64,000 bases of DNA from Fibrobacter sp. UWH6. GTDB lineage: Bacteria; Fibrobacterota; Fibrobacteria; Fibrobacterales; Fibrobacteraceae. Of this stretch, positions 1 to 64,000 are shown piece after piece. The first letter of the stretch is position 1; every line of letters starts with the position of its first letter. The translations under genes were made by a program, and so were the position numbers. The notes under the pieces are model-generated. The model saw only the letters and a program-made list of their open reading frames with translations. It made no database searches and was not told the origin of the DNA. The stretch covers positions 1 to 64,000 of the forward strand of contig NZ_FRAX01000006.1 in assembly GCF_900142465.1 (NCBI RefSeq). The letters run 5' to 3'.

Positions 1-2030
1 AGCTGGTCCATCATCTTGCGGAACAGGTCGCGGTCTTCAGCGATATCGATGGAATCGATGCTGGTACCGAGAATCTTCACGCCTTCGTCGCTGAGTGCGC
101 GGGCGATGTTCAGCGGAGTCTGGCCACCGAACTGCACGATAACGCCAGCGGGCTGTTCCTTCTTGTAAATCTGGAGAACGTCTTCGAGGGTAACCGGTTC
201 GAAGTACAGCTTGTCGCTGGTATCGTAGTCGGTAGAAACGGTTTCCGGGTTGCAGTTCACCATGATGGTTTCGTAACCCATTTCGCGGAGAGCCATTGCA
301 GCGTGGCAGCAGCAATAGTCGAATTCGATACCCTGGCCGATTCTGTTCGGGCCACCGCCGAGGATCATGATCTTCTTCGGGTTGTTGGTGGCGGTAGATT
401 CGTCCTTGCAGTTGTAGGTAGAATAGTAGTAGTACTGGTCCTTCACGCCGCTAACAGGCACTGCGCACCAGCCTTCAACCATGCCAAGTTCGATACGCTT
501 TGCACGAACGTCCTTTTCACGGATGCCGAGGATCTTTGCGATGTACTTGTCGCCGAAGCCGTCCTTCTTGGCCTGGATCAGGAGTTCGTCAGAAGGCATG
601 CGACCCGGAGTCTTGAGCATCTTTTCTTCAAGTTCAACCAGTTCGCGCATCTGCTGCACGAAGTAAGCCTTTTCGTAAGTAGCTGCGAAAACTTCTTCGT
701 CGGTTGCACCCTTACGGATGGCTTCGTACATCTGGAAGTGACGTTCAGAGGAAGCGGTCTTCATCATGTCGAGAAGTTCTTCCTTGGTCTTCTTGTTAAA
801 GTCCTTAGCAAAGCCAAGACCTGCACGGCCATTTTCCAGACCGCGGATTGCCTTCTGGAGGGTTTCCTTATAGGTCTTACCGATTGCCATGACTTCGCCC
901 ACAGCCTTCATCTGGGTGCCGAGGCAATCGTCAACGCCGCGGAACTTTTCGAATGCCCAGCGAGCAAACTTCAGCACCACATAGTCGCCACTCGGGGTGT
1001 ACTTTTCGAGGGTGCCGTCGCGCCAGTAGTCCATCTGGTCCAGAGTCATGCCAGCAGCCAGCTTTGCAGAAACGAGAGCGATGGGGAAACCGGTTGCCTT
1101 GGAAGCAAGAGCGGAGGAGCGAGAGGTACGGGGGTTGATTTCGATGATCACCACGCGGCCAGTCTTCGGGTCGTGTGCGAACTGAACGTTGGTACCGCCG
1201 ATCACGCCGATAGCTTCAACAATCTTGAAAGCGTCGGTCTTCAGCTTTTCTTCAAGCTTCTTGTCGATGGTGAGGAACGGGGCTGCGCAGAAGGAGTCGC
1301 CAGTATGAACGCCCACCGGGTCAATGTTTTCGATGAAGCAGATAGCGATCATCTGGTTCTTGGAGTCGCGAACCACTTCCACTTCCAGTTCTTCCCAGCC
1401 GAGAATGGATTCTTCGATGAGGCACTGGTGAGTCATGGAAAGTTCAAGACCGTTACCGCAAATGGTACGGAGTTCTTCGACGTTGTAGCAGAAGCCGCCA
1501 CCTGCACCACCCATGGTGTATGCCGGACGAACTACAACAGGGTAGCCGATTTCAGCAACGATCTTTTCGGCTTCTTCAACAGAGTGGCAAATGCCGGAGC
1601 GCGGGGTGTCGATGCCCAGCTGCTGCATGGTAGCCTTGAAGATTTCACGGTCTTCGCCGCGTTCGATAGCGTCCAGGTTCACGCCGATCACCTTCACGCC
1701 GTACTTGTCCAGAATGCCGGCCTTGTTCAGGGCAGAAGACAGATTCAAGCCAGTCTGACCGCCGAGGTTCGGGAGCAATGCCTGGGGACGTTCCTTGGCA
1801 ATGATCTGTTCCAAGCGTTCGAGATTCAGCGGTTCGATGTAAGTGGCGTCGGCCATGACCGGGTCGGTCATGATGGTTGCCGGGTTAGAGTTCACCAGCA
1901 CGATCTTGTAACCCTGTTCGCGCAGAGCCTTACAGGCCTGGGTGCCAGAGTAGTCGAATTCGCAAGCCTGGCCAATGACGATAGGACCAGAGCCGATGAT
2001 GAGAACCTTATCGATACCTTCGATCTTCAT
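1..2030 (-). CDS. carB: Carbamoyl-phosphate synthase large subunit, 3' end missing at the window edge
   Basis: Makes carbamoyl phosphate from bicarbonate, ATP and ammonia supplied by the CarA glutaminase subunit, for pyrimidine and arginine synthesis. Translating the minus strand from the ATG at 2028-2030 gives an open frame of about 676 codons that leaves the window at base 1. The first half has the carboxyphosphate ATP-grasp region (IGSGPIVIGQACEFDYSG near the N-terminus, later AYTMGGAGG and EINPRTSRSSALASKATG). The second half begins near residue 560 with ILGGGPNRIGQGIEFDY and NCNPETVSTDYDTSD. About 400 C-terminal residues are missing. A GGAG lies six bases before the ATG. The leader (2031-2280) has a sigma-54-like promoter, a hairpin and a dispersed repeat. 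carA is not in the window. Identity is certain. Confidence 0.97.
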   Translation of the reverse strand, partial: MKIEGIDKVLIIGSGPIVIGQACEFDYSGTQACKALREQGYKIVLVNSNPATIMTDPVMADATYIEPLNLERLEQIIAKERPQALLPNLGGQTGLNLSSALNKAGILDKYGVKVIGVNLDAIERGEDREIFKATMQQLGIDTPRSGICHSVEEAEKIVAEIGYPVVVRPAYTMGGAGGGFCYNVEELRTICGNGLELSMTHQCLIEESILGWEELEVEVVRDSKNQMIAICFIENIDPVGVHTGDSFCAAPFLTIDKKLEEKLKTDAFKIVEAIGVIGGTNVQFAHDPKTGRVVIIEINPRTSRSSALASKATGFPIALVSAKLAAGMTLDQMDYWRDGTLEKYTPSGDYVVLKFARWAFEKFRGVDDCLGTQMKAVGEVMAIGKTYKETLQKAIRGLENGRAGLGFAKDFNKKTKEELLDMMKTASSERHFQMYEAIRKGATDEEVFAATYEKAYFVQQMRELVELEEKMLKTPGRMPSDELLIQAKKDGFGDKYIAKILGIREKDVRAKRIELGMVEGWCAVPVSGVKDQYYYYSTYNCKDESTATNNPKKIMILGGGPNRIGQGIEFDYCCCHAAMALREMGYETIMVNCNPETVSTDYDTSDKLYFEPVTLEDVLQIYKKEQPAGVIVQFGGQTPLNIARALSDEGVKILGTSIDSIDIAEDRDLFRKMMDQ

Positions 2031-2061
2031 TTTTTATCTCCGTTTGATTTAACTAATAAAT

Positions 2062-2090
2062 GCCGGATCCTTCGCTCCGCTCAGGATGAC
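2062..2090. repeat. Dispersed GGATCCTTCG...CTCAGGATGAC palindromic repeat
   Basis: The arms GGATCCTTCG and CTCAGGATGAC flank a short GC-rich centre. Related copies lie at about 34306-34350, 46297-46352 (degenerate) and 55930-56030 (arms split by other DNA). This copy is in the 5' leader of carB. Confidence 0.6.
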
Positions 2091-2129
2091 GCGGTGGGAG
2101 CCGATCAAGATGACACGGGGCGGGGATAA

Positions 2130-2156
2130 ATAAAACGCCGAACTAACAAGTCCGGC
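2130..2156 (-). terminator. Hairpin with T-rich tail in the carB leader (terminator or attenuator)
   Basis: On the minus strand GCCGGAC and GTTCGGC form a 7-bp stem with one G-U pair and a 6-base loop, followed by GTTTTATTTA. It lies about 55-80 bases after the transcript start expected from the sigma-54-like promoter at 2224-2239 and 100 bases before carB. It could therefore attenuate carB rather than end another gene. Confidence 0.45.
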
Positions 2157-2223
2157 ACTAATAAAATCAACAGTCTTGGAAATAATGGAAATAGCAACGG
2201 CGGAACAATGAATGGCGGAAGCA

Positions 2224-2239
2224 GCACCGTGGGTGCCAG
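2224..2239 (-). promoter_or_regulatory. Candidate sigma-54 promoter of carB
   Basis: The minus strand reads TGGCACCCACGGTGCT: GG and GC are 10 bases apart as in -24/-12 promoters, and the -24 box TGGCAC is perfect, but the -12 box is GTGC rather than TTGC. It is the weakest of the five promoters that carry an intact GG-N10-GC. Confidence 0.5.
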
Positions 2240-2253
2240 TTCGCTTCATCATC

Positions 2254-2340
2254 TTTACATTTTTTGCCATTTTAGCCAATCGTTTATTTCACAAGGGTTA
2301 AACTTGTATAAATATAGCTTTAATTACAAAAAATGAAAGG
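2254..2340. promoter_or_regulatory. Two degenerate copies of the 19-bp palindrome upstream of carB
   Basis: CTTTAC-N7-GCCATT at 2254-2272 and AATTAC-N7-GAAAGG at 2322-2340. Each keeps one good half of the TTTTAC-N7-GTAAAA site found before pyrG, glnA, gltB and dapF. Both lie upstream of the sigma-54-like promoter, where an enhancer would be expected. Confidence 0.35.
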
Positions 2341-2362
2341 CCTTTTTGGAATATGGGGACAT

Positions 2363-2406
2363 CAAAAAGGTACCGCAGACTTGGGGGGTAAACCTGCGGT
2401 ATTTTT
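2363..2406. terminator. Bidirectional terminator after pyrG
   Basis: TACCGCAG (2371-2378) pairs perfectly with CTGCGGTA (2394-2401). TTTTT follows on the plus strand and CCTTTTT on the minus strand, 35 bases past the pyrG stop. Confidence 0.85.
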
Positions 2407-2440
2407 ACGTTATTGGCGTAACTTATTGAATGTCAGTGTG

Positions 2441-4111
2441 TTACGTGCGTTCGTCCGCGGCCTTCAGCAAGTTCAGGAACAGCGGGGCCGGATGAATCAG
2501 GGAAGACTTCAGTTCAGGGTGGCACTGGCAAGCCATGAAGTAGGGGTGGTCTGTCAGTTCCATGATCTGCATGATGTCTTCGCCGGAAGCCTTTCCTGAG
2601 AAGATAAGCTTCTGCGGGTTTGCGCCAGTGGGGTCGCCCTGTTCAATCTGCTGAACATACTGCGGGTTCACTTCGTAGCGGTGGCGGAAACGTTCGCGGG
2701 CGACGTTGGAACCATAAATTTCTTGAGCCTTGCTGCCTTCCTTGATCAGGATGTCGTGACCGCCCAGACGCATGGTGGCTCCCATATCCTTGATATGTTC
2801 CTGGCCGGGCAGGTAGGCGATAACCGGATGTTCCACGTGGTAGGTGTCGCTTTCCATTTCCACGGTGCCGGCTCCCTTCATGCCGCAGACGTGGCGTGCA
2901 AATTCCACCACGGAAAGCTGCATGCCGTAGCAAATGCCCAGGAAGGGAATCTTGTTTTCGCGGACATATTGGATGACCATGATCTTGCCTTCGATACCGC
3001 GGCTGCCGAAGCCACCGGGAACGATAACGGCGTCGACGCCTTTCAATGCGGATTCTACGGAAACGGCACCTGTTTCAATCTTTTCTGTGTCCACCCAGCG
3101 GATGTCTGCGCGCAGGTCCAGGTGAGCGGAAGCGTGACGGATGGATTCCACCACAGAAGCGTAGGAATCTTCCAGAGCCATGTACTTACCGCAGATGGCG
3201 ACCGTCAAAGTCTTGCGGGGCGTTACGGAATTGCGCTTCAGGGATTCCACCAGCTTGCTCCACTGATCCAGTTTGGGCGGGGCGTAAATGTTCAGGCGCT
3301 TGGCGAGAATTTCGGGAATGCCTTCGGCGTCATAAACCAGCGGACATTCGTAAACGTGCTGTACGTCCACACCAGAAATCACGTGGTCTGCAGGCAGGTT
3401 GCAGAACAGACCGATCTTTTCTTTCAGATGGGGCTTGATATATTCTTCGCAACGGCCGATAACGATTTCCGGATAGATACCCAGGCGGTTCAAGTCATGG
3501 ACGGACATCTGGGTGGGCTTGGACTTCTGTTCGTTAACGCCAGAAGGAATAGGCACGTAAGTCAGGTGTACGAACATGGCGTTGGTGCGGCCCACGTCGT
3601 GGCTCAGCTGACGGGCGGCTTCGATGTAGAACTGATTTTCCAAGTCACCGACGGTACCGCCGATTTCAATCAAGAGAACGTCTGCCTTTTCCTGGTCGGC
3701 GATGCGGTAGAACTGTTCCTTGATCAGATCGGTAACGTGGGGGATGAACTGGACGGTATGTCCCAGGTAATCGCCGCGACGTTCCTTGTCGAGAATCATC
3801 TTGAAGATGCGGCCCATGGTGAGGCTCCAGTCCTTCTTGGCGGTCACGTTCAAAAAGCGTTCGTAGTGGCCGAAGTCCATATCGCACTCGCCACCGTCGT
3901 CCAACACGAAAACTTCGCCGTGTTCGGTGGGGTTCATGGTACCCGGGTCTGTATTCAGGTAGCCGTCACATTTTACGGGAACCACCTTCATTCTAGCAGA
4001 AAGCAGCGCCCCGATGGACGCTGCCGCTACCCCTTTGCCAAGTCCGGAGATGACACCCCCGGTCACGATAATGAATTTCGTCTTTCCGTTGTAATTGTAC
4101 TGCAATGCCAT
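2441..4111 (-). CDS. pyrG: CTP synthase (glutamine hydrolysing)
   Basis: Converts UTP to CTP using ATP and glutamine nitrogen. The 556 residues match the usual length. The N-terminal synthetase domain (about 1-275) opens with FIIVTGGVISGLGKG, the P-loop-like family signature, and contains LNTDPGTMNP and DFGHYERFL. The C-terminal class I glutaminase domain has the nucleophile Cys394 in GICYGMQ (most relatives have GICLGMQ) and the His-Glu pair in QCHPELKSS. Its leader holds a good sigma-54 promoter and several palindromic sites shared with the glnA-gltB and dapF regions, which suggests nitrogen-dependent control. That is unusual for pyrG but sensible for a glutamine consumer. It is followed by a strong terminator. 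Confidence 0.97.
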   Translation of the reverse strand: MALQYNYNGKTKFIIVTGGVISGLGKGVAAASIGALLSARMKVVPVKCDGYLNTDPGTMNPTEHGEVFVLDDGGECDMDFGHYERFLNVTAKKDWSLTMGRIFKMILDKERRGDYLGHTVQFIPHVTDLIKEQFYRIADQEKADVLLIEIGGTVGDLENQFYIEAARQLSHDVGRTNAMFVHLTYVPIPSGVNEQKSKPTQMSVHDLNRLGIYPEIVIGRCEEYIKPHLKEKIGLFCNLPADHVISGVDVQHVYECPLVYDAEGIPEILAKRLNIYAPPKLDQWSKLVESLKRNSVTPRKTLTVAICGKYMALEDSYASVVESIRHASAHLDLRADIRWVDTEKIETGAVSVESALKGVDAVIVPGGFGSRGIEGKIMVIQYVRENKIPFLGICYGMQLSVVEFARHVCGMKGAGTVEMESDTYHVEHPVIAYLPGQEHIKDMGATMRLGGHDILIKEGSKAQEIYGSNVARERFRHRYEVNPQYVQQIEQGDPTGANPQKLIFSGKASGEDIMQIMELTDHPYFMACQCHPELKSSLIHPAPLFLNLLKAADERT

Positions 4112-4161
4112 AATAAAACCTTTTTCGTGTGCTGTTCTAGGCCCAGCATCACGTCCCTTGT

Positions 4162-4180
4162 GTTTACACTTTGTGTAATT
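4162..4180. promoter_or_regulatory. Palindromic site GTTTAC-N7-GTAATT between the pyrG promoter and gene
   Basis: Same architecture as the TTTTAC-N7-GTAAAA family. It lies just downstream of the start site expected from the -24/-12 element at 4195-4210, so it could act as a roadblock or repressor site rather than an enhancer. Confidence 0.4.
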
Positions 4181-4194
4181 TCAACGCCTATATA

Positions 4195-4210
4195 CGCAAT
4201 AAGTGTGCCA
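4195..4210 (-). promoter_or_regulatory. Sigma-54 promoter of pyrG
   Basis: The minus strand reads TGGCACACTTATTGCG: perfect -24 TGGCAC, -12 TTGC, GG and GC 10 bases apart, about 85 bases before the pyrG ATG. Confidence 0.75.
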
Positions 4211-4263
4211 AGGAAGAGTAACTGCATATTTTGGGGTTTAAAGCAGGAATTGTAAAAGCTTGA

Positions 4264-4312
4264 CTTTACAAAAAATGAAAAATTAAGTCTGTGTTTTACA
4301 GTTTTTGTATAA
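4264..4312. promoter_or_regulatory. Paired palindromic sites upstream of the pyrG promoter
   Basis: CTTTAC-N7-GAAAAA (4264-4282) and TTTTAC-N7-GTATAA (4294-4312), centres 30 bp apart, about 64 and 94 bp from the -24 box. The same 30-31 bp pairing occurs before gltB and dapF. Confidence 0.6.
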
Positions 4313-4573
4313 TAATGACTGGTGGTATAATCCCCCGTTTGCAAGTCAAAACGGTCCTGTTTTGGAAAGCTGGTTTTCGAGGGTGTTGAGAATTGGTGTT
4401 GTGCTCGTACTGCGTGTATATGGCACTTGTTTATACGTCTGCTATACCTTAGTGAGCGGTAATTTTTCCGTAATGATTTTGTAATGCAAATTATTTTTGA
4501 AATCTTACGTTATATGTTTAATTTTTGATAAATTACCTTTCTGCGCTAGTTTGTATAAGCGCAGGAGATGTTA

Positions 4574-6343
4574 ATGATGAACAATAAGATGATTACGGCT
4601 TTGGTCCTGGCAGGTGGTGTTGCCTCCTGGGCCCAGCTGCTTTACGAAAAACCTGTTGACGAAAAGGTTGATCGCGTTTCTTTGGAACGTCCTTCCCGCA
4701 TGGGAGAGAGCGTGAAGAAATTCGTGGATACCCAGAAGGCTTCTAAAAAGGTTAAGAAGGTTTCTGTGAAATCTGACCTTTTGGGCCGCAGCCGCAATAG
4801 CACGCTCACTTATGAAGTCGACGTGGCTTCTCAGCAGAAAATGAAGGTTTTGGTCAACGATGTCATGGTTGAACATGCCAGCCTTGAAACTGAATCGGGT
4901 TCTTTTGATTACAGCGCCTCTGCCGATTCCAAGAACTACGAACTGAACGGCGTAAAAATGTCCGAATCGCAGTTCCAGAAAAAGGCTGACAACAGTCGCA
5001 AGAAACTTCGCAAGAACAGAAGGAAGTTTAAGGCCCCTCGTGTAGAGTACATGACTGCAAGTGAAATTGAACAGGAAATTTCTTCGAACGAGAACGTTTA
5101 TGTTTCCGAATATAAAGGCGTGAAGTATGATGGTCTCGATTTTGGCGAAGACACCTATCTGGAAGACTTCTATATCCGCACTAAGTCTGGTATTGATACT
5201 TACGCCTGGAATAAGGGCTACTATGGCCAGGGTGTGGGTATTTACTATAGCGAAGGTGGTTGCGTTCCCGATAACTATGTAAACCACAATTACTTTACGC
5301 AGATGAATAACTGCCCCAACGGCGTTTCTAGCCATGCAATTGGTGTGGCCCGTGTTCTGCAGTCTTCTACCGGCGAATCTCACATTTATGGATCTGCTGA
5401 GGTTATTTATCCCGAGGATCCCGATAAGTATCCTGTACCTATTTATATCGGTTCCCAGTCTTGGGGCTATGTGTACGATTACCCCTATTATTGCTCCGCT
5501 GACGCCATCATGGATAACTACATCTATGAATATGGTGTAGCCCAGTTCGTTGCTGCAGGAAACGATTACCGCTATTCCTATGTGTCGACTCCTGCAAGAT
5601 CTATGAATGCTGTGGCTGTTGGAGCCGTTTCTCCCATCGATTACAAGTACATGGTCTATTCTTCCTCTAGAAATGGATATGCCCATAATGATAAGCCTGA
5701 AGTGGCCAACTTTACCAACTTCTATTTCCGCAGGGATCTTCATTACAGTGACGAGAATGGATCTTACAATGGCCGATTCAATGGAACCAGTGCTGCAACC
5801 CCTTATACGGCAGGCATGGCTGCACTCCTGTTGTCTAAGTACCCGTCTTTGAAATGGCATCCTGAAATGCTGAAGGCGGTAATGTTGGTGGGAAGTACTC
5901 GTGATGTGGGCAATACGGACTATGATTATGATGGCATCGGAACATTCAAGGCTGGCATTCCCATGCTTGACAGGCTGACTACTTCTCCCTTGTTCAAGAA
6001 TCGGTACTGGTATGGTGCGAACAACACCAATTTTGACAAAAATGGAAGAATCAGTTTTACTGAATCTAATATTCAGAAGGGCAAGCGTTACCGTGCCGCT
6101 ATTTCATGGCTGTCTTCGGGTGAGTACGTGATGAATAATCAGAGACTCCCTCAGGATATTGACCTGGTGATCAGGCAGAATGGGACAATCATCGCTTCGT
6201 CTGCTTCGTCGTACAATCCCTTTGAGTTGGTTGATTTTGTTGCTCCCAACTCTGGCGAAATCGAGGTGGTCATTACCCGCTATAGAAACAGCTCTGCATC
6301 CGAAAACGTGAAGCTTGGCTTTAGCATTCTGCAGGTGGACTAA
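4574..6343 (+). CDS. Secreted subtilisin-like (S8) serine protease with Glu in place of the triad Asp
   Basis: About 589 residues with a signal peptide (KMITALVLAGGVASWAQ), a basic pro-like region to about residue 170, then an S8 domain. His254 lies in SSHAIGVARV, the oxyanion Asn in VAAGND, and Ser406 in NGTSAATPYTAGMAALL. The first catalytic position, normally Asp in V-I-D-T-G, reads GVGIYYSEGG, so Glu227 aligns where Asp belongs. The last 110 residues form a beta-rich domain resembling pre-peptidase or P-type domains. The ATG at 4574 is preferred over 4568 because AGGAG ends at 4567. It stands alone, ends in a strong terminator, and probably acts outside the cell. The catalytic variant makes the exact subfamily uncertain. 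Confidence 0.85.
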   Translation: MMNNKMITALVLAGGVASWAQLLYEKPVDEKVDRVSLERPSRMGESVKKFVDTQKASKKVKKVSVKSDLLGRSRNSTLTYEVDVASQQKMKVLVNDVMVEHASLETESGSFDYSASADSKNYELNGVKMSESQFQKKADNSRKKLRKNRRKFKAPRVEYMTASEIEQEISSNENVYVSEYKGVKYDGLDFGEDTYLEDFYIRTKSGIDTYAWNKGYYGQGVGIYYSEGGCVPDNYVNHNYFTQMNNCPNGVSSHAIGVARVLQSSTGESHIYGSAEVIYPEDPDKYPVPIYIGSQSWGYVYDYPYYCSADAIMDNYIYEYGVAQFVAAGNDYRYSYVSTPARSMNAVAVGAVSPIDYKYMVYSSSRNGYAHNDKPEVANFTNFYFRRDLHYSDENGSYNGRFNGTSAATPYTAGMAALLLSKYPSLKWHPEMLKAVMLVGSTRDVGNTDYDYDGIGTFKAGIPMLDRLTTSPLFKNRYWYGANNTNFDKNGRISFTESNIQKGKRYRAAISWLSSGEYVMNNQRLPQDIDLVIRQNGTIIASSASSYNPFELVDFVAPNSGEIEVVITRYRNSSASENVKLGFSILQVD

Positions 6344-6378
6344 ACCCCCTCCTAAAACCACCATCTGCTGATGCGAAA

Positions 6379-6416
6379 AATCCTCAGTCCGAAAGGGCTG
6401 AGGATTACTTTTTTTT
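6379..6416 (+). terminator. Terminator of the subtilase gene
   Basis: AATCCTCAG (6379-6387) pairs perfectly with CTGAGGATT (6398-6406), followed by eight T from 6409. Confidence 0.9.
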
Positions 6417-6449
6417 GAAAGATTTCTGAGTTGTATGGACCCGAAAATG

Positions 6450-7487
6450 TTAGGGCTCGTCTGCGAATGGGTCGGGAATGTCGAAGTACTGATCGGTTTC
6501 CTTGCTTTCGACGCAGCGTACGGGTGTCCAGATTTCTCGATCCTGACTGATGATGCTTGCCTTGTCGGAATCGTTTTGCAGAAGGAGAACAGTTAACTCG
6601 TGGTTGTCTTCGTAATCGCTAGAAAGAATGACTCCCTTTATTCCCTGGTCGTAATAACGTGTGCGGAATTCCTTGGCGTCGTGGTCGTAATGGTAGGGGT
6701 CTGCCAAACCTGTGGCGAACATGGAAAATCCCAGGAGGTCTGTGGCGGGGGAGGCATTGTCGTCGGGTGTCCAGCTGGTTGTTGCCTTCAGGTTCATTCC
6801 GGCCTGATTTGCGCCGCCGGCGATTTCAATCAATTCGGCGAAGTCGTTCTTGTTGGGCAAACGCCAACCTTTGGGGCAGATGCCGCGAATGGCACCCTGG
6901 GCCTCGCAGTAGTTGTCGGTGCCGCATCTTCTTCCGTTGGAACTGAAGACGGCCGAAGAGTCCATGGCCGTGCCCAGAGAGTAGAAACGTCCGAATTTAG
7001 CGCAATTCTCTTCGTCATTGTTGGGACAGGAGTTGCCGTAATTGTCGTTGAAATTGTAATTCAGGTTCTGGGCCATCCAGTTGGTGGTCCCGATTTTAAC
7101 CGTCTTGTACGTCTGATTATCGCGGGTATCGATCAAGACGCCTGTTTCAAAAGGCTGTTCGCTGGAAGAGCTGATGTCTTCGCTGGAAGAAGAAATTTCT
7201 TCGCTAGAAGATGAAATGTCTTCGCTGGAGGAAGATTCCGGTTCGTCAGAGGAACTGGAAGTTTCTTCGGAAGAACTGGAAACCTTTTCTGAAGAACTGG
7301 ATTTTTCTTTAGAAGAACTGGAAGTGTCCTTGGAAGAGCTGGACGAGGGCTGATCTTTGCTTGTGGAGGACTGAATTTCGCTGGTGCTGGAGGCGGGATC
7401 GTCTTCCGGGCTGGTGGAATCGTTACCGCAGGCGCATAACGTGAGCGCGATTGCCGAAGCAACCAATTTGAAGATTTTCTTGTTCAT
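6450..7487 (-). CDS. FISUMP-domain lipoprotein (Fibrobacter major paralogous domain)
   Basis: 345 residues. Signal peptide MNKKIFKLVASAIALTLCAC with a probable lipobox Cys near residue 20, then a long Ser-rich linker of SSSS plus acidic/Lys repeats (about residues 25-110), then one Fib_succ_major domain. The domain shows its usual blocks: DTRDNQTYKTVKIGTTNWMA, QNLNY, GRFYSL, GICPKGWRLPNKNDF and PVRCV at the end. Function is unknown; by family it is a surface lipoprotein with a fold related to C-type-lectin or formylglycine-generating domains. The start at 7485-7487 is chosen over the longer frame because TAGGAG precedes it. Confidence 0.9.
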   Translation of the reverse strand: MNKKIFKLVASAIALTLCACGNDSTSPEDDPASSTSEIQSSTSKDQPSSSSSKDTSSSSKEKSSSSEKVSSSSEETSSSSDEPESSSSEDISSSSEEISSSSEDISSSSEQPFETGVLIDTRDNQTYKTVKIGTTNWMAQNLNYNFNDNYGNSCPNNDEENCAKFGRFYSLGTAMDSSAVFSSNGRRCGTDNYCEAQGAIRGICPKGWRLPNKNDFAELIEIAGGANQAGMNLKATTSWTPDDNASPATDLLGFSMFATGLADPYHYDHDAKEFRTRYYDQGIKGVILSSDYEDNHELTVLLLQNDSDKASIISQDREIWTPVRCVESKETDQYFDIPDPFADEP

Positions 7488-7700
7488 TTTAACTCCTAAT
7501 AAGTTCAAAATAAATATAACAAGAGTTTATATGTTGATTGCTTTTGGGGATGTTAAAAAAAGAAAACGCGAATCTTTCGATCCGCGCCTTCATTATGAGG
7601 TTCGATTTTTAATGGTGCGTGCAGTTTCGCTCGCGCTGTTCATTAGTAAATAAAGTGACATTGGGCCACCCACCTTCGACGGGTGGCCATGCTTTTTATC

Positions 7701-9821
7701 TTAATAGATAAAAAGCATTTCACGATACTTGGGCAGCGGCCACTGTTCATCGGAGATGATGCCTTCCAGCTTGTCCACAACCTTGCGGAGGGAGACCATA
7801 GCTTCCAGCTTCAGCTGATGCTTGCCGGCGATAGCCTTTTCCATGACGGCGATTTCTTCGACGAGAGCCTTGTAGCCTTCGGCCAGTTCCTTAGCGTAGG
7901 AATCGACGGAAACCAGACCCTGGTTGATTGCCATTTCGTTCACCTTCAGGGCTTCGGAGTAAGCCTTCACGACCTGCGGGAGGACGATGCTCTTGGCCAT
8001 GTCGTAAGCGACCTTGGCTTCGATGTCGACGCGCTTGTGGTAGTCTTCCAGGTTGACTTCGTAGCGGGATTCAAGTTCCACCTTGTTGAACACGCCGTAC
8101 TTCTTGAAGAGAGCAACGTTTTCCTTCTTGGTGAGAGCGGAAAGTGCTTCCATGGTGGTACGGATGTTGGGGAGACCGCGCTTTTCTGCTTCAGCAACCC
8201 ATTCGTCGGTGTAGCCGTTACCGTTGAAGATAACGCGCTTGTGTTCCTTGATGATGGACTGCAGGAGCTTCTGGAGTTCCTTGTGGAAGTTGGCCTTGGA
8301 GACCTTTTCCATCTTGTCGGCGATCATGTCGAATGCTTCGGCAACGATGGTGTTCAGGATAACGTTGGGTTCAGAGCAGGACTGGCTAGAACCCGGTGCA
8401 CGGAATTCGAACTTGTTGCCAGTGAATGCGAACGGGGAAGTACGGTTACGGTCGGTAGCGTCGCGGGGGAGCGGCGGCAGGATGTCGGAACCGAGCTTCA
8501 TGGCACCGCCCTGCTTGCTGGACTTGGGTTCACCCTTTTCCAGCTGTTCGACGACGTCAGCAAGCTGGTCGCCGAGGTACATGGAGATGATTGCCGGAGG
8601 AGCTTCGTTAGCACCGAGACGATGGTCGTTGCCTGCGCCAGAAACGGACATTCTCAGCAAGTCGGCGTGGGTGTCAACTGCATAGACAACAGCGCAGAGG
8701 GTGGTGAGGAAGATTGCGTTCTGGTGAGGATCCTTACCCGGGTTCAAGAGGTTGGTCTTACCGTAGTTCACGGACCAGTTGTTGTGCTTACCGGAACCGT
8801 TGATGCCTGCAAACGGCTTTTCGTGGAGGAGGCAAACAAGGCCGTTGCGATCAGCGACGTTACGGAGCACTTCCATAATCTGCATGTTGTGGTCGCAAGC
8901 CAGGTTCACTTCTTCGAACATGGGTGCAAGTTCGAACTGGGCAGGAGCCACTTCGTTATGACGGGTCTTAGCCGGAATGCCAAGCTTCCACAGTTCGTCT
9001 TCAACTTCGTTCATGAAGTTCAAGATGCGAGCCGGGATAGAACCGAAGTAGTGGTCTTCCATCTGCTGGTGCTTAGCGGAAGCAGCACCGAAGAGGGTGC
9101 GGCCAGCCTGGTAAAGGTCCGGGCGCTGGAGGTAGAACTTCTTGTCTACCAGGAAGTATTCCTGTTCTGCACCGAGAGTAACGGTGACCTTCTGCTTTTC
9201 AACGCCGAAGAGACCCATGAGACGGTCGGCAGACTTCTGGAGGGCCTGGATAGAGCGGAGAAGCGGAGTCTTCTTATCGAGAGCTTCGCCAGTGTAAGAG
9301 CAGAATGCGGTAGGAATGCAAAGAGTTGCACCGTTACCGTGACGCTTGATGAAAGCGGGAGAAGTCGGATCCCAAGCGGTGTAGCCACGAGCTTCGAAAG
9401 TGGAACGGATGCCGCCGGAGGGGAAGGAGGATGCGTCCGGTTCACCAACGATCAGGTTCTTGCCGGAGAAAGCCATGATAGCCTTGTCGCCTTCCGGTTC
9501 CAGGAAGGAGTCGTGCTTTTCTGCGGTAGAGCCGGTGAGGGGCTGGAACCAGTGAGTAAAGTGAGTTGCGCCGCGGTCCATTGCCCACTTCTTCATGGCG
9601 TGAGCCACTTCGCCAGCGATGCTGGGGTCAAGTGCTACGCCATTTTCGATGGTAGCGAAAAGCTTCTTGCAAACATCCTTGGGGAGGTATGCCTTCATGG
9701 CTTCGGAGTTGAATACGTCCTCGCCGTAAAAGTCAACGTTTGCCGGGCTTGCAGCCATGATGCCTGCTGCCGGTGCTTCTGCAATTTCGGTAATTGCATT
9801 CATTCTATACTGGTTGCTCAT
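7701..9821 (-). CDS. glnN: Type III glutamine synthetase
   Basis: Makes glutamine from glutamate, ammonia and ATP. At 706 residues it is far longer than GSI (about 470) and fits GSIII. GSIII features are visible: the N-terminal FGVD-lacking block with [35 protein letters not shown], then [32 protein letters not shown], the ATP region [13 protein letters not shown], and [27 protein letters not shown] precedes the ATG. The gene is divergent from gltB, with a perfect sigma-54 promoter 38 bases upstream and shared palindromic sites, so the GS-GOGAT cycle appears co-regulated. No GSI or P-II gene is in the window. Confidence 0.97.
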
Positions 9822-9858
9822 AATGAACTCCTATTTGTTTTGTTTTCGGCGTCCATTA

Positions 9859-9874
9859 TGCAAAAGCCGTGCCA
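9859..9874 (-). promoter_or_regulatory. Sigma-54 promoter of the glutamine synthetase gene
   Basis: The minus strand reads TGGCACGGCTTTTGCA, a perfect match to TGGCACG-N4-TTGCA with 10 bases between GG and GC. The expected transcript start is about 25 bases before the ATG. Confidence 0.9.
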
Positions 9875-9982
9875 ACTTTTACGGATTTGGAAAAAGTGGC
9901 GGAAATAGCTTGTTTTTAGGATATATAAGATAGTACGGGTACTTTATGAACTAAGGAATCGTTTAGAGCTTTTGATTCGTGT

Positions 9983-10001
9983 CTTTACAGAAAATGAAAT
10001 A
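9983..10001. promoter_or_regulatory. Palindromic half-degenerate site near glnN
   Basis: CTTTAC-N7-GAAATA, one good half-site, about 120 bp upstream of the glutamine synthetase promoter. Almost identical in its core to the pyrG site at 4264. Confidence 0.4.
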
Positions 10002-10119
10002 AACTGTGCCGTGAAAGGGGGTGCTCTAGGTTCTCTGGTATGGGGCGGGACTTTCGACCCGCTCTTTTTCTTGTTGGTCGTTTTGCGTTTACTGCCGTTT
10101 TTGATCAAATTTAGAAGAT

Positions 10120-10168
10120 TTTTACATTCTACGTAAAATTAAATCGTGTTTTTACAAAATGCGTAATC
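10120..10168. promoter_or_regulatory. Paired palindromic sites between glnN and gltB
   Basis: TTTTAC-N7-GTAAAA (10120-10138, perfect) and TTTTAC-N7-GTAATC (10150-10168), centres 30 bp apart. They lie 138-168 bp before the gltB -24 box and about 255-285 bp before that of glnN, within the normal range for sigma-54 enhancers. Confidence 0.7.
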
Positions 10169-10233
10169 GCTTTTGGGGTGGAATTAAAGCGAAAAGGACT
10201 GCAAACCTTTTTATTTCATTAAAAAATTAAAGG

Positions 10234-10252
10234 TTTTTCCAAAAATGTAAAG
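10234..10252. promoter_or_regulatory. Palindromic site close to the gltB promoter
   Basis: TTTTTC-N7-GTAAAG, centre about 54 bp before the -24 GG of gltB and 84 bp (eight helical turns) from the site at 10150. Confidence 0.55.
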
Positions 10253-10295
10253 ATTTTCAATTTTTGTTCGTTTCTTGTGTGGGATTTAAAAATTT

Positions 10296-10311
10296 TGGCA
10301 CGCATTTTGCA
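10296..10311 (+). promoter_or_regulatory. Sigma-54 promoter of gltB
   Basis: TGGCACGCATTTTGCA matches the sigma-54 consensus TGGCACG-N4-TTGCA exactly. The expected start is near 10322, 29 bases before the gltB ATG. Confidence 0.92.
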
Positions 10312-10350
10312 ATAAAGCCGCGGAAAAAATAAAACACAAGGAATAATACA

Positions 10351-13300
10351 ATGAAAGCTCAAGCTCTTTATAATCCGGCTAACGAACATGACGCCTGCGG
10401 CGTGGGTCTCGTAGCCAATATCAACAATGTGGCATCGCACCAGATTGTGCTTCAGGGCATTACTGTTCTGAAGCGTTTGATGCATCGTGGTGCGGCTGGT
10501 GGCGACCCGGAAACGGGTGATGGCGCTGGCCTTTTGCTTTCTATGCCCCACAAGTTCTTCAAGAAGATCTACAGCGACCTTCCTGAAAAGTACGGTGTGG
10601 CCATGGTTTTTGTAGACAACTCCGTTGCCGCTGATTCCTACGACGAAAAGATTAAGGAACTTGCTGCAGCCGAAGGTTGCCCTGTCCTCCATGTTCGTGA
10701 AGTTCCGGTAGACCCCAACGCTATTGGTCGTACCGCTCGCGAAACTCTTCCCCATATCCGTCAGTACATTTTCGATGCTTCCAAGCCGGAAAATGCTGAA
10801 ATCAAGCTCTTTGTGCTGCGCCGTCAGATTGAAAAGGCCTGCGAAAGCCTGTACATCTGCTCCTGCTCCAGCAAGACTATCGTTTATAAGGGTCTTCTCC
10901 TTGCTATTCAGATCGAAGCCTTCTATAAGGATCTGAATGACGTTGATTTCGAAAGCCCCATCGCTCTCGTTCATCAGCGCTACTCCACCAATACTTTCCC
11001 CACCTGGCCTCTGGCTCATCCGTTCCGCTACCTGGCTCACAACGGTGAAATCAATACCCTCCGCGGTAACTTGAACAGCCTGAAGGCTCGTGAACCCCAC
11101 CTGAAGAGCGAACGCATTGGCGACGATCTCCAGAAGTGCTTGCCGCTGATTGCCGGCGGCCAGAGTGACTCCGCTAGCCTCGATAACATGTTTGAATTGC
11201 TGGTGGCTGCAGGCCGTAGCCTCCCGCATGCCATCCTCATGATGATGCCGCAGGCTTGGGGTGCTAAGCATTATATGGGCCGCGACGTCCGTGGCTTCTT
11301 CGAATATGAATCCATGCTCATGGAACCGTGGGATGGTCCTGCTGCAGTCGCATTCTCTGACGGTGTAAACGCAGGTGCAATCCTGGACCGTAACGGTCTT
11401 CGTCCCGCACGTTATACCCTCTGCAAGGATGGCCTCTTCGTGATGGCTTCTGAAACTGGCGTTCTCGATATTAACGATGACGAAGTAGAAGAAAAGGGCC
11501 GTCTGAAACCCGGTGAAATTATCTACCTGGATATCGAAAACCATCGTATCTTGAAGAATGCCGAAATGAAGGCCTTTGTTGCTCGTAGCAAGCCCTACCG
11601 TCGTTGGGTTGCTGAAAACAAGATGAGCGTCCGTGGCCTCTTCAGCGAAATTAATCCGTCTGACGTACCTGATGATTTGCTGATCCAGCAGAAGCGTTTC
11701 GGCTACTCTGCCGAAGATCTGAGTGTCATTTTGCAGCCCATGGCCAAGAATGGTCAGGAACCTATCGGTTCTATGGGTAACGACGCTGCTCTGGCTGTCC
11801 TTTCCGATAAGCCCCAGCCCCTGTTCAACTACTTCAAGCAGCTCTTCGCTCAGGTCACCAATCCGCCTATCGACCCGATCCGTGAAGAACTGGTCATGAG
11901 TCTTACCACTTACATCGGTAACCATGGTAACATTCTGGAAGAAACTCCGGAACAGGCTCACCTCATTAAGATTCCTCGTCCCATTGTTACTGAAGACGAA
12001 ATCAAGCACTTCGAAAACATTGGCGATAAGAGCTTCAAGGCCAAGGTGCTCAAGATGCAGTTCCCCATGGGTGGTAACGGCGAAGTTCTTGAAGCAGCCT
12101 TGCAGAACCTGGCTGGCGACGCTGTCCGCGCTGTTCAGGAAGGTTTCAACATTATCGTTCTTTCTGATAAGAACGTGGATTGGGGCTATGTTCCCATGCC
12201 GTCTCTCCTGGCAACCGCAGCTGTAAACCGTACCTTGGTTGAAGCAGGTGTCCGTCCGGAAATCGGTTTGATCGTCCAGTCCGGTGAAGTTCGCGAAGTC
12301 ATGCATTTCGCTTTGCTCCTGGGTTACGGCGCAACCGTCATCAACCCGTATCTGGCATTCCAGAGCATCACCAACATGTGCCACACCGGCGAACTGGATG
12401 TGGGTCCTGTCACCGCCGCTGCCAACTACGTGAAGGCTGTGGACAAGGGTCTTCTGAAGATCATGTCCAAGATGGGTATCTCAACTCTCCGTAGCTACCG
12501 TAGCGCACAGATCTTCGAAGCTGTTGGTCTGAACCACGAAATTATCGAAAAATTCCTCCCGGGTACTGCAAGCCGCATCGAAGGTATCGGTCTTGCTGAA
12601 ATCGCCCAGGAAGTGGAACAGCGCAACAACATTTCCCTGAAGGACGCTAGCCCGATCCTGAAGGAAGGTGGTCAGTACAAGTTCCGCAAGGATGGCGAAA
12701 TGCACTTGTGGACCCCCCAGTCTCTGGGCGCATTCCGTCAGGCTGTTCAGCTGGGTGACTACTCCAAGTTCAAGACTTACTCCAAGCTCGTTGACGATCA
12801 GTCACAGCGCTTGGCAACTCTCCGCGGTCTCTTCAAGTTCAAGGAAACTACTCCCATCGATATCTCCGAAGTGGAATCCCGCGAATCCATCATCAAGCAC
12901 TTTGTTGCTGGCGCAATGAGCCTTGGTTCCTTGAGCCCGGAAGCTCATGAAGCTATCGCTATTGCTATGAACCGTAACGGTGCCATGAGCAACTGCGGTG
13001 AAGGTGGTGAAGATCCGGATCGCGATACTCCGGCTCCCAACGGCGATATCCGTAGCAGCGCTATCCGTCAGATCGCTTCTGGTCGTTTCGGTGTGACCAT
13101 CGATTACCTCCGCAAGGCAAAGGATTTGCAGATCAAGATGGCTCAGGGTGCAAAGCCCGGTGAAGGTGGCCAGCTGCCTGCTCACAAGGTGAACGAATTT
13201 GTGGCTCGCATCCGTCACTCCATCCCGAATGTGTCCCTCATTTCTCCTCCGCCGCATCACGATATTTACTCTATCGAAGACTTGGCTCAGTTGATCTATG

Positions 13301-14772
13301 ACCTCCGTAACTCCAACCCCAAGGCTCGCGTTTCCGTGAAGTTGGTTTCTGAAGTGGGTGTGGGTACGGTTGCTGCAGGTGTTGCCAAGGCTCATGCTGA
13401 CGTGGTCCTTATCTCCGGCCACGATGGCGGTACCGGTGCATCTCCGCTGACTTCTATCAAGCATGCCGGTCTTCCCTGGGAATTGGGTATTGCCGAAGCA
13501 GAACAGACTCTCGTTCTTAACGACCTCCGCGGCCGCGTGAAGCTCCAGGTGGATGGTCAGTTGAAGACTGGTCGTGACGTTGTGATCGCAGCCCTCCTCG
13601 GTGCAGAAGAATTCGGTTTCGCTACCAACCTGTTGGCAAGCCTTGGCTGTATTATGGACCGTAAGTGCCATACCAACCAGTGCCCCATGGGTCTCGCAAC
13701 TCAGGATCCGGAACTCCGTAAGCACTTCAAGGGCAAGCCGGAATACGTTGAAAACTTCCTGTTCTTCATCGCTGACGAAGTTCGTGAAATTCTCGCAAGC
13801 CTTGGCCTCAAGAGCTTGGATGAAGCCTGCGGTCGTAACGATCTCCTTGACATGAATTCTGCAATCGAATTCTACAAGGCAAAGAAGCTGGACTTCAGCA
13901 AGATCTTCGCTTCTGTGGATGCCGGTAACGGTAAGGAACAGATCAAGAAGCATGACCCGAACTTCGTTCCTGAAGAACTGGTGAACTTCGACCGTCGCGA
14001 ACTCCTGCCTTTCGTACAGGATACCCTGAAGACCGGCAAGCCGGTAGAAATTTCCGCCATGATCCACAACGTGGACCGTACCGTGGGTACTGAACTTTCT
14101 GGTGAAGTGGCTGAACACTTTGGTGCAAAGGGCCTGCCGGAAGATACCATCAAGGTTCACCTGCAGGGTGTGGCTGGCCAGAGCTTTGGCGCCTTCCTCG
14201 CACCGGGTGTAACCCTCGATATCGAAGGTGAAGTCAACGACTTTATGGGCAAGGGCCTTAGCGGTGGTAAGATCATCGTTCGCCCGTCCAAGAACGCAAC
14301 CTTCAAGGCTGAAGACAACGTTATCGCCGGTAACGTGATCGGCTACGGTGGTACTAGCGGTAAGGTGTTCATCAATGGTCTTGCTGGCGAACGCTTTGGT
14401 ATCCGTAACTCCGGTATGCTTCTCGTTACCGAAGGCGTGGGTGACCATGGTTGCGAATACATGACTGGTGGCCGCGTGGTTGTGCTGGGTCGTGTAGGCG
14501 TGAACTTCGCAGCAGGTATGACTGGTGGCTTCGCTTACGTCTATGACGAAACCGGTCACTTCGACTTGAGCTGCAACGTGGATTCCGTTGACTTGGAAAG
14601 CGTTCTCCCGGGTACCGAAAGCGAAACCGAATTGCTGGACATCATCCGTCAGCATGTGGAAGCTACCGGCTCTGAAAAGGGTAAGCGCATTCTCGAAGAC
14701 TGGAACAACTCTCGTCCGAAGTTCGTGAAGGTCTTCCCGGTGGAATACCGCAACGCTCTGGCCAAGTTGTAG
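10351..14772 (+). CDS. gltB: Glutamate synthase large subunit
   Basis: Transfers the glutamine amide to 2-oxoglutarate, giving glutamate. At 1473 residues it has the full family length. The class II glutaminase domain begins at Cys16 (HDACGVG) after a 15-residue propeptide that would be cleaved. The central and FMN domains contain GEGGEDPDRD, the 3Fe-4S cysteines near residues 1100-1111 (C-X5-C-X4-C in CIMDRKCHTNQCPMG) and KPGEGGQLPAHKV. The C-terminal beta-helix has GMTGGFAYVYDETG. An AAGGAA precedes the ATG. It is followed after 142 bases of hairpin repeat by gltD, and its promoter is sigma-54 dependent by sequence. Confidence 0.98.
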   Translation: MKAQALYNPANEHDACGVGLVANINNVASHQIVLQGITVLKRLMHRGAAGGDPETGDGAGLLLSMPHKFFKKIYSDLPEKYGVAMVFVDNSVAADSYDEKIKELAAAEGCPVLHVREVPVDPNAIGRTARETLPHIRQYIFDASKPENAEIKLFVLRRQIEKACESLYICSCSSKTIVYKGLLLAIQIEAFYKDLNDVDFESPIALVHQRYSTNTFPTWPLAHPFRYLAHNGEINTLRGNLNSLKAREPHLKSERIGDDLQKCLPLIAGGQSDSASLDNMFELLVAAGRSLPHAILMMMPQAWGAKHYMGRDVRGFFEYESMLMEPWDGPAAVAFSDGVNAGAILDRNGLRPARYTLCKDGLFVMASETGVLDINDDEVEEKGRLKPGEIIYLDIENHRILKNAEMKAFVARSKPYRRWVAENKMSVRGLFSEINPSDVPDDLLIQQKRFGYSAEDLSVILQPMAKNGQEPIGSMGNDAALAVLSDKPQPLFNYFKQLFAQVTNPPIDPIREELVMSLTTYIGNHGNILEETPEQAHLIKIPRPIVTEDEIKHFENIGDKSFKAKVLKMQFPMGGNGEVLEAALQNLAGDAVRAVQEGFNIIVLSDKNVDWGYVPMPSLLATAAVNRTLVEAGVRPEIGLIVQSGEVREVMHFALLLGYGATVINPYLAFQSITNMCHTGELDVGPVTAAANYVKAVDKGLLKIMSKMGISTLRSYRSAQIFEAVGLNHEIIEKFLPGTASRIEGIGLAEIAQEVEQRNNISLKDASPILKEGGQYKFRKDGEMHLWTPQSLGAFRQAVQLGDYSKFKTYSKLVDDQSQRLATLRGLFKFKETTPIDISEVESRESIIKHFVAGAMSLGSLSPEAHEAIAIAMNRNGAMSNCGEGGEDPDRDTPAPNGDIRSSAIRQIASGRFGVTIDYLRKAKDLQIKMAQGAKPGEGGQLPAHKVNEFVARIRHSIPNVSLISPPPHHDIYSIEDLAQLIYDLRNSNPKARVSVKLVSEVGVGTVAAGVAKAHADVVLISGHDGGTGASPLTSIKHAGLPWELGIAEAEQTLVLNDLRGRVKLQVDGQLKTGRDVVIAALLGAEEFGFATNLLASLGCIMDRKCHTNQCPMGLATQDPELRKHFKGKPEYVENFLFFIADEVREILASLGLKSLDEACGRNDLLDMNSAIEFYKAKKLDFSKIFASVDAGNGKEQIKKHDPNFVPEELVNFDRRELLPFVQDTLKTGKPVEISAMIHNVDRTVGTELSGEVAEHFGAKGLPEDTIKVHLQGVAGQSFGAFLAPGVTLDIEGEVNDFMGKGLSGGKIIVRPSKNATFKAEDNVIAGNVIGYGGTSGKVFINGLAGERFGIRNSGMLLVTEGVGDHGCEYMTGGRVVVLGRVGVNFAAGMTGGFAYVYDETGHFDLSCNVDSVDLESVLPGTESETELLDIIRQHVEATGSEKGKRILEDWNNSRPKFVKVFPVEYRNALAKL

Positions 14773-14914
14773 TTTAAAGCTTATAGGATAAAGTTTAAAG
14801 GTTGAAGGAGTTTCTTTAACCTTTAAACTTTCCGCTTTACGCTAAATAGAACTTTCCGCTTTACACTACTTTAACCTTTAACCTTTCCGCTTTACGCTAA
14901 ATAAGGAACATTAT
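14773..14914. repeat. gltB-gltD spacer with hairpin and repeated CTTTCCGCTTTACGCTAAA units
   Basis: A perfect 14-bp inverted repeat AAAGTTTAAAGGTT (14790-14803) / AACCTTTAAACTTT (14818-14831) is followed by three copies of a unit close to CTTTCCGCTTTACGCTAAA up to the gltD start. The same unit recurs after gltD (16256-16320). There is no T-run directly after the stem, so it is more likely a processing or stability element than a terminator. Confidence 0.7.
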
Positions 14915-16255
14915 ATGGCATTAGTACAGAGAATCCAGGACGTGTACCGCCCCGTAGAAGAACGCGTTAAGGACTTGAAGGAAGTTGAACGCCTCTTCAC
15001 AGAAGAAGAAATTAAGGCACAGGCAGGCCGCTGTGCTGATTGCGGCATCCCTTTCTGCCATGGTGCAGGCTGCCCTCTGGGTAACCTGATTCCCGAATTT
15101 AATACCGCCGTAGCTGCAGGCGACATCCGCAAGGGCTACGACATTATCAGCAAGACTGCTTTCTTCCCGGAATTCACGGGCCGTGTTTGCCCCGCCCTCT
15201 GCGAAGCTAGCTGCACCCGCCAATTGAACGATGACGCCGTCATGGTTCGCCAGGTGGAAAAGTTTATGATCGAAACCGCCTTCAAGGAAGGCTGGGTGGA
15301 ACTGCCCGAAGCTGCTCCCAACGGCAAGACGGTGGCTGTGATCGGTTCTGGTCCTGCAGGCCTCTTTGCTGCAGAAAGCCTCCGCCGCAAGGGTTACGCA
15401 GTAACCGTCTACGAAAAGAAGCCCAAGGTTGGCGGCCTCCTCCGTTACGGCATTCCTAACTGGAAGCTGGAAAAGGAAGTCATCGACCGTCGCGTTTCCC
15501 TCATGGAAAAGGCTGGCATCAAGTTTGTCTGCAATTGCGAAATCGGCAAGGACATTTCTGCTGAATACATCCGCAAGAATTTCGATTACCTGTTCCTGGC
15601 TATCGGTACTCCCAACGCTCGCGATTTGAACATTCCTGGACGCGATGCAGAAGGTATCTACCTGGCTCTGGACTTCCTTCATGGTGAAGGTGAAAAGTAT
15701 AATGCCAAGGGCAAGAAGGTCTTGATCATTGGCGGTGGCGACACCGGTAACGACTGCGTGGGCAAATCCCTCCGTGAAGGCTGCAAGAGCGTTCTCCAGG
15801 TGGAATTCATGCCCAAGCCTCCTGAAGAACGTTCCCCGTCTACTCCGTGGCCGGATTGGCCGTACATGCTGCGCACCAGCTATGCTCACCACGAAGGTGG
15901 CGAACGTCGCTGGAATGTGTCTTCCAAGCAGTTCATTGTGAAGGACGGCAAGGTGGCTGGCGTGGAAGCTGTGAAGGTTGAATGGGAAATGGCTCCCAAC
16001 GGTCGTCCCATCAAGCCTAATGAAGTTCCCAATTCTACAGAAATCATTGACGCTGATTTGGTGGTTCTGGCTATGGGCTTTACCGGCGTTCCGGCTGAAG
16101 GTATTGTGAAGGACCTGGGCCTTGAATTGACTCCGCGTACTGCAATCATTCAGGATCCGTCCCGCAACATCTACGCTGTAGGTGACTGCGCTAACGGAGC
16201 TAGCCTGGTTGTAAGAGCCATGGCCGACGCAAAGGCAAAGGTCAAGAGCTTATAG
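14915..16255 (+). CDS. gltD: Glutamate synthase small (NADPH-oxidising) subunit
   Basis: Feeds electrons from NAD(P)H through FAD and 4Fe-4S clusters to GltB. 446 residues. An N-terminal ferredoxin-like region has the cysteine groups RCADCGIPFCHGAGCP and CPALCEASC. The FAD-binding fold starts near residue 140 (VAVIGSGPAGLFAAE) and the NAD(P)H-binding fold near 270 (VLIIGGGDTGNDCVG), then the terminal FAD contact IYAVGDCANG. AAGGAA lies before the ATG. It is second in the gltBD operon and is followed by the same repeat found upstream and a good terminator at 16340. A second, more distant GltD-like protein is encoded at 60922-62379. Confidence 0.97.
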   Translation: MALVQRIQDVYRPVEERVKDLKEVERLFTEEEIKAQAGRCADCGIPFCHGAGCPLGNLIPEFNTAVAAGDIRKGYDIISKTAFFPEFTGRVCPALCEASCTRQLNDDAVMVRQVEKFMIETAFKEGWVELPEAAPNGKTVAVIGSGPAGLFAAESLRRKGYAVTVYEKKPKVGGLLRYGIPNWKLEKEVIDRRVSLMEKAGIKFVCNCEIGKDISAEYIRKNFDYLFLAIGTPNARDLNIPGRDAEGIYLALDFLHGEGEKYNAKGKKVLIIGGGDTGNDCVGKSLREGCKSVLQVEFMPKPPEERSPSTPWPDWPYMLRTSYAHHEGGERRWNVSSKQFIVKDGKVAGVEAVKVEWEMAPNGRPIKPNEVPNSTEIIDADLVVLAMGFTGVPAEGIVKDLGLELTPRTAIIQDPSRNIYAVGDCANGASLVVRAMADAKAKVKSL

Positions 16256-16320
16256 GATAAAGGTTAAAGGATAAAGGGTAATGTCTTTACGCTTTAAACT
16301 TTCCGCTTTACGCTAAAAGA
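16256..16320. repeat. Second copy of the gltBD hairpin repeat
   Basis: AAAGGTTAAAGGATAAAG followed by CTTTAAACTTTCCGCTTTACGCTAAA-like sequence, the same parts and order as the gltB-gltD spacer but less symmetrical. Confidence 0.6.
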
Positions 16321-16339
16321 GTTCCTTGTGTAACAACAC

Positions 16340-16378
16340 GGGTCGCTGGTGGGTAAAACTGCCGGCGGCCCATTTTTT
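16340..16378 (+). terminator. Terminator of gltBD
   Basis: GGGTCGCTGG (16340-16349) pairs with CCGGCGGCCC (16362-16371) with two G-U pairs, followed by A and six T. Confidence 0.8.
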
Positions 16379-16579
16379 ATAGTCCGGCGTGGAATGTTTT
16401 TTTTGGGATTAAACGTTCCATTTTGATTAAAAAAAAGGGTCTAGAATATATCACTTAACACACTTTTAATAGTTTGATTTTTTGTTATCTGACTCACCCA
16501 CCAAAAAGTTTGTATCTTATTTCCTGTAAAGATGAATATCGCTGAAAAAGCGAATCAAAGGATCCTCCTAACCCCCAAA

Positions 16580-16617
16580 AAAATCCAGTCTCCTTCGGGA
16601 GGCTGGATTTTGTTTTT
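16580..16617. terminator. Bidirectional terminator serving the SDR gene
   Basis: An arm AAAATCCAGTCTCC and its partner GGAGGCTGGATTTT enclose a TTCG loop. T-runs follow on both strands; the SDR stop codon at 16644 is 27 bases away. Confidence 0.85.
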
Positions 16618-16643
16618 TAGAAATCTTTTGGATGTCTGGCGTT

Positions 16644-17405
16644 TTATGCCTTGCCCAACTTCTTTTTCTGCTGGGTGCCGGCCACCTTAGAGGCGACGTA
16701 GCGGGGGAGGAGTTTTCCTGCTATGGTGGCAAGTTTCATGAAGAGGCTGGGAACGATGATGGTCTTCTTCTTGAACATCTGCTTGAGGGCGTAACTGGCG
16801 CAGAACTTGGGGGAGATTCCCGGCAGGGCGAACTGTACGTTGGCCACGTCGTTGAATTCCGTCTTTACGGGGCCCGGGCAGAGAACGCTGGCGGATACGT
16901 TAGACCTTGATTCCTGAAGTTCCATGGCGATGGCCTGGGTGAGGCTGACCACGTAGGCCTTGGTGGCGTAGTAGGTGGCCATGTAGGGGCCGGAAGGCAT
17001 CAGGCCTGCGCTGGAGCCTACGTTCAAGAGGTGGCCGCCGTTCTTGGCCAGAATGCGGACCGCCAATTTCGAAAGCAGATGCAGCGCAATCACGTTCACG
17101 TTGATCATGCGCAGTTCCTTGTTCAGGTCTGTTTCGGCGAAGGCGCCGCAGTCGCCGAAGCCTGCGTTGTTGATGAACACGCCCACGTCGAACTTCTCCA
17201 GGAATTCTCCCAGGCGTTCGCATTCGCTTTGGCTGGAAAGGTCTGCAGTGAAAACTTCTGCGGGGGTACCTAATTCCTTGGCCAAGGCCTGCAGTCGATC
17301 TTCACGACGTGCAACCAGAATAAGGCCATAACCGCGGGCAGACAAATCCTTTGCGAATTCGGCGCCGATGCCCGAGCTGGCGCCTGTAATCACTGCGTAT
17401 CTCAT
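16644..17405 (-). CDS. Short-chain dehydrogenase/reductase, classical type
   Basis: 253 residues with all SDR landmarks: TGASSGIG nucleotide loop at the N-terminus, NNAG near residue 90, catalytic Ser in NVGSSAG and the YYATK active site (Tyr-X3-Lys) near residue 150, and PGPVKTEF. The C-terminal KKKTIIVPSLFMKLATIAGKLLP helix resembles membrane-associated SDRs acting on lipids or ketoacyl substrates. The substrate cannot be read from the sequence. TATACT lies seven bases before the ATG with no ribosome-binding site, so the mRNA may be leaderless. Confidence 0.88.
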   Translation of the reverse strand: MRYAVITGASSGIGAEFAKDLSARGYGLILVARREDRLQALAKELGTPAEVFTADLSSQSECERLGEFLEKFDVGVFINNAGFGDCGAFAETDLNKELRMINVNVIALHLLSKLAVRILAKNGGHLLNVGSSAGLMPSGPYMATYYATKAYVVSLTQAIAMELQESRSNVSASVLCPGPVKTEFNDVANVQFALPGISPKFCASYALKQMFKKKTIIVPSLFMKLATIAGKLLPRYVASKVAGTQQKKKLGKA

Positions 17406-17530
17406 AAAAGAAAGTATAGATAATTTTAGATGGGGTATGTTTTCAATTTTTTCTTTACTTGATTTTTTTTTACATTAGCTGACGCGAAATGGTGTTATCT
17501 TTTTTTTGTTCGAAAAGGTTAGGAGTTTAT

Positions 17531-19081
17531 ATGAATCGTCTTGCTACATTAGGCTTTGGTCTTGCCTTGTGCGGAGTATTTTCTGCTTGCGGCAGTGATG
17601 GCGGTACCTCGTCCAGCGAAGATAATAATCCCGAATTTGAAAGCAGTTCCTCTGCTGGTGAAAACTTGAGTTCTTCGCAGAACCTGATTACGAGTTCCGC
17701 GACGGAAACTTTGTCCTCTGCGGAGGTTGTGAACTTGTCAAGTTCTGCGGTTGACGGATCCGGTAGCTCGGCGGAATCGGTAGGATCAAGTTCTTCTGTT
17801 TTCAATAAATCCAGCAGCTCCGTTTCTTCAGGATCAAACCCAGCGGGCGGTCTCAATTCTGACGGCACGTTTACGGATTCCCGCGACGGTCGTGTCTATA
17901 AGACGGTGAAGGTTGGTAACCAGGTCTGGATGGCCGAAAATTTGCAATATGAGATTGCGGATGGAAGCGCCTGCTATAACGATGACTCTGGTTATTGCGA
18001 AGTTTTTGGTCGCCTGTATTCCTGGGATGCCGCAACGGATGCTTGTCCTGAAGGCTGGACTCTGCCCAGTGAATTGGACTGGTATGCCCTGGTTGATGAA
18101 GTGGGTGATGCAGACTTAAGATTCTCCCAGGGATGGGCTGGGGGCATGCCTCCTAAAAATGATTATGACTTTGCTGTGTTGGCTGCTGGTTATGGATCTT
18201 ATGGATTTTTCTCTTCCAATGGCAGCTCCGCTATTTTCTGGACTGCCACGGAAAATTGCACGGTGGGAGGGGCTTCCTGTGAAGAAAGTATTGGCTTCGT
18301 TTTTGGCTACGAGAGCCCGAAACCGTCGAGAAGTTCTTTGGAAAAGGAAATTGTTGTCTCGGTTCGTTGTATAATGGAATCTAGTGGGACTCAGGACAAT
18401 TCTTCCTCTTCCGCTTCGCTTGTTGATCCCTCGACCGTTGTGAAGGGGTCCATGACGGATGCCCGTGACGGCAAGACTTACAAGACGGTGACTATCGGAA
18501 CGCAGACCTGGATGGCTGAAAATCTGAACTATGCCTACAATCTTCCGACGGCGACTTTGGATTCTTCCAGCATCTGTTTCGAAAATAATCCGGAATCCTG
18601 CGCTCAGTTTGGTCGCCTGTATTTGTGGAGTGCCGCCATGGATTCTGCTGCTGTATTTGGAACGGCGGGCAAGCATTGCGGTTATGCCGAAGGCAACTGG
18701 GATCATGTCTGCGAAAGGCCTAATTTGAAAACCCGTGGTGTTTGTCCGGAAGGCTGGCATATTCCCAGCAAAGACGCGTGGAATACCTTGTTTAGTGCGG
18801 TGGGAGGTAGGCTTACTGCTGCTCCGAAGTTGAAGGCTACAGATGGTTGGGCAGAAAATGGAAACGGAACGGATGATTACGGTTTTTCTGCAGTGCCTAC
18901 GGGCTTTTGGGAAGATCCTGATCGTTTTGGCGGTGCAGGCGAACGCACGGAATTCTGGGCCAGCACTGAAGATAATGGATATAACGCCTGGGAAGCACGA
19001 TTTGGCTATTATTCTGGTGAGGTTGATTTCTGGCCTGGCAGTAAAAAGTATGGTGCATCTGTCCGTTGCATAAAAGACTGA
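17531..19081 (+). CDS. Lipoprotein with two FISUMP domains
   Basis: 516 residues. Lipoprotein signal MNRLATLGFGLALCGVFSAC (lipobox FSAC), Ser-rich linker with SSS clusters (about 30-110), then two Fib_succ_major domains. The first (about 110-285) has TDSRDGRVYKTVKVGNQVWM and CPEGWTLPSELDW; the second (about 305-516) has TDARDGKTYKTVTIGTQTWM, RGVCPEGWHIPSKDAW and ASVRCIKD. The two are separated by another Ser-rich stretch. The start has TTAGGAG upstream. The function of these paralogues is unknown. The stop is directly followed by operator-like palindromes of dapF. Confidence 0.9.
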   Translation: MNRLATLGFGLALCGVFSACGSDGGTSSSEDNNPEFESSSSAGENLSSSQNLITSSATETLSSAEVVNLSSSAVDGSGSSAESVGSSSSVFNKSSSSVSSGSNPAGGLNSDGTFTDSRDGRVYKTVKVGNQVWMAENLQYEIADGSACYNDDSGYCEVFGRLYSWDAATDACPEGWTLPSELDWYALVDEVGDADLRFSQGWAGGMPPKNDYDFAVLAAGYGSYGFFSSNGSSAIFWTATENCTVGGASCEESIGFVFGYESPKPSRSSLEKEIVVSVRCIMESSGTQDNSSSSASLVDPSTVVKGSMTDARDGKTYKTVTIGTQTWMAENLNYAYNLPTATLDSSSICFENNPESCAQFGRLYLWSAAMDSAAVFGTAGKHCGYAEGNWDHVCERPNLKTRGVCPEGWHIPSKDAWNTLFSAVGGRLTAAPKLKATDGWAENGNGTDDYGFSAVPTGFWEDPDRFGGAGERTEFWASTEDNGYNAWEARFGYYSGEVDFWPGSKKYGASVRCIKD

Positions 19082-19149
19082 TTTTACCGAAAAAGTAAAC
19101 TTTACAAATAATGTAAAATACAAAAGCTGTTTTTTCAAAATATGTAAAC
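19082..19149. promoter_or_regulatory. Three palindromic sites upstream of dapF
   Basis: TTTTAC-N7-GTAAAC (19082-19100), CTTTAC-N7-GTAAAA (19100-19118, sharing one base with the first) and TTTTTC-N7-GTAAAC (19131-19149). The second and third have centres 31 bp apart. They start at the first base after the lipoprotein stop codon. Confidence 0.7.
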
Positions 19150-19211
19150 GCTTTCAAATCGTGAAATTGACGTCATCCTTATAAATTCCCTTTTTTAGCG
19201 AAAATTTCAAC

Positions 19212-19230
19212 TTTTACTGAAAATGTAAAA
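19212..19230. promoter_or_regulatory. Perfect palindromic site abutting the dapF promoter
   Basis: TTTTAC-N7-GTAAAA, both halves perfect, ending one base before the -24 element. At this position a bound protein could contact or exclude polymerase, unlike the more distant copies. Confidence 0.65.
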
Positions 19231-19231
19231 A

Positions 19232-19247
19232 TGGCATGCTTTTTGCT
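19232..19247 (+). promoter_or_regulatory. Sigma-54 promoter of dapF
   Basis: TGGCATGCTTTTTGCT: GG and GC 10 bases apart, one mismatch in the -24 box. The expected start is about 20 bases before the dapF ATG. Confidence 0.8.
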
Positions 19248-19277
19248 ATTTGAGGGCGAAAATAAGGATTACAATTT

Positions 19278-20168
19278 ATGTCAATGAAATTCTCCAAGTG
19301 GACCGGCCTCGGAAACGACTTCGTTCTGGTGGAACCGGGTGAAGCTTTTGATATGACTCCGGGTGCAGCCCTGGACCAGCGCGTGATTGAACTGTGCGAC
19401 CGTCGTTTTGGCATTGGTGCCGATGGCGTGGTGGTGGTGACTCCGCTTTCTAGCTCCGAAGAATATGTGGTGGGCGAGAAGGATGTCCGTGCCGGCTACG
19501 ACTGGAACAAGAAAGGCAATGGTGTAGATTTCGAAATGCGCATTTTTAATGCTGACGGTTCCGAAGCCGCCATGTGCGGAAACGCCACCCGTTGCGTTGC
19601 AAAGTTTATTGTGTCTCGTGGCCTGGGCAACGGGACCTCTTTTGTTCTGCACACCAAGAGCGGTCTGATCAAGCCGAGTATTTTGGGTTCCGCAGCAAGT
19701 GCCGCAGACCTAGAAAAAATGCAGGTTTGCGTAGACATGGGTGCTCCCCGTGATTTCCTGGGCACCATCAAGCTCTCTGCAGGCTCCTTTGATTTTACCG
19801 GTGAAACGGTCTCTATGGGCAATCCCCATACCGTGATTTTTGTAGACGATATCGAAAAGATCCAGCTTGAAAACTGGGGCGTTGTCCTGGAACACGATAA
19901 GCAGTTCCCGGACCGCTGCAACATTGAATTTGCTCAGGTGGTGGCTCCCGGCAAGATCCGTATGCGCGTGTGGGAACGCGGCTGTGGCGTGACCATGGCT
20001 TGCGGTACCGGCAGTTGCGCCACTCTGGTGGCTGCCCAGCGCACCGGTCGCGTTGGCCTGGAATCCGACGTGGTCCTGGATGGCGGAACCCTCCACATCA
20101 AGCACGAAGAAGGTGGCCCGGTTTTGATGACCGGCCCCGCGAAGGAATGCTTTAGAGGTGAGCTTTAG
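19278..20168 (+). CDS. dapF: Diaminopimelate epimerase
   Basis: Interconverts LL- and meso-diaminopimelate for lysine and peptidoglycan synthesis, without cofactor. 296 residues. The two catalytic cysteines are visible: Cys100 in AAMCGNATRC and Cys242 in MACGTGSCATLVA. N-terminal KWTGLGNDFVLVE and GADGVVVV are typical. A second in-frame ATG at 19284 could also start translation. AAGGATT precedes the first. It forms a pair with dapL, which makes LL-diaminopimelate, the substrate of this enzyme. Its sigma-54 promoter and four palindromic sites place it in the proposed nitrogen regulon. Confidence 0.97.
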   Translation: MSMKFSKWTGLGNDFVLVEPGEAFDMTPGAALDQRVIELCDRRFGIGADGVVVVTPLSSSEEYVVGEKDVRAGYDWNKKGNGVDFEMRIFNADGSEAAMCGNATRCVAKFIVSRGLGNGTSFVLHTKSGLIKPSILGSAASAADLEKMQVCVDMGAPRDFLGTIKLSAGSFDFTGETVSMGNPHTVIFVDDIEKIQLENWGVVLEHDKQFPDRCNIEFAQVVAPGKIRMRVWERGCGVTMACGTGSCATLVAAQRTGRVGLESDVVLDGGTLHIKHEEGGPVLMTGPAKECFRGEL

Positions 20169-20202
20169 CTTGCCGCAATGCGTCAAAAAGGTGAAATTTA
20201 AA

Positions 20203-20322
20203 CAAAGTAAACAGTGGTTAGTTGACAGTTCTTTTTTAGAGTGGCGAGCTGGTGCTCGCAAAAAAGATAAGGGCTTCGCCCGTTCACTAACCACTAACCA
20301 CTAATCACTAACCACTTTTATT
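20203..20322. repeat. Composite hairpin repeat between dapF and dapL
   Basis: A left arm (AGTGGTTAGTTGACAGT), then small palindromes (GCGAGCTGGTGCTCGC and GGGCTTCGCCC), then a right arm of tandem CACTAAC heptamers complementary to the left arm. It ends eight bases before the dapL ATG. Other members of this family lie at 33055, 34130, 46380, 55150 and 55800. Confidence 0.65.
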
Positions 20323-21531
20323 ATGAACGAATCTATCATTAATCCATTTTACGATCGTCTTCCTGGCAGCTACCTTTTCTCTACTATCGCCAAGAAGATC
20401 AAGGAATACCAGGGCACCCACGCCAATGCCGACATTATCCGTCTGGGTATCGGCGACGTGACCACTCCCATTATCCCTGCCGCTATTGAAGCCATGCACA
20501 AGGCCGTAGACGAAATGGCATGCAAGAACACCTTCCGCGGTTACGGTCCGGAACAGGGTTATGACTTTTTGCGCGAAGCCATCATTCGCGGCGAATATAC
20601 TCCCCGCGGTGTCGAAATGGATCCGGACGATGTGTTCGTCAGTGACGGTTCCAAGTGCGACGTGGCCAACATCCAGGAACTTTTTGCTGCCGACGTGAAG
20701 ATCGCCATTCCCGATCCGGTTTATCCTGTTTACCTGGATTCCAACGTGATGGCTGGCCGTACCGGCTTTATGCAGGAAGATGGCCACTTCTCCGAAGTGA
20801 CTTACCTGGCTTCTACCGCCGAAAACAACTTCCAGCCGGACCTTCCCAAGAACCCGGTGCAGCTGATTTACCTGTGCAGCCCCAACAACCCGACGGGCAC
20901 CGTGCTTAGTCGCGAAACCCTCCAGAAGTTCGTGGATTACGCCAACGAAACCGGTGCCATCATCCTCTTCGATGGTGCTTACAACTGCTACATCCAGGAT
21001 GAATCCCTGCCTCACTCCATTTATGAAATTCCGGGTGCCCGCACCTGCGCCATTGAATTCCGCAGCTTCAGTAAGACTGCTGGCTTTACCGGCGTCCGTT
21101 GCGCCTACACCATCGTTCCTCACGAACTGGGCAAGCTCCGCGCCATGTGGAATCGCCGCCAGTGCACCAAGTTTAACGGTGTGAACTACGTTGTGCAGCG
21201 CGCTGCCGAATCCATCTACAGCCCCGTAGGTTGGGAACAGACCAAGGCTGTGATCAAGGGCTACATGGATACCGCTTTCATGATCCGCTCTGAATTGACT
21301 GCTGCCGGCTACACCGTCTTTGGTGGCGAACATGCTCCCTACATCTGGTGGAAACTTGAAAACGGCGAAAAGTCCTTCGACTTCTTCGATCGCCTCCTTG
21401 GCACTTGCGAAGTGGTGGGTACTCCGGGTAGTGGCTTTGGCCCCTGCGGCGAAGGTTATTTCCGCTTGACCGCCTTCGGTGACCACGAACAGACCAAGGT
21501 TGCCCTGAAGCGTATTAAGGAAAAATTGTAA
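20323..21531 (+). CDS. dapL: LL-diaminopimelate aminotransferase
   Basis: Converts tetrahydrodipicolinate to LL-diaminopimelate in one step with glutamate as amino donor, bypassing the succinylase route. 402 residues, PLP-dependent fold type I. Family marks: FSTIAKKIKEYQ, IIRLGIGDVTTP, TFRGYGPEQGYDFLREAI, DGSKCDVANIQ, YLCSPNNPTG, and the PLP lysine Lys251 in SFSKTAGFTGVRC. No clear Shine-Dalgarno: the ATG directly follows the composite repeat. Use of glutamate links it to the GS-GOGAT genes around it. Confidence 0.96.
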   Translation: MNESIINPFYDRLPGSYLFSTIAKKIKEYQGTHANADIIRLGIGDVTTPIIPAAIEAMHKAVDEMACKNTFRGYGPEQGYDFLREAIIRGEYTPRGVEMDPDDVFVSDGSKCDVANIQELFAADVKIAIPDPVYPVYLDSNVMAGRTGFMQEDGHFSEVTYLASTAENNFQPDLPKNPVQLIYLCSPNNPTGTVLSRETLQKFVDYANETGAIILFDGAYNCYIQDESLPHSIYEIPGARTCAIEFRSFSKTAGFTGVRCAYTIVPHELGKLRAMWNRRQCTKFNGVNYVVQRAAESIYSPVGWEQTKAVIKGYMDTAFMIRSELTAAGYTVFGGEHAPYIWWKLENGEKSFDFFDRLLGTCEVVGTPGSGFGPCGEGYFRLTAFGDHEQTKVALKRIKEKL

Positions 21532-21534
21532 AAA

Positions 21535-21551
21535 TTAGCACGGAATTTGCA
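21535..21551 (+). promoter_or_regulatory. Imperfect sigma-54 promoter before the activator gene
   Basis: TTAGCACGGAATTTGCA keeps CACG and TTTGCA and the correct 10-base spacing, but has AG where the -24 GG should be. It begins four bases after the dapL stop. Confidence 0.5.
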
Positions 21552-21576
21552 AAATCCTATGTAGAATTTGTGAAAA

Positions 21577-21595
21577 TTTTACATTTCATGCAAAA
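21577..21595. promoter_or_regulatory. Palindromic site in the activator leader
   Basis: TTTTAC-N7-GCAAAA, one mismatch from the perfect palindrome. It lies downstream of the -24/-12-like element and 103 bases before the ATG, a position that would suit autorepression. Confidence 0.5.
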
Positions 21596-21697
21596 TCGAA
21601 TGTATTTTGTAAAGGATTCTTATAAGGATTGCTGACAGGCCCCGCAATTTTTATAAAAACAAGAGTGCCTGAAAAAGACCCGAACCTAGAGACTATT

Positions 21698-23215
21698 ATG
21701 AAACAGCCCATCGGTCCAGAAATATCGGTCATTCAAAAGATTAGCGCCGCCATCATTCATGAACGTGATGCGGAAAAGTTGCTGAGCAACGTCCTTGCCA
21801 TTCTAGATACGGAACTTGGCATGCTTCGAGGTACCTTCACCTTGCGTTTTGGCGATACCCTGAAGATTGAAGCCTCCCATGGCATGACTGAAGCTGAAAA
21901 GCAGCTGGGCCAGTACCACATTGGTGAGGGTATTACTGGACATGTGGCAGAAACTCGCCGTAGCCATGTCATTCCCGACCTGCGCAAGGATTCCAGGTTC
22001 CTGAACCGCACTGGCTCTCGTAATTACGATAGCCAGGTGGCCTTTATTTGCGTGCCCCTGATTCATGACGAGGAGCTGATTGGAACCCTTTCTGTGGACC
22101 GTCCGGTGGATGTGAACACGGACTTGGACCACGATGTGGCCTTGCTGGAAATTATCGCCAACATTACGGGTGATGCAGCCAACGAATGCCAGGAAGTCCA
22201 TTCTGAACATGCCGCCTTGCTGGAAGAAAACCAGAAGCTCCGTGACATGTTGTCTGGCAATCCCACGGAACTGGTGGGTAACTGCCGCGAAATGCAGATT
22301 GTGTACGAACAGGTTCGCCAGGTGGCTCCTTCCGATGCTACCGTTTTGATTCGTGGTGGTAGCGGTACCGGTAAGGAAATGATCGCCCGCGCTATCGTGA
22401 ACCTGTCTGCCCGTAAGGACAAGCCGTTCATTACCCTGAACTGTGCCGCCCTTCCCGAAAACCTTGTAGAAAGCGAACTCTTCGGTCACGAAAAGGGTGC
22501 CTTTACTGGCGCCGTGAACCGCCGTATCGGTCGTGCAGAAGCAGCCAATGGCGGCACTCTGTTCCTGGACGAAATTGGCGATCTCACCATGCAGACCCAG
22601 GTGAAGCTGCTCCGCTTCCTGCAGGAAAAGACTTTCAGCCGCGTGGGTAGTAACGAAGAGCTTCATTCCGATGTCCGCTTCCTGGCTGCAACTAGCCGCA
22701 ACCTGGAAGAACTGATGGAAAAGAAGCTGTTCCGCGAAGACTTGTTCTACCGTCTGAACATTTTCCCGATTTCTATGCCGGATCTGGCCAAGCGCCAGAG
22801 CGATATCATCTTGCTGGCAGAACACTTCATCGAAAAGATGAACCTGCGCTACAACAAGAAGGTCGCTCGTTTGTCTACAACGGCCATCAACTTGCTCATG
22901 AGCTACCACTGGCCGGGTAACGTCCGTGAACTTGAAAACTGCATGGAGCGTGCTGTTCTCACTGCCGCTGACGATTGCATCCACAGCTACAACCTGCCGC
23001 CTTCGCTGCAGACCAGCCTTAGCACCGGCTCCATCATTTCTGCCGAAATGAAGAGCGCCCCGCTGGATGTGATGATGAATAACTACGAACGCGAATTGAT
23101 TACCGAAGCCATCAAGCGCCACAACGGAAACATTTCTGCCGCTGGCCGCGAACTGGGCGTAAGCCCCCGCATGATGAACTACCGCATGAACAAGCTGGGG
23201 CTGAATTCTAAATAA
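21698..23215 (+). CDS. NifA/NtrC-like sigma-54-dependent transcriptional activator
   Basis: 505 residues: GAF sensor domain (about 15-175, with YHIGEGITGHVAETRRSHVIP, SRFLNRTGSR and GTLSVDRPV, very NifA-like), AAA+ domain (about 190-425) and a Fis-type helix-turn-helix at the end (NGNISAAGRELGVSPRMMNYR). The AAA+ part has Walker A GGSGTGKE, the sigma-54 contact loop GAFTGA near residue 267, Walker B TLFLDEIGD and REDLFYRLNIFP. I chose the ATG at 21698; the TTG at 21629 adds a poor N-terminal stretch. It is the only activator seen here and sits among at least five sigma-54-type promoters, so it is the obvious candidate regulator. No nif genes are present. A terminator follows at 23262. Confidence 0.93.
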   Translation: MKQPIGPEISVIQKISAAIIHERDAEKLLSNVLAILDTELGMLRGTFTLRFGDTLKIEASHGMTEAEKQLGQYHIGEGITGHVAETRRSHVIPDLRKDSRFLNRTGSRNYDSQVAFICVPLIHDEELIGTLSVDRPVDVNTDLDHDVALLEIIANITGDAANECQEVHSEHAALLEENQKLRDMLSGNPTELVGNCREMQIVYEQVRQVAPSDATVLIRGGSGTGKEMIARAIVNLSARKDKPFITLNCAALPENLVESELFGHEKGAFTGAVNRRIGRAEAANGGTLFLDEIGDLTMQTQVKLLRFLQEKTFSRVGSNEELHSDVRFLAATSRNLEELMEKKLFREDLFYRLNIFPISMPDLAKRQSDIILLAEHFIEKMNLRYNKKVARLSTTAINLLMSYHWPGNVRELENCMERAVLTAADDCIHSYNLPPSLQTSLSTGSIISAEMKSAPLDVMMNNYERELITEAIKRHNGNISAAGRELGVSPRMMNYRMNKLGLNSK

Positions 23216-23261
23216 TCAGCTTGGCAAGTTCGCGGAACTAGATGTTATTTGAGTGAAGAAG

Positions 23262-23287
23262 GGTCTCCCTGCGGGGAGACCTTTTTT
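23262..23287 (+). terminator. Terminator of the activator gene, touching the nadE start
   Basis: GGTCTCCC (23262-23269) pairs perfectly with GGGAGACC (23274-23281), followed by six T. The nadE ATG is only 11 bases after the T-run. Confidence 0.88.
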
Positions 23288-23298
23288 ATATTTAAACT
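23287..23298 (+). promoter_or_regulatory. -10-like TATATT directly before nadE (leaderless start)
   Basis: TATATT at 23287-23292 ends six bases before the ATG. With a normal -10 to +1 distance, transcription would begin at or next to the start codon. The same TATATTTAAA block with the same spacing precedes the MoxR gene (33206-33217). No Shine-Dalgarno and no clear -35 box is present. Confidence 0.5.
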
Positions 23299-25332
23299 AT
23301 GTTCGGATTTTATCGATTTGCTTCTGTCTGCCCCAACCTGAAGGTTGCGGACACTGCTTTTAATACTACTGAAATTATCCGTTGCGGTAAGCTTGCCCAG
23401 GCTGAGGGGGCTGCGGTAACGGTGTTCCCGGAACTTTGCATTACGGGTTATACTTGCAGTGACTTGTTCCACCAGGAACTGTTGCTGAAGAACGCTTATG
23501 CCAGCTTGCAGAAGATTGCAGAAGCATTTGCCGATACCGATATGATTGTGGCGGTGGGTTTGCCCTTGCGCATGTTTGGCCGCCTCTATAACTGTGCTGC
23601 CTTTGTTCAGCGCGGAAACCTGATTGCGGTGACTCCGAAAATTCATTTGCCCAACCAGCGTGAATTCTACGAAAAGCGCCACTTTAATAGCGGACGCGAC
23701 TTGCTGAATTCTGCAGATCGTATTTCCTGGGATTTCCCCGGCTTTGGAGAAGTACCGGTAACCAACTTTATCCGCACGGGTTGTCTGGACGGTTCCGAGG
23801 TTTGCTTTGGCGTAGAACTCTGCGAAGACTTGTGGACTCCTATGCCTCCCAGCGGTGAACTGGCCTTGGCCGGTGCAAATGTAATCCTGAATCTTTCTGC
23901 CAGCGACGCCTTGGTGGGGAAGGGCGATTACCGCCGTAACCTGGTCATGAACCAGTCTGCCCGTTGCATGGCTGCCTATGTCTATTCTTCTGCCGGCGTT
24001 CAGGAATCGACCACCGACATGGTTTTCAGCGGTCACTTGATGATTGCCGAAAACGGTAGCATGCTGGCCGAAAGCAAGACCTATGGCCGCGACTCCGAAA
24101 TCATTTATGCGGATGTTGATGTGCAGCGCCTGAATATGCAACGTTTGAGCGAAGGCTCCTTCCAGGACTTTGACGCAACGCCTTATTTCGCTACTGCGGC
24201 TGAGTTTGGACCGTTGCCGGAAATTGCCGTGGGTGAAAACGTGGACGCTCTCAAGTATCGCTATGTTTGTCCCACGCCTTTTGTTCCGGGTAACATCGAA
24301 ACTCGTGATGCCAACTGCAAGGAAATCTTTAACATTCAGTGTGCGGGCTTGGCCAAGCGTATCGAGGCTTCCCGCTCCAAGCGTGTTGTTGTTGGCCTGA
24401 GCGGTGGCCTGGATTCCACCTTGGCTTTGCTGGTCATTGCCGAAACTTTCAAACTGTTGAAGCGCCCCGCCTCTGAAATCCTGGTACTGACCATGCCTGG
24501 CTTTGGTACGACCAACCGCACCAAGAACAATGCGGTGGAAATGGCAAACCTTTTGGGCGTTGAACTGCGCACCGTGTCCATCAAGGATGCCTGCATGCAG
24601 CACTTCAGCGACATCGGTCATGATCCTGCCGTGCTGAACGTGACTTACGAAAACGTCCAGGCCCGCGAACGAACCCAGATCCTTATGGATGTGGCCAACA
24701 AGGAAGGCGGTATCGTGGTTGGTACCGGCGACCTTTCTGAAATCGCTCTGGGTTGGAGCACCTATAACGCTGACCATATGTCCATGTACGCCGTGAACTG
24801 CGACATTCCCAAGACTTTGGTGCGTCATGTGGTGGCCTGGTATGCTGATCGCGCCCGCAATTTCTTTGCCGCAGATGTAGCCGCTGGCTCCGCCGACGAG
24901 ACTGCTGCTTTCAAGTCCGCCGATGCGCTTTCCGCAGTGCTTCGCGACATTTTGGATACTCCCGTTTCTCCGGAACTTCTGCCTGCCGACGCCAACGGCC
25001 AGATTGCCCAGAAGACCGAATCCATCCTTGGCGCCTACGAAATTCACGATTTCTATCTGTACCATTTTGCAAAGTACGGTGCAGAACCTGCAAAGATGCT
25101 GTTCCTGGCAAAGCATGCCTTCGCCGGTCTTTATCCCGACGAAGAACTGGAACGCTGCCTTACTTTGTTTGTACGCCGCTTCTTTACCCAGCAGTTCAAG
25201 CGCAGCTGCATTCCCGACGGCCCCAAGGTGGGTACCATCTCCCTGTCGCCTCGTGCCGACTGGAGAATGCCCAGCGACGCAAGCTTTGCTGATTGGCTCA
25301 CCAATTCCCTGAACGCAAGCTTTAGGGAATAA
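23299..25332 (+). CDS. nadE: Glutamine-dependent NAD+ synthetase
   Basis: Amidates nicotinic acid adenine dinucleotide to NAD+ with glutamine as nitrogen donor. 677 residues in two domains. The N-terminal nitrilase-type glutaminase (about 1-290) has the catalytic Glu in FPELCITGY, Lys in TPKIHLPN and Cys in CFGVELCEDLW. The C-terminal synthetase (about 340-677) has the pyrophosphatase loop GLSGGLDSTLALL and GTGDLSEIALGWST. The last block, PDGPKVGTISLSPRADWRMPSDAS, is typical of the long-form family. The gene begins 11 bases after a terminator and may be leaderless. It is another glutamine user in this neighbourhood. Confidence 0.96.
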   Translation: MFGFYRFASVCPNLKVADTAFNTTEIIRCGKLAQAEGAAVTVFPELCITGYTCSDLFHQELLLKNAYASLQKIAEAFADTDMIVAVGLPLRMFGRLYNCAAFVQRGNLIAVTPKIHLPNQREFYEKRHFNSGRDLLNSADRISWDFPGFGEVPVTNFIRTGCLDGSEVCFGVELCEDLWTPMPPSGELALAGANVILNLSASDALVGKGDYRRNLVMNQSARCMAAYVYSSAGVQESTTDMVFSGHLMIAENGSMLAESKTYGRDSEIIYADVDVQRLNMQRLSEGSFQDFDATPYFATAAEFGPLPEIAVGENVDALKYRYVCPTPFVPGNIETRDANCKEIFNIQCAGLAKRIEASRSKRVVVGLSGGLDSTLALLVIAETFKLLKRPASEILVLTMPGFGTTNRTKNNAVEMANLLGVELRTVSIKDACMQHFSDIGHDPAVLNVTYENVQARERTQILMDVANKEGGIVVGTGDLSEIALGWSTYNADHMSMYAVNCDIPKTLVRHVVAWYADRARNFFAADVAAGSADETAAFKSADALSAVLRDILDTPVSPELLPADANGQIAQKTESILGAYEIHDFYLYHFAKYGAEPAKMLFLAKHAFAGLYPDEELERCLTLFVRRFFTQQFKRSCIPDGPKVGTISLSPRADWRMPSDASFADWLTNSLNASFRE

Positions 25333-25368
25333 CGGGAAACCTGCGCAAGTTGCAAGGAGGTGTTTTCA

Positions 25369-26628
25369 ATGAACAAGAAATTTTTTGGAAAGAAAGTGGT
25401 AAAGTTTGGCTTTGTAGCCTTTGCTCTGGCTTTGGGCCTTGCCGCATGTGGTGATGGCGGCTCTTCAAACGGACCGGCTAATAACCATGAGGACACAAAC
25501 ATTTCTTCTGTTGAGTCTGAAGAAAATTTGCCCAGCTGTACAGAAAGCGGGGAAGGTTTCGTTAACTTTATTAATGGGACAAAGGAAGGTTTCATTTGCA
25601 AGGATCGTAAGTGGGTCCATTACGATATGATTGCGGACGTTGAAGAAAATCTGCCTGGCTGCACGGGGTCAAGAGAAGGCCTGTCAGCTTACCTTTATGA
25701 AGAAGACCGCGAGTTGAATTGCGTGGAAGGCTCCTGGGATGTTGTTGGCGAGGTCGCAAGTAGTTCTTCCACCAGTGTTCCTGGCACATCTTCCAGTGTC
25801 ATTCCGGGCACTGACCCGGAATCTTCATCCGACGAAGCCGTTGATCTTTCTTACGCTACAAAATGCCCTGTGGGCCATACATGCACTTACGCACCTACCG
25901 AATACTTGAATCCGAAGGTCACCTATGGCGAACTTCTGGATGAGCGTGACTACCAGATGTACAAGACGGTAGAAATCTGCGACGATAAGAATGAAAATTG
26001 CCAGACCTGGATGGCCCAGAACCTGAACTATGCTTACACCGGAGTGGCTTTTGACAACGGCTATTATACCTCCGACTCCACCAGCTGGTGCTATGACGAT
26101 GATCCAAGTTATTGCGCAGCCTATGGTCGCCTATATACCTGGGCAGCCGCGGTTGACTCTGTTGCTATTTACAAGAACTACGGTGAGGAATGTGGCTATG
26201 GCAAGTTTTGTACCCGTTTCAGTGCCTCTGCATTGGCTACGGCGCCTGTTCGTGGCGTTTGCCCCAGCGGCTGGCACCTGCCGAGCAATGCTGAATGGGG
26301 TGCTCTCTATACGAATGTGGGCGGGGCCAGCTATGCCGGTCAGAAGCTGAAGGCGAACACCAGCCTGTGGACCTCTTATAGTGGAGTGACTAATGATGAT
26401 TCTTTTGGATTCTCGGTTCTCCCTGCCGGTGGCCGCAACTACTACGGTTATTTCTACGGTCAAGGCGACTGCGCCTACTTCTGGAGTTCTACTGATTACG
26501 AGTACAGCAGCAGCTATGCGTGGTACCAGAGCTTCCACTACATCGACGGCTACGCGTCCCAGGACTACTACGGCAACTACGGCAAGTACAACGCGTTCTC
26601 CGTCCGTTGCCTTAAGGACTCTTTCTAA
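25369..26628 (+). CDS. FISUMP-domain lipoprotein with Cys-containing linker modules
   Basis: 419 residues. Signal MNKKFFGKKVVKFGFVAFALALGLAAC with lipobox LAAC. Between the signal and the domain are two short repeats starting ENLPSCTESGEGFVNF and ENLPGCTGSREGLSAY, each with two cysteines, then a Ser-rich linker. The Fib_succ_major domain (about 190-419) has DERDYQMYKTVEIC, NCQTWMAQNLNYAY, GVCPSGWHLPSNAEW, and a Tyr-rich end before VRCLKDSF. The start has AAGGAGGT at a good distance. Function unknown; probable outer-membrane lipoprotein. A terminator follows. Confidence 0.9.
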   Translation: MNKKFFGKKVVKFGFVAFALALGLAACGDGGSSNGPANNHEDTNISSVESEENLPSCTESGEGFVNFINGTKEGFICKDRKWVHYDMIADVEENLPGCTGSREGLSAYLYEEDRELNCVEGSWDVVGEVASSSSTSVPGTSSSVIPGTDPESSSDEAVDLSYATKCPVGHTCTYAPTEYLNPKVTYGELLDERDYQMYKTVEICDDKNENCQTWMAQNLNYAYTGVAFDNGYYTSDSTSWCYDDDPSYCAAYGRLYTWAAAVDSVAIYKNYGEECGYGKFCTRFSASALATAPVRGVCPSGWHLPSNAEWGALYTNVGGASYAGQKLKANTSLWTSYSGVTNDDSFGFSVLPAGGRNYYGYFYGQGDCAYFWSSTDYEYSSSYAWYQSFHYIDGYASQDYYGNYGKYNAFSVRCLKDSF

Positions 26629-26689
26629 CCAAGGTGCCGTAGGCGCCTCAAAAAAAAGGCGGCGCGAGCCGTCCTCCCCCTAAAAAAAA

Positions 26690-26726
26690 GGAGCCACCAG
26701 GGCGTAAGCCCCAAGGCTCCTTTTTT
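26690..26726 (+). terminator. Terminator after the FISUMP lipoprotein
   Basis: GGAGCC (26690-26695) with GGCTCC (26715-26720), an inner GGGCGTAAGCCC hairpin, then six T. Confidence 0.8.
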
Positions 26727-26748
26727 GTTGCAAGACAAAGGAAACCAA

Positions 26749-26961
26749 ATGGAAGAAAAACAAGCTGCACTCTACACAAATTCTAGAGTGCTAGAAAATG
26801 AAACAGGCAACACCAGCACCATACACATGTACCTTCGCAGGGCCCACTACCACGTCTTTGAACGGAGCGCAAGCCTGTTTCAAAAGCACATAGCCAAGTA
26901 CAAGGTGGTGCTCACCGTTCCAAAGAATGTGGGCCGCGAAGTGGACCATGCAGGAGTTTAA
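26749..26961 (+). CDS. Small hypothetical protein, possibly a gene remnant
   Basis: 70 codons from the ATG at 26749 (AAGGAAACC upstream). The product is MEEKQAALYTNSRVLENETG onward, basic in the middle (LRRAHYHVFERSASLFQKH), with no signal peptide or membrane segment and no motif I recognise. It starts 22 bases after a terminator with no visible promoter. It may be the start or middle of a once longer gene. Confidence 0.3.
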   Translation: MEEKQAALYTNSRVLENETGNTSTIHMYLRRAHYHVFERSASLFQKHIAKYKVVLTVPKNVGREVDHAGV

Positions 26962-27001
26962 TAAGAGGGTAGCATTGAACTGACCCCCAAAAGGAAAAAC
27001 A

Positions 27002-27079
27002 ATGGCAAAAATCAACTACAACTCCGAGACCAGGGAACTGGAGAAACTCTTGAAGAAACTTGTTTGTTTTCGGCGTTAG
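27002..27079 (+). pseudogene. 25-residue frame, probable truncated gene start
   Basis: AAAAGGAAAAACA then ATG gives MAKINYNSETRELEKLLKK and a few more residues before TAG. It has a good ribosome-binding site and a protein-like beginning but ends abruptly, like the head of a gene whose body was lost. Confidence 0.3.
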
Positions 27080-27125
27080 GCAGAAGCTTAACGGAAATAA
27101 GAGATAGTGCATGAAAATGCAAAAA

Positions 27126-27162
27126 AAATCCCGGCGTTCACACTGAAACGTCGGGATTTTTT
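27126..27162. terminator. Bidirectional terminator after parC
   Basis: AATCCCGGCGTT (27126-27137) and AACGTCGGGATT (27146-27157) pair with one wobble; T-runs follow on both strands. Confidence 0.85.
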
Positions 27163-27213
27163 GTTTAAAGTGGATCTCGGGATTGTCGCGGAACTGGTCC
27201 GCGATGTTCCTAG

Positions 27214-29826
27214 TTACTTGAACAGGTCGTTGTCGCCGTCGTCCTCGCCTTCGGAATCCGAAGTGCCGTCATCGAAAGTGTCCGGCGGAGAAATGCGGCT
27301 GGCGCGCTTGACCTTCTTGGCGGTAAACTTGCTGCCCAGAGCCTTGTAGCCCTTGACTTCTGCAATTTCCGTCAGATCCAGTTCTTCCTTCTGGACTTCG
27401 CGGCCCACCTGATATTCCATCAGTTCGCGGGCGTCGTCGGTGGCGAAGAATTCGATCATCTGGGTGTCCTTATGATCGCTGACCAGGCTGAATTCCGTAG
27501 TCATGGGGCAGCCTTCAAGATTGAAGCGCTTGACCATGTAGTTGAAGTTTCCACCTTCGAAGTACAGCACCGTAAAGACCTGTGCAGGATCGTACTTGTG
27601 AATGTACTTGATGCCTGTACCCACGAGAATGGGATCTGCCATGTCGTGGACGCGGGCGGTTCCGTTTTCCTTGACGATAAGGACCTTGTCCTTTTCGCCG
27701 AATTCGCCGATACGGTCACCCTTCTTCTGGGTGCTGATGATACCGCTGGGGGCGTCAAAGTACAGCACGCGGGCGCCCAAGGTACTTACACCCTTGCGCA
27801 GGCGCTTGATGCTCTTGACCGGGTACTTGGTAACGATATTGCCCATGGCGCCACGGCCCTTCACTTCGATGGTGCTGAAATCCACTTCGAAGTTCAGCTT
27901 GGTACGGGGGCGGGGCTTCAGGGTGACTTCTACCACTTCGGCTTCGCCGTTCAGGTTGCTGGACATGTAGAGAATCTTGCTGCCCGGCTTACCCTTGCCC
28001 ATGAAGTAGTCCTTGTCGCGGGTGACGCCACCCACGTTAAAGCGCTTGATGTAGTAAGCTCCGTCCTTGCCATCCAAATGGATGACGTTATAAATATGAC
28101 GGTCATCATCCTTCTTGAACTTTTCGACTAGGATAATATCCTTACCTACGAAGTCCTTGTCGCTGACCTTGACCACCTTGAAGCTACCGTCGGCCTTGAA
28201 TACGATCAGGTCGTCGTATTCAGAAACGTCGAAGAGGTATTCTTCCTTCTTCATACTGGTGCCCAGGAAGCCTTCCTTGCGGTTGACATACAGCTTCTGG
28301 TTGGCGATGGCCACATGTACAGCGTTCACCTTGCCGAATTCTGCAATCTGGGACTTACGTTCCTTGCCTTCGCCATACTTCTTGAGGATATTCTTGAAGT
28401 GGTTGATGGTGTAGTCGGTAATATGTTCCTGGTTGAACTTGTTTTCGGCAATCTTTGCATCCAGTTCTGCCAACAGTTCGTCGGCCTTCTTGCGGTCGAA
28501 ACGGCTGATGCGGCGGATAGGAATTTCCGCAAGCTTCAGGATTTCTTCTTCGGTGACCTCGCGGCGGAGCATCTTCTTGACGTAGGGCTTCAGGCCTTCA
28601 TCAATGAGCTGGACCATTTCTTCGCGGCTCTTGGCATTCTCGATAACCTGGTAGACCTTCTTTTCTATGAAGATCTTTTCGAGGCTGGTCATGTGCCACT
28701 TGTCTTCAAGGTGCTTCAGTTCGTTCTGAAGTTCCCACTGCAGCAGGTGAACCGTATGTTCGGTGTTCATACGCAGGATTTCGGACACGCCCAGGAATTT
28801 GGGGTGCTTGTCTACAATGACGCAAGTGCAGGGGGACAGGCTCTTTTCGCAGTCGGTAAAGGCGTAGAGGGCGTCCATGGCCACCTGGGGATCGGTACCG
28901 GCCTGCAGGTGGATCAGAATTTCCACATCGCGGCTGGTGTTGTCGTCCACATGCTTGATCTTGATCTTGCCCTTGTCGTTGGCCTTGACGATGCTGTCGA
29001 TCAAACTTGAAGTTGTGGTGCCGTAGGGGATTTCGCGGATGGCCAAAGTCTTGTTGTCGACCTTTTCGATCTTGGCGCGCACACGCACGCGACCGCCACG
29101 CTGACCGTCGTTATATTCGCTAACATCGATAATGCCGCCGGTAAAGAAGTCGGGATAGAGTTCGAACTTCTTGCCCCTGAGGATGGCGATACTGCATTCG
29201 CAAAGTTCGCGGAAGTTGTGGGGGAGAATGGAGGTGCTGAGACCCACGGCAATGCCGTCGACGCCCTGAGCCAAAAGCAGGGGGAACTTGACAGGCAAGG
29301 TTACCGGTTCTTCGCTACGTCCGTCGTAGCTGGGCACCCATTCGGTGGTTTCGCCGTTAAAGACCACGTCTACGGCAAAAGGTGTCAGACGTCCTTCGAT
29401 GTAACGGGGGGCTGCAGCGCGGTCGCCGGTCAGCGGGTTACCCCAGTTACCCTGGGTATCGATGAGCAGGCCCTTCTGGCCCAGGCCCACCAGGGCATCA
29501 CCGATGGATGCGTCACCGTGGGGGTGGTAAGCCATGGTACGACCGACGATGGTTGCCACCTTCTGGTAACGGCCGTCGTGATTTTCGAACAGGGAGTGCA
29601 AGATACGACGTTGCACCGGCTTCAAGCCGTCTTCGTAATACGGAACGGCGCGGTCCAGAATTACATAGCTGGCGTAATCAAGGAACCAGCCGTCATACAG
29701 TTTTTCTAGGTGGTGTACATTGGACAGGCCCAGAGTAGTATCCTGGTGCTCACCCACCTTAACATCGTTAAAAGATTCTTTGGAAGTTTCTACTTCGTTT
29801 TCGTTATCGTTGTTCATGTCGCTCAT
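27214..29826 (-). CDS. parC: DNA topoisomerase IV subunit A (GyrA/ParC family)
   Basis: Breakage-reunion subunit of a type IIA topoisomerase. About 870 residues. The N-terminal part has the family core: YASYVILDRAVPYYEDGLKP, QRRILHSLFE, HPHGDASIGDALVGLGQ, NWGNPLTGDRAAAPRYIEGR with the catalytic Tyr in PRYIE, and the SILPHNF gate region. The C-terminal third is a shorter, degenerate beta-pinwheel followed by an acidic tail (DGTSDSEGEDDGDNDLF). The short C-terminal domain and the missing GyrA box favour ParC over GyrA, as in Bacteroidetes-type ParC. Starts at 29826 or 29817 are both possible; no clear Shine-Dalgarno. parE is not in the window. Confidence 0.88.
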   Translation of the reverse strand: MSDMNNDNENEVETSKESFNDVKVGEHQDTTLGLSNVHHLEKLYDGWFLDYASYVILDRAVPYYEDGLKPVQRRILHSLFENHDGRYQKVATIVGRTMAYHPHGDASIGDALVGLGQKGLLIDTQGNWGNPLTGDRAAAPRYIEGRLTPFAVDVVFNGETTEWVPSYDGRSEEPVTLPVKFPLLLAQGVDGIAVGLSTSILPHNFRELCECSIAILRGKKFELYPDFFTGGIIDVSEYNDGQRGGRVRVRAKIEKVDNKTLAIREIPYGTTTSSLIDSIVKANDKGKIKIKHVDDNTSRDVEILIHLQAGTDPQVAMDALYAFTDCEKSLSPCTCVIVDKHPKFLGVSEILRMNTEHTVHLLQWELQNELKHLEDKWHMTSLEKIFIEKKVYQVIENAKSREEMVQLIDEGLKPYVKKMLRREVTEEEILKLAEIPIRRISRFDRKKADELLAELDAKIAENKFNQEHITDYTINHFKNILKKYGEGKERKSQIAEFGKVNAVHVAIANQKLYVNRKEGFLGTSMKKEEYLFDVSEYDDLIVFKADGSFKVVKVSDKDFVGKDIILVEKFKKDDDRHIYNVIHLDGKDGAYYIKRFNVGGVTRDKDYFMGKGKPGSKILYMSSNLNGEAEVVEVTLKPRPRTKLNFEVDFSTIEVKGRGAMGNIVTKYPVKSIKRLRKGVSTLGARVLYFDAPSGIISTQKKGDRIGEFGEKDKVLIVKENGTARVHDMADPILVGTGIKYIHKYDPAQVFTVLYFEGGNFNYMVKRFNLEGCPMTTEFSLVSDHKDTQMIEFFATDDARELMEYQVGREVQKEELDLTEIAEVKGYKALGSKFTAKKVKRASRISPPDTFDDGTSDSEGEDDGDNDLFK

Positions 29827-29858
29827 AAGTCGTGTAGAAATAGAATAATGTCGTACGT

Positions 29859-30556
29859 TCAAAAATCAGTTTTGGGGCTTAATGTAGAAAAAATTTCTGA
29901 CAGTAAAGTGACATTGCTACACCTACGGTGTTCCCCAGTTCCTGCTACAGCGACTGACATGTGTTGTGCAGCCATCTGTAACCCGACTCGATAATGTTCT
30001 GCAATGGTGTAGCCCAAATTAAGGGTGTATCCGACAGTTGACGCGGAAATCCACTCATCACTGGTTGTAGATCGGCCATTCAATTCCACTTCTGCGCTCA
30101 TTATGGAACCGCCCACAAAAAAGTGAGAAAGGCTTTCGCTTTCGTTCGCCCAAATCATTAATTGTCCGCACACATCTATTTGACTGGATTTCAGATAAGT
30201 GCGACTTGCTAACGAACTGGTATTTGTCCCTTTTTCAACACGAACATTAAATGTGTCAATGGTGATTATAAAGGGTTCCCCAGGGTCGATGCTGTAAAGG
30301 ATTTCATCTTTCAATCGGGCGTTCAGCGAACTTTCATAAACATCGTTTTTCGATCCCGAAAGAACGTAGTTCCAATTCGATTCTCCAACACCATACATAT
30401 CAACGAGATCTGGCCTGATCAAACCGAAAGCTTCATACAAGGAGTCAAGACCTGCAAAGTAAGGCCTGGGGCGTAAACCGCTTCGTTGAAGCCGATTTCG
30501 CCGCACCCCAAAAAAAATAATGAAATTAGAACGATTTGCAAAAATGCAATCTTCAT
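29859..30556 (-). pseudogene. Frameshifted lipoprotein gene
   Basis: From the ATG at 30554-30556 (TTGAGG upstream) the frame gives MKIAFLQIVLISLFFLGCGE, a clean lipoprotein signal with lipobox FLGC, but stops after about 46 codons. The adjacent frame, shifted by -1, is open from 30506 to 29859 and continues with protein-like sequence (YFAGLDSLYEAFGLIRPDLV, YGVGESNWNYVLSG, beta-rich to the end). The switch must lie near 30450-30490, by a CCCC run. Either the gene lost one base or the assembly has an error. An eight-T run just before the lipobox could also permit slippage. No family recognised; the stop lies 32 bases before parC. Confidence 0.6.
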
Positions 30557-30667
30557 AACCTCAACACCTAACAATTATAGGACGGTAATATAGCATCTTT
30601 TTATGGTATTATAGTTCTTGAAGGCATTCAAATTTTATATATTCCGTTTAGTAATTGGAGGTTTTTT

Positions 30668-31105
30668 ATGAAATTTTCCCGTGTGATTTCCCTGGCCGCT
30701 CTGTTTGCTGCATCTTTCGGCTTTGTCGCCTGTGATGATTCCTCTTCTGCTTCTAGCGACGAAAAGGCTGGCTACGACTGCTCCGTTAAAGGCGGCGTAA
30801 AGGTCGTCTACCCGGCCGGTGGCGAAAAGTTCAAGATGGGCGAAACCATTACCGTTATTTACGGCTCCGACATTCAGGGAACGGGTTTCCGTTTCGTGTA
30901 CAAGGTCGACAAGGATGACCTGGGCGACGATATGTTCGAAGAATCCATGGGCCCGGAACATCCGGATGGCAAGACTTGCTACGAACAGAAGGTCGTTCTC
31001 GATAGCAATTATTCTGAACCTTCCGATGAAGCTATCATCCGCGTGATTCCTTACGAAAATACCAGTAAGGCCGGTAATTCCGGTACTTTCAAGGTTTCTA
31101 AGTAA
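30668..31105 (+). CDS. Small lipoprotein with Ig-like or Kre9-like beta domain
   Basis: 145 residues. Signal MKFSRVISLAALFAASFGFVAC with lipobox FVAC, a short Ser/Asp linker, then one compact beta domain (about 38-145) beginning VKVVYPAGGEKFKMGETITV, a pattern like the Kre9/Ser-Thr anchored Ig fold, with two Cys that could pair. TTGGAGG precedes the ATG. Probably a surface or periplasmic lipoprotein of unknown role. The next gene starts three bases after its stop, so they may be co-transcribed. Confidence 0.75.
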   Translation: MKFSRVISLAALFAASFGFVACDDSSSASSDEKAGYDCSVKGGVKVVYPAGGEKFKMGETITVIYGSDIQGTGFRFVYKVDKDDLGDDMFEESMGPEHPDGKTCYEQKVVLDSNYSEPSDEAIIRVIPYENTSKAGNSGTFKVSK

Positions 31106-31108
31106 TCC

Positions 31109-32182
31109 TTGAGAATCCCGCACTTAAATCCTAAAGACAATTCGATCACCGTGGCCATTGTCGGCTGCGGTGGTTTTATTGGTAGTCACCTGCTTAAAGC
31201 TGTGCTGCAGCGTACCTGCTGGCGGGTGTTTGCCGTAGACCTTGAATCTTACAGGATCCAGCAGCACTTGGCTGACCCGCGGGTGGAATTCTACTGCGGC
31301 GATCTGGCGAACCCTTCCGTGGTGCAGCGCATTGCACAGTTCCCCGTGGTGGTGAACTTGGCTGCCATTTGCGTGCCTAGCCGTTATATGTCCGAGGCGG
31401 CAACCGTCATTCGCAGCAATTACGATCACCCGGCCCGCCTGGCCGATGCCTGCGCCAAGAGCGGCTCCTGGCTAATCCATTTTTCTACCTCCGAAATTTA
31501 TGGAAAGACCGCGGCGGATTCCGGCCTGCTGGAAGAAGATTCTGCAGACCTTGTCTTTGGGTCGGTGGCTGCAAGTCGCTGGAGCTACGCTACCGCAAAA
31601 CTTCTGGCGGAACGCTATATGGCAGGGCTTACGAACCTGCAATGGACCGTGGTGCGCCCCTTCAACTTTGTGGGCCCCTACATGGATTTTATGCCCGGCG
31701 TCGATGGGGAAGGAATCCCCCGAGTGCTGGCGAATTTTTCTACGGCCCTGGTGCGGGGCGAACCCATTAAGCTTGTGAATGGCGGACTTGCCCGACGGAC
31801 CTTTACCTCGGTTCATGACGCCATTGATTTTATCTTCTGCCTCTTTGAAAATCCTGCGGCTGCAAAGGGCCAGGCCTTTAACGTTGGAAATCCTGACAAC
31901 GAAATTTCCATTGCGGAACTGGCACGGATCATGACCGAAATCTATGCCGATGTAAAGCACATTCCCGTAGAAGAAATCCCTGGGGCACAGATTGTGGACG
32001 GCGTTGAATACTATGGCGTTGGCTACGAAGATTCCCTCCGCCGCATGCCCAGTGTCGAAAAGGCGGAACGGCTGGTAGGCTTTAAGGCTTCGACACCCTT
32101 GCGTGAAGTCTTGCGGGAATCGCTGACCTGGTTTGCGGAACATTACAGCACTTCGGATTGCCTTGAAAAGTTGGCGGAATAA
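31109..32182 (+). CDS. ArnA-type UDP-glucuronate decarboxylase (NAD-dependent epimerase/dehydratase family)
   Basis: 357 residues. Rossmann start VAIVGCGGFIGSH, then FSTSEIYG (Ser and Glu near 128-129), RWSYATAKLLAER (Tyr-X3-Lys), VVRPFNFVGP, GGLARRTFTSVHDAI, FNVGNPDNEISI, and YYGVGYEDSLRRMPSVEKAER. The Glu after Ser and the Arg in RRMPS correspond to residues that mark the oxidative decarboxylase domain of E. coli ArnA, which converts UDP-glucuronate to a UDP-4-keto-pentose. The formyltransferase half of ArnA is absent. The frame starts at a TTG; GTG at about 31150 is an alternative that would remove only the N-terminal tail. It overlaps the following glycosyltransferase gene by one base. 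Confidence 0.78.
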   Translation: MRIPHLNPKDNSITVAIVGCGGFIGSHLLKAVLQRTCWRVFAVDLESYRIQQHLADPRVEFYCGDLANPSVVQRIAQFPVVVNLAAICVPSRYMSEAATVIRSNYDHPARLADACAKSGSWLIHFSTSEIYGKTAADSGLLEEDSADLVFGSVAASRWSYATAKLLAERYMAGLTNLQWTVVRPFNFVGPYMDFMPGVDGEGIPRVLANFSTALVRGEPIKLVNGGLARRTFTSVHDAIDFIFCLFENPAAAKGQAFNVGNPDNEISIAELARIMTEIYADVKHIPVEEIPGAQIVDGVEYYGVGYEDSLRRMPSVEKAERLVGFKASTPLREVLRESLTWFAEHYSTSDCLEKLAE

Positions 32183-33009
32183 TGCCCGCGGAATTCAACA
32201 CCTTTATTTTTGTGCCGGCCTACAATGTGGAAAAGACCTTGGCCGGTGTGCTGGATAAAATTCCCCAAAGCGTGTGGCGCAAATCCAAGATTCTTGTGAT
32301 AGATGATGGATCGCAGGACGGGACCCGCAAACAGTTTGATAAATATGTAGAAGGTTTTCGGGAAGGTCCCGCTGAAAAATCGCAGGAAGGGACTGTTGAA
32401 AAATCTCGGAACGGTTCCGCCCCCCGCCTCGAATATTTTCGTTTTGAAAAGAACAGCGGCTATGGCGCTGTCGTCAAAAAGGGCTTAAGCGAAGGACTCT
32501 CCTCGGGCGCCAAGTTCATCGTCTGCCTTCACGGCGACGGACAGTACCCCGCTGATTTGCTGGACCAGTTTCTAGACCATCTGGAAAATTTCAGAACCGT
32601 AGATGGCCACGGTAACGAGTCTGCGCTCGCTCTATTGCAGGGCTCTCGCCACGCAGTGACCGGTGGCGCCAAGGCAGGGAACATGCCCCTGCACAAGAGA
32701 ATTGGCGGAGCCTTCTTGACCGCCCTAGAAAATCTGGTGTTCCGTCAGAAGCTGACTGATCGCCACAGCGGATTCATTCTTTACTCCGCCGACTTCTTGC
32801 GCACCGTGGAACTATCTCGCCTGAGCCCCTCCTTTGACATCGACCTGGAGCTGATTTCCATTGCGGATGCCCGTGGCTTTGCCATAGGTGAACTTCCCAT
32901 TCCCACTGTTTACGCCGAAGAAAAATCCAACCTGAACGTAGTGACCTACGGCCTTCGCTGTTTAAGACAAATTGCTAGAAGATTTTGCTTTACGTTAAAA
33001 GTGAAATAA
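32182..33009 (+). CDS. Family 2 glycosyltransferase (polyprenyl-phosphate type)
   Basis: 275 residues. GT-A fold with FVPAYNVEKTL, VIDDGSQDGT, NSGYGAVVKKGL and HGDGQYP (DxD-like), then DRHSGFILYS, resembling dolichyl/undecaprenyl-phosphate sugar transferases. There is no C-terminal membrane pair. It starts in the TAATG overlap with the ArnA-like gene, so the two are translationally coupled and probably act in one sugar-modification step. Residues about 57-80 contain an imperfect 8-residue tandem repeat (EGPAEKS, EGTVEKS) absent from typical members. The acceptor is unknown. Confidence 0.85.
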   Translation: MPAEFNTFIFVPAYNVEKTLAGVLDKIPQSVWRKSKILVIDDGSQDGTRKQFDKYVEGFREGPAEKSQEGTVEKSRNGSAPRLEYFRFEKNSGYGAVVKKGLSEGLSSGAKFIVCLHGDGQYPADLLDQFLDHLENFRTVDGHGNESALALLQGSRHAVTGGAKAGNMPLHKRIGGAFLTALENLVFRQKLTDRHSGFILYSADFLRTVELSRLSPSFDIDLELISIADARGFAIGELPIPTVYAEEKSNLNVVTYGLRCLRQIARRFCFTLKVK

Positions 33010-33054
33010 AAATTCTATACCCATTGCGTTAATAAAAAATCTTTTTTTGCATTT

Positions 33055-33140
33055 TCCTCATACCTCATACCTCATAGCTCATACCTCATATCTCATACCT
33101 CATACCACATACCACATACCACATACCTCATAACTGGTAT
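33055..33140. repeat. Tandem CATACCTCATA-type repeat array
   Basis: About twelve imperfect tandem units of 7-10 bases built on CATACCTCATA and CATACCACATA. No spacers, so it is not a CRISPR. It is a single-armed relative of the composite hairpin repeats. Confidence 0.7.
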
Positions 33141-33205
33141 CTGATTCTCGCGCATGAATTCTCATTTATTTTTCCCCTGGTTAGCGCTTTTCTCTCTGAC
33201 TTACA

Positions 33206-33217
33206 TATATTTAAAGT
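33206..33217 (+). promoter_or_regulatory. -10-like TATATT directly before the MoxR gene
   Basis: TATATT at 33206-33211, six bases before the ATG, in the block TATATTTAAAG. Identical spacing and nearly identical sequence occur before nadE. Suggests a leaderless transcript. Confidence 0.5.
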
Positions 33218-34129
33218 ATGATTAAGTCTTTGATTTCTGCTTTAAATGGGGTGTTGCTGGGGAAGTCCGATACGGTGGAACTTCTAGTGATGGCATTGCT
33301 GGCCGATGGCCATGTGCTGATTGAAGATGTGCCGGGTACGGGTAAGACGACTTTGAGTAAGGCCCTGGCGGCGGCTGTGGGGGCGGAATTTTCCCGAATC
33401 CAGTTTACGCCGGACTTGTTGCCTGCCGATGTGACGGGTGGCGCGGTTTATAATGCCAAGACCGGTGAATTCGATATTAAGAAGGGTCCGGTTTTTACCC
33501 AGGTTTTGCTGGCCGACGAAATTAACCGTGCGTCGCCACGAACTCAGTCTTCGCTTTTGGAAGCCATGGAAGAACGTCAGGTTTCGCTGGAAGGTGAACG
33601 CCACAAGTTGCCGGAATTATTCATGGTTCTGGCCACCGAAAATCCGGTGGAATTCCACGGGGTGTTCCCTTTGCCCGAGGCTCAGATGGATCGTTTTATG
33701 GTTCGCATTTCTGTAGGTTACCCCACCGAAGAAACGGAGCTTGATATTCTGCGCAGCCATCGTGAAGGTCGGCCTGTAGACAAGGTGGTGGCGGTGACTT
33801 CGCCGGTGGATATTCTCGAAGCCCGCAAACAGGTTTTCAAGATTCATATTGATGAGGCGTTGGAACGTTATATCGTTTCTCTTGTGCAGGCGACTCGTAG
33901 TGACGGGGGCGTACGTCTGGCGGCAAGTCCTCGCGCTGGTTTGAACTTGGTCCGAATGGCTCAGGCCTGTGCCTTTGTGGCTGGTCGCGATTTCGTGAAT
34001 CCCGATGATATTCAGCGGGTGTTCTTCCCGGTCATGGAACATCGCGTGTTTGCCAAGGACAGCGCCAATCCAGAAGCCAGCAAGAACATCCTGCAAAGCA
34101 TCCTGAAAAAAGTTAAAGTACCGAAGTGA
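33218..34129 (+). CDS. MoxR-family AAA+ ATPase
   Basis: 303 residues. Walker A DVPGTGKTTLSK, Walker B VLLADEINRASP, sensor 1 VLATENPVE and the MoxR signature FPLPEAQMDRFMVR. MoxR ATPases act as chaperones for von Willebrand-domain or DUF58 partners in envelope or metalloenzyme maturation. Here it is followed by a DUF58 gene and a transglutaminase membrane protein, the common three-gene arrangement. No Shine-Dalgarno is visible; a -10-like box sits directly before the ATG. A 275-base repeat region separates it from the DUF58 gene. Confidence 0.93.
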   Translation: MIKSLISALNGVLLGKSDTVELLVMALLADGHVLIEDVPGTGKTTLSKALAAAVGAEFSRIQFTPDLLPADVTGGAVYNAKTGEFDIKKGPVFTQVLLADEINRASPRTQSSLLEAMEERQVSLEGERHKLPELFMVLATENPVEFHGVFPLPEAQMDRFMVRISVGYPTEETELDILRSHREGRPVDKVVAVTSPVDILEARKQVFKIHIDEALERYIVSLVQATRSDGGVRLAASPRAGLNLVRMAQACAFVAGRDFVNPDDIQRVFFPVMEHRVFAKDSANPEASKNILQSILKKVKVPK

Positions 34130-34300
34130 GGTTAGTAATGAGTGATGAACTGCGAGTGATGAGCAGTGAGCTAAAAGTAAGGCGCCTTTGGCGCGACTAT
34201 AAAAAACTCATAGCTCACAACTGAAAACTCACCGCTGGTAAGGGCGCTCTTGGCCCAACAATGATAACTCATAACTCATATTTGGTTTCTGATATCTTGA
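34130..34300. repeat. Composite hairpin repeat between the MoxR and DUF58 genes
   Basis: A left arm of GATGA/GTGAG units, a GGCGCCTTTGGCGCG palindromic core, and a right arm of CTCATAGCTCAC-like units complementary to the left arm. The core recurs at about 46350 and 55850. Confidence 0.65.
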
Positions 34301-34305
34301 TTTGC

Positions 34306-34350
34306 TAGATCCTTCGACTTCGTCGCTTTGCGACTACGCTCAGGATGACA
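34306..34350. repeat. Dispersed GATCCTTCG...CTCAGGATGACA repeat
   Basis: TAGATCCTTCGACTTCG and ACGCTCAGGATGACA flank a small GTCGCTTTGCGAC hairpin. Same family as the copy in the carB leader. Confidence 0.7.
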
Positions 34351-34404
34351 CTCTCCCCTTCCTACCACCTACCACCTACCGTCTACTTCCTACTTCCTAC
34401 TCCC

Positions 34405-35688
34405 ATGTCTTTCTTCTCCTGGTTTGTTCGTAGTGTTCCTCGTGCGCCTCGGCGGGCGGGTGTTCTGATGCACGCGTTCTACCTGTGGCAGGAATATTTT
34501 ACTCCGGCGGGGAAGGCGGCTGCCGCATTGATGCCCTTGTCTATGGCGGTGGGCATGGTCCCTGGATTCTGGGCGGCCTGGGTGTTTTGCGGTCTGGATT
34601 TCTTGCTGTTCCTGGGAATGATTCTTTCCCTGTTCTGTTCCAGCAAGCTGAATTACGTTTCTATGGAAAATGTGGTGGTGACTCCCGCTTACGAGGGGGA
34701 GGTGGCTACCATCTGGGCCGATGTGGGCGTTGGGGGCGAAGATGCCATAAATGCCATCGGTCGTAAGCGTTCTTCTAATCTGCTGTTGCGATTGTTTGGT
34801 CGCGGAGGCGGATCTGCTGATCGTCTGGATTCGGTGCAGTTGGCATCTTACCGTATGGACCCGAGCTTGACTTGGCTTGAATCCGAGATGGTTCAGATTA
34901 ATGCCGCTGACGGTTTTAAGAAACTGGAATGCAAAATTCAGACGAAGAACCGCGGCGCTTTTCCGCTGAATAAGATTGCGGCCAACGTTCCCGAAATCAT
35001 GGGACTTTTGCAGTGGCCTTTTGAATATCGCGGTTCTGCGGAATTGCTGGTTTATCCGAATCCTATAAAGGTGGGTGAATTCCCGTTCTTAACCTCGGGG
35101 GCTAGCGGCATGGTGTTTGCCCCGCTGTTGATGCCTAGCCTAAATCGCGGAATGAATTTTGTGGGCGTCCGCGAGTACCGGGAAGGAGATGCTCTTCGAG
35201 ACTTGCACCACAAGGCTTTTGCCCGCTACGGCAAGCCCTTTACCAAGGAATTTGAAACGGAACGCGGGGCCGGTGCCATTCTGGTTCTGGATACGGCAGC
35301 TCCCTCCTTTGGAGAACGTCAGCATCTGGAATTTGCCATCCGCTTGACGGCGGGAATTGGCCTGTGGCTTCTGGAACGGAACATCCTTGGGCGATTCTTT
35401 ATTGACGATGAAGAAATTCCGCTGGCTGGTAGTGGTGCCGCCCAAGGGGAACGTCGCAAGAACTTGATGGACGCGCTGGCCCGAATTCCTGCGGCGAACT
35501 TGATTTCGGCGAGAAAGCCAGGACCTTGGTCTCCTGCGGCACGGCCCATGGATCCGGTGCTTCGGGTAGGACTGTACGCCAAGGAAGAACCTCTGGTCCA
35601 CAAGCATATTGTGGTGGGCCGTGATCCATCTTCGGATAAGTGCCTGTTCGTGGAGCCCGCTTCCATAAAGTCGGGGGTGTCGCTGTGA
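34405..35688 (+). CDS. DUF58 protein with two N-terminal membrane segments
   Basis: 427 residues from the ATG at 34405; the longer frame would begin inside repeat DNA. Two hydrophobic helices (about 30-80), a beta-rich region, then the DUF58 block FVGVREYREGDALRDLHHKAFARYGKPF followed by ILVLDTA, the start of a von Willebrand-like fold. By family it is a membrane-tethered partner of MoxR. Its stop overlaps the GTG start of the next gene by GTGA, showing translational coupling. Confidence 0.88.
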   Translation: MSFFSWFVRSVPRAPRRAGVLMHAFYLWQEYFTPAGKAAAALMPLSMAVGMVPGFWAAWVFCGLDFLLFLGMILSLFCSSKLNYVSMENVVVTPAYEGEVATIWADVGVGGEDAINAIGRKRSSNLLLRLFGRGGGSADRLDSVQLASYRMDPSLTWLESEMVQINAADGFKKLECKIQTKNRGAFPLNKIAANVPEIMGLLQWPFEYRGSAELLVYPNPIKVGEFPFLTSGASGMVFAPLLMPSLNRGMNFVGVREYREGDALRDLHHKAFARYGKPFTKEFETERGAGAILVLDTAAPSFGERQHLEFAIRLTAGIGLWLLERNILGRFFIDDEEIPLAGSGAAQGERRKNLMDALARIPAANLISARKPGPWSPAARPMDPVLRVGLYAKEEPLVHKHIVVGRDPSSDKCLFVEPASIKSGVSL

Positions 35689-37712
35689 AAAAAGAAATAG
35701 TAGACATCCGTTATGTAGCCAAATGCCTGTTCTTGATGACAGCCTCCTTTAACTTGGGGCATACTTTCGAGGCGACTTGGCTGGGCCTGCTTTTTGCGAT
35801 TTACTTTGCCGTGACGGGATTCTTGAACGCCACCAGCCGCAAGGAATTTTCCAAGCGCCCCAAGTACAACAAGATTCCTGCCTATGGGGCCATTGTGCCG
35901 CTGGCCTTGTATTGGGTGGTGACTCCCGGTGTGGAGAACGGTGTGAACCCCATGATGATTTTCTTGCCGGGATTGTATTTGCTGTTCTTGGCGGCGTTGC
36001 AGGAACGCAGTCGCGGTAATGGCGGCTTTGAAGCTTTCGTGGCTTTTGACGGTGTGGCGGCCTTGCTGTTTGGCATGTTCATGGTGCCTAAGGGTTGGGC
36101 TGTTGCTGGTATTGTAGGGTTGCTGCTTTGCCTGTTTGCCTACAGCCGACGGGGAACGGCCTGGTACAAGTATCTTTTGTTTGTGCTGCTGGTGGTTGCC
36201 TTGGGCGGAATCGCTTTTGGCGGGTGGCGTTATTGGCGGGCGCATCGCTACGAAAAAGGGGCGCGGTGGGCCGAGGATTATTACCAGCGTGAACGGGTCA
36301 TGGGCTTTGACCAGGTGGCGGCACTGGGAAGTTTTGGCAGCAATTACAACGGCAAGTATAATAGTCAGGTGGTGCTCCGCGTGTGGGATTCGTTGCCTTC
36401 CAATTATCTGAAGGCGGCCAGTTACGAAAAGTACGTGGCGGGAATCTGGAAACTTCCTACGGAACAAGTAAAGACTTTGACGCCGGCCTATTACCAGGTG
36501 GACTACGCGGTGATGGAAGTGATGGATTCTGTTACTTCGATGGGGGAGACTCCGGCAGGTTCCGCTAACCATGGAGTACGACAGGTTTGGGTACAGTCCT
36601 CCGTAAAGAATTTTGGTTTTGTATTTGCTCCCTATGGTGCGGTGGGCTATGCCGCAAAGGACGTGGATTCATTACAGTATTTTGCCGGGGGCATGGTCCG
36701 CGGGCTAGATCAGAACGGCAAACGTTCGGACTGGTACTACTTCGTTTGCGATGCTCAGGAGAATGGCGATGCTCAAGGCGTTGGTGGCTCCCAGAGAAAT
36801 TGCGTCATCCCGGATTCCCTGCTGGCGTACAGCGAAGGGGACCTGCATGTTGGTGCCCGCTATGAAGCGCTTATGGATTCCGTAGTGGCCGAGATGGGAC
36901 TGGTCCGTAGCGACAGCATTTCCGGTGAAAATTCCGATGCAGAAAATCTTCAGCGTGTTCTGGCTTATTTCAAGAATCATTTTACTTATTCTTTGCAGAT
37001 TCCGGGACTGGAACGTTGGCGCAGTGGCGGGAATGTGACCCGGGATCCTCTGTCTGTTTTCTGGCATGCCAAGCAGGGCTTCTGTGAATACTACGCTACC
37101 TTGGCGGCTCTCGCTTTGCGCCGCGTTGGAATTCCTGCCCGCTATGCTACCGGCTTTGCTCACCCCGAAGTGGTGGAGGGCCGCCCCTATGCGGTGTTCC
37201 GTCGTAAGCATGCCCATTCCTGGGTCGAAGTTTTTGTGGATGGTCATTGGGCTATTTTTGACCCCACGCCTCCTATGTTTTCTCCCTTGGGCACCGAGCC
37301 TAGCTGGTTCAGCGTAAAGTGGGAAGGAATCCGCGGTCGCGCCGCCCGCATCATGCATTTCTTAAAGGAAGGTGAATGGAGACGTTCCGTAGACAGCTGG
37401 CAGAACTACACCCAGAGCTTTATAGATAGCGGAATCCCTTACCTGCTTCTCGTTTTGTTGTCTGCGTTCCTTGTTGCGATCAAAACCCGTGGAGCCCTTA
37501 GGGCTCGTCAAAAGCGAATCGTGTCTACGTCGGCCAAGGCGATTCTCTGGGCAAAAAAGTTGGATGCAGCCGAAAAGGAACTGGCTCGTGCAGGCTTCCA
37601 CCGAGAACCTGGTGAAACGGTGGGCGACTTTTTGAGGCGTGTAGAAGGGCACGAACCTGCCGATGCTGTGGAAATATTGCGGGAATACGAAAGGAATCGC
37701 TGGTGTTCGTAG
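35685..37712 (+). CDS. Membrane protein with transglutaminase-like domain (TgpA-type)
   Basis: About 675 residues. The GTG at 35685 overlaps the DUF58 stop. Several membrane helices occupy about residues 10-200; an extracytoplasmic region contains a transglutaminase/protease core with Cys467 (QGFCEYYATLAALALRRVGI), His511 (HAHSWVEVF) and Asp526 (FDPTPP), then one membrane helix (PYLLLVLLSAFLVAI) and a short basic cytoplasmic tail. All three catalytic residues are present. The MoxR-DUF58-TgpA set is known from many bacteria; its substrate in Fibrobacter is unknown. Confidence 0.88.
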   Translation: MKKEIVDIRYVAKCLFLMTASFNLGHTFEATWLGLLFAIYFAVTGFLNATSRKEFSKRPKYNKIPAYGAIVPLALYWVVTPGVENGVNPMMIFLPGLYLLFLAALQERSRGNGGFEAFVAFDGVAALLFGMFMVPKGWAVAGIVGLLLCLFAYSRRGTAWYKYLLFVLLVVALGGIAFGGWRYWRAHRYEKGARWAEDYYQRERVMGFDQVAALGSFGSNYNGKYNSQVVLRVWDSLPSNYLKAASYEKYVAGIWKLPTEQVKTLTPAYYQVDYAVMEVMDSVTSMGETPAGSANHGVRQVWVQSSVKNFGFVFAPYGAVGYAAKDVDSLQYFAGGMVRGLDQNGKRSDWYYFVCDAQENGDAQGVGGSQRNCVIPDSLLAYSEGDLHVGARYEALMDSVVAEMGLVRSDSISGENSDAENLQRVLAYFKNHFTYSLQIPGLERWRSGGNVTRDPLSVFWHAKQGFCEYYATLAALALRRVGIPARYATGFAHPEVVEGRPYAVFRRKHAHSWVEVFVDGHWAIFDPTPPMFSPLGTEPSWFSVKWEGIRGRAARIMHFLKEGEWRRSVDSWQNYTQSFIDSGIPYLLLVLLSAFLVAIKTRGALRARQKRIVSTSAKAILWAKKLDAAEKELARAGFHREPGETVGDFLRRVEGHEPADAVEILREYERNRWCS

Positions 37713-37766
37713 ACCCTTTCCTAAAATTTACTTGTCATTTTGGCCCTTTTTGTTAGATTAGAGTCT

Positions 37767-38912
37767 ATGAAAAAACAATTCCTGATTTTGCCTGTCCTGT
37801 GCTCATCCCTGTTCTGGGCTTGTGGCGACAGTAGTTCTGCAACAGAACCTTCTAACGATCCTAATCCTCCTGCATCAGAAATCCTTTCTTCCGATTCCGG
37901 CATGTCTCCTGAACCGGGTGCGCAGTCTTCGGCCTCTGCCGATCCGTCTGATCCGACTGTTGACCCCACAGTGGATCCGTCTAATCCTACTTTGGATCCG
38001 TCTCAGCCTGAATCTTCTAGCGGTGTTGAAGGTCCGACGGAGAATCCCAATGCGGACCCCTATGCTGTTGGAACCGATATCGATGAACCCTCTTATGTAC
38101 CCGAGGGCTGCGAAGTCAAACCTCTTGACAATGGCATGGGTAACGGCGTCTATTGCCTGGATTCTCTTGGAACGCCCCCTTTTAAGGGAACGATCTTTGC
38201 TGATCCCGATGCCGACGTGGCATACGATCCGGCCAATCCGGACCTGACGACTTTCACTAGTGTAGAAAAGGTGTTCAAGGCCCTGCAGCCCGATGAAAAG
38301 GTGGTCTTTGTTCTGCGCCATGCCGAACGTAATTCCAGTTCTGGAAAAACTTCTCACCTGACGGAATTCGGTATTTTCTCTGCTCAGTCCGTGGGCCAGA
38401 AAATCGCAAGCGAAGATCCGGCCTACTACGCTCATTCTGAATATGTCCGTACCCGCGAAACGTTGGAGAATATCGCCAAGGGTCGTGGTGAAACTGGATT
38501 CAACCACGATGCTTATGGCGTGTTGAATGGTGGCTGGTTCATCAAGAATGACTCCGCTTTCAATGCTTATGCAGCCTTGTCTACCGATGGAAACTATGTG
38601 GCTACAACGGACTGGGCTTTCAATGGCGGTTATGAAGATGCCTTCTATGACCTGGACTCTCGTGCCAAGCAGTTCATTGATGAATTCCTGGTGGGCGTGA
38701 TTTCCAAGAAGGCTCGTGTAAGCGTGGTGAATACCCACGACATGTTCCTGGCTCCTTTGACAATTTATGCCTCTGGCCGTCAGATTGACCTTAGATACTA
38801 CGAAAATCGCAGCTGGATTACTTACCTGGCCGGTATTGCCGTGGTGATCGGTGCCGATGGTTCTGTAAAGGTTCTTCCTGTGAAGGGTCTGGATTCTGGA
38901 AAGACGACTTAG
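37767..38912 (+). CDS. Lipoprotein with histidine-phosphatase domain
   Basis: 381 residues. Signal MKKQFLILPVLCSSLFWAC with lipobox FWAC, a Ser/Pro/Asp-rich linker with DPSDPTVDPTVDPSNPT repeats (to about 95), then a branch 2 or phosphoglycerate-mutase-like histidine phosphatase fold. Nucleophile His185 is in LRHAER (RHGE in most members), a second His in NTHDMFLAPL. Substrate unknown, possibly a phosphorylated sugar or inositol compound at the cell surface. TAGATT lies seven bases before the ATG with no Shine-Dalgarno. A terminator follows. Confidence 0.82.
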   Translation: MKKQFLILPVLCSSLFWACGDSSSATEPSNDPNPPASEILSSDSGMSPEPGAQSSASADPSDPTVDPTVDPSNPTLDPSQPESSSGVEGPTENPNADPYAVGTDIDEPSYVPEGCEVKPLDNGMGNGVYCLDSLGTPPFKGTIFADPDADVAYDPANPDLTTFTSVEKVFKALQPDEKVVFVLRHAERNSSSGKTSHLTEFGIFSAQSVGQKIASEDPAYYAHSEYVRTRETLENIAKGRGETGFNHDAYGVLNGGWFIKNDSAFNAYAALSTDGNYVATTDWAFNGGYEDAFYDLDSRAKQFIDEFLVGVISKKARVSVVNTHDMFLAPLTIYASGRQIDLRYYENRSWITYLAGIAVVIGADGSVKVLPVKGLDSGKTT

Positions 38913-38945
38913 TTCTGTTAATCTAGAACGTTAGACTATAAAAAA

Positions 38946-38983
38946 AGAAACCCGGACTTAAAAAGTCTGGGTTTCTTTTTGCT
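38946..38983. terminator. Terminator between the phosphatase lipoprotein and the symporter
   Basis: AGAAACCCGGACTT pairs with AGTCTGGGTTTCT; T-runs on both sides make it usable in both directions. Confidence 0.85.
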
Positions 38984-39081
38984 GAAGATTAAATTGAATT
39001 CTGCAAATCTTCATTCCGATTTTTTCGGAATCTCACGACATGAGAAATCCATATCTCATATCGTGAATCTGATATCTAATC

Positions 39082-40623
39082 TTACAGCTTCATATCGCTC
39101 AAGCGGGTGTGTTCCACCTGGTCGAATTCGTCCTGGATTTCCTTGGAGGGGGCCTTGGTCAAAAGGCTTACCACGATGATGGTAACCATGCTGAATACGA
39201 AGCCCGGAACCAGTTCGTAAATCTGGAAGATTTCACCGCTGAGGCCGGAGAGGTAGAACTTCCAGACGAAGGTGGTGATGCCACCAACCAGCATACCGGC
39301 AACGGCTGCGGGCAGGGTGGTGCGCTTCCAGAAGAGGGCCAACAGAACCAGCGGACCGAAGGTTGCACCGAAGCCACCCCAGGCGAAGCTGACCAGACTC
39401 ATGACCACGTCAAGGAAGCTCTTGCCTTCCTTAGCGGCACCAGCGGAAGGTGCGCCCTGGAGTGCCACGAGAACAGCGATAATAGCGATAACGGCAACCA
39501 CAACGCGGCTCACCCACATCAGTTCCTTGTTGGAGGCGTTCTTGCGGAAGATGTGCTTGTACATGTCGTTACTGAAAGCGGAAGCAGAAACCAGGAGCTG
39601 GGAGTCTGCGGTACTCATGATAGCGGCGAGAATGGCGGCCATGAGGATAGAGGCGATAGCCGGATGGCAGAGGGCCTGGCAGAGGACCATGAAGATTCTT
39701 TCAGGGTCCTGGACAGTGAGACCGTTAGCGCTTACATAATAGCGGCCAAGGAGACCGATCATGATCACAGCACCGAGGCAGATGATGACCCAAGTCATGG
39801 CGATGCGGCGAGAATGCTTGATTTCTTCAGCGTTCTTGATGGACATGAAACGGACCAGGATGTGGGGCATACCGAAGTAGCCGAGACCCCAGGCCAGGCT
39901 GGAAATCAGGGAGATGAAACCGATGGCCTTGCCGGTAGAGGCGTTGGTGAAGAGGCTCATGAGGTAGGGATTCTGTACGTTCACTGCATCCATGGTTGCA
40001 GCGAAGCCGCCACCGGAAACGCAGATGATGGTGGGAATCACCAGCACGGCAATGAGCATCATGGAAGCCTGGATGAAGTCGGTCCAGCAAACAGCGAAGA
40101 AGCCGCCCATGAAGGTGTAGCTAACAACCACGACGGCACCGATGATCAGGCCGGTGGTGTAGTCAAGACCGAAGATGGTGCCGAAGAGCTTTGCGGAAGC
40201 CACGAAGCCGGAAACGGTGTAGAACAGGAAGAATGCCAGGATGAAGAAGGATGCGATCACGCGGATGATGCCCTTCTTGTCGCGGAAACGGTTAGAGAGG
40301 AAGTCGGGGAGGGTAATGGAGTCGCCGCAGAAGTGAGAGTACTTGCGGAGACGGCGGCCAACGATCTTCCAGTTGAAATAGGTACCGATCACGAGACCGA
40401 TGCCGATCCATGCTTCGGAGAAACCGCTGAGGTAGATGGCGCCGGGGAGACCCATGAGCATCCAGCCACTCATATCGGAAGCCTGGGCGGACATAGCCAC
40501 CACCCACTTGTTCATGCCACGATCGCCCAGGTAGTAGGCGTTGAGGCTATTTGCCTTGCGAGAGAAGTAGGCACCGATGCCTAGCATCATCAACAAGTAA
40601 AGAATAAAGACGACTACGGTCAT
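39082..40623 (-). CDS. putP: Sodium/proline-type symporter (SSS family)
   Basis: 513 residues with about 13 hydrophobic segments. N-terminal YYLGDRGMNKWVVAMSAQASDMSGWMLMGLPG is the PutP signature carrying sodium- and proline-contact residues; YTVSGFVASAKLF and SYTFMGGFFAVCWTD follow. Most likely takes up proline with sodium, though other SSS substrates cannot be excluded. The start at 40623 has AGAGGAAC upstream; the longer frame runs into the neighbour's promoter. It is divergent from trmO with a very short shared promoter region. Confidence 0.85.
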   Translation of the reverse strand: MTVVVFILYLLMMLGIGAYFSRKANSLNAYYLGDRGMNKWVVAMSAQASDMSGWMLMGLPGAIYLSGFSEAWIGIGLVIGTYFNWKIVGRRLRKYSHFCGDSITLPDFLSNRFRDKKGIIRVIASFFILAFFLFYTVSGFVASAKLFGTIFGLDYTTGLIIGAVVVVSYTFMGGFFAVCWTDFIQASMMLIAVLVIPTIICVSGGGFAATMDAVNVQNPYLMSLFTNASTGKAIGFISLISSLAWGLGYFGMPHILVRFMSIKNAEEIKHSRRIAMTWVIICLGAVIMIGLLGRYYVSANGLTVQDPERIFMVLCQALCHPAIASILMAAILAAIMSTADSQLLVSASAFSNDMYKHIFRKNASNKELMWVSRVVVAVIAIIAVLVALQGAPSAGAAKEGKSFLDVVMSLVSFAWGGFGATFGPLVLLALFWKRTTLPAAVAGMLVGGITTFVWKFYLSGLSGEIFQIYELVPGFVFSMVTIIVVSLLTKAPSKEIQDEFDQVEHTRLSDMKL

Positions 40624-40710
40624 TTGTTCCTCTTCTATGTTGCGGCGAAAAAACATTCGCCTGAGTTAAATCATCGGTGGGGCAAGATAGAAATTTTTAT
40701 ATATGGCTCT

Positions 40711-41445
40711 GTGAACCCAGACTGCGAAACCCCATCTCATTTCCCCTTTAAGGTCATTGCCAGAATCCGGAGTGACTTTCCCGATAAGTTCGGCATTCCC
40801 CGCCAGAGTGGATTGCTAAAGGGGTTGCGTTCCTCCATTCGCTTTGAACCTGAGTTTCGAGTGGCCGACGCCTTGCGCGGTCTCGAGGGTTTTAGCCACC
40901 TGTGGGTCCTCTGGATTTTTTCAGAAAATGTAAGGGTGGGCGAGAACGGCGAAAATCGCTGGAGCCCTACGGTGCGCCCGCCCCGCCTCGGAGGCAACAA
41001 GCGTCTGGGAGTTTTTGCCACCCGCAGCAGTTTCCGCCCCAATCCCGTGGCCATGAGCTGCGTAAAAATCGAGGAAATCCGCCTGAACGTGGTTGACGGG
41101 GATTATTGCGGCCCCGAAATTATCGTTAGCGGCGCCGACATGATGGATGGAACTCCCATTGTAGACATCAAGCCCTATTTGCCTTATGCCGATTCCGTGC
41201 CCGATGCACTGGGCGGCTTTGCGGAACCCCTCCGCGAAAAAAGCCTGAAGGTGGAATTCTCCGTGGACCTTGGGGCGTTTCCGGCAGAAAAATTGGATAC
41301 CCTCCGCGAAATTCTGGCTGAGGATCCCCGCCCGGCTTACCAGAAGGATGCCGACCGAGTTTACGGCTTTAAGTTTGCTGGCTTTGAAGTCAAATTTAAA
41401 GTCCAGGACGAAGTGCTTTCGGTCCTGGACTTGATTAAGATTTAG
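40711..41445 (+). CDS. trmO: tRNA m6t6A37 methyltransferase TrmO (TsaA/YaeB family)
   Basis: Methylates t6A at position 37 of some tRNAs with S-adenosylmethionine. About 244 residues. Family blocks: FKVIARIRSDFPDKFGIPRQ, LRGLEGFSHLWVLWIF, PRLGGNKRLGVFATRSSFRPNP, and DIKPYLPYAD; DADRVYGFKF in the C-terminal domain. The open frame extends up to 40624 (TTG) but begins to resemble the family only after the GTG at 40711, which I prefer. An ATG at 40703 is out of frame. Confidence 0.87.
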   Translation: MNPDCETPSHFPFKVIARIRSDFPDKFGIPRQSGLLKGLRSSIRFEPEFRVADALRGLEGFSHLWVLWIFSENVRVGENGENRWSPTVRPPRLGGNKRLGVFATRSSFRPNPVAMSCVKIEEIRLNVVDGDYCGPEIIVSGADMMDGTPIVDIKPYLPYADSVPDALGGFAEPLREKSLKVEFSVDLGAFPAEKLDTLREILAEDPRPAYQKDADRVYGFKFAGFEVKFKVQDEVLSVLDLIKI

Positions 41446-41463
41446 TATAGAGTCGGGTTTAGA

Positions 41464-41781
41464 CTATCTAACATTGATAATGGAACTGCGGTCGGTTCCG
41501 TTTGCCCTGATATTGATCACGTAGCGGCCTGAGGGGAGGTTCTGGCTGCATGCCTTGGTAGCTTCGAAGTAGGTGGTGTTCTTACCTAAGGTTAGAACTT
41601 CCTTGCCCAACATGGAATAAACCTTGACGCTTGCCTGGTAATTCTTTTCGGCGTGGGTGAGGCTAGGGCTCCCCATATTAGAATCGCCCAGCAAGTTGAC
41701 CTGGAAGTTTGTGCTTGGGGCTGCTTCACTGAGCGACATCAGTGAAGTAGCCAAAACTGCTGCTGTCAGATATCTCTTCAT
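41464..41781 (-). CDS. Tiny secreted protein made of a signal peptide and a sorting-type C-terminal domain
   Basis: 105 residues. Signal peptide MKRYLTAAVLATSLMSLSEA followed by about 85 residues with the pattern of the C-terminal domain of Fibrobacter secreted enzymes: ASVKVYSMLGKEVLTL, then LPSGRYVINI and SSIINVR. Compare the ends of the GH74 and pectate lyase proteins here. There is no cargo domain. The ATG at 41779-41781 fits the signal peptide; the longer frame does not. Could be a truncated remnant or a genuine small protein bound by the secretion system. Confidence 0.65.
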   Translation of the reverse strand: MKRYLTAAVLATSLMSLSEAAPSTNFQVNLLGDSNMGSPSLTHAEKNYQASVKVYSMLGKEVLTLGKNTTYFEATKACSQNLPSGRYVINIRANGTDRSSIINVR

Positions 41782-42016
41782 TCTACTATAACTCCACTCG
41801 TCTGCTGTTGTTAAGTCGCAGACCTCTCCAAACACGGGCCAAAAATAGCTATTCCTGACCTGTCTGTACATATAAATGGGGGATTTCTGTTGTTCTTTTT
41901 TACAACATTATGCTTTTTTGCGTAAAAAAGCCATTGTCTTTTGGTAAAATAAAATCAATAAAAAAAAATGTTCGCCACTTTTTCTTATATTCAACCACAA
42001 ATAACAGAGGTTTTAT

Positions 42017-42547
42017 ATGAAAAAGTTTTCTTTGATCGCCCTGGCTGGCGTTTGCTCCCTGGGTCTCCTGTCTGCCTGTAGCGATGATAGCACTCCGGAT
42101 CCGACCCGTGCAGAACTTTGCGCTAACGGCATTTCCGATGACTGCCTGAATGGTGCATGGAACGCCAATGGTATGGCCAACAAGGCTTCTGGTGAAATGC
42201 ATTCCATGTTCAATTACACCGCAGCTCCGGGCACGCTGACTTTCGACAAGAATACTCATGAATTCCAGTTTGACGCTCCTGCCCTGGCAGCAGACATTGC
42301 TACCGCAGACTGCAATCCTGTTTTCGGCGAATGGTCTGTAGCCGCTGGCGTCTTGCACATGAGGTCTTTTACCAACACCATGTGCATGGGACCCAAGACT
42401 GTTGAATTGGCCGCCACTGTCGCTCTTGACGAAACCGGTACCCTCGTGACCTTGAATCTGGGTCAGCTGTACTTTATGTACAATTTGACCGATGAAATGG
42501 CTATCAAGAACTCCTACACTGAATCTTTCAGTGCTCTCGCCAAGTAA
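42017..42547 (+). CDS. Small lipoprotein of unknown function
   Basis: 176 residues. Signal MKKFSLIALAGVCSLGLLSAC, lipobox LSAC. The rest (about 35-176) has six cysteines and alternating hydrophobic beta strands (TLTFDKNTHEFQFDAP, GEWSVAAGVLHMRS), suggesting a lipocalin-like or other small barrel. No family recognised. AGAGG lies before the ATG and TATATT at about 41987 could be its promoter. Confidence 0.75.
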   Translation: MKKFSLIALAGVCSLGLLSACSDDSTPDPTRAELCANGISDDCLNGAWNANGMANKASGEMHSMFNYTAAPGTLTFDKNTHEFQFDAPALAADIATADCNPVFGEWSVAAGVLHMRSFTNTMCMGPKTVELAATVALDETGTLVTLNLGQLYFMYNLTDEMAIKNSYTESFSALAK

Positions 42548-42570
42548 TTTTCCCAAAAAATTGCATAAGA

Positions 42571-42605
42571 AAGGCCCCCGGTTCTAAAAACCGAGGGCTT
42601 TCTTT
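42571..42605. terminator. Terminator between convergent genes
   Basis: A GAAAGGCCCCCGGTT arm pairs with AACCGAGGGCTTTC with one bulge; a T-rich tail follows. Confidence 0.7.
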
Positions 42606-42621
42606 TCTTGCTCCTTAAAGC

Positions 42622-45234
42622 TTACTTGACCAGGATGGCCTTGGAAAGCAGATTGTTTCCGTTGGCGTTGGTCAATCGGGCGATGTACTTACCCATGGGA
42701 ATTCTGTTCAGGCTGACGTTTGCATTGCCGCCAACTTGCTGAGAAAGGACAATCTTTCCGTTTGCGGAATACAGCTTGAGAACGGCTCCCTCGGGGGCTG
42801 CGATCTGGAGGCTGCGTCCTTGCTGGTTCATGCTGGCGGAACGTCCGATGTTGATGATTCTGGGGTTGTTCATGACAATGTTGGTTCCTTCCGGTGCGCC
42901 AACAATCAGGCCACGGCCAACGGTACTCATATACACCACGCCGTAGTTGTTCATGTCGCCCTGGACGAACTTGCCGTTACCCGGACCACCGAACTGATGC
43001 ATGTCATCGTTGATGCGTTCGAAAGTCTTGCACTTGTCGGTACTGCGGTAGAGGCCGACGGTGGAGTACTTGTATTCCTTGCCGCCCCACTGGCCTTCGC
43101 CTACATATTCCCTGGTGCCGCCCCAGATGTAGATGGTTTCGTAGTCGGCGCCTTCTTTTGCCTTACCGATACCTACTGCAACGGCGGTACCTACGATGTC
43201 GCAATCATTCCAGGTCTTGCCACCGTCTTCGGTATAGCTGAGACCGTTATGAGTGTAACCGTCTTTCTGCCAGATCTGATTCTGGTCGCGAGCCACCCAG
43301 ATGTGGCCTTCTCTGCCGGGAACGGTACGGATGGGGTTACCATCGCCAGAGAAGTTTTCGTTGGTCTTGAGAGATGTTACCTGCTTGAAGGTTTCGCCGG
43401 CGTCATTGGAAACGATCACTTCTCCGTTATCGCCGATGACGTAGAATACCTTCGGGTTCACGGGGTCAGAAGCCATACGGCCGTTGCCGCTACCGGTCTT
43501 TACTTCTTTCCATGTCTTGCCGTTGTCAACGGAGCGATAGAAGCTGGATCCGTTTTCCGGCTTGTGCATGATGACCTTGCCGTCTGCGGAGAGAGTCAGG
43601 TGGCCCTTACGCATGTTCTCCATGGTGCTTGTGGTGTCCATGGGCATCTCGTCCCAGGTTTTGCCCAAGTCGTCGGAACGGTACATCTTCTTGTAGCTCT
43701 TGGAATCGTACTGGCCGTAGACCGTTACGATACCGGTACGCATCAAGGTGCCGGTGAGGGCTGCGTAGCCGATGCTTTCGGTAGAACCTACGATGGGGAA
43801 GTGGCGCTTGACGGGTGCGTTAATGTCGGTGTATACTCCACCATCATAGTCGCCGATGGCCGTAACCAGGGGACCGCCCGGAATGCTGACAATATCCAGG
43901 GGAACGGTTTCTTCTACGCCCTTGGATTCAAACTTCCAGACAGGAACCTTGGCGGTGATGTCGTCGGTAGTGAAAATACCGTTACCGCTGGTGACCCAGA
44001 CCTTCTTGTTGTTGAACGGGTCAAATTCCAGGGAGCCTGCCCAGTGGATGGCATTACCCGGAATCCAGTCGGTACCGTTGGCGTCGATATTGGGTACGTC
44101 GCCGTAATGCTGACCATGGACCCAGTTCTTGCCGCCGTCTGTGGTAACGTAAATGCGGTCGCCGTAGTTATCCTTTTCGTCCTTGGTTACGTGACGGCCG
44201 GTGTACTTGCCCAGGGTAGAAACTACAATGTGATTCTTGTCCTTGGGGTCGATGGCGATGCCGCCGTAGGAACTTTCGTTCTTCTTGTGCTGAACGGTGC
44301 CGCCTTCGTCTTCTTCATCATCATACGGGGTGATGTCGGTCCAGGTGCCGGACTTGAGATTCAGCTTCATCACGGCGCCGCCGCTAATGTTATGGGGGCC
44401 GGGGCCATCGGCGTAGGTGATGTACATATCGCCATCTACGATCTTGGCGCGGTGGGGCATGTACTTGGAGGGGCCGCCTTCGATAGTCTTCCAGGTCTTA
44501 CCGCCATCCTTAGAAACTTGCAGATTGTCCTTGGTGTCGGAAATACCGATGTAAATGGTGGCGGTGCTGCCGTCGGCTAGCTTGCCCTGGGATTCGTCGA
44601 ACATGACGAAGGCGACACCATTTACGCCGCTCAGGCTGTTTCCCGAGGCGCTAGAAATAGCCACCTTGTAGAGGCTGCTCCAGGTTTTACCATAGTCTTC
44701 ACTTTTGTAAACGCCTGCAGTACGGCTACCGCAAAGAATAATGTTGGGCATGTTGGGGTCTACGGCCAGCTTTTCGCCAGTTTGGCGGCCCATGCCGTTA
44801 CCGTGGGCGAGAATACCTTCGCCTTCCTTGTTGCCTACATAAGTGGTGTCCCAGGTGGTACCGTAGTCTTCGGAGCGGAGTACTGCAGTGCGTCCCCAGC
44901 TAAAATAGCCGGTACCTGCCAAAACGTAAATGCGCTTGGGATCGGTGGGGTCCAGGGCGAAAGATTCGGTGCCGTAAAGACCCTTGTCTTCTTCGCTGAA
45001 CTGGTCCATAAGAGGAATCCAGTAGGACTTGGTTGCATCCCAGCGGTAGATGCCGCCCACGTCGGTACGGGCGTAAATCAAATCTTTCTGATAGGGGCTG
45101 GGGAGGATGGCGCTCATGAATCCGCCACCATCGAAACGGACGTTACCCCAGTCGTAAGCTTCAGCGTTGGACTGTGTTACACCGGTGGCAACAATGGCTG
45201 CCATAATGCCAATCGCCTTGATTTTTCCAAACAT
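42622..45234 (-). CDS. Secreted GH74 xyloglucanase
   Basis: 870 residues. Signal peptide (MFGKIKAIGIMAAIVATGVTQSNA), then two seven-bladed propellers typical of GH74 with many Asp-box repeats (SEDYGKTW, SKDGGKTW, TTDGGKNW, SDDLGKTW, SVDNGKTW, SNDAGETF, TEDGGKTW). Candidate catalytic acids are Asp58 in YARTDVGGIYRW and the Asp in AIGDYDGG, by comparison with known GH74 enzymes. The last 75 residues are a sorting-type domain (LKLYSANGKIVLSQ, IPMGKYIARLT, LLSKAILVK). Likely cleaves xyloglucan outside the cell. The start at 45234 has GGAG five bases upstream. Alone in its transcription unit. Confidence 0.93.
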   Translation of the reverse strand: MFGKIKAIGIMAAIVATGVTQSNAEAYDWGNVRFDGGGFMSAILPSPYQKDLIYARTDVGGIYRWDATKSYWIPLMDQFSEEDKGLYGTESFALDPTDPKRIYVLAGTGYFSWGRTAVLRSEDYGTTWDTTYVGNKEGEGILAHGNGMGRQTGEKLAVDPNMPNIILCGSRTAGVYKSEDYGKTWSSLYKVAISSASGNSLSGVNGVAFVMFDESQGKLADGSTATIYIGISDTKDNLQVSKDGGKTWKTIEGGPSKYMPHRAKIVDGDMYITYADGPGPHNISGGAVMKLNLKSGTWTDITPYDDEEDEGGTVQHKKNESSYGGIAIDPKDKNHIVVSTLGKYTGRHVTKDEKDNYGDRIYVTTDGGKNWVHGQHYGDVPNIDANGTDWIPGNAIHWAGSLEFDPFNNKKVWVTSGNGIFTTDDITAKVPVWKFESKGVEETVPLDIVSIPGGPLVTAIGDYDGGVYTDINAPVKRHFPIVGSTESIGYAALTGTLMRTGIVTVYGQYDSKSYKKMYRSDDLGKTWDEMPMDTTSTMENMRKGHLTLSADGKVIMHKPENGSSFYRSVDNGKTWKEVKTGSGNGRMASDPVNPKVFYVIGDNGEVIVSNDAGETFKQVTSLKTNENFSGDGNPIRTVPGREGHIWVARDQNQIWQKDGYTHNGLSYTEDGGKTWNDCDIVGTAVAVGIGKAKEGADYETIYIWGGTREYVGEGQWGGKEYKYSTVGLYRSTDKCKTFERINDDMHQFGGPGNGKFVQGDMNNYGVVYMSTVGRGLIVGAPEGTNIVMNNPRIINIGRSASMNQQGRSLQIAAPEGAVLKLYSANGKIVLSQQVGGNANVSLNRIPMGKYIARLTNANGNNLLSKAILVK

Positions 45235-45314
45235 ATATTCTCCAGATTTCACCAGCGGCACCCTAAATTGTATGAAGTGCCAAATTACCATTATATAAAA
45301 TATTTCCAAATAGC

Positions 45315-45339
45315 GAAAAAGGACGCCTTTGGGGCGCCC
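45315..45339 (-). terminator. Terminator of the membrane protein gene
   Basis: On the minus strand GGGCGCC and GGCGTCC pair with one wobble, followed by TTTTT. It lies 56 bases past the stop of the 45395-46168 gene. Confidence 0.75.
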
Positions 45340-45394
45340 TTGTTGTTAAAAACGTTTATTTAATCACAACAGCTTGGAATATGCCTATGGGGAA

Positions 45395-46168
45395 CTATTC
45401 CTGGGGGTTGTTGTAGTTACAGGCGTTCCTTCGTTTCAGTTCATTGTTCAGGGGAACGTAAATCACGCTGAAGATAATGTAGCCGCTAAGCAGTACCAGC
45501 CAATGGTTTAGGCCCAGGCGGGTCTCGATAAAGTGCATCTCCAGGAACATAAAGGGGCCTGCAATCAGGAACAGGGGCAGCTGACGGCACTGGTCACCCA
45601 ATGAAAAACGGCTTTCGTAGCTGACGATGGAGTTCATCATGGGGAAGCTGGTGCAGAATCCGCCCATGAGTCGCTTGATGAACATGAGGCCACTGACCAC
45701 GCCGGCAATGGCGGGGGCCTTGATGTAGATGGGCAGGGGTGTCTTGTAGCGGACACCGGCCTTGTATTTTTGCTTCTGGAACATGATGAGGCCAACGATA
45801 AAGTCGAAGGCACAGACCCCTACGAAAAAGGCTTCGTTGTCGGGGATGCGGGGCATAAGGAAGGTGCCCATGGCCACGAAACAGGCAAGGCCTATAATGA
45901 TGGACAGCACGATAGGCACTTTAGCCTTGTAATGGAGGATGCGGACGATGTTCGCATACAGCATGCACATGAATCCGGAAATGGCGTTTGCGGCCCCGAT
46001 GGGGAGGCCCACGGCGATGTAGGCGAAACCGAAGGGGATGGGAATGGTGGCCGTAACCGCCTTCAGCTGCGGGTCCTTCAGGTAAGCACTCAAGGTTCCA
46101 AGCGCAGTCACCATGGCTACCAGCAGGTAGTCGTAGAAGGAAAAGTGAAAATTCAAGGACTCAAACAT
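45395..46168 (-). CDS. Integral membrane protein of unknown function
   Basis: 257 residues with about eight hydrophobic segments (for example YLLVAMVTALGTLSAYL, IPIPFGFAYIAVGLPIG, VPIVLSIIIGLACFVAMG). An Asn/Gly-containing segment AANAISGFMCMLYANIVRI lies between helices 2 and 3. No motif that I can assign. The ATG at 46166-46168 removes an upstream stretch encoded by repeat DNA. TATCTT lies nine bases before the start, with no Shine-Dalgarno. Possibly a transporter; not assigned. Confidence 0.7.
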   Translation of the reverse strand: MFESLNFHFSFYDYLLVAMVTALGTLSAYLKDPQLKAVTATIPIPFGFAYIAVGLPIGAANAISGFMCMLYANIVRILHYKAKVPIVLSIIIGLACFVAMGTFLMPRIPDNEAFFVGVCAFDFIVGLIMFQKQKYKAGVRYKTPLPIYIKAPAIAGVVSGLMFIKRLMGGFCTSFPMMNSIVSYESRFSLGDQCRQLPLFLIAGPFMFLEMHFIETRLGLNHWLVLLSGYIIFSVIYVPLNNELKRRNACNYNNPQE

Positions 46169-46289
46169 TTGCGGCCAAAGATAGCAATTGAAAATGAGGT
46201 TCGCTACGCTAGAGGTTTCAGGTCGGTTGCTTCGCAACCTAGAGGGGGGGATAGTGAACAGTGGGGACTGTCTCTCTGAACATCCGCAA

Positions 46290-46440
46290 ACTGTCATTCT
46301 GAACTTGTTTCAGAATCCCGTGAACGCACAAGATCCTGAGATTCCTCAGGGTGACGTCAGGTCCCTTTGGCGCGATTATCTAGCTCATTGCTCAAGGCTC
46401 ATAGCTCATCGCTGAAAGGAGCCGTAGGCGACCACCTCAT
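46290..46440. repeat. Mixed dispersed repeats upstream of the membrane protein gene
   Basis: A degenerate GATCCTGAG...CTCAGGGTGAC palindrome (46297-46352), the CCTTTGGCGCGATTAT core, then tandem CTCATAGCTCAT units and GGAGCCGTAGGCG. Same building blocks as at 34130 and 55150. Confidence 0.6.
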
Positions 46441-47066
46441 ACCTCGTCGCGGGAGATTTTTCGGTAGTTGGTCTTTACTTTTTTCACGTAATTAAAGGTC
46501 TCGTACTGCATGGTTATCAGGCGTAAAAATTCAAAATACCTGAATGCCTTGTACAGTTCCGCCTGCCTGTATCCGCCATTGTAGTGGGCCAACATCAGGT
46601 TTATATCGCCCTTGTACTCGCTGCGGAGCATCGACAGGAACTTTACGCCAATCTGGATATTGTCTTTCGGGTTCAACAAACTGTACTTGGAAAGCTTCAA
46701 CTTTTGAGCGACATTTTTCCCGGTGGTTGGCATGATCTGCATAAGACCCAAAGCCCCGACGCGACTTTTGGCGTTGACCTTGAACCTGCTTTCCTGAGCG
46801 ATAATGGCTGCCACCAACTTGTAATCCATATCATACTGTTTTGAGTAGGTCAGGATGTATCCGGCAAAACGATCCACGTCGGCAACGCTCAAATTTCGGT
46901 TCACCGAAACGATGAACTTCTTTAGCTTTTCAGGGGAATCTTTCTTGTTGAAGAAGGTGAGAACTTCCTTACTGTTTGCGATTTCGTCAAGATAATCTTC
47001 CACCGCAGGGAGTACGCCCCCGCACAAGAATACAATCGCAAAAATGACCAGTAAAACCTTCTTCAA
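46437..47066 (-). CDS. Lytic transglycosylase (SLT family)
   Basis: 209 residues. N-terminal signal or anchor (KKVLLVIFAIVFLCGGVLP), helical spacer, then an SLT domain: catalytic Glu in AAIIAQESRFKVNAKS, GALGLMQIMPTTG, NPKDNIQIGVKFL and LMLAHYNGG. Cleaves the glycan strand of peptidoglycan to anhydromuropeptides in the periplasm. No lipobox C at the right place, so it may be soluble or N-anchored. Separated from rpsO by a divergent intergenic region. Confidence 0.9.
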   Translation of the reverse strand: MKKVLLVIFAIVFLCGGVLPAVEDYLDEIANSKEVLTFFNKKDSPEKLKKFIVSVNRNLSVADVDRFAGYILTYSKQYDMDYKLVAAIIAQESRFKVNAKSRVGALGLMQIMPTTGKNVAQKLKLSKYSLLNPKDNIQIGVKFLSMLRSEYKGDINLMLAHYNGGYRQAELYKAFRYFEFLRLITMQYETFNYVKKVKTNYRKISRDEV

Positions 47067-47364
47067 AATTTATCTAAACCCTTCGCCAACAATGATAGAA
47101 AAATCAGTTGTCTTAATTATGAATTACGAAATATGAATTACGAGTTTTTAAAATCAGTCGCAAACACCCCTTTTGGCCCCTTTTTTCCCTCTTTTCTCTC
47201 GTTTCCCGTCTTTCGTCTCTCTTTTTTTTACCTATATTATCCCTCAACGTCATTTCGCCTTGGTATTCCCGTCCAGTTATATTCCACTGGGAGTTCAAGT
47301 AGAATACTCGGGTGCAAACGTGTAAATAAGTAAAACAAACAAACCAAAAGGAACAGGTAGTAAA
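47067..47364. other. Divergent intergenic region before rpsO
   Basis: Contains tandem GAATTACGA-like units (47118-47150), a pyrimidine-rich stretch (47170-47235) and the rpsO leader with AAAAGGAACAGG. I see no recognisable S15 autoregulatory structure by eye. Confidence 0.4.
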
Positions 47365-47637
47365 ATGGCTACTATTACTAAAGAAAAGGCTGCAGAAATC
47401 ACCGCTAAGTTTGGCGCAAACGAAAAGGACACCGGTAACGTCCGCGTTCAGATCGCTCTCCTGACTGAAAAGATCAAGAACCTCACCGAACACGCCAAGC
47501 AGCACAAGAAGGACCACCACTCTCTGCGCGGTCTGTCTATGATGGTTGCAAAGCGCAAGACTCTCCTCAAGTACTACGGCGAAAAGGACATTGTCGCTCA
47601 GCGTGCTCTTATCAAGGAATTGGGTCTCCGCGGCTAA
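47365..47637 (+). CDS. rpsO: 30S ribosomal protein S15
   Basis: 90 residues, standard length. Binds 16S rRNA early in 30S assembly. Recognised by NVRVQIALLTEKIKNLTEH and KKDHHSLRGLSMMVAKRKTLLKY, which include the rRNA-contact residues. AGGAACAGG lies before the ATG. It is followed after 23 bases by pnp, the classic rpsO-pnp operon. Confidence 0.98.
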   Translation: MATITKEKAAEITAKFGANEKDTGNVRVQIALLTEKIKNLTEHAKQHKKDHHSLRGLSMMVAKRKTLLKYYGEKDIVAQRALIKELGLRG

Positions 47638-47660
47638 TTTCTGTGGACTGGAGATAATCT

Positions 47661-49937
47661 ATGTCTATTGATGCTTACAAAGAAAAGTACGGCAAGATGC
47701 TGGACCCGAAGGAAGTGTCTGTAACACTTCCCGATGGTCGTGTCATCTCTTTCGAAACCGGCCGTATTGCCAAGCAGGCTCGTGGCGCTGCTGTTGCCAA
47801 GATGGGCGACGCATTCGTTCTGTCCACTGTCTGCTACGGCGAAGAAAAGGAAGGTGACTTCTTCCCCCTGACGGTTGAATACCGCGAAAAGGCCTACGCT
47901 GCTGGTCGCCTCCCGGGTGGCTATTCCAAGCGTGAAGCTGGTCGTCCGTCTGACGAAGAAACCCTCTCTGCTCGTATTATCGACCGACCGATCCGCCCCA
48001 TGTTCCCGGAAAACTTCACTCGTGAAGTCCAGGTCATCGTGCAGGTCATGTCTGCCGACAAGAAGTTCGCTCCCGACGTTCTCGGCGTGAGCGCTGCTTC
48101 TCTCTCCATTGGTCTCTCTGACCTCCCGTTCGAACAGCAGGTTGCTGCAGTTCGCGTGGCCGTCGTTGACGGTCAGAACGTTGTGATGCCCACTTATGAT
48201 CAGATTGCATGCGCCGATCTGGACATGGTGGTCGCCGGTACCGAAGACTCCGTCTGCATGGTGGAAGGTGGCGCTTATGAAGTGTCCGAAGACACCATGA
48301 TCAACGCTATCCTCGCCGGTCACGAAGTCATCAAGCAGCTTTGCATTGCTCAGCAGAAGCTTGTTGACCAGTGCGGTAAGATGCCGAAGATGATCCTCGC
48401 TCCGAAGGATCTTGGCGAAGCTCACGAAAAGCTGCTCACCACCGTTAAGGAAGTTGTGAATGACGAACTCCAGAAGGACGTTCATTCCAACATGGTCAAG
48501 ACCGACTTCTATCCTGCTATGGCAGACCTCTGCAAGCGTATGACTGAAGATCCGCGTATCCTCGCTATCATTGGCGAAGGCGACGCTCAGGACGCAGCTC
48601 TCCTTGCTGATGCCAAGGCAATCTTCGGCGATCTGGAACGCACCGCAATGCGCGAAATGATCCTGAACGAACACGTCCGCTTGGACGGCCGTACCACTAC
48701 CGAAATCCGCCCCATCGAAATCGATATGGGCGTTCTCCCCAGCGCTCATGGCTCTGCCATCTTCCAGCGCGGTGAAACTCAAGGTTTCGTTGTATGTACT
48801 CTCGGCACCAAGGCTGACGAACAACGTTATGAAAGCCTTCAGGGTGAAGGCGCAAAGAGCTACATGCTGCATTACAACTTCCCGCCGTACAGCGTGGGTG
48901 AATGCAAGCGTCTCGGCACCAGCCGCCGCGAAATCGGTCACGGCCACCTCGCCGAACGTTCTCTGGCTGCAGTTCTTCCGCTGCCCGAAGACTTCCCGTA
49001 CACCATCCGCGTGGTTTCCGAAATTCAGGAATCCAACGGTTCTTCTTCCATGGCTTCCGTTTGCGGTGGCTGCCTCTCCTTGATGGACGCTGGCGTTCCT
49101 ATCAAGGCTCCGGTTGCTGGTATCGCAATGGGCCTCATCTCCGAAAAGGGTTCCGTGAAGGAAGGCGGCAAGATTGAAATCTTGTCCGACATTACCGGCA
49201 CTGAAGACCACCTCGGCGATATGGACTTCAAGGTGACTGGTACCGCTGAAGGTATCACTGCCTTCCAGATGGATATCAAGATCCGTGGTATCACTCCGGA
49301 ACTGATGCGTCAGGCATTGGAACAGGCCAAGCAGGGCCGTCTCCACATTCTCGGCCGCATGGCTGAACTTGGCCTCGCCGCACCTCGTCCGAAGGTTTCC
49401 GAAAAGGCTCCGACCATGATCAAGATGAAGGTGCCCACCAACAAGATCCGTGACGTTATCGGCTCTGGTGGCTCCGTCATTAAGGGCATGCAGGCTCAGA
49501 CTGGCTGCACCATCAACATCGACGACAACGGTAACGTTGACATCGCTGCTCCGACTGGTAAGGCTGCTGCAGTTTGCCGCCGCATGATCGAAGAACTCAC
49601 TGCAGAACCGGAACCGGGCCGCAAGTACAAGGGCAAGGTTAAGACGATCCAGCCGTTCGGCGCATTCGTCGAAATCCTCCCGGGTCGCGATGGCCTCGTG
49701 CACATCTCTGAACTTGCTGACCACCGCGTCGACAAGGTTGAAGATGTCGTTCACGTCGGTGACGAAGTTGAAGTTCTCTGCCTCGGTGTTGACCCGAAGG
49801 GTAAGGTGAAGCTTTCCATGAAGGCTCTGCTCCCCCCGAAGGCTGAAACCCCGGCCGCTGAAGCTGCTCCCGCAGCCGAAGCCGCTCCTGAAGCACCCGC
49901 TAGCGCTGCTGCAGAAGCGACCGCAACCGAAGCCTAA
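47661..49937 (+). CDS. pnp: Polyribonucleotide nucleotidyltransferase
   Basis: Phosphorolytic 3'-5' exoribonuclease of RNA turnover. 758 residues: two RNase PH domains (about 15-230 and 325-555, with FETGRIAKQARGAAVAKMGD, RPIRPMFP, GTSRREIGHGHLAERSL and the IKAPVAGIAMGLI catalytic area), KH domain (NKIRDVIGSGGSVIKGMQ), S1 domain (GAFVEILPGRDGLVHISEL). It ends in an Ala/Pro/Glu tail (AAPAAEAAPEAPASAAAEAT). GGAG precedes the ATG. Cotranscribed with rpsO and ended by a strong hairpin. Confidence 0.98.
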   Translation: MSIDAYKEKYGKMLDPKEVSVTLPDGRVISFETGRIAKQARGAAVAKMGDAFVLSTVCYGEEKEGDFFPLTVEYREKAYAAGRLPGGYSKREAGRPSDEETLSARIIDRPIRPMFPENFTREVQVIVQVMSADKKFAPDVLGVSAASLSIGLSDLPFEQQVAAVRVAVVDGQNVVMPTYDQIACADLDMVVAGTEDSVCMVEGGAYEVSEDTMINAILAGHEVIKQLCIAQQKLVDQCGKMPKMILAPKDLGEAHEKLLTTVKEVVNDELQKDVHSNMVKTDFYPAMADLCKRMTEDPRILAIIGEGDAQDAALLADAKAIFGDLERTAMREMILNEHVRLDGRTTTEIRPIEIDMGVLPSAHGSAIFQRGETQGFVVCTLGTKADEQRYESLQGEGAKSYMLHYNFPPYSVGECKRLGTSRREIGHGHLAERSLAAVLPLPEDFPYTIRVVSEIQESNGSSSMASVCGGCLSLMDAGVPIKAPVAGIAMGLISEKGSVKEGGKIEILSDITGTEDHLGDMDFKVTGTAEGITAFQMDIKIRGITPELMRQALEQAKQGRLHILGRMAELGLAAPRPKVSEKAPTMIKMKVPTNKIRDVIGSGGSVIKGMQAQTGCTINIDDNGNVDIAAPTGKAAAVCRRMIEELTAEPEPGRKYKGKVKTIQPFGAFVEILPGRDGLVHISELADHRVDKVEDVVHVGDEVEVLCLGVDPKGKVKLSMKALLPPKAETPAAEAAPAAEAAPEAPASAAAEATATEA

Positions 49938-49968
49938 TCGAAGTACTTCGACAGAGTTCCTAGAACTT

Positions 49969-50006
49969 TAAAAAGCCTGGCTGCGAAAGCAGTCGGGCTT
50001 TTTTTG
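49969..50006 (+). terminator. Terminator of rpsO-pnp
   Basis: AAAAAGCCTGGCTGC and GCAGTCGGGCTTTTTTT around a GAAA loop. Confidence 0.9.
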
Positions 50007-50149
50007 GTTAGCGGTAATTGTTTGCTAAATCACATATTGCAAGTTTTTTGTATGCGTTTGGGGCCCCTTTGGGGGTCTTTGTTTGCGATTAGTTCTAAAG
50101 TTGATTATCTTTAAGAGAGACCGCCTGGCCAATTGTAGGGTTTTTGTGT

Positions 50150-51841
50150 ATGATTATTACGTGTTTGTTGGTTTTGTGTATTATTGCCGCCTTGAATGTG
50201 GTGGCGATTTGGCATCTGAATCCAAAGTTTAGTGGCAATTATTCGTTCATTAGCTTTTTGGTATTGGTGTCCTGCATGGGGCACTTGATGCTTGGCTTGT
50301 CTACCAACGTGGATGAAGCCATTGTGGCCAACAAGTTCAACTATGCGGGTTCCGTATTTCTGCCCCTGTTCATGTTCTATGCCGTCGCCGATGTCTGCCG
50401 GGTTAAAATCCACAAGTTCGTGCGCACGATCCTGAATGCCTATACGATGTTAATATTCGGCCTGTCGTGTACGGTAGGTTTCAGCGATATTTATTACACC
50501 TCCATTGAGTATGTCCAGACATTCGAAGGGGTGGGTAACTATGTGGCGACTTATGGCTTTGGCCATGATTTGTTCAACCTGATGATTTTTGGGTTCCTGA
50601 TCGCCAACGTAAGCATTCTTATCTATGCCTTTGCCAAGAAGAAGAACGTTTCCTTTAAGTGCCTTGTGGCCATGTCCCTTATCGATATTGCTACGATTTT
50701 GGCGTTCTTCTCTTCGCGCCTTTGGGAAATCGATACCTTGATCATGCCTGCGGTCTATGTGTTTGACCAGCTGGCGCTGATATACATTTGCTTCCGTGTA
50801 AAGAGTTATGACATCGGGCATAGCGTTCTATCTGTTCTTGAAAAAAACAATACGGATGGGTATATTCTGGTGTCTTCGTCATACCGTTTTTTGGGATGCA
50901 ACGAGATTGCCTACGAGATCATTCCTGCCTTAAAAAATTGCCGCGTAGACCACTTGCTGCCTTCGGGTTCTGCTGCCATCGATTTCCTGAGATTGTGGGT
51001 GAGGGAAGTGCGGGACGGGGATTATCTGGATACCAAGGAATACCTGTCTAGCGTTCGTCATTATCGCTGTTATGTTCGCAAGGTCAACGTGTTCCGTGAT
51101 CGTTATGTGAACCTGTTCAAGATTGTGGACGATACGGATTTGCACAACTATGTGCAGATGCTTGGCGACAGCAATACCCGATTGAAGACTGTGGTGAAGA
51201 GTAACGCCAACCAGTTGAAGTCTATCCAGGAACAGATGATTGTGGGCATGGCCAACATGGTTGAAAGCCGTGATAGCAATACGGGCGGTCATATCAAGCG
51301 TACCAGCAAGGTGGTGTCTATCCTTGTTGATGAACTGCGTAAGGATCGACAGCGCAAGTATGAAGATACCTTCTACGACGCTCTGGTCAGTGCCGCACCT
51401 ATGCACGACTTGGGCAAGATTGCCATTAACGATGAGATTCTGAGAAAACCTGGAAAGTTCACTCCCGAGGAATTCGAGGAGATGAAAACTCACCCTGAAA
51501 AGGGTGCTGCCATTGTCGAGAATCTCCTTTCTCAGATCGAGGTTCCTGCTTTCGTGAACATCGCCAGGAACGTGGCCTGTTTCCATCACGAACGTTATGA
51601 CGGAAGGGGCTACCCCAGGGGCCTGAGTGGCGAGAATATCCCGTTTGAAGCCCGTGTGATGGCTGTGGCCGATGTATACGACGCCCTGGTCAGTAAGCGT
51701 TGCTATAAGGAAAAATTCTCTTTCGAGGATGCCTTTGATATTATCGCCAAGGGCATGGGTTCCCAGTTCGATCCGTCGCTGTGGAAGTGCTTCTATAACT
51801 GTCGTGAAAAGCTGGAAGAGTACTACAAATCTTCTACATAA
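50150..51841 (+). CDS. HD-GYP domain protein with N-terminal seven-helix membrane sensor
   Basis: 563 residues. About seven hydrophobic segments (1-220) resemble the 7TM sensor of membrane histidine kinases. A PAS-like region follows (about 225-330, NNTDGYILVSSSYRFLGCNEI), then a helical linker and an HD-GYP domain (about 350-550) with HIKRTSKVV, HDLGKIAINDEIL, HHERYDGRGYPRGL (intact GYP) and DVYDALVSKRCYKE. By family it hydrolyses cyclic di-GMP or a related dinucleotide in response to a membrane signal. No GGDEF or EAL gene is in the window. GTAGGG lies nine bases before the ATG. Confidence 0.9.
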   Translation: MIITCLLVLCIIAALNVVAIWHLNPKFSGNYSFISFLVLVSCMGHLMLGLSTNVDEAIVANKFNYAGSVFLPLFMFYAVADVCRVKIHKFVRTILNAYTMLIFGLSCTVGFSDIYYTSIEYVQTFEGVGNYVATYGFGHDLFNLMIFGFLIANVSILIYAFAKKKNVSFKCLVAMSLIDIATILAFFSSRLWEIDTLIMPAVYVFDQLALIYICFRVKSYDIGHSVLSVLEKNNTDGYILVSSSYRFLGCNEIAYEIIPALKNCRVDHLLPSGSAAIDFLRLWVREVRDGDYLDTKEYLSSVRHYRCYVRKVNVFRDRYVNLFKIVDDTDLHNYVQMLGDSNTRLKTVVKSNANQLKSIQEQMIVGMANMVESRDSNTGGHIKRTSKVVSILVDELRKDRQRKYEDTFYDALVSAAPMHDLGKIAINDEILRKPGKFTPEEFEEMKTHPEKGAAIVENLLSQIEVPAFVNIARNVACFHHERYDGRGYPRGLSGENIPFEARVMAVADVYDALVSKRCYKEKFSFEDAFDIIAKGMGSQFDPSLWKCFYNCREKLEEYYKSST

Positions 51842-51974
51842 GTAATTTGGAATGTGCCGATAATTGCGGATTTTCCTAAATGGCGCTTTAACAAGCGCAT
51901 TTAGTGCGTCTCGGTTATGTCAAAAGCGAAAACGCTTTTGCCGCGACGCTCGACTTTTCCTAAATTGCTTATAT

Positions 51975-53714
51975 ATGACAAAGTTTTCTGAATTTCCGTA
52001 TGTTGCTGACCGCTTTAACGCAGTCCGTAGAGAAACTGTACAGGTTCGTGTTGGTGATGCATTGATTGGGGGCGGTGCCCCCATTTTAGTTCAGTCCATG
52101 ACTACCACCAAGCCCAAGGACGTTGAAAAGACTGTCCAGGAAACCTTGGATCTTGCCAAGGTTGGCTGTGGCCTGGTTCGTATTACCGCTCCCACTCTGG
52201 CCGATGCCCAGGGGCTGGAAGAAGTCATGAAGCGCATTCGTGCCGCTGGTTGCAAGGTGCCGGTTTCTGCCGACATCCACTTCCAGCCCAAGGCTGCTTT
52301 CGAAGCTCTCAAGTGGGTTGAAAAGGTCCGTATCAATCCGGGTAATTTCGTTGATACCGGCATCCTGACTTTGGAAAATCAGACTGACGCCATGTTCGAA
52401 GAAGGCAAGGAGAAGGTGGCTGAACAGTTCACTCCCTTCGTCCAGGAAGCAAAGCGTCTGGGCCGCGTGATCCGCATTGGCGTGAACCACGGTTCCCTTT
52501 CTGCCCGTATGATTTACCGCTATGGCGACACCGTGGAAGGCATGGTGGAATCTGTCATGGAATACCTGGCTGTTTGCGAAGCCGAACATTTTGACCAGGT
52601 GGTCCTGAGCCTGAAGTCCAGCAATCCTCGCGTGGCTATTTCTGCCTACCGTATGCTGGCTGCCCGTATCAAGCAGGAAAACTACAAGCCGTACCCCTTC
52701 CATGTGGGCGTTACCGAAGCTGGCGCCGGTGCCGATGGCCGCATGAAGTCTGCCGCAGGTATTGGTGCCCTCTTGATGGACGGTCTTGCCGATACCATCC
52801 GCGTCTCCCTGACAGAAGATCCTGTGGCCGAAGTCCCCGTTGCCCAGGAACTGATCAAGGCTTGCGCCTTGCCCGCAGTTCCGGTAAGCTACGATGTGCC
52901 TATTCTCGAAAAGGATCCGTACCACTACGCTCGTCGCGAAACCAAGCCCGTTGTTCTTAACGGTGTGGAAATCGGTGGCGCTCAGCCGGTCAAGGTCGGT
53001 GTTCGTTCCGATGCTGCCAGCCTGACTTCTGAAGGTCGCGGTCCTGAATTTGCCGTGGCCAGCCTGGCCGACAAGCCTGTTGTGGCTTTTGACGATCCCA
53101 TGGATATTGCTGGCTTTGCCGCCAATCCTATTTCTGTTCCGGAAGGTTCCGTGTTCTGCTATACTGGCGATAACATGGTTTCTGGTGTTCGCGCCCTGGT
53201 TTCTGCAATGGAAGCCGCTGGCCGCAAGGATCCCATCTTGCTCTATGCCAACATCGGTAGCTCCGAGAAGGATATGCTCCGTGCTTCTGCCGACATCGGT
53301 AGCCTGGTCACTGACGGTATCGGTGACGCTGTTGTTATCGAAGGTTTCAAGAGCCCCAAGGAATCTGTGGAACTGGCTTTCGATATTTTGCAGGCTGCCT
53401 ACTGCCGTCGCAGCAAGACCAACTTTATTAGCTGCCCCAGCTGTGGCCGTACTTTGTACAACATCCAGGAAGTGATGGGTAAGATAAAGGCCCGCTTTGG
53501 TCATCTGAAGGATTTGTCTATCGGCATTATGGGCTGTATCGTGAATGGCCCGGGTGAAATGGCTGATGCTGACTTCGGTTACGTGGGTGGCGGTCCTGGC
53601 CGTATCACCCTGTTCGAAGGAAAGACCGCAGTCAAGAAGAACATTCCCGAAGAAGATGCCATCGAAGAATTGGTAGCTCTCATCAAGGAACGCGGTCGCT
53701 GGGTAGAACCATAG
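51975..53714 (+). CDS. ispG: 4-hydroxy-3-methylbut-2-enyl diphosphate synthase, long form
   Basis: Penultimate enzyme of the MEP isoprenoid pathway; an iron-sulphur enzyme. 579 residues against about 370 in E. coli. The extra length is a middle insert domain (about 260-440), as in plant, chlamydial and Bacteroidetes enzymes. TIM-barrel part: PILVQSMTTTKPKDVEKTV, VPVSADIHF, INPGNF. C-terminal cluster part: SCPSCGRTLYN and GCIVNGPGE give the three cysteines and Glu of the 4Fe-4S site. The upstream frame from 51864 is not conserved-looking; the ATG at 51975 is right. TAAATT lies eight bases before it and no Shine-Dalgarno is present. Confidence 0.96.
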   Translation: MTKFSEFPYVADRFNAVRRETVQVRVGDALIGGGAPILVQSMTTTKPKDVEKTVQETLDLAKVGCGLVRITAPTLADAQGLEEVMKRIRAAGCKVPVSADIHFQPKAAFEALKWVEKVRINPGNFVDTGILTLENQTDAMFEEGKEKVAEQFTPFVQEAKRLGRVIRIGVNHGSLSARMIYRYGDTVEGMVESVMEYLAVCEAEHFDQVVLSLKSSNPRVAISAYRMLAARIKQENYKPYPFHVGVTEAGAGADGRMKSAAGIGALLMDGLADTIRVSLTEDPVAEVPVAQELIKACALPAVPVSYDVPILEKDPYHYARRETKPVVLNGVEIGGAQPVKVGVRSDAASLTSEGRGPEFAVASLADKPVVAFDDPMDIAGFAANPISVPEGSVFCYTGDNMVSGVRALVSAMEAAGRKDPILLYANIGSSEKDMLRASADIGSLVTDGIGDAVVIEGFKSPKESVELAFDILQAAYCRRSKTNFISCPSCGRTLYNIQEVMGKIKARFGHLKDLSIGIMGCIVNGPGEMADADFGYVGGGPGRITLFEGKTAVKKNIPEEDAIEELVALIKERGRWVEP

Positions 53715-53880
53715 GTATGGGCGGTGAGGTCGTCTTTCTTCGAAAGACTTTGAGGACGGGCCTACTGCCCTTGAGCAAAATAAAGGCGGCAAATCCGCGA
53801 AACTCAAGCCTCAGAGCGCGAAGCGCGACCTCGCACCTCAAAGCACCATAGGTGCGACCTCGAGAATTTTTAACATAAAC
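53715..53880. repeat. GC-rich hairpin repeats between ispG and serA
   Basis: Several short stems in series: AGCGCGAAGCGCG and AGCACCATAGGTGCG, each flanked by CCTCA(A/G) and ACCTCG. The same CCTCAAAG...CGACCTCG frame recurs at 55075-55115. Confidence 0.6.
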
Positions 53881-53895
53881 TACAAGGAATAAATC

Positions 53896-55062
53896 ATGGC
53901 AACTATTAAGACTATGAACAACATCTCCAAGAAGGGCCTCAGCCTGTTTGGAGCTTACTATCAGGTTTCTGATACCGTCGAAAATCCGGACGCTATCCTC
54001 GTCCGTTCTGCTCAGGTTGATACTGATCAGTTTGACGGCCTCCTGGCTGTGGCTCGTGCCGGTGCTGGTGTTAACAACATCACTATCGACAAGGCTTCCG
54101 CTAAGGGTGTCTGCGTGTTCAATACTCCGGGTGCAAATGCAAACGCTGTTGCTGAACTCGTGATGACCGTTCTCGGTATGGCTGTTCGTAATGTTGCACA
54201 GGCTGCAAACTGGGTCAAGGCTCTGGACATCAATGATCCGGATATGGCCAAGACTGTTGAAAGCGGCAAGAAGAAGTTCGCTGGTTCTGAACTGGCTGGC
54301 AAGACCCTCGGTGTTATCGGCCTCGGCAAGATCGGCGTTCTCGTTGCTAACTATGCTCGTTGGAAGAACATGCGCGTGATCGCATACGAACCGTATCCCA
54401 ATGCACTGAACATGCACGAACTTTCCAACAAGGTTGAAATTGCCGATCTCGACACCGTGATCGCAAATTCTGACTTCCTTACCGTTCACGTTCCGTTCAT
54501 CAAGGGCGTTACCGAAAACCTCCTGAACCGCAAGAACCTGGCTAACTTCAAGGGTACTCATATCCTGAACTTCGCCCGTAACGGTCTGGTTGAAATGGAC
54601 CCCATTTACGAAATGCTGGACAACGGTACTCTCCAGGGTTACCTCAGCGACTTCCCCGATGCAAAGCAGATTCAGCACGACAAGATCCAGTGCTTCCCGC
54701 ACCTGGGCGCTTCTACCGAAGAAGCTGAAGAAAACTGCGCAGTCATGGCTGTTGAAGAACTGAAGGACTACATCGAATTCGGTTGCGTCCGTAACTCCGT
54801 TAACTTCCCGGCTCTCATGGACAAGCCCCACATGGGCATCAAGACCCGCGTTGTGGTGATTAACGAAGACGTTCCCAACATGATCGCTGAAATCACCAAG
54901 GTTGTGGGTGCAGAAGGCATCAACATTGCCTCCTTCTCCAACAAGAGCAACGGCAAGATCGGTTACAACCTGATCGACATCGAAAGCTCCATTGATGATT
55001 CCATCAAGGACAAGCTGGCTCAGCTGCCCAAGGTCATCAAGGTTCGCGTGATCCATTTCTAA
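53896..55062 (+). CDS. serA: D-3-phosphoglycerate dehydrogenase
   Basis: First step of serine synthesis from 3-phosphoglycerate. 388 residues. Substrate domain with RSAQVD and RAGAGVNNITIDKA; NAD-binding domain with VIGLGKIGVLVAN and VHVPFIKGV, the catalytic Arg in NFARNGLV, Glu in the following helix and His in FPHLGASTEEAEENCA. A C-terminal ACT domain (about 315-388, VVVINEDVPNMIAEITKVVG) probably gives feedback control by serine. AAGGAA precedes the ATG. Relatives with this sequence type occur in Bacteroidetes and Fibrobacter. Confidence 0.95.
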   Translation: MATIKTMNNISKKGLSLFGAYYQVSDTVENPDAILVRSAQVDTDQFDGLLAVARAGAGVNNITIDKASAKGVCVFNTPGANANAVAELVMTVLGMAVRNVAQAANWVKALDINDPDMAKTVESGKKKFAGSELAGKTLGVIGLGKIGVLVANYARWKNMRVIAYEPYPNALNMHELSNKVEIADLDTVIANSDFLTVHVPFIKGVTENLLNRKNLANFKGTHILNFARNGLVEMDPIYEMLDNGTLQGYLSDFPDAKQIQHDKIQCFPHLGASTEEAEENCAVMAVEELKDYIEFGCVRNSVNFPALMDKPHMGIKTRVVVINEDVPNMIAEITKVVGAEGINIASFSNKSNGKIGYNLIDIESSIDDSIKDKLAQLPKVIKVRVIHF

Positions 55063-55247
55063 TAGGCAAAGAGGTCGGTCGGCTTCGCCTTCCTTTGAGG
55101 TATGAGGTCGACCTTGCAAAAAAGGCCAGGTGAAAACCTGGCTTTTTTTAGTTATGAGATATGAGTTGTGATTATGAGATATCTAGTTCAAAGGAGCCGA
55201 AGGCTCCGCCCTCGTACCTGTCGCCTGAAGCCTGTCGCCTCATACCT
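55063..55247. repeat. Repeats flanking the serA terminator
   Basis: A GAGGTCGG...CTTTGAGG hairpin before the terminator, and afterwards TTATGAGATATGAG-type tandem units, a GGAGCCGAAGGCTCC palindrome and CCTGTCGCCT repeats up to the pseudogene. Confidence 0.6.
55125..55149 (+). terminator. Terminator of serA
   Basis: GCCAGGT (55125-55131) and ACCTGGC (55136-55142) around GAAA, followed by seven T. Confidence 0.9.
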
Positions 55248-55797
55248 CTACTTAAACTGTATGGTTGCCTTTTTGTCGGTGACCTTTATAGAAACCTTTG
55301 CTCCCAGGTATAGCGGCCAGTTGGCGGTGTCGTGGCCAGAGCTGATGCCGTAAACGATGGGGATCTCAAGATCTCCAAAATACTTTTGGATGATTTCTTC
55401 GATGGAAAGAATAGAGTTGGTGGCGTTCAGGTCGAGAATCCTTGTTGAAGCCTTTCATCATGGGTCCTTGGATAGTTTCGAAACCAAGGTTGTTCAATGC
55501 AATGTGGAAGGCGGTAATGTCGCTATAGCCCACGAACCATTTGGGGTGCTTTTCAAGCTTTGAGTAGTTGAGCTTGTTCAGAAGCTGGCTGCTGCCGTAG
55601 CCCCCGCGTGCAAAGAAAATGGCCTTGACGCTCTTGTTGTCAATAAGGGCTTGCATGGCGTCTGCGCGTTCGTCCAGAGTTCCCGAGTAGCGTCCTTCCT
55701 CTGCGCTTGAATACAGGTTGCTGGCCTCGATTACCGTTAAGCCCCAGCTCTTAAGTGTTGTACTCGTTTGTGATGTACTCGTTGGTAACGTATTCGT
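55248..55797 (-). pseudogene. Decayed LD-carboxypeptidase (S66 family)
   Basis: The minus-strand frame ending at 55366 contains AIFFARGGYGSSQLLNKLN and PKWFVGYSDITAFHIAL (nucleophile Ser in GYSD), diagnostic of LD-carboxypeptidase. After GPMMKGFNK the frame must shift to recover LDLNATNSILSIEEIIQKYF and YGISSGHDTANWPLYLGAKV, the C-terminal His motif, ending at 55248. The usual central segment with the catalytic Glu (about 100 residues) is missing. Upstream, coding sequence from about KSWGLTVIEASNLY runs into tandem ACGAGTACA repeats with no start codon. Truncated, internally deleted and frameshifted: not functional. Confidence 0.8.
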
Positions 55798-56095
55798 TAT
55801 TTGTAATATTTAGATATGAGTTATGAGCTTTGAGCTTTGAGTTAAAGTTAGGCGCCTTTCACTGTTCACTATTCATTGTTCACTAATCCAGTTAGAAGTC
55901 CCACGTCAAACGTCCAATAACTCATATCTAGTATCTAGATCCTGCTCCTTCGAACCTAAGAATTGTAAGGCAATAAATTGCTAATAATTCTATATCGACT
56001 ACGGCCTTACATGCCTTCGCTCAGGATGATACCTCAAGCCTCGCGCCTCGAGTCTTTCCGCTCGCAGCACACAGCTCGCTGCTCATCGCTCTCCG
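55798..56095. repeat. Repeat-rich intergenic region
   Basis: Tandem GAGTTATGAGCTTTGAG units, the TTAGGCGCCTTTCACTG core, ACTGTTCACTATTCATTG units, and a split GATCCTGCTCCTTCGA...CTTCGCTCAGGATGAT repeat. No gene. Confidence 0.6.
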
Positions 56096-57865
56096 CTACT
56101 TGTACATTTCTTCGATTTGTTCGCTGTACATTTCTTCGGCGGCTTTGCGACGGATCTTGAGGGTGGGAGTCAGCAAGCCTGATTCAACGGTGAGGCTGTC
56201 TCCAATGAGGGTCCACTTGCGGATTTGTTCCCAATGGTTCAGCTTCTTGTTGATGCGGGTGATGTGACGTTCCAGAGCCTCGTTGATGTGCTTGGATTCC
56301 AGAGCGCGGTTGATATCGAATTCGTCCTTGGTGCGGTTCAGGAAGCGGCGTGCGTTGATGGGGTTCAGGAAGATAAGCACAGAAGCGAACTTACGGTCGT
56401 TGGCGATGACAAGGGCCTGTTCCACCAGCGGGTGGCGGCTGATTTCAAGCTCGATGGGGTTGGGGCTTACATACTTGCCGGTGCTGGTCTTCAGCAGTTC
56501 CTTGATGCGACCGATCAAGAACAGGTAGCCGTCTTCGTCGAAGGATCCCTGGTCTCCTGTCTTGAGGTAACCGTCTTCGGTAAAGATTTCCTTGTTTACT
56601 TCGGGCATGTTGTGGTAGCCCTTGAAAACGCTGTCGCCCTTGGCCAGGACTTCGCTGTTCTCGCCGATCTTTACGTCCAGATAGGCAAGGGGGATGCCCA
56701 CGCTACCGGGGCGGATGCACTTGGGAGTGTTCACCGTGAGCACGGGGGCGCATTCGGTAAGGCCGTAACCTTCGCAGATGTTGATGCCAACGTTCAGCAG
56801 GAATCGGCAGATGGACTTGTTCAGGGCGCCGCCACCGCAGACGATCAGGCGGAACTTGCCGCCGATGGCTTCGCGCATTTTCTTGTAGACCAGTTTGTCG
56901 TAAATGCGGCGGGCGATGCTGGGGCGCTTGGTGGGGTCCTCAATCTTTGCAATCTTTACGGCGCGGTTAATCAGCCAACGCTTGAAACCGTGGCACTTTT
57001 CGCCGGCGGCCGTCATGCTTTCGTAGACGCGTTCCAGAATGCGGGGGACCACCATCATGACGGTGGGCTTGACTTCCTTCATCAGGAGGGCGGTGTTCTT
57101 GGGGGTGTCGGCGAAGAATACCTTTGTGGCGTTCAGGATAAAGAAATAGGTGGTCATGCGTTCCAGCACATGGGCCACGGGCAGCACTACGAGACCTACG
57201 TCGTTGTGGTTCAGGGCGACAACATCGCGCCTGATGGTCTGAATCTGCGCCAGCATGTTGCGGTGGCTCAGTTCGGCACCCTTGGGACGTCCGGTGGAAC
57301 CGCTGGTGTAGATGATGCTGAACAGGTCGTCGGGGTTGATGGATTCCAGCTGACTTTGGATCCAGGCGGAGGATTCGGGCTTCTTGGCCAGTTCCTGGCC
57401 TTCGCGGATCAGGTCGTGCCAGTAGACGCCGTTGTCGGGGCAGTCGGATGCCGGATCGATGCAGATGACCACGCTAAAGCGGGGAAGGACGTCCTTGATG
57501 GCCTGGTCCAGTTCGTTTACGTTGTTCAGCAGCAGAATCTGGACGTCGGAGTCATCACACTGGAAGTTGAAATTGTCCGAGGAAATGTTGGGAAACAGGG
57601 GGACCACCTGGGCGTGATTCAGCTGGGATGCGATGTCCGTCATGATCCATTCCGGGCAGCTGTTGGCTACGATGCCGATACTCTGGTGTTCCTTGATTCC
57701 GCGGTTCTTGAACGCAAGGGCCAAGGAGCGGGTATCTCTGGCGAGTTGCTGCCTAGAGAAATAAATCCACTGTTCGTGTTTTCTGTGGTACCAGCCGGGG
57801 AAATCCTCTCTGTCGCAGGTAGCGAAGAACATGTGGGCGAGGGACTGGTGCAGCAGCGGTTCCAT
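56096..57865 (-). CDS. Long-chain acyl-CoA synthetase (AMP-forming)
   Basis: 589 residues. Activates fatty acids to acyl-CoA through an acyl-AMP. Motifs in order: AMP-binding loop FSIIYTSGSTGRPKGAELSHRN near 185, VVLPVAHVLER, EGYGLTECAPVL, YLKTGDQGSFDEDGYLFLIG, and the C-terminal catalytic-Lys region IKELLKTSTGKYVSPNPIE. The start at 57865 has AAGGAG five bases upstream; the longer frame lacks support. Single gene; resembles bacterial FadD15-type long-chain synthetases more than E. coli FadD. Confidence 0.92.
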   Translation of the reverse strand: MEPLLHQSLAHMFFATCDREDFPGWYHRKHEQWIYFSRQQLARDTRSLALAFKNRGIKEHQSIGIVANSCPEWIMTDIASQLNHAQVVPLFPNISSDNFNFQCDDSDVQILLLNNVNELDQAIKDVLPRFSVVICIDPASDCPDNGVYWHDLIREGQELAKKPESSAWIQSQLESINPDDLFSIIYTSGSTGRPKGAELSHRNMLAQIQTIRRDVVALNHNDVGLVVLPVAHVLERMTTYFFILNATKVFFADTPKNTALLMKEVKPTVMMVVPRILERVYESMTAAGEKCHGFKRWLINRAVKIAKIEDPTKRPSIARRIYDKLVYKKMREAIGGKFRLIVCGGGALNKSICRFLLNVGINICEGYGLTECAPVLTVNTPKCIRPGSVGIPLAYLDVKIGENSEVLAKGDSVFKGYHNMPEVNKEIFTEDGYLKTGDQGSFDEDGYLFLIGRIKELLKTSTGKYVSPNPIELEISRHPLVEQALVIANDRKFASVLIFLNPINARRFLNRTKDEFDINRALESKHINEALERHITRINKKLNHWEQIRKWTLIGDSLTVESGLLTPTLKIRRKAAEEMYSEQIEEMYK

Positions 57866-58121
57866 GGGAACTCCTTGGTTCAAATATGATTGATGCAAAA
57901 ATAGATTTATGCAGACCTTGAAAAAGAAAGGGCTGGGTAGAAAGGTACAAAATATGATGCTTTTAAATGATTTTGAGAACGTTCTTATATTGAAAATCTT
58001 TATTTTTGTTTAAAAATCAGAATTTTTATATTGCTTTTCTAAAAAATAAACATTATATTTGAGAAAGAAAATGAGAACAACGGGATGGTGCCCGTTCTCA
58101 AGGTTTAAAAAAGGGATGTTT

Positions 58122-60695
58122 ATGGATTGCAAATTTCTTTCTCTCTCTGCCGCAGTGCTGGGCCTTGCCGCTTCCGCCTCGGCGCTGACTGTCAATACCG
58201 CTGCCGGTTGGCTGGAATCCGCCTATGCGGAATGGCAGCCTGTTTCCGGTGCCTCCAGCTACAATGTCTATGTGGACGGAACCAAGATCGATGATCCGCT
58301 GATTCGTAGCTACGGTTCCTATATGCGTGCTGACGTGGTCGGCCTGAAGGCAGGCTCACACACCTTGAAGATTGTTCCCGTGGTGAATGGTGCCGAAGGG
58401 GCTGCCGAATCCAAGACGGTTTCTGTGAAGGCTCATGACCGCACCGGTTTTGCCTTTAGCAATGGCCGCGTTCCTGGGGCCTACAATACCGACGGTACTC
58501 TCAAGAGCGGTGCCGTGGTGGTGTATGTTTCCGAAAATTCCAAGAACAAGGTGACCGCCGACGTGGTGACCAATTCCAAGGGCACGAAGACCACTTGCAA
58601 GAGCTTCCAGGGCATTCTGAACTGCATGAAGAAGGGTTACGAAACTCGTCCTTTCGACTTCCGCTTTATCGGTAACGTGACGGACTCCGATTCCCTGGTG
58701 GCAGGCGACATGCTCATTGATTTGGGCTCTTCCGAAGATTCCTATGTGACCATTGAAGGTATTGGCGAAGATGCTACCGCAAACGGTTGGGGTATCCGCA
58801 TCAAGAACGCCCAGAACGTAGAAGTCCGCAATATGGGCGTCATGAACGTGAACAGTTCCGAAGGCGACAACATCGGTCTTCAGCAGAACGACCAGTACAT
58901 CTGGATCCACAACAACGATATGTTCTACGGCGATGCCGGTTCCGATGCGGACCAGGTGAAGGGCGATGGAGCCCTGGACTGCAAGAAGTCTACTTACGTC
59001 ACCTTCAGCTACAACCACTTCTGGGATAACGGCAAGTCCAACTTGCTGGGCCTTTCCGAAGGGACTACCGACGGCTACTACATTACCTATCACCATAACT
59101 GGTACGACCATTCCGATAGCCGTCATCCTCGCGTGCGTTATTACAGCGCTCACGTCTACAACAACTACTACGATGGCAATGCCAAGTACGGTGCGGGCTC
59201 TACCTTGGGTTCCTCTGTGTTCATGGAAGGTAACTACTTCCGTAACTGCAAGTTCCCCATGCTCACTTCTATGCAGGGTTCCGACCTTTATGCCGGTACT
59301 ACCACCAGCACCACCGTTAACGCTACCTTCAGCAAGGAAGCGGGCGGAACCATCAAGGCCTACAATAACAAGTTTGCAGAAGGCGGTACCTTCATCGCTT
59401 ACGGCGCAACCACCTACCGCCTGAAGGGCGTTGACGGAACTGCCGTTGGCTCCATCAATACCAAGACCGACTTCGACGCCTACGTGGTGAGCAAGCGCGA
59501 CGAACAGGTTCCTGCCACTGTTGTTTCTAAGTCTGGTGGCAACAAGTACAACAACTTCGACGTGAATACCTCGGTCATGTACAAGTATACAGCCGATGAA
59601 CCGGATGACGCCAAGGCTAACGTGATGACCTATGCAGGCCGTATCAATGGCGGTGATTTCAAGTGGACCTTTACCGCCGAAGACGATGCCCTCTATGCTG
59701 TGAACCAGGCTCTGAAAAATAAGCTGGTGGCCTATACCGGTAGCGTCAAGTCTATCCAGGGTGATGGCGCGGTTGTCGTGACTCCGGCCGTTCCCAACTC
59801 CTCTTCGGGAACCGCATCCAGCCCCTCTTCCAGTGCTTCTGTTGAACCTTCCTCCAGTGCGACTGTGGCCAGTTCCAGCAGTGTCTCTGGTGGCGTTGTT
59901 CCTAACAGCTCCTCTGCCACCGTCGAAGCGCCTGCAGACGATCCCGTTGATGAAAGTTCCGACTTGAAGTCTATTTCTGCAGACCTGGTGCATAACTTTA
60001 CCGAAGAAGGAGCCAGCAGCGACTACTTCGAATTCCTCGGAAACCTTTCTACCAGCAAGGGAACCGTGTCTTACAACGGTGCCGAATTGACCCGCTGCCT
60101 CAAGATTGAATCGGCTACATCTGTTGAATTCGTGCTGGCCAAGTCTGCTGAAGTGACTCTGGTTTTCAACGGTGATTTCGCTAAGGTGATCAAGATCGAT
60201 GGTGAAAAGTATACTGCCACCGCAGGCGTTGTAAAAGTCAAGCTGGCTGCCGGTAAGCATTCCATTACCAAGGGCGATTCCGCTAACCTCTTCCTGATCT
60301 CTGTTAAGATTGATGCCTCCGCCGATGAGCCGGGCTCCTCCAGCAGCGACGATCCGGCTTCCTCCAGCGAACCTGCCGAAGACGGTCCCGCCTCTTCCGG
60401 CTCCAAGGACGAACCTTCTAAGGATGAACCTTCCGAAGGTGAAGAAACTGGATTCTCTGCCACGGTTGCTGCCAACGGAAACCCCTTGATGTATAACGTC
60501 TCGGAATGCCGTCTGGATGTGTTCGCTAGCGAAATCCGCCGACTGGATGTGGTCCGTATGGATGGCCGTAAGGTGCGCCTGAACGGAATGCCCGGCGGGG
60601 TCAGCTATGACCTGAGTCATCTGCAGCCTGGCATATACCTGGTGCGCCTGGTGGCCGACGGTAAGACGTTCCAACGCAAAATCGTCAAACAGTAA
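58122..60695 (+). CDS. Secreted pectate lyase (PL1) with Fn3-like, linker and sorting-type domains
   Basis: 857 residues. Signal peptide MDCKFLSLSAAVLGLAASASA; Fn3-like module (about 25-115, AEWQPVSGASSYNVYVDG); PL1 beta-helix (about 120-450) with the calcium-site block SDADQVKGDGALDCKKSTYV and the catalytic Arg near 332 in DSRHPRVRYYSAHVYNNYY. Then a Ser-rich linker, a beta domain of about 110 residues that may bind carbohydrate, a second Ser/Glu linker and a sorting-type C-terminal domain (RRLDVVRMDGRKVRLNG, LQPGIYLVRLV). Cleaves polygalacturonate by beta-elimination outside the cell. The ATG at 58122 has AAGGGA at good spacing; the upstream ATG at 58116 is less likely. Confidence 0.93.
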   Translation: MDCKFLSLSAAVLGLAASASALTVNTAAGWLESAYAEWQPVSGASSYNVYVDGTKIDDPLIRSYGSYMRADVVGLKAGSHTLKIVPVVNGAEGAAESKTVSVKAHDRTGFAFSNGRVPGAYNTDGTLKSGAVVVYVSENSKNKVTADVVTNSKGTKTTCKSFQGILNCMKKGYETRPFDFRFIGNVTDSDSLVAGDMLIDLGSSEDSYVTIEGIGEDATANGWGIRIKNAQNVEVRNMGVMNVNSSEGDNIGLQQNDQYIWIHNNDMFYGDAGSDADQVKGDGALDCKKSTYVTFSYNHFWDNGKSNLLGLSEGTTDGYYITYHHNWYDHSDSRHPRVRYYSAHVYNNYYDGNAKYGAGSTLGSSVFMEGNYFRNCKFPMLTSMQGSDLYAGTTTSTTVNATFSKEAGGTIKAYNNKFAEGGTFIAYGATTYRLKGVDGTAVGSINTKTDFDAYVVSKRDEQVPATVVSKSGGNKYNNFDVNTSVMYKYTADEPDDAKANVMTYAGRINGGDFKWTFTAEDDALYAVNQALKNKLVAYTGSVKSIQGDGAVVVTPAVPNSSSGTASSPSSSASVEPSSSATVASSSSVSGGVVPNSSSATVEAPADDPVDESSDLKSISADLVHNFTEEGASSDYFEFLGNLSTSKGTVSYNGAELTRCLKIESATSVEFVLAKSAEVTLVFNGDFAKVIKIDGEKYTATAGVVKVKLAAGKHSITKGDSANLFLISVKIDASADEPGSSSSDDPASSSEPAEDGPASSGSKDEPSKDEPSEGEETGFSATVAANGNPLMYNVSECRLDVFASEIRRLDVVRMDGRKVRLNGMPGGVSYDLSHLQPGIYLVRLVADGKTFQRKIVKQ

Positions 60696-60699
60696 AATC

Positions 60700-60816
60700 G
60701 CGATGCCGTAAAATTTACGCTGCGACAAGTAGCCTAGGGATCGGACGACGCGTAGGGTACGTGAATCCGGTCCCGGGAAAGCGTTCTGCACAGTATGGGG
60801 TGCGGTACGCTTTTTT
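60700..60816 (+). ncRNA. Possible structured RNA or elaborate 3' end after the pectate lyase
   Basis: Three stems can be drawn: CGTAAA/TTTACG (60712-60725), GGGATCGGA with TCCGGTCCC (about 60737-60774, 20-base inner loop) and the terminator AGCGTTCTGCAC / GTGCGGTACGCT followed by six T. It is GC-rich compared with other intergenic DNA here. I do not recognise an Rfam family by eye and see no promoter, so it may simply be the mRNA 3' end. Confidence 0.35.
60780..60816 (+). terminator. Terminator after the pectate lyase
   Basis: AGCGTTCTGCAC pairs with GTGCGGTACGCT (one mismatch, one wobble), then six T. Confidence 0.75.
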
Positions 60817-60844
60817 CTTGGCGGCCTAGGATTGGACTGGGCAT

Positions 60845-60881
60845 AAAAAAGAGGCTCCGCCTTTGTGCGGAACCTCTAAAA
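60845..60881 (-). terminator. Terminator of the GltD-like gene
   Basis: GAGGCTCCGC (60851-60860) and GCGGAACCTC (60867-60876) pair with one wobble or mismatch; on the minus strand TTTTTT follows. Confidence 0.85.
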
Positions 60882-60921
60882 TTTTTGGGGGAACTGCGGG
60901 TAGGTCCCGCAAACCTTTTGA

Positions 60922-62379
60922 TTAACCGACGAGAGCCTTATGGATCTGGACTGCAGCGTCACGGCCAGTCTTCATGGCCATCACCACGGTGAGGGGTCCG
61001 TGCTTGGCGTCGCCACCGACGAATACTCCGTCAACAGAAGTTTCGCAAGAATCTTCGGCGCGGACGATGTAGGTGCCGTTGCGATTGGTGTCGAGACCCG
61101 GAGTGGTGTCCTTGATTTCGCTGGAAACTCTGCTGCCGATTGCCAGGACCACGGTATCGCAGTCGATGGTTTCGCTCTGGCCTTCGATCTTCACCGGACG
61201 GGGACGGCCAGCTTCATCAGGTTCGCCCAGCTGGAACAGGTCCAACTTAGCCTGCTTGACGTGACCGTTTTCGTCGGCGATAAATTCGGCGGGGTTGTGC
61301 AGTTCCATAACCACCACGCCTTCGTTCAGGATTTCGCGGAGTTCTGCCTTGCAGGCGGGCATTTCGTTAAGAGTACGACGGTAGACCACGCGGACGTCTT
61401 CGGCGCCCAGACGGAATGCCATGCGGGCTGCGTCCATAGCCACGTTGCCACCACCAACGACGATAACACGCTTGCCGGATTCAATTTCAACGCCGCGGTT
61501 GCCCTTTTTCAGGTATTCTTCGGCGGTGTAGACGCCCTTCAGGTCTTCGCCGGGAACGCCGGTCTTGAGAGCCTGGGCGGCGCCGTTACCGATGAAGATG
61601 GCGTCAAAGTCCTTCTTCAGCTGTTCGATGGTGATATCCTTACCGATGGTAACGCCGGTCTTGATTTCGATGCCCATCTTGGGGAGAATGCTGTATTCGT
61701 AGTCAACGATGTCCTTGGGCAGACGGAACTGAGGAATGCCGTAACGGAGCACGCCACCCAGCAAGTCGTAGGCTTCAAAAATGGTGACATCGTGGCCCAG
61801 GGTACGGAGGTCTACTGCTGCAGAGAAACCTGCAGGACCGGAACCGATAACGGCAACCTTCTTGCCAGTGGAGGGGGCCATGGCAGGAACCTTCTTGCCG
61901 CCCATGTGTTCGCGTTCGTAGTCCATGCAGAAACGTTCGGTTTCGCCCATATGGATACCCTTGTTCATATCCTTCAGGGTACGACCCATGGCGCAGCTGG
62001 ACTGGCACTGCTTTTCGTGGGGGCAGACGCGGCTGCAGATGGAGGGCAGCAGGGAAGTGGCGCGGATCATTTCCACAGCGCCTTCGATGTTACCACCGGC
62101 CAGCAACTTCAGGTACTGGGGGATAGGCATGCTGATGGGGCAGGCTGCGGTGCAGAACGGCTTCTTACAGTCCATGCAACGGCTAGCTTCGAGACGAGCC
62201 TGTGCCAGAGACATGGTTTTGGTGCTTTCGTCCATGGTTGTGCGGTATTCGCGATGGGGAAGTTCTGCACCACGCTGGGGCGGAATGGCCATCTTGTCTT
62301 TCAGAGTCACCGTGGGGAGCGCGTTGATGCGATCCAATTCTGCCTGAGCGGCTTTATCCATTGCGGAAGAGTCCTGCAT
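60922..62379 (-). CDS. GltD/NfnB-like NADPH-dependent flavoprotein
   Basis: 485 residues. Two cysteine groups (RCMDCKKPFCTAACPISMPIP and CSRVCPHEKQCQSSC) for 4Fe-4S clusters, FAD fold (VAVIGSGPAGFSAAVDL), GGVLRYGIPQFRLPKDIV, NADPH fold (VIVVGGGNVAMDAARMAFRLG) and a final FVGGDAKHGPLTVVMAM. This matches the GltA/SudA/NfnB type: homotetrameric glutamate synthases of archaea and the large subunit of NADH-dependent ferredoxin:NADP+ oxidoreductase. No NfnA small subunit or GltB gene is adjacent, so the role (electron bifurcation, or reductant supply) is open. The start at 62379 has AAGG five bases upstream. Distinct from gltD at 14915. Confidence 0.85.
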   Translation of the reverse strand: MQDSSAMDKAAQAELDRINALPTVTLKDKMAIPPQRGAELPHREYRTTMDESTKTMSLAQARLEASRCMDCKKPFCTAACPISMPIPQYLKLLAGGNIEGAVEMIRATSLLPSICSRVCPHEKQCQSSCAMGRTLKDMNKGIHMGETERFCMDYEREHMGGKKVPAMAPSTGKKVAVIGSGPAGFSAAVDLRTLGHDVTIFEAYDLLGGVLRYGIPQFRLPKDIVDYEYSILPKMGIEIKTGVTIGKDITIEQLKKDFDAIFIGNGAAQALKTGVPGEDLKGVYTAEEYLKKGNRGVEIESGKRVIVVGGGNVAMDAARMAFRLGAEDVRVVYRRTLNEMPACKAELREILNEGVVVMELHNPAEFIADENGHVKQAKLDLFQLGEPDEAGRPRPVKIEGQSETIDCDTVVLAIGSRVSSEIKDTTPGLDTNRNGTYIVRAEDSCETSVDGVFVGGDAKHGPLTVVMAMKTGRDAAVQIHKALVG

Positions 62380-62468
62380 AATCACCTTCGGGTTTGATGC
62401 CTGTTTTCAAATTTTTCGCGGGCAAATATAAAAAATATACGATGCCTATAAAGGTTTTGTCAGTATCG

Positions 62469-63822
<1,354 letters not shown>

Positions 63823-64000
63823 ATGAAGATGAATAAGCTCGCGACAGCGGCCCTTCTCTCTCGCAAGTTTGTGGCTGCCGCCGTTTTTGGCCTGGCCGCA
63901 TCCGCAATGGCGGAAAATCCTATTTCCAGTTATCATTATCTGGCAGACCCTTCTGCCGCTTCTGATGGTGATACCTTCTACATTCTGACCGATACGGACG
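63823..64000 (+). CDS. Secreted protein, start of a probable GH43 glycoside hydrolase; cut by the window edge
   Basis: 59 codons visible. A signal peptide (LLSRKFVAAAVFGLAASAMA) is followed by ENPISSYHYLADPSAASDGD and FYILTDTD. NPI then ADPSA then a tyrosine-rich strand and a T-D turn is the usual opening of GH43 five-bladed propellers, with the Asp of ADPSA as catalytic base, so an arabinan or xylan side-chain hydrolase is likely. GGAG lies six bases before the ATG. More cannot be said from this length. Confidence 0.65.
   Translation, partial: MKMNKLATAALLSRKFVAAAVFGLAASAMAENPISSYHYLADPSAASDGDTFYILTDTD

Follow-up and report, generated by a model that had tools for sequence, protein, structure and literature searches.

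Hairpins between genes of the window

The 64,000-nucleotide stretch analyzed here (the window) lies within a 3.92-Mb, 50-contig assembly of Fibrobacter, a rumen and gut bacterium, and carries short tandem arrays of 7-bp units in the gaps between its protein genes, some of them paired as the arms of hairpins (Table 1). Genes were called with a home-made, codon-based caller and named from Pfam matches, namely DAP epimerase (dapF), aminotransferase I/II, MoxR AAA, DUF58, GcpE (ispG), and 2-hydroxyacid dehydrogenase. From its family and neighborhood, we infer the aminotransferase I/II gene to be dapL, and the 2-hydroxyacid dehydrogenase gene is probably serA. The complementary arms in the dapF-dapL spacer span positions 20206-20229 and 20286-20309, around a GC-rich palindrome.

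A sequence-only reading had described complementary arms around changing palindromic cores at five sites (20203, 34130, 46380, 55150, and 55800). The three cores that it quoted are real, each present once (at 20244, 34181, and 55193), its units CACTAAC, CTCATAG, and CATACCT were found at the sites, and 5/5 sites lie in intergenic gaps as it had stated. Complementary arms are present at three of the sites (RNA fold z = -3.9 for 20203-20322, -3.0 for 34130-34278, and -3.0 for 55805-55940, the last with the distant partner included) and missing from the other two. Of the two arms, 46380 has the right (C) array only, without a left partner (z = -0.65), and at 55150 the unit family of the TATGAGA array on the left is not that of the CCTGTCG array on the right (z = -0.86). 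The pair at 55800 exists, but not with the adjacent TTCACTG array (z = +0.28); the true partner lies ~90 nt further on. Three elements had been missed: the strongest hairpin of the window (14775-14843, z = -4.7), a hairpin at 16237-16314 whose G array overlaps the final codons of an ORF called as ending at 16255, and the 11-copy CCTCATA array at 33056-33132.

Table 1. Heptamer arrays, hairpin arms, and cores in the window, by position
Feature	Position	Strand	Basis
Strongest hairpin, left arm (TTTAAAG family)	14775..14807	+	complementarity
Two right arrays CTTTAAC / CTTTCCG, each complementary to the TTTAAAG-family left arm	14814..14894	+	complementarity
G array then C array (AAAGGTT / CTTTACG)	16237..16314	+	TRF
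dapF-dapL spacer, left (G-bearing) arm AGTAAACAGTGGTTAGTTGACAGT	20206..20229	+	best complementary partner of right array
dapF-dapL spacer, GC core palindrome GCGAGCTGGTGCTCGC between a T-run and an A-run	20244..20259	+	exact match, single occurrence
dapF-dapL spacer, right (C) arm CACTAAC x4.6, its end 6 nt upstream of the dapL start codon	20285..20316	+	TRF
Solo C array CCTCATA x11, upstream of moxR	33056..33132	+	TRF
moxR-DUF58 spacer, left arm	34154..34178	+	complementary to 34206-34230
moxR-DUF58 spacer, core GGCGCCTTTGGCGCG, then ACTAT	34181..34195	+	exact match, single occurrence
moxR-DUF58 spacer, right arm ACTCATAGCTCACAACTGAAAACTC	34206..34230	+	complementarity
moxR-DUF58 spacer, additional C array ATAACTC	34264..34280	+	TRF
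Additional C array CCTACCA / CTTCCTA, upstream of DUF58 gene (start 34468)	34358..34401	+	TRF, gene call
C array TAGCTCA, preceded by decayed GGCGCGATTAT core; no matching left arm	46381..46413	+	TRF; fold z
G array AATTATGAATTACG	47110..47146	+	
G array TATGAGA; adjacent right array not its match	55153..55182	+	TRF
Core GGAGCCGAAGGCTCC	55193..55207	+	exact match, single occurrence
C array CCTGTCG, other unit family than the TATGAGA array	55217..55240	+	TRF
55800 hairpin, left arm TAGATATGAGTTAT	55811..55824	+	complementarity
Nested C array TTCACTG inside the 55800 hairpin, no partner found	55858..55885	+	TRF
55800 hairpin, right arm ATAACTCATATCTA, perfect partner of left arm, 92 nt loop	55917..55930	+	complementarity

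Other palindromic modules (CATTCTGAACTTGTTTCAGAATCC; CCTTCGACT...CGCTCAGGATGACA) occur in intergenic DNA at 46298-46370, 34310-34345, and 55990-56030, in the same spacers as heptamer hairpins, so that those spacers are composite. The window also holds a decayed LD-carboxypeptidase gene (Peptidase_S66, PF02016; 55250-55803, minus strand), which is split between two reading frames with a switch near 55445 and whose upstream end meets a tract of 15-bp repeats (55755-55798) and the hairpin at 55800. A set of 21-bp tandem repeats (7158-7343) lies within an ORF at 6450-7487 (minus strand) and is in frame by length.

An excess of period-7 arrays in intergenic DNA

The arrays are in excess at a period of 7 and its multiples only. 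A strict count over the intergenic DNA of 864 kb of the window's genome, at periods 4 to 13, returned 27 period-7 arrays against 0-2 at every other period and none in dinucleotide shuffles, and a lenient count over the examined Fibrobacter DNA as a whole, based on the codon-based caller, returned 308 period-7 arrays against 21-47 at the others. The period of 7-10 bases first proposed therefore narrows to 7, with no excess at periods 8 to 10. Arrays were found throughout the genus, and since the same spectrum recurs in other Fibrobacter genomes, one of them with a 2.1-Mb contig, it is not an assembly effect; an E. coli control (50 kb with 3.7 kb of gaps) was too small to mean much. The elements are intergenic and non-coding, fall into several unit classes, and have many more copies in the genome than the sites first described.

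It is extremely improbable that these elements are ordinary intrinsic terminators or low-complexity sequence that arose by chance. Some enclosed cores do resemble terminators, with an A-run, a stem, and a T-run (e.g., C3 61485 in the window's own genome), but most of the recurrent cores lack the T-run and have GATTAT there instead, and the absence of the period-7 excess from shuffles and from other periods refutes both ideas for the arrays as such.

Complementary arms with a fixed strand polarity

Two types of array were recognized, one G-bearing and nearly free of C (TATGAGT, TTAGTGG, TTTAAAG, AGTAGGA) and the other its complement. We sought complementary sequence on both sides of each array, with no pre-selection of arrays for complementarity and with the flanks of other arrays as the null. 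The upstream partner of C arrays beat 90% of null flanks in 49% of cases and the downstream partner in 3%, and for G arrays it was the downstream partner that did so in 39% and the upstream partner in 3%. Where arrays were neighbors, the G array came first in 32 cases and the C array in none. Among 89 elements chosen for having a complementary partner, 87 had the G arm on the left and the C arm on the right (13/13 in convergent and 10/10 in divergent gaps), although many of the sequences are related and these sign counts are not independent trials. Base composition in the same set was strongly skewed (left arm G 0.279 and C 0.065; right arm C 0.290 and G 0.064), with T at 0.31 and A at 0.35 in the left arm.

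Each arm is a tandem run of degenerate 7-mers, and the two arms share one family and complement each other, the 5′ arm consisting mostly of A, G, and T and the 3′ arm mostly of A, C, and T; a GC-rich palindrome often lies between them. A core of the type AGGCGCC-ttc-GGCGCGATTAT, followed by a GCGATTAT tail, was counted ~15 times in 1.26 Mb and is found in sister species too, and many hairpins lack it. The first description, of differing arms around a changing core, accordingly holds for the arms, which are the most variable part, and fails for this recurrent core. An analysis of pairing from the core outward retained 10 elements after de-duplication, a set too small to interpret. An earlier cross-validation had in-phase shifts pairing about as well as the true register, and when one heptad at a time was left out, the heptad-to-heptad register was slightly better than other in-phase registers (4.92 vs 4.67 of 7). 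Given so small an effect, we rejected exact mirror-image copying of the arms, which behave like family copies with slight order.

Such loosely ordered family copies are what neutral debris would look like, that is, plain 7-nt slippage tracts made complementary by one ancestral palindrome, with the polarity a by-product of selection at gene edges. The polarity does fit gene edges in codirectional and divergent gaps, as a start codon occurs in 0.29 of 3 frames in C-sense arms against 1.26 in G-sense arms, and stops are somewhat commoner in the latter. We nonetheless regard this explanation as quite improbable. The polarity is kept just as strictly in convergent gaps, which have no start codon, so that gene-edge selection alone is insufficient, and plain slippage leaves unexplained how both arms switch family together between species.

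Genomic location and RNA folding

Element density was 0.31/kb in codirectional, 0.22/kb in convergent, and 0.09/kb in divergent gaps, where promoters lie, and in codirectional gaps the left arm starts at a median of ~7 nt past the stop codon. The mean fold z of the elements was -4.1 versus -1.25 for other gaps, a contrast that is partly circular because the elements were chosen for complementarity. These observations, together with the position of hairpins between housekeeping genes and the terminator-like core that several of them enclose, would suit selected RNA structures, in which a functional intercistronic or terminator-like hairpin conserves its pairing and not its sequence and may serve mRNA stability, processing, or translational coupling, as has been suggested for the STRR (short tandemly repeated repetitive) hairpins of cyanobacteria. 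On balance we think this unlikely, as many relatives have no element at the same junction, the register is weakly preserved, and no Rfam match was found in the window, where the elements lie between protein genes. Sense-strand mismatches numbered 57 G-U versus 92 A-C, and RNA-level selection through G-U wobble is thus unsupported by this test, in which strand composition may confound the count and support is simply absent.

Filled, empty, and re-spelled forms at orthologous junctions

Comparison among relatives for gain and loss, a check that had been proposed along with the first description, revealed filled, empty, and re-spelled forms at orthologous junctions, and the orthologous sites are not conserved in sequence in the way of ordinary untranslated regions. 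Between dapF and dapL, four relatives (L013, L015, L016, and L019) have a TAATG overlap and no spacer, and others carry CACTAAC, CCTAACC, GGCTCGA, CAATCAT, or ACTCATT-like arrays. Between ispG and serA, a short linker without any element is seen in L169, L174, and L175, and hairpins of at least four unit families are seen elsewhere (CACTAAC in L155, L157, and L160; CTACTTC in L168 and L179; CCTAATA in L178 and L180; GAGCCT in L158); the left arm matches the right in each, both having been re-spelled together. Filled and empty forms also alternate among relatives at moxR-DUF58. Fibrobacter species differ in which exact arrays (CTCATAA, CACTAAC, or CTACTTC) are common in them, as heptamer dialects, and for those exact spellings there was no match in the sampled genomes outside the genus.

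In a sister species (L001), the dapF-dapL spacer differs from that of the window solely by one extra CACTAAC (+7 bp), the one case where a 7-nt step was seen directly. Purifying selection on this 154-bp spacer, which has zero substitutions between the two, was considered and rejected because the same alignment holds another identical stretch that includes coding sequence (21351-21600), which makes recombination equally likely. That stretch, which takes in the dapL end and DNA past it, matches L001 at 100% identity over 250 bp where neighboring coding DNA is ~87% identical, and this suggests a recent recombination between species.

The coexistence of filled and empty sites raises the question of mobile miniature elements (REPIN/MITE-like), of which whole hairpins, or the GC core plus arms, would be copied by a transposase such as RAYT, with the heptamers as internal decoration. 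The recurrence of the tailed core, in sister species too, agrees with this, as do the presence of three Y1_Tnp (PF01797) genes in the window's genome and the sharing of one dialect by neighboring sites within a genome (L168, L180). Even so, mobility appears unlikely to us. The recurrent core is missing from many hairpins and the arms vary between copies, and when filled and empty ispG-serA and moxR-DUF58 sites were compared by eye, no clear target-site duplication was visible and the element replaced the short linker and did not interrupt it. A link to RAYT/REPIN was rejected, as the three Y1_Tnp genes have no flanking heptads and their flanks are unrelated to the heptamer arms. Two of these RAYT-like genes (L149 and L150; C5 and C2 of the same genome) have common flanks with a GGCTA/TAGCC-type palindrome and a TCCTTTGATTTTATTGTGATGCAG... 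motif that L151 has as well, and these flanks look like a separate REP-type family.

Relationship to known heptamer repeats

To our knowledge, cyanobacterial STRR hairpins, noted since 1990, have no accepted origin or role. These 7-bp repeats can form hairpins between genes in filamentous cyanobacteria, and roles in transcript stability or translational coupling have been suggested, as yet untested (PMC2670836, which discusses Mazel 1990 and Jackman & Mulligan 1995). The Fibrobacter elements display the characters by which STRR are recognized (7-bp tandem units, multi-copy intergenic classes, complementary heptamer arms) and resemble them in being hairpin-capable and in occupying gaps that are highly variable among close relatives (PMC2670836). 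They differ in phylum and units, and the dialects, the recurrent GC core, and the G-left/C-right polarity were measured here, in Fibrobacter. A second likeness is to P6b of the Nostoc trnL (UAA) group I intron, a stem of complementary degenerate heptamers (Class I TDNGATT, Class II NNTGAGT) that switches class and keeps its structure (PMC4476775). Its NNTGAGT matches the TGAG/CTCA family of Fibrobacter, and the P6b motifs, with G and no fixed C, are like Fibrobacter left arms, but P6b is one locus in a catalytic intron, whereas the Fibrobacter elements are dispersed between genes and often have a GC core. The resemblance to cyanobacterial tandem heptamers, first noted as one of style, is hence closer than that, given the STRR hairpins (PMC2670836) and the P6b stem (PMC4476775).

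Other repeats share fewer of these features. The TAACTGA repeats known from Beggiatoaceae, Cyanobacteria, and Bacteroidetes (one indirect set beside 169 direct ones, without hairpin arms) are likewise intergenic heptamer arrays, often immediately ahead of start codons and with indels mostly in steps of 7 nt (PMC4679880), but they are direct repeats of a single unit, in contrast to the other units and inverted arrangement in Fibrobacter. The GGGAATC / GGGGA(T/C)T heptamers of Xanthomonas and Nostoc, for which polymerase slippage was proposed, are also intergenic arrays of variable length with some inverted pairs (PMC4692102); unlike the Fibrobacter arrays, their unit forms G-quadruplexes, and inverted pairs are there an example and not the rule. 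REP/REPIN elements with RAYT are likewise GC palindromes scattered between genes, in some cases as composite arrays, but have no heptamer arms, and a RAYT association was not found in Fibrobacter.

We found no earlier report of the Fibrobacter heptamer hairpins in the literature searched, and the text of the F. succinogenes S85 genome paper does not mention such repeats (PMC3079729). Intergenic 7-bp hairpins in cyanobacteria and class-switching heptamer arms in P6b were already known, and what is added here is the polarity, the dialects, and the series of filled and empty junctions. Outside Fibrobacter, period 7 was again the commonest among 60 loci chosen for a DapL relative, a small and unplanned sample. 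A heptamer query against plasmids gave no match, a negative that carries no information given the low-complexity filter of BLAST. Hairpins with G on the left and C on the right were found in Clostridia (L073) and Bacteroides (L075), the former with two near-copies (4836-4985 and 9162-9504) that have a TTAGGG.../...CCCTAA core and a further outer inverted repeat flanking them.

A tentative model of origin and role

We favor, tentatively and with somewhat less than even confidence, the explanation that heptamer-armed hairpins are a genome-wide non-coding class that grows in situ by 7-nt slippage and template switching, is tolerated where inserted, and acts as a weak generic mRNA hairpin. The seeds would be short inverted repeats (GC palindromes or terminator stems), the arms of which would be lengthened by polymerase slippage in 7-nt steps, and the +7-bp difference from L001 fits the slippage put forward for heptamers in bacteria (PMC4692102). 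Once the strand has folded, intrastrand template switching may then re-copy the 3′ arm from the 5′ arm, so that the arms stay in one family. Hairpin arms are both made and mended by template switching, the intrastrand form of which has been invoked for the 5′-G/3′-C excess in RNA stems (PMC8794818), a pairing that it might favor here as well. The polarity in Fibrobacter fits this, but the predicted excess of U-A over A-U was not seen in the left arms, and the register preference is weaker than recent arm-to-arm copying predicts, which is why we offer the step as a hypothesis. Growth in place is also opposed by the shared cores and within-genome dialects, which could also mean copying from site to site.

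Insertion would be tolerated only between coding regions, in the stop-to-start gap, where the polarity would be harmless, the G arms past the stop codon carrying more stops and the C arms ahead of the start codon few starts. Once transcribed, the element would form an intercistronic or 3′-UTR hairpin, most likely a weak generic element of mRNA punctuation or stability and not a specific regulator, a function that we infer, like the generating step. Depletion from divergent gaps and stable folding are compatible with such a generic hairpin. The absence of elements at orthologous junctions, the lack of a G-U excess, and the weak register speak against a regulatory structure that would be indispensable, and the evidence that selection acts tightly on an RNA helix is weak. 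It is conceivable, if doubtful, that strict 5′-G/3′-C heptamer hairpins are self-extending intergenic DNA across phyla, with one process linked to replication (slippage combined with intrastrand template switching, or else an enzyme not yet described) writing a species dialect at stop-to-start junctions.

With ~80 sequenced species, Fibrobacter allows the same junction to be compared empty, filled, and re-spelled, and the combination of a constant architecture with species-specific spelling makes it a clean system for the origin and role of such repeats. The fixed strand polarity is a regularity that any mechanism must explain, and the hairpins in Clostridia and Bacteroidales suggest that the process is not peculiar to cyanobacteria.
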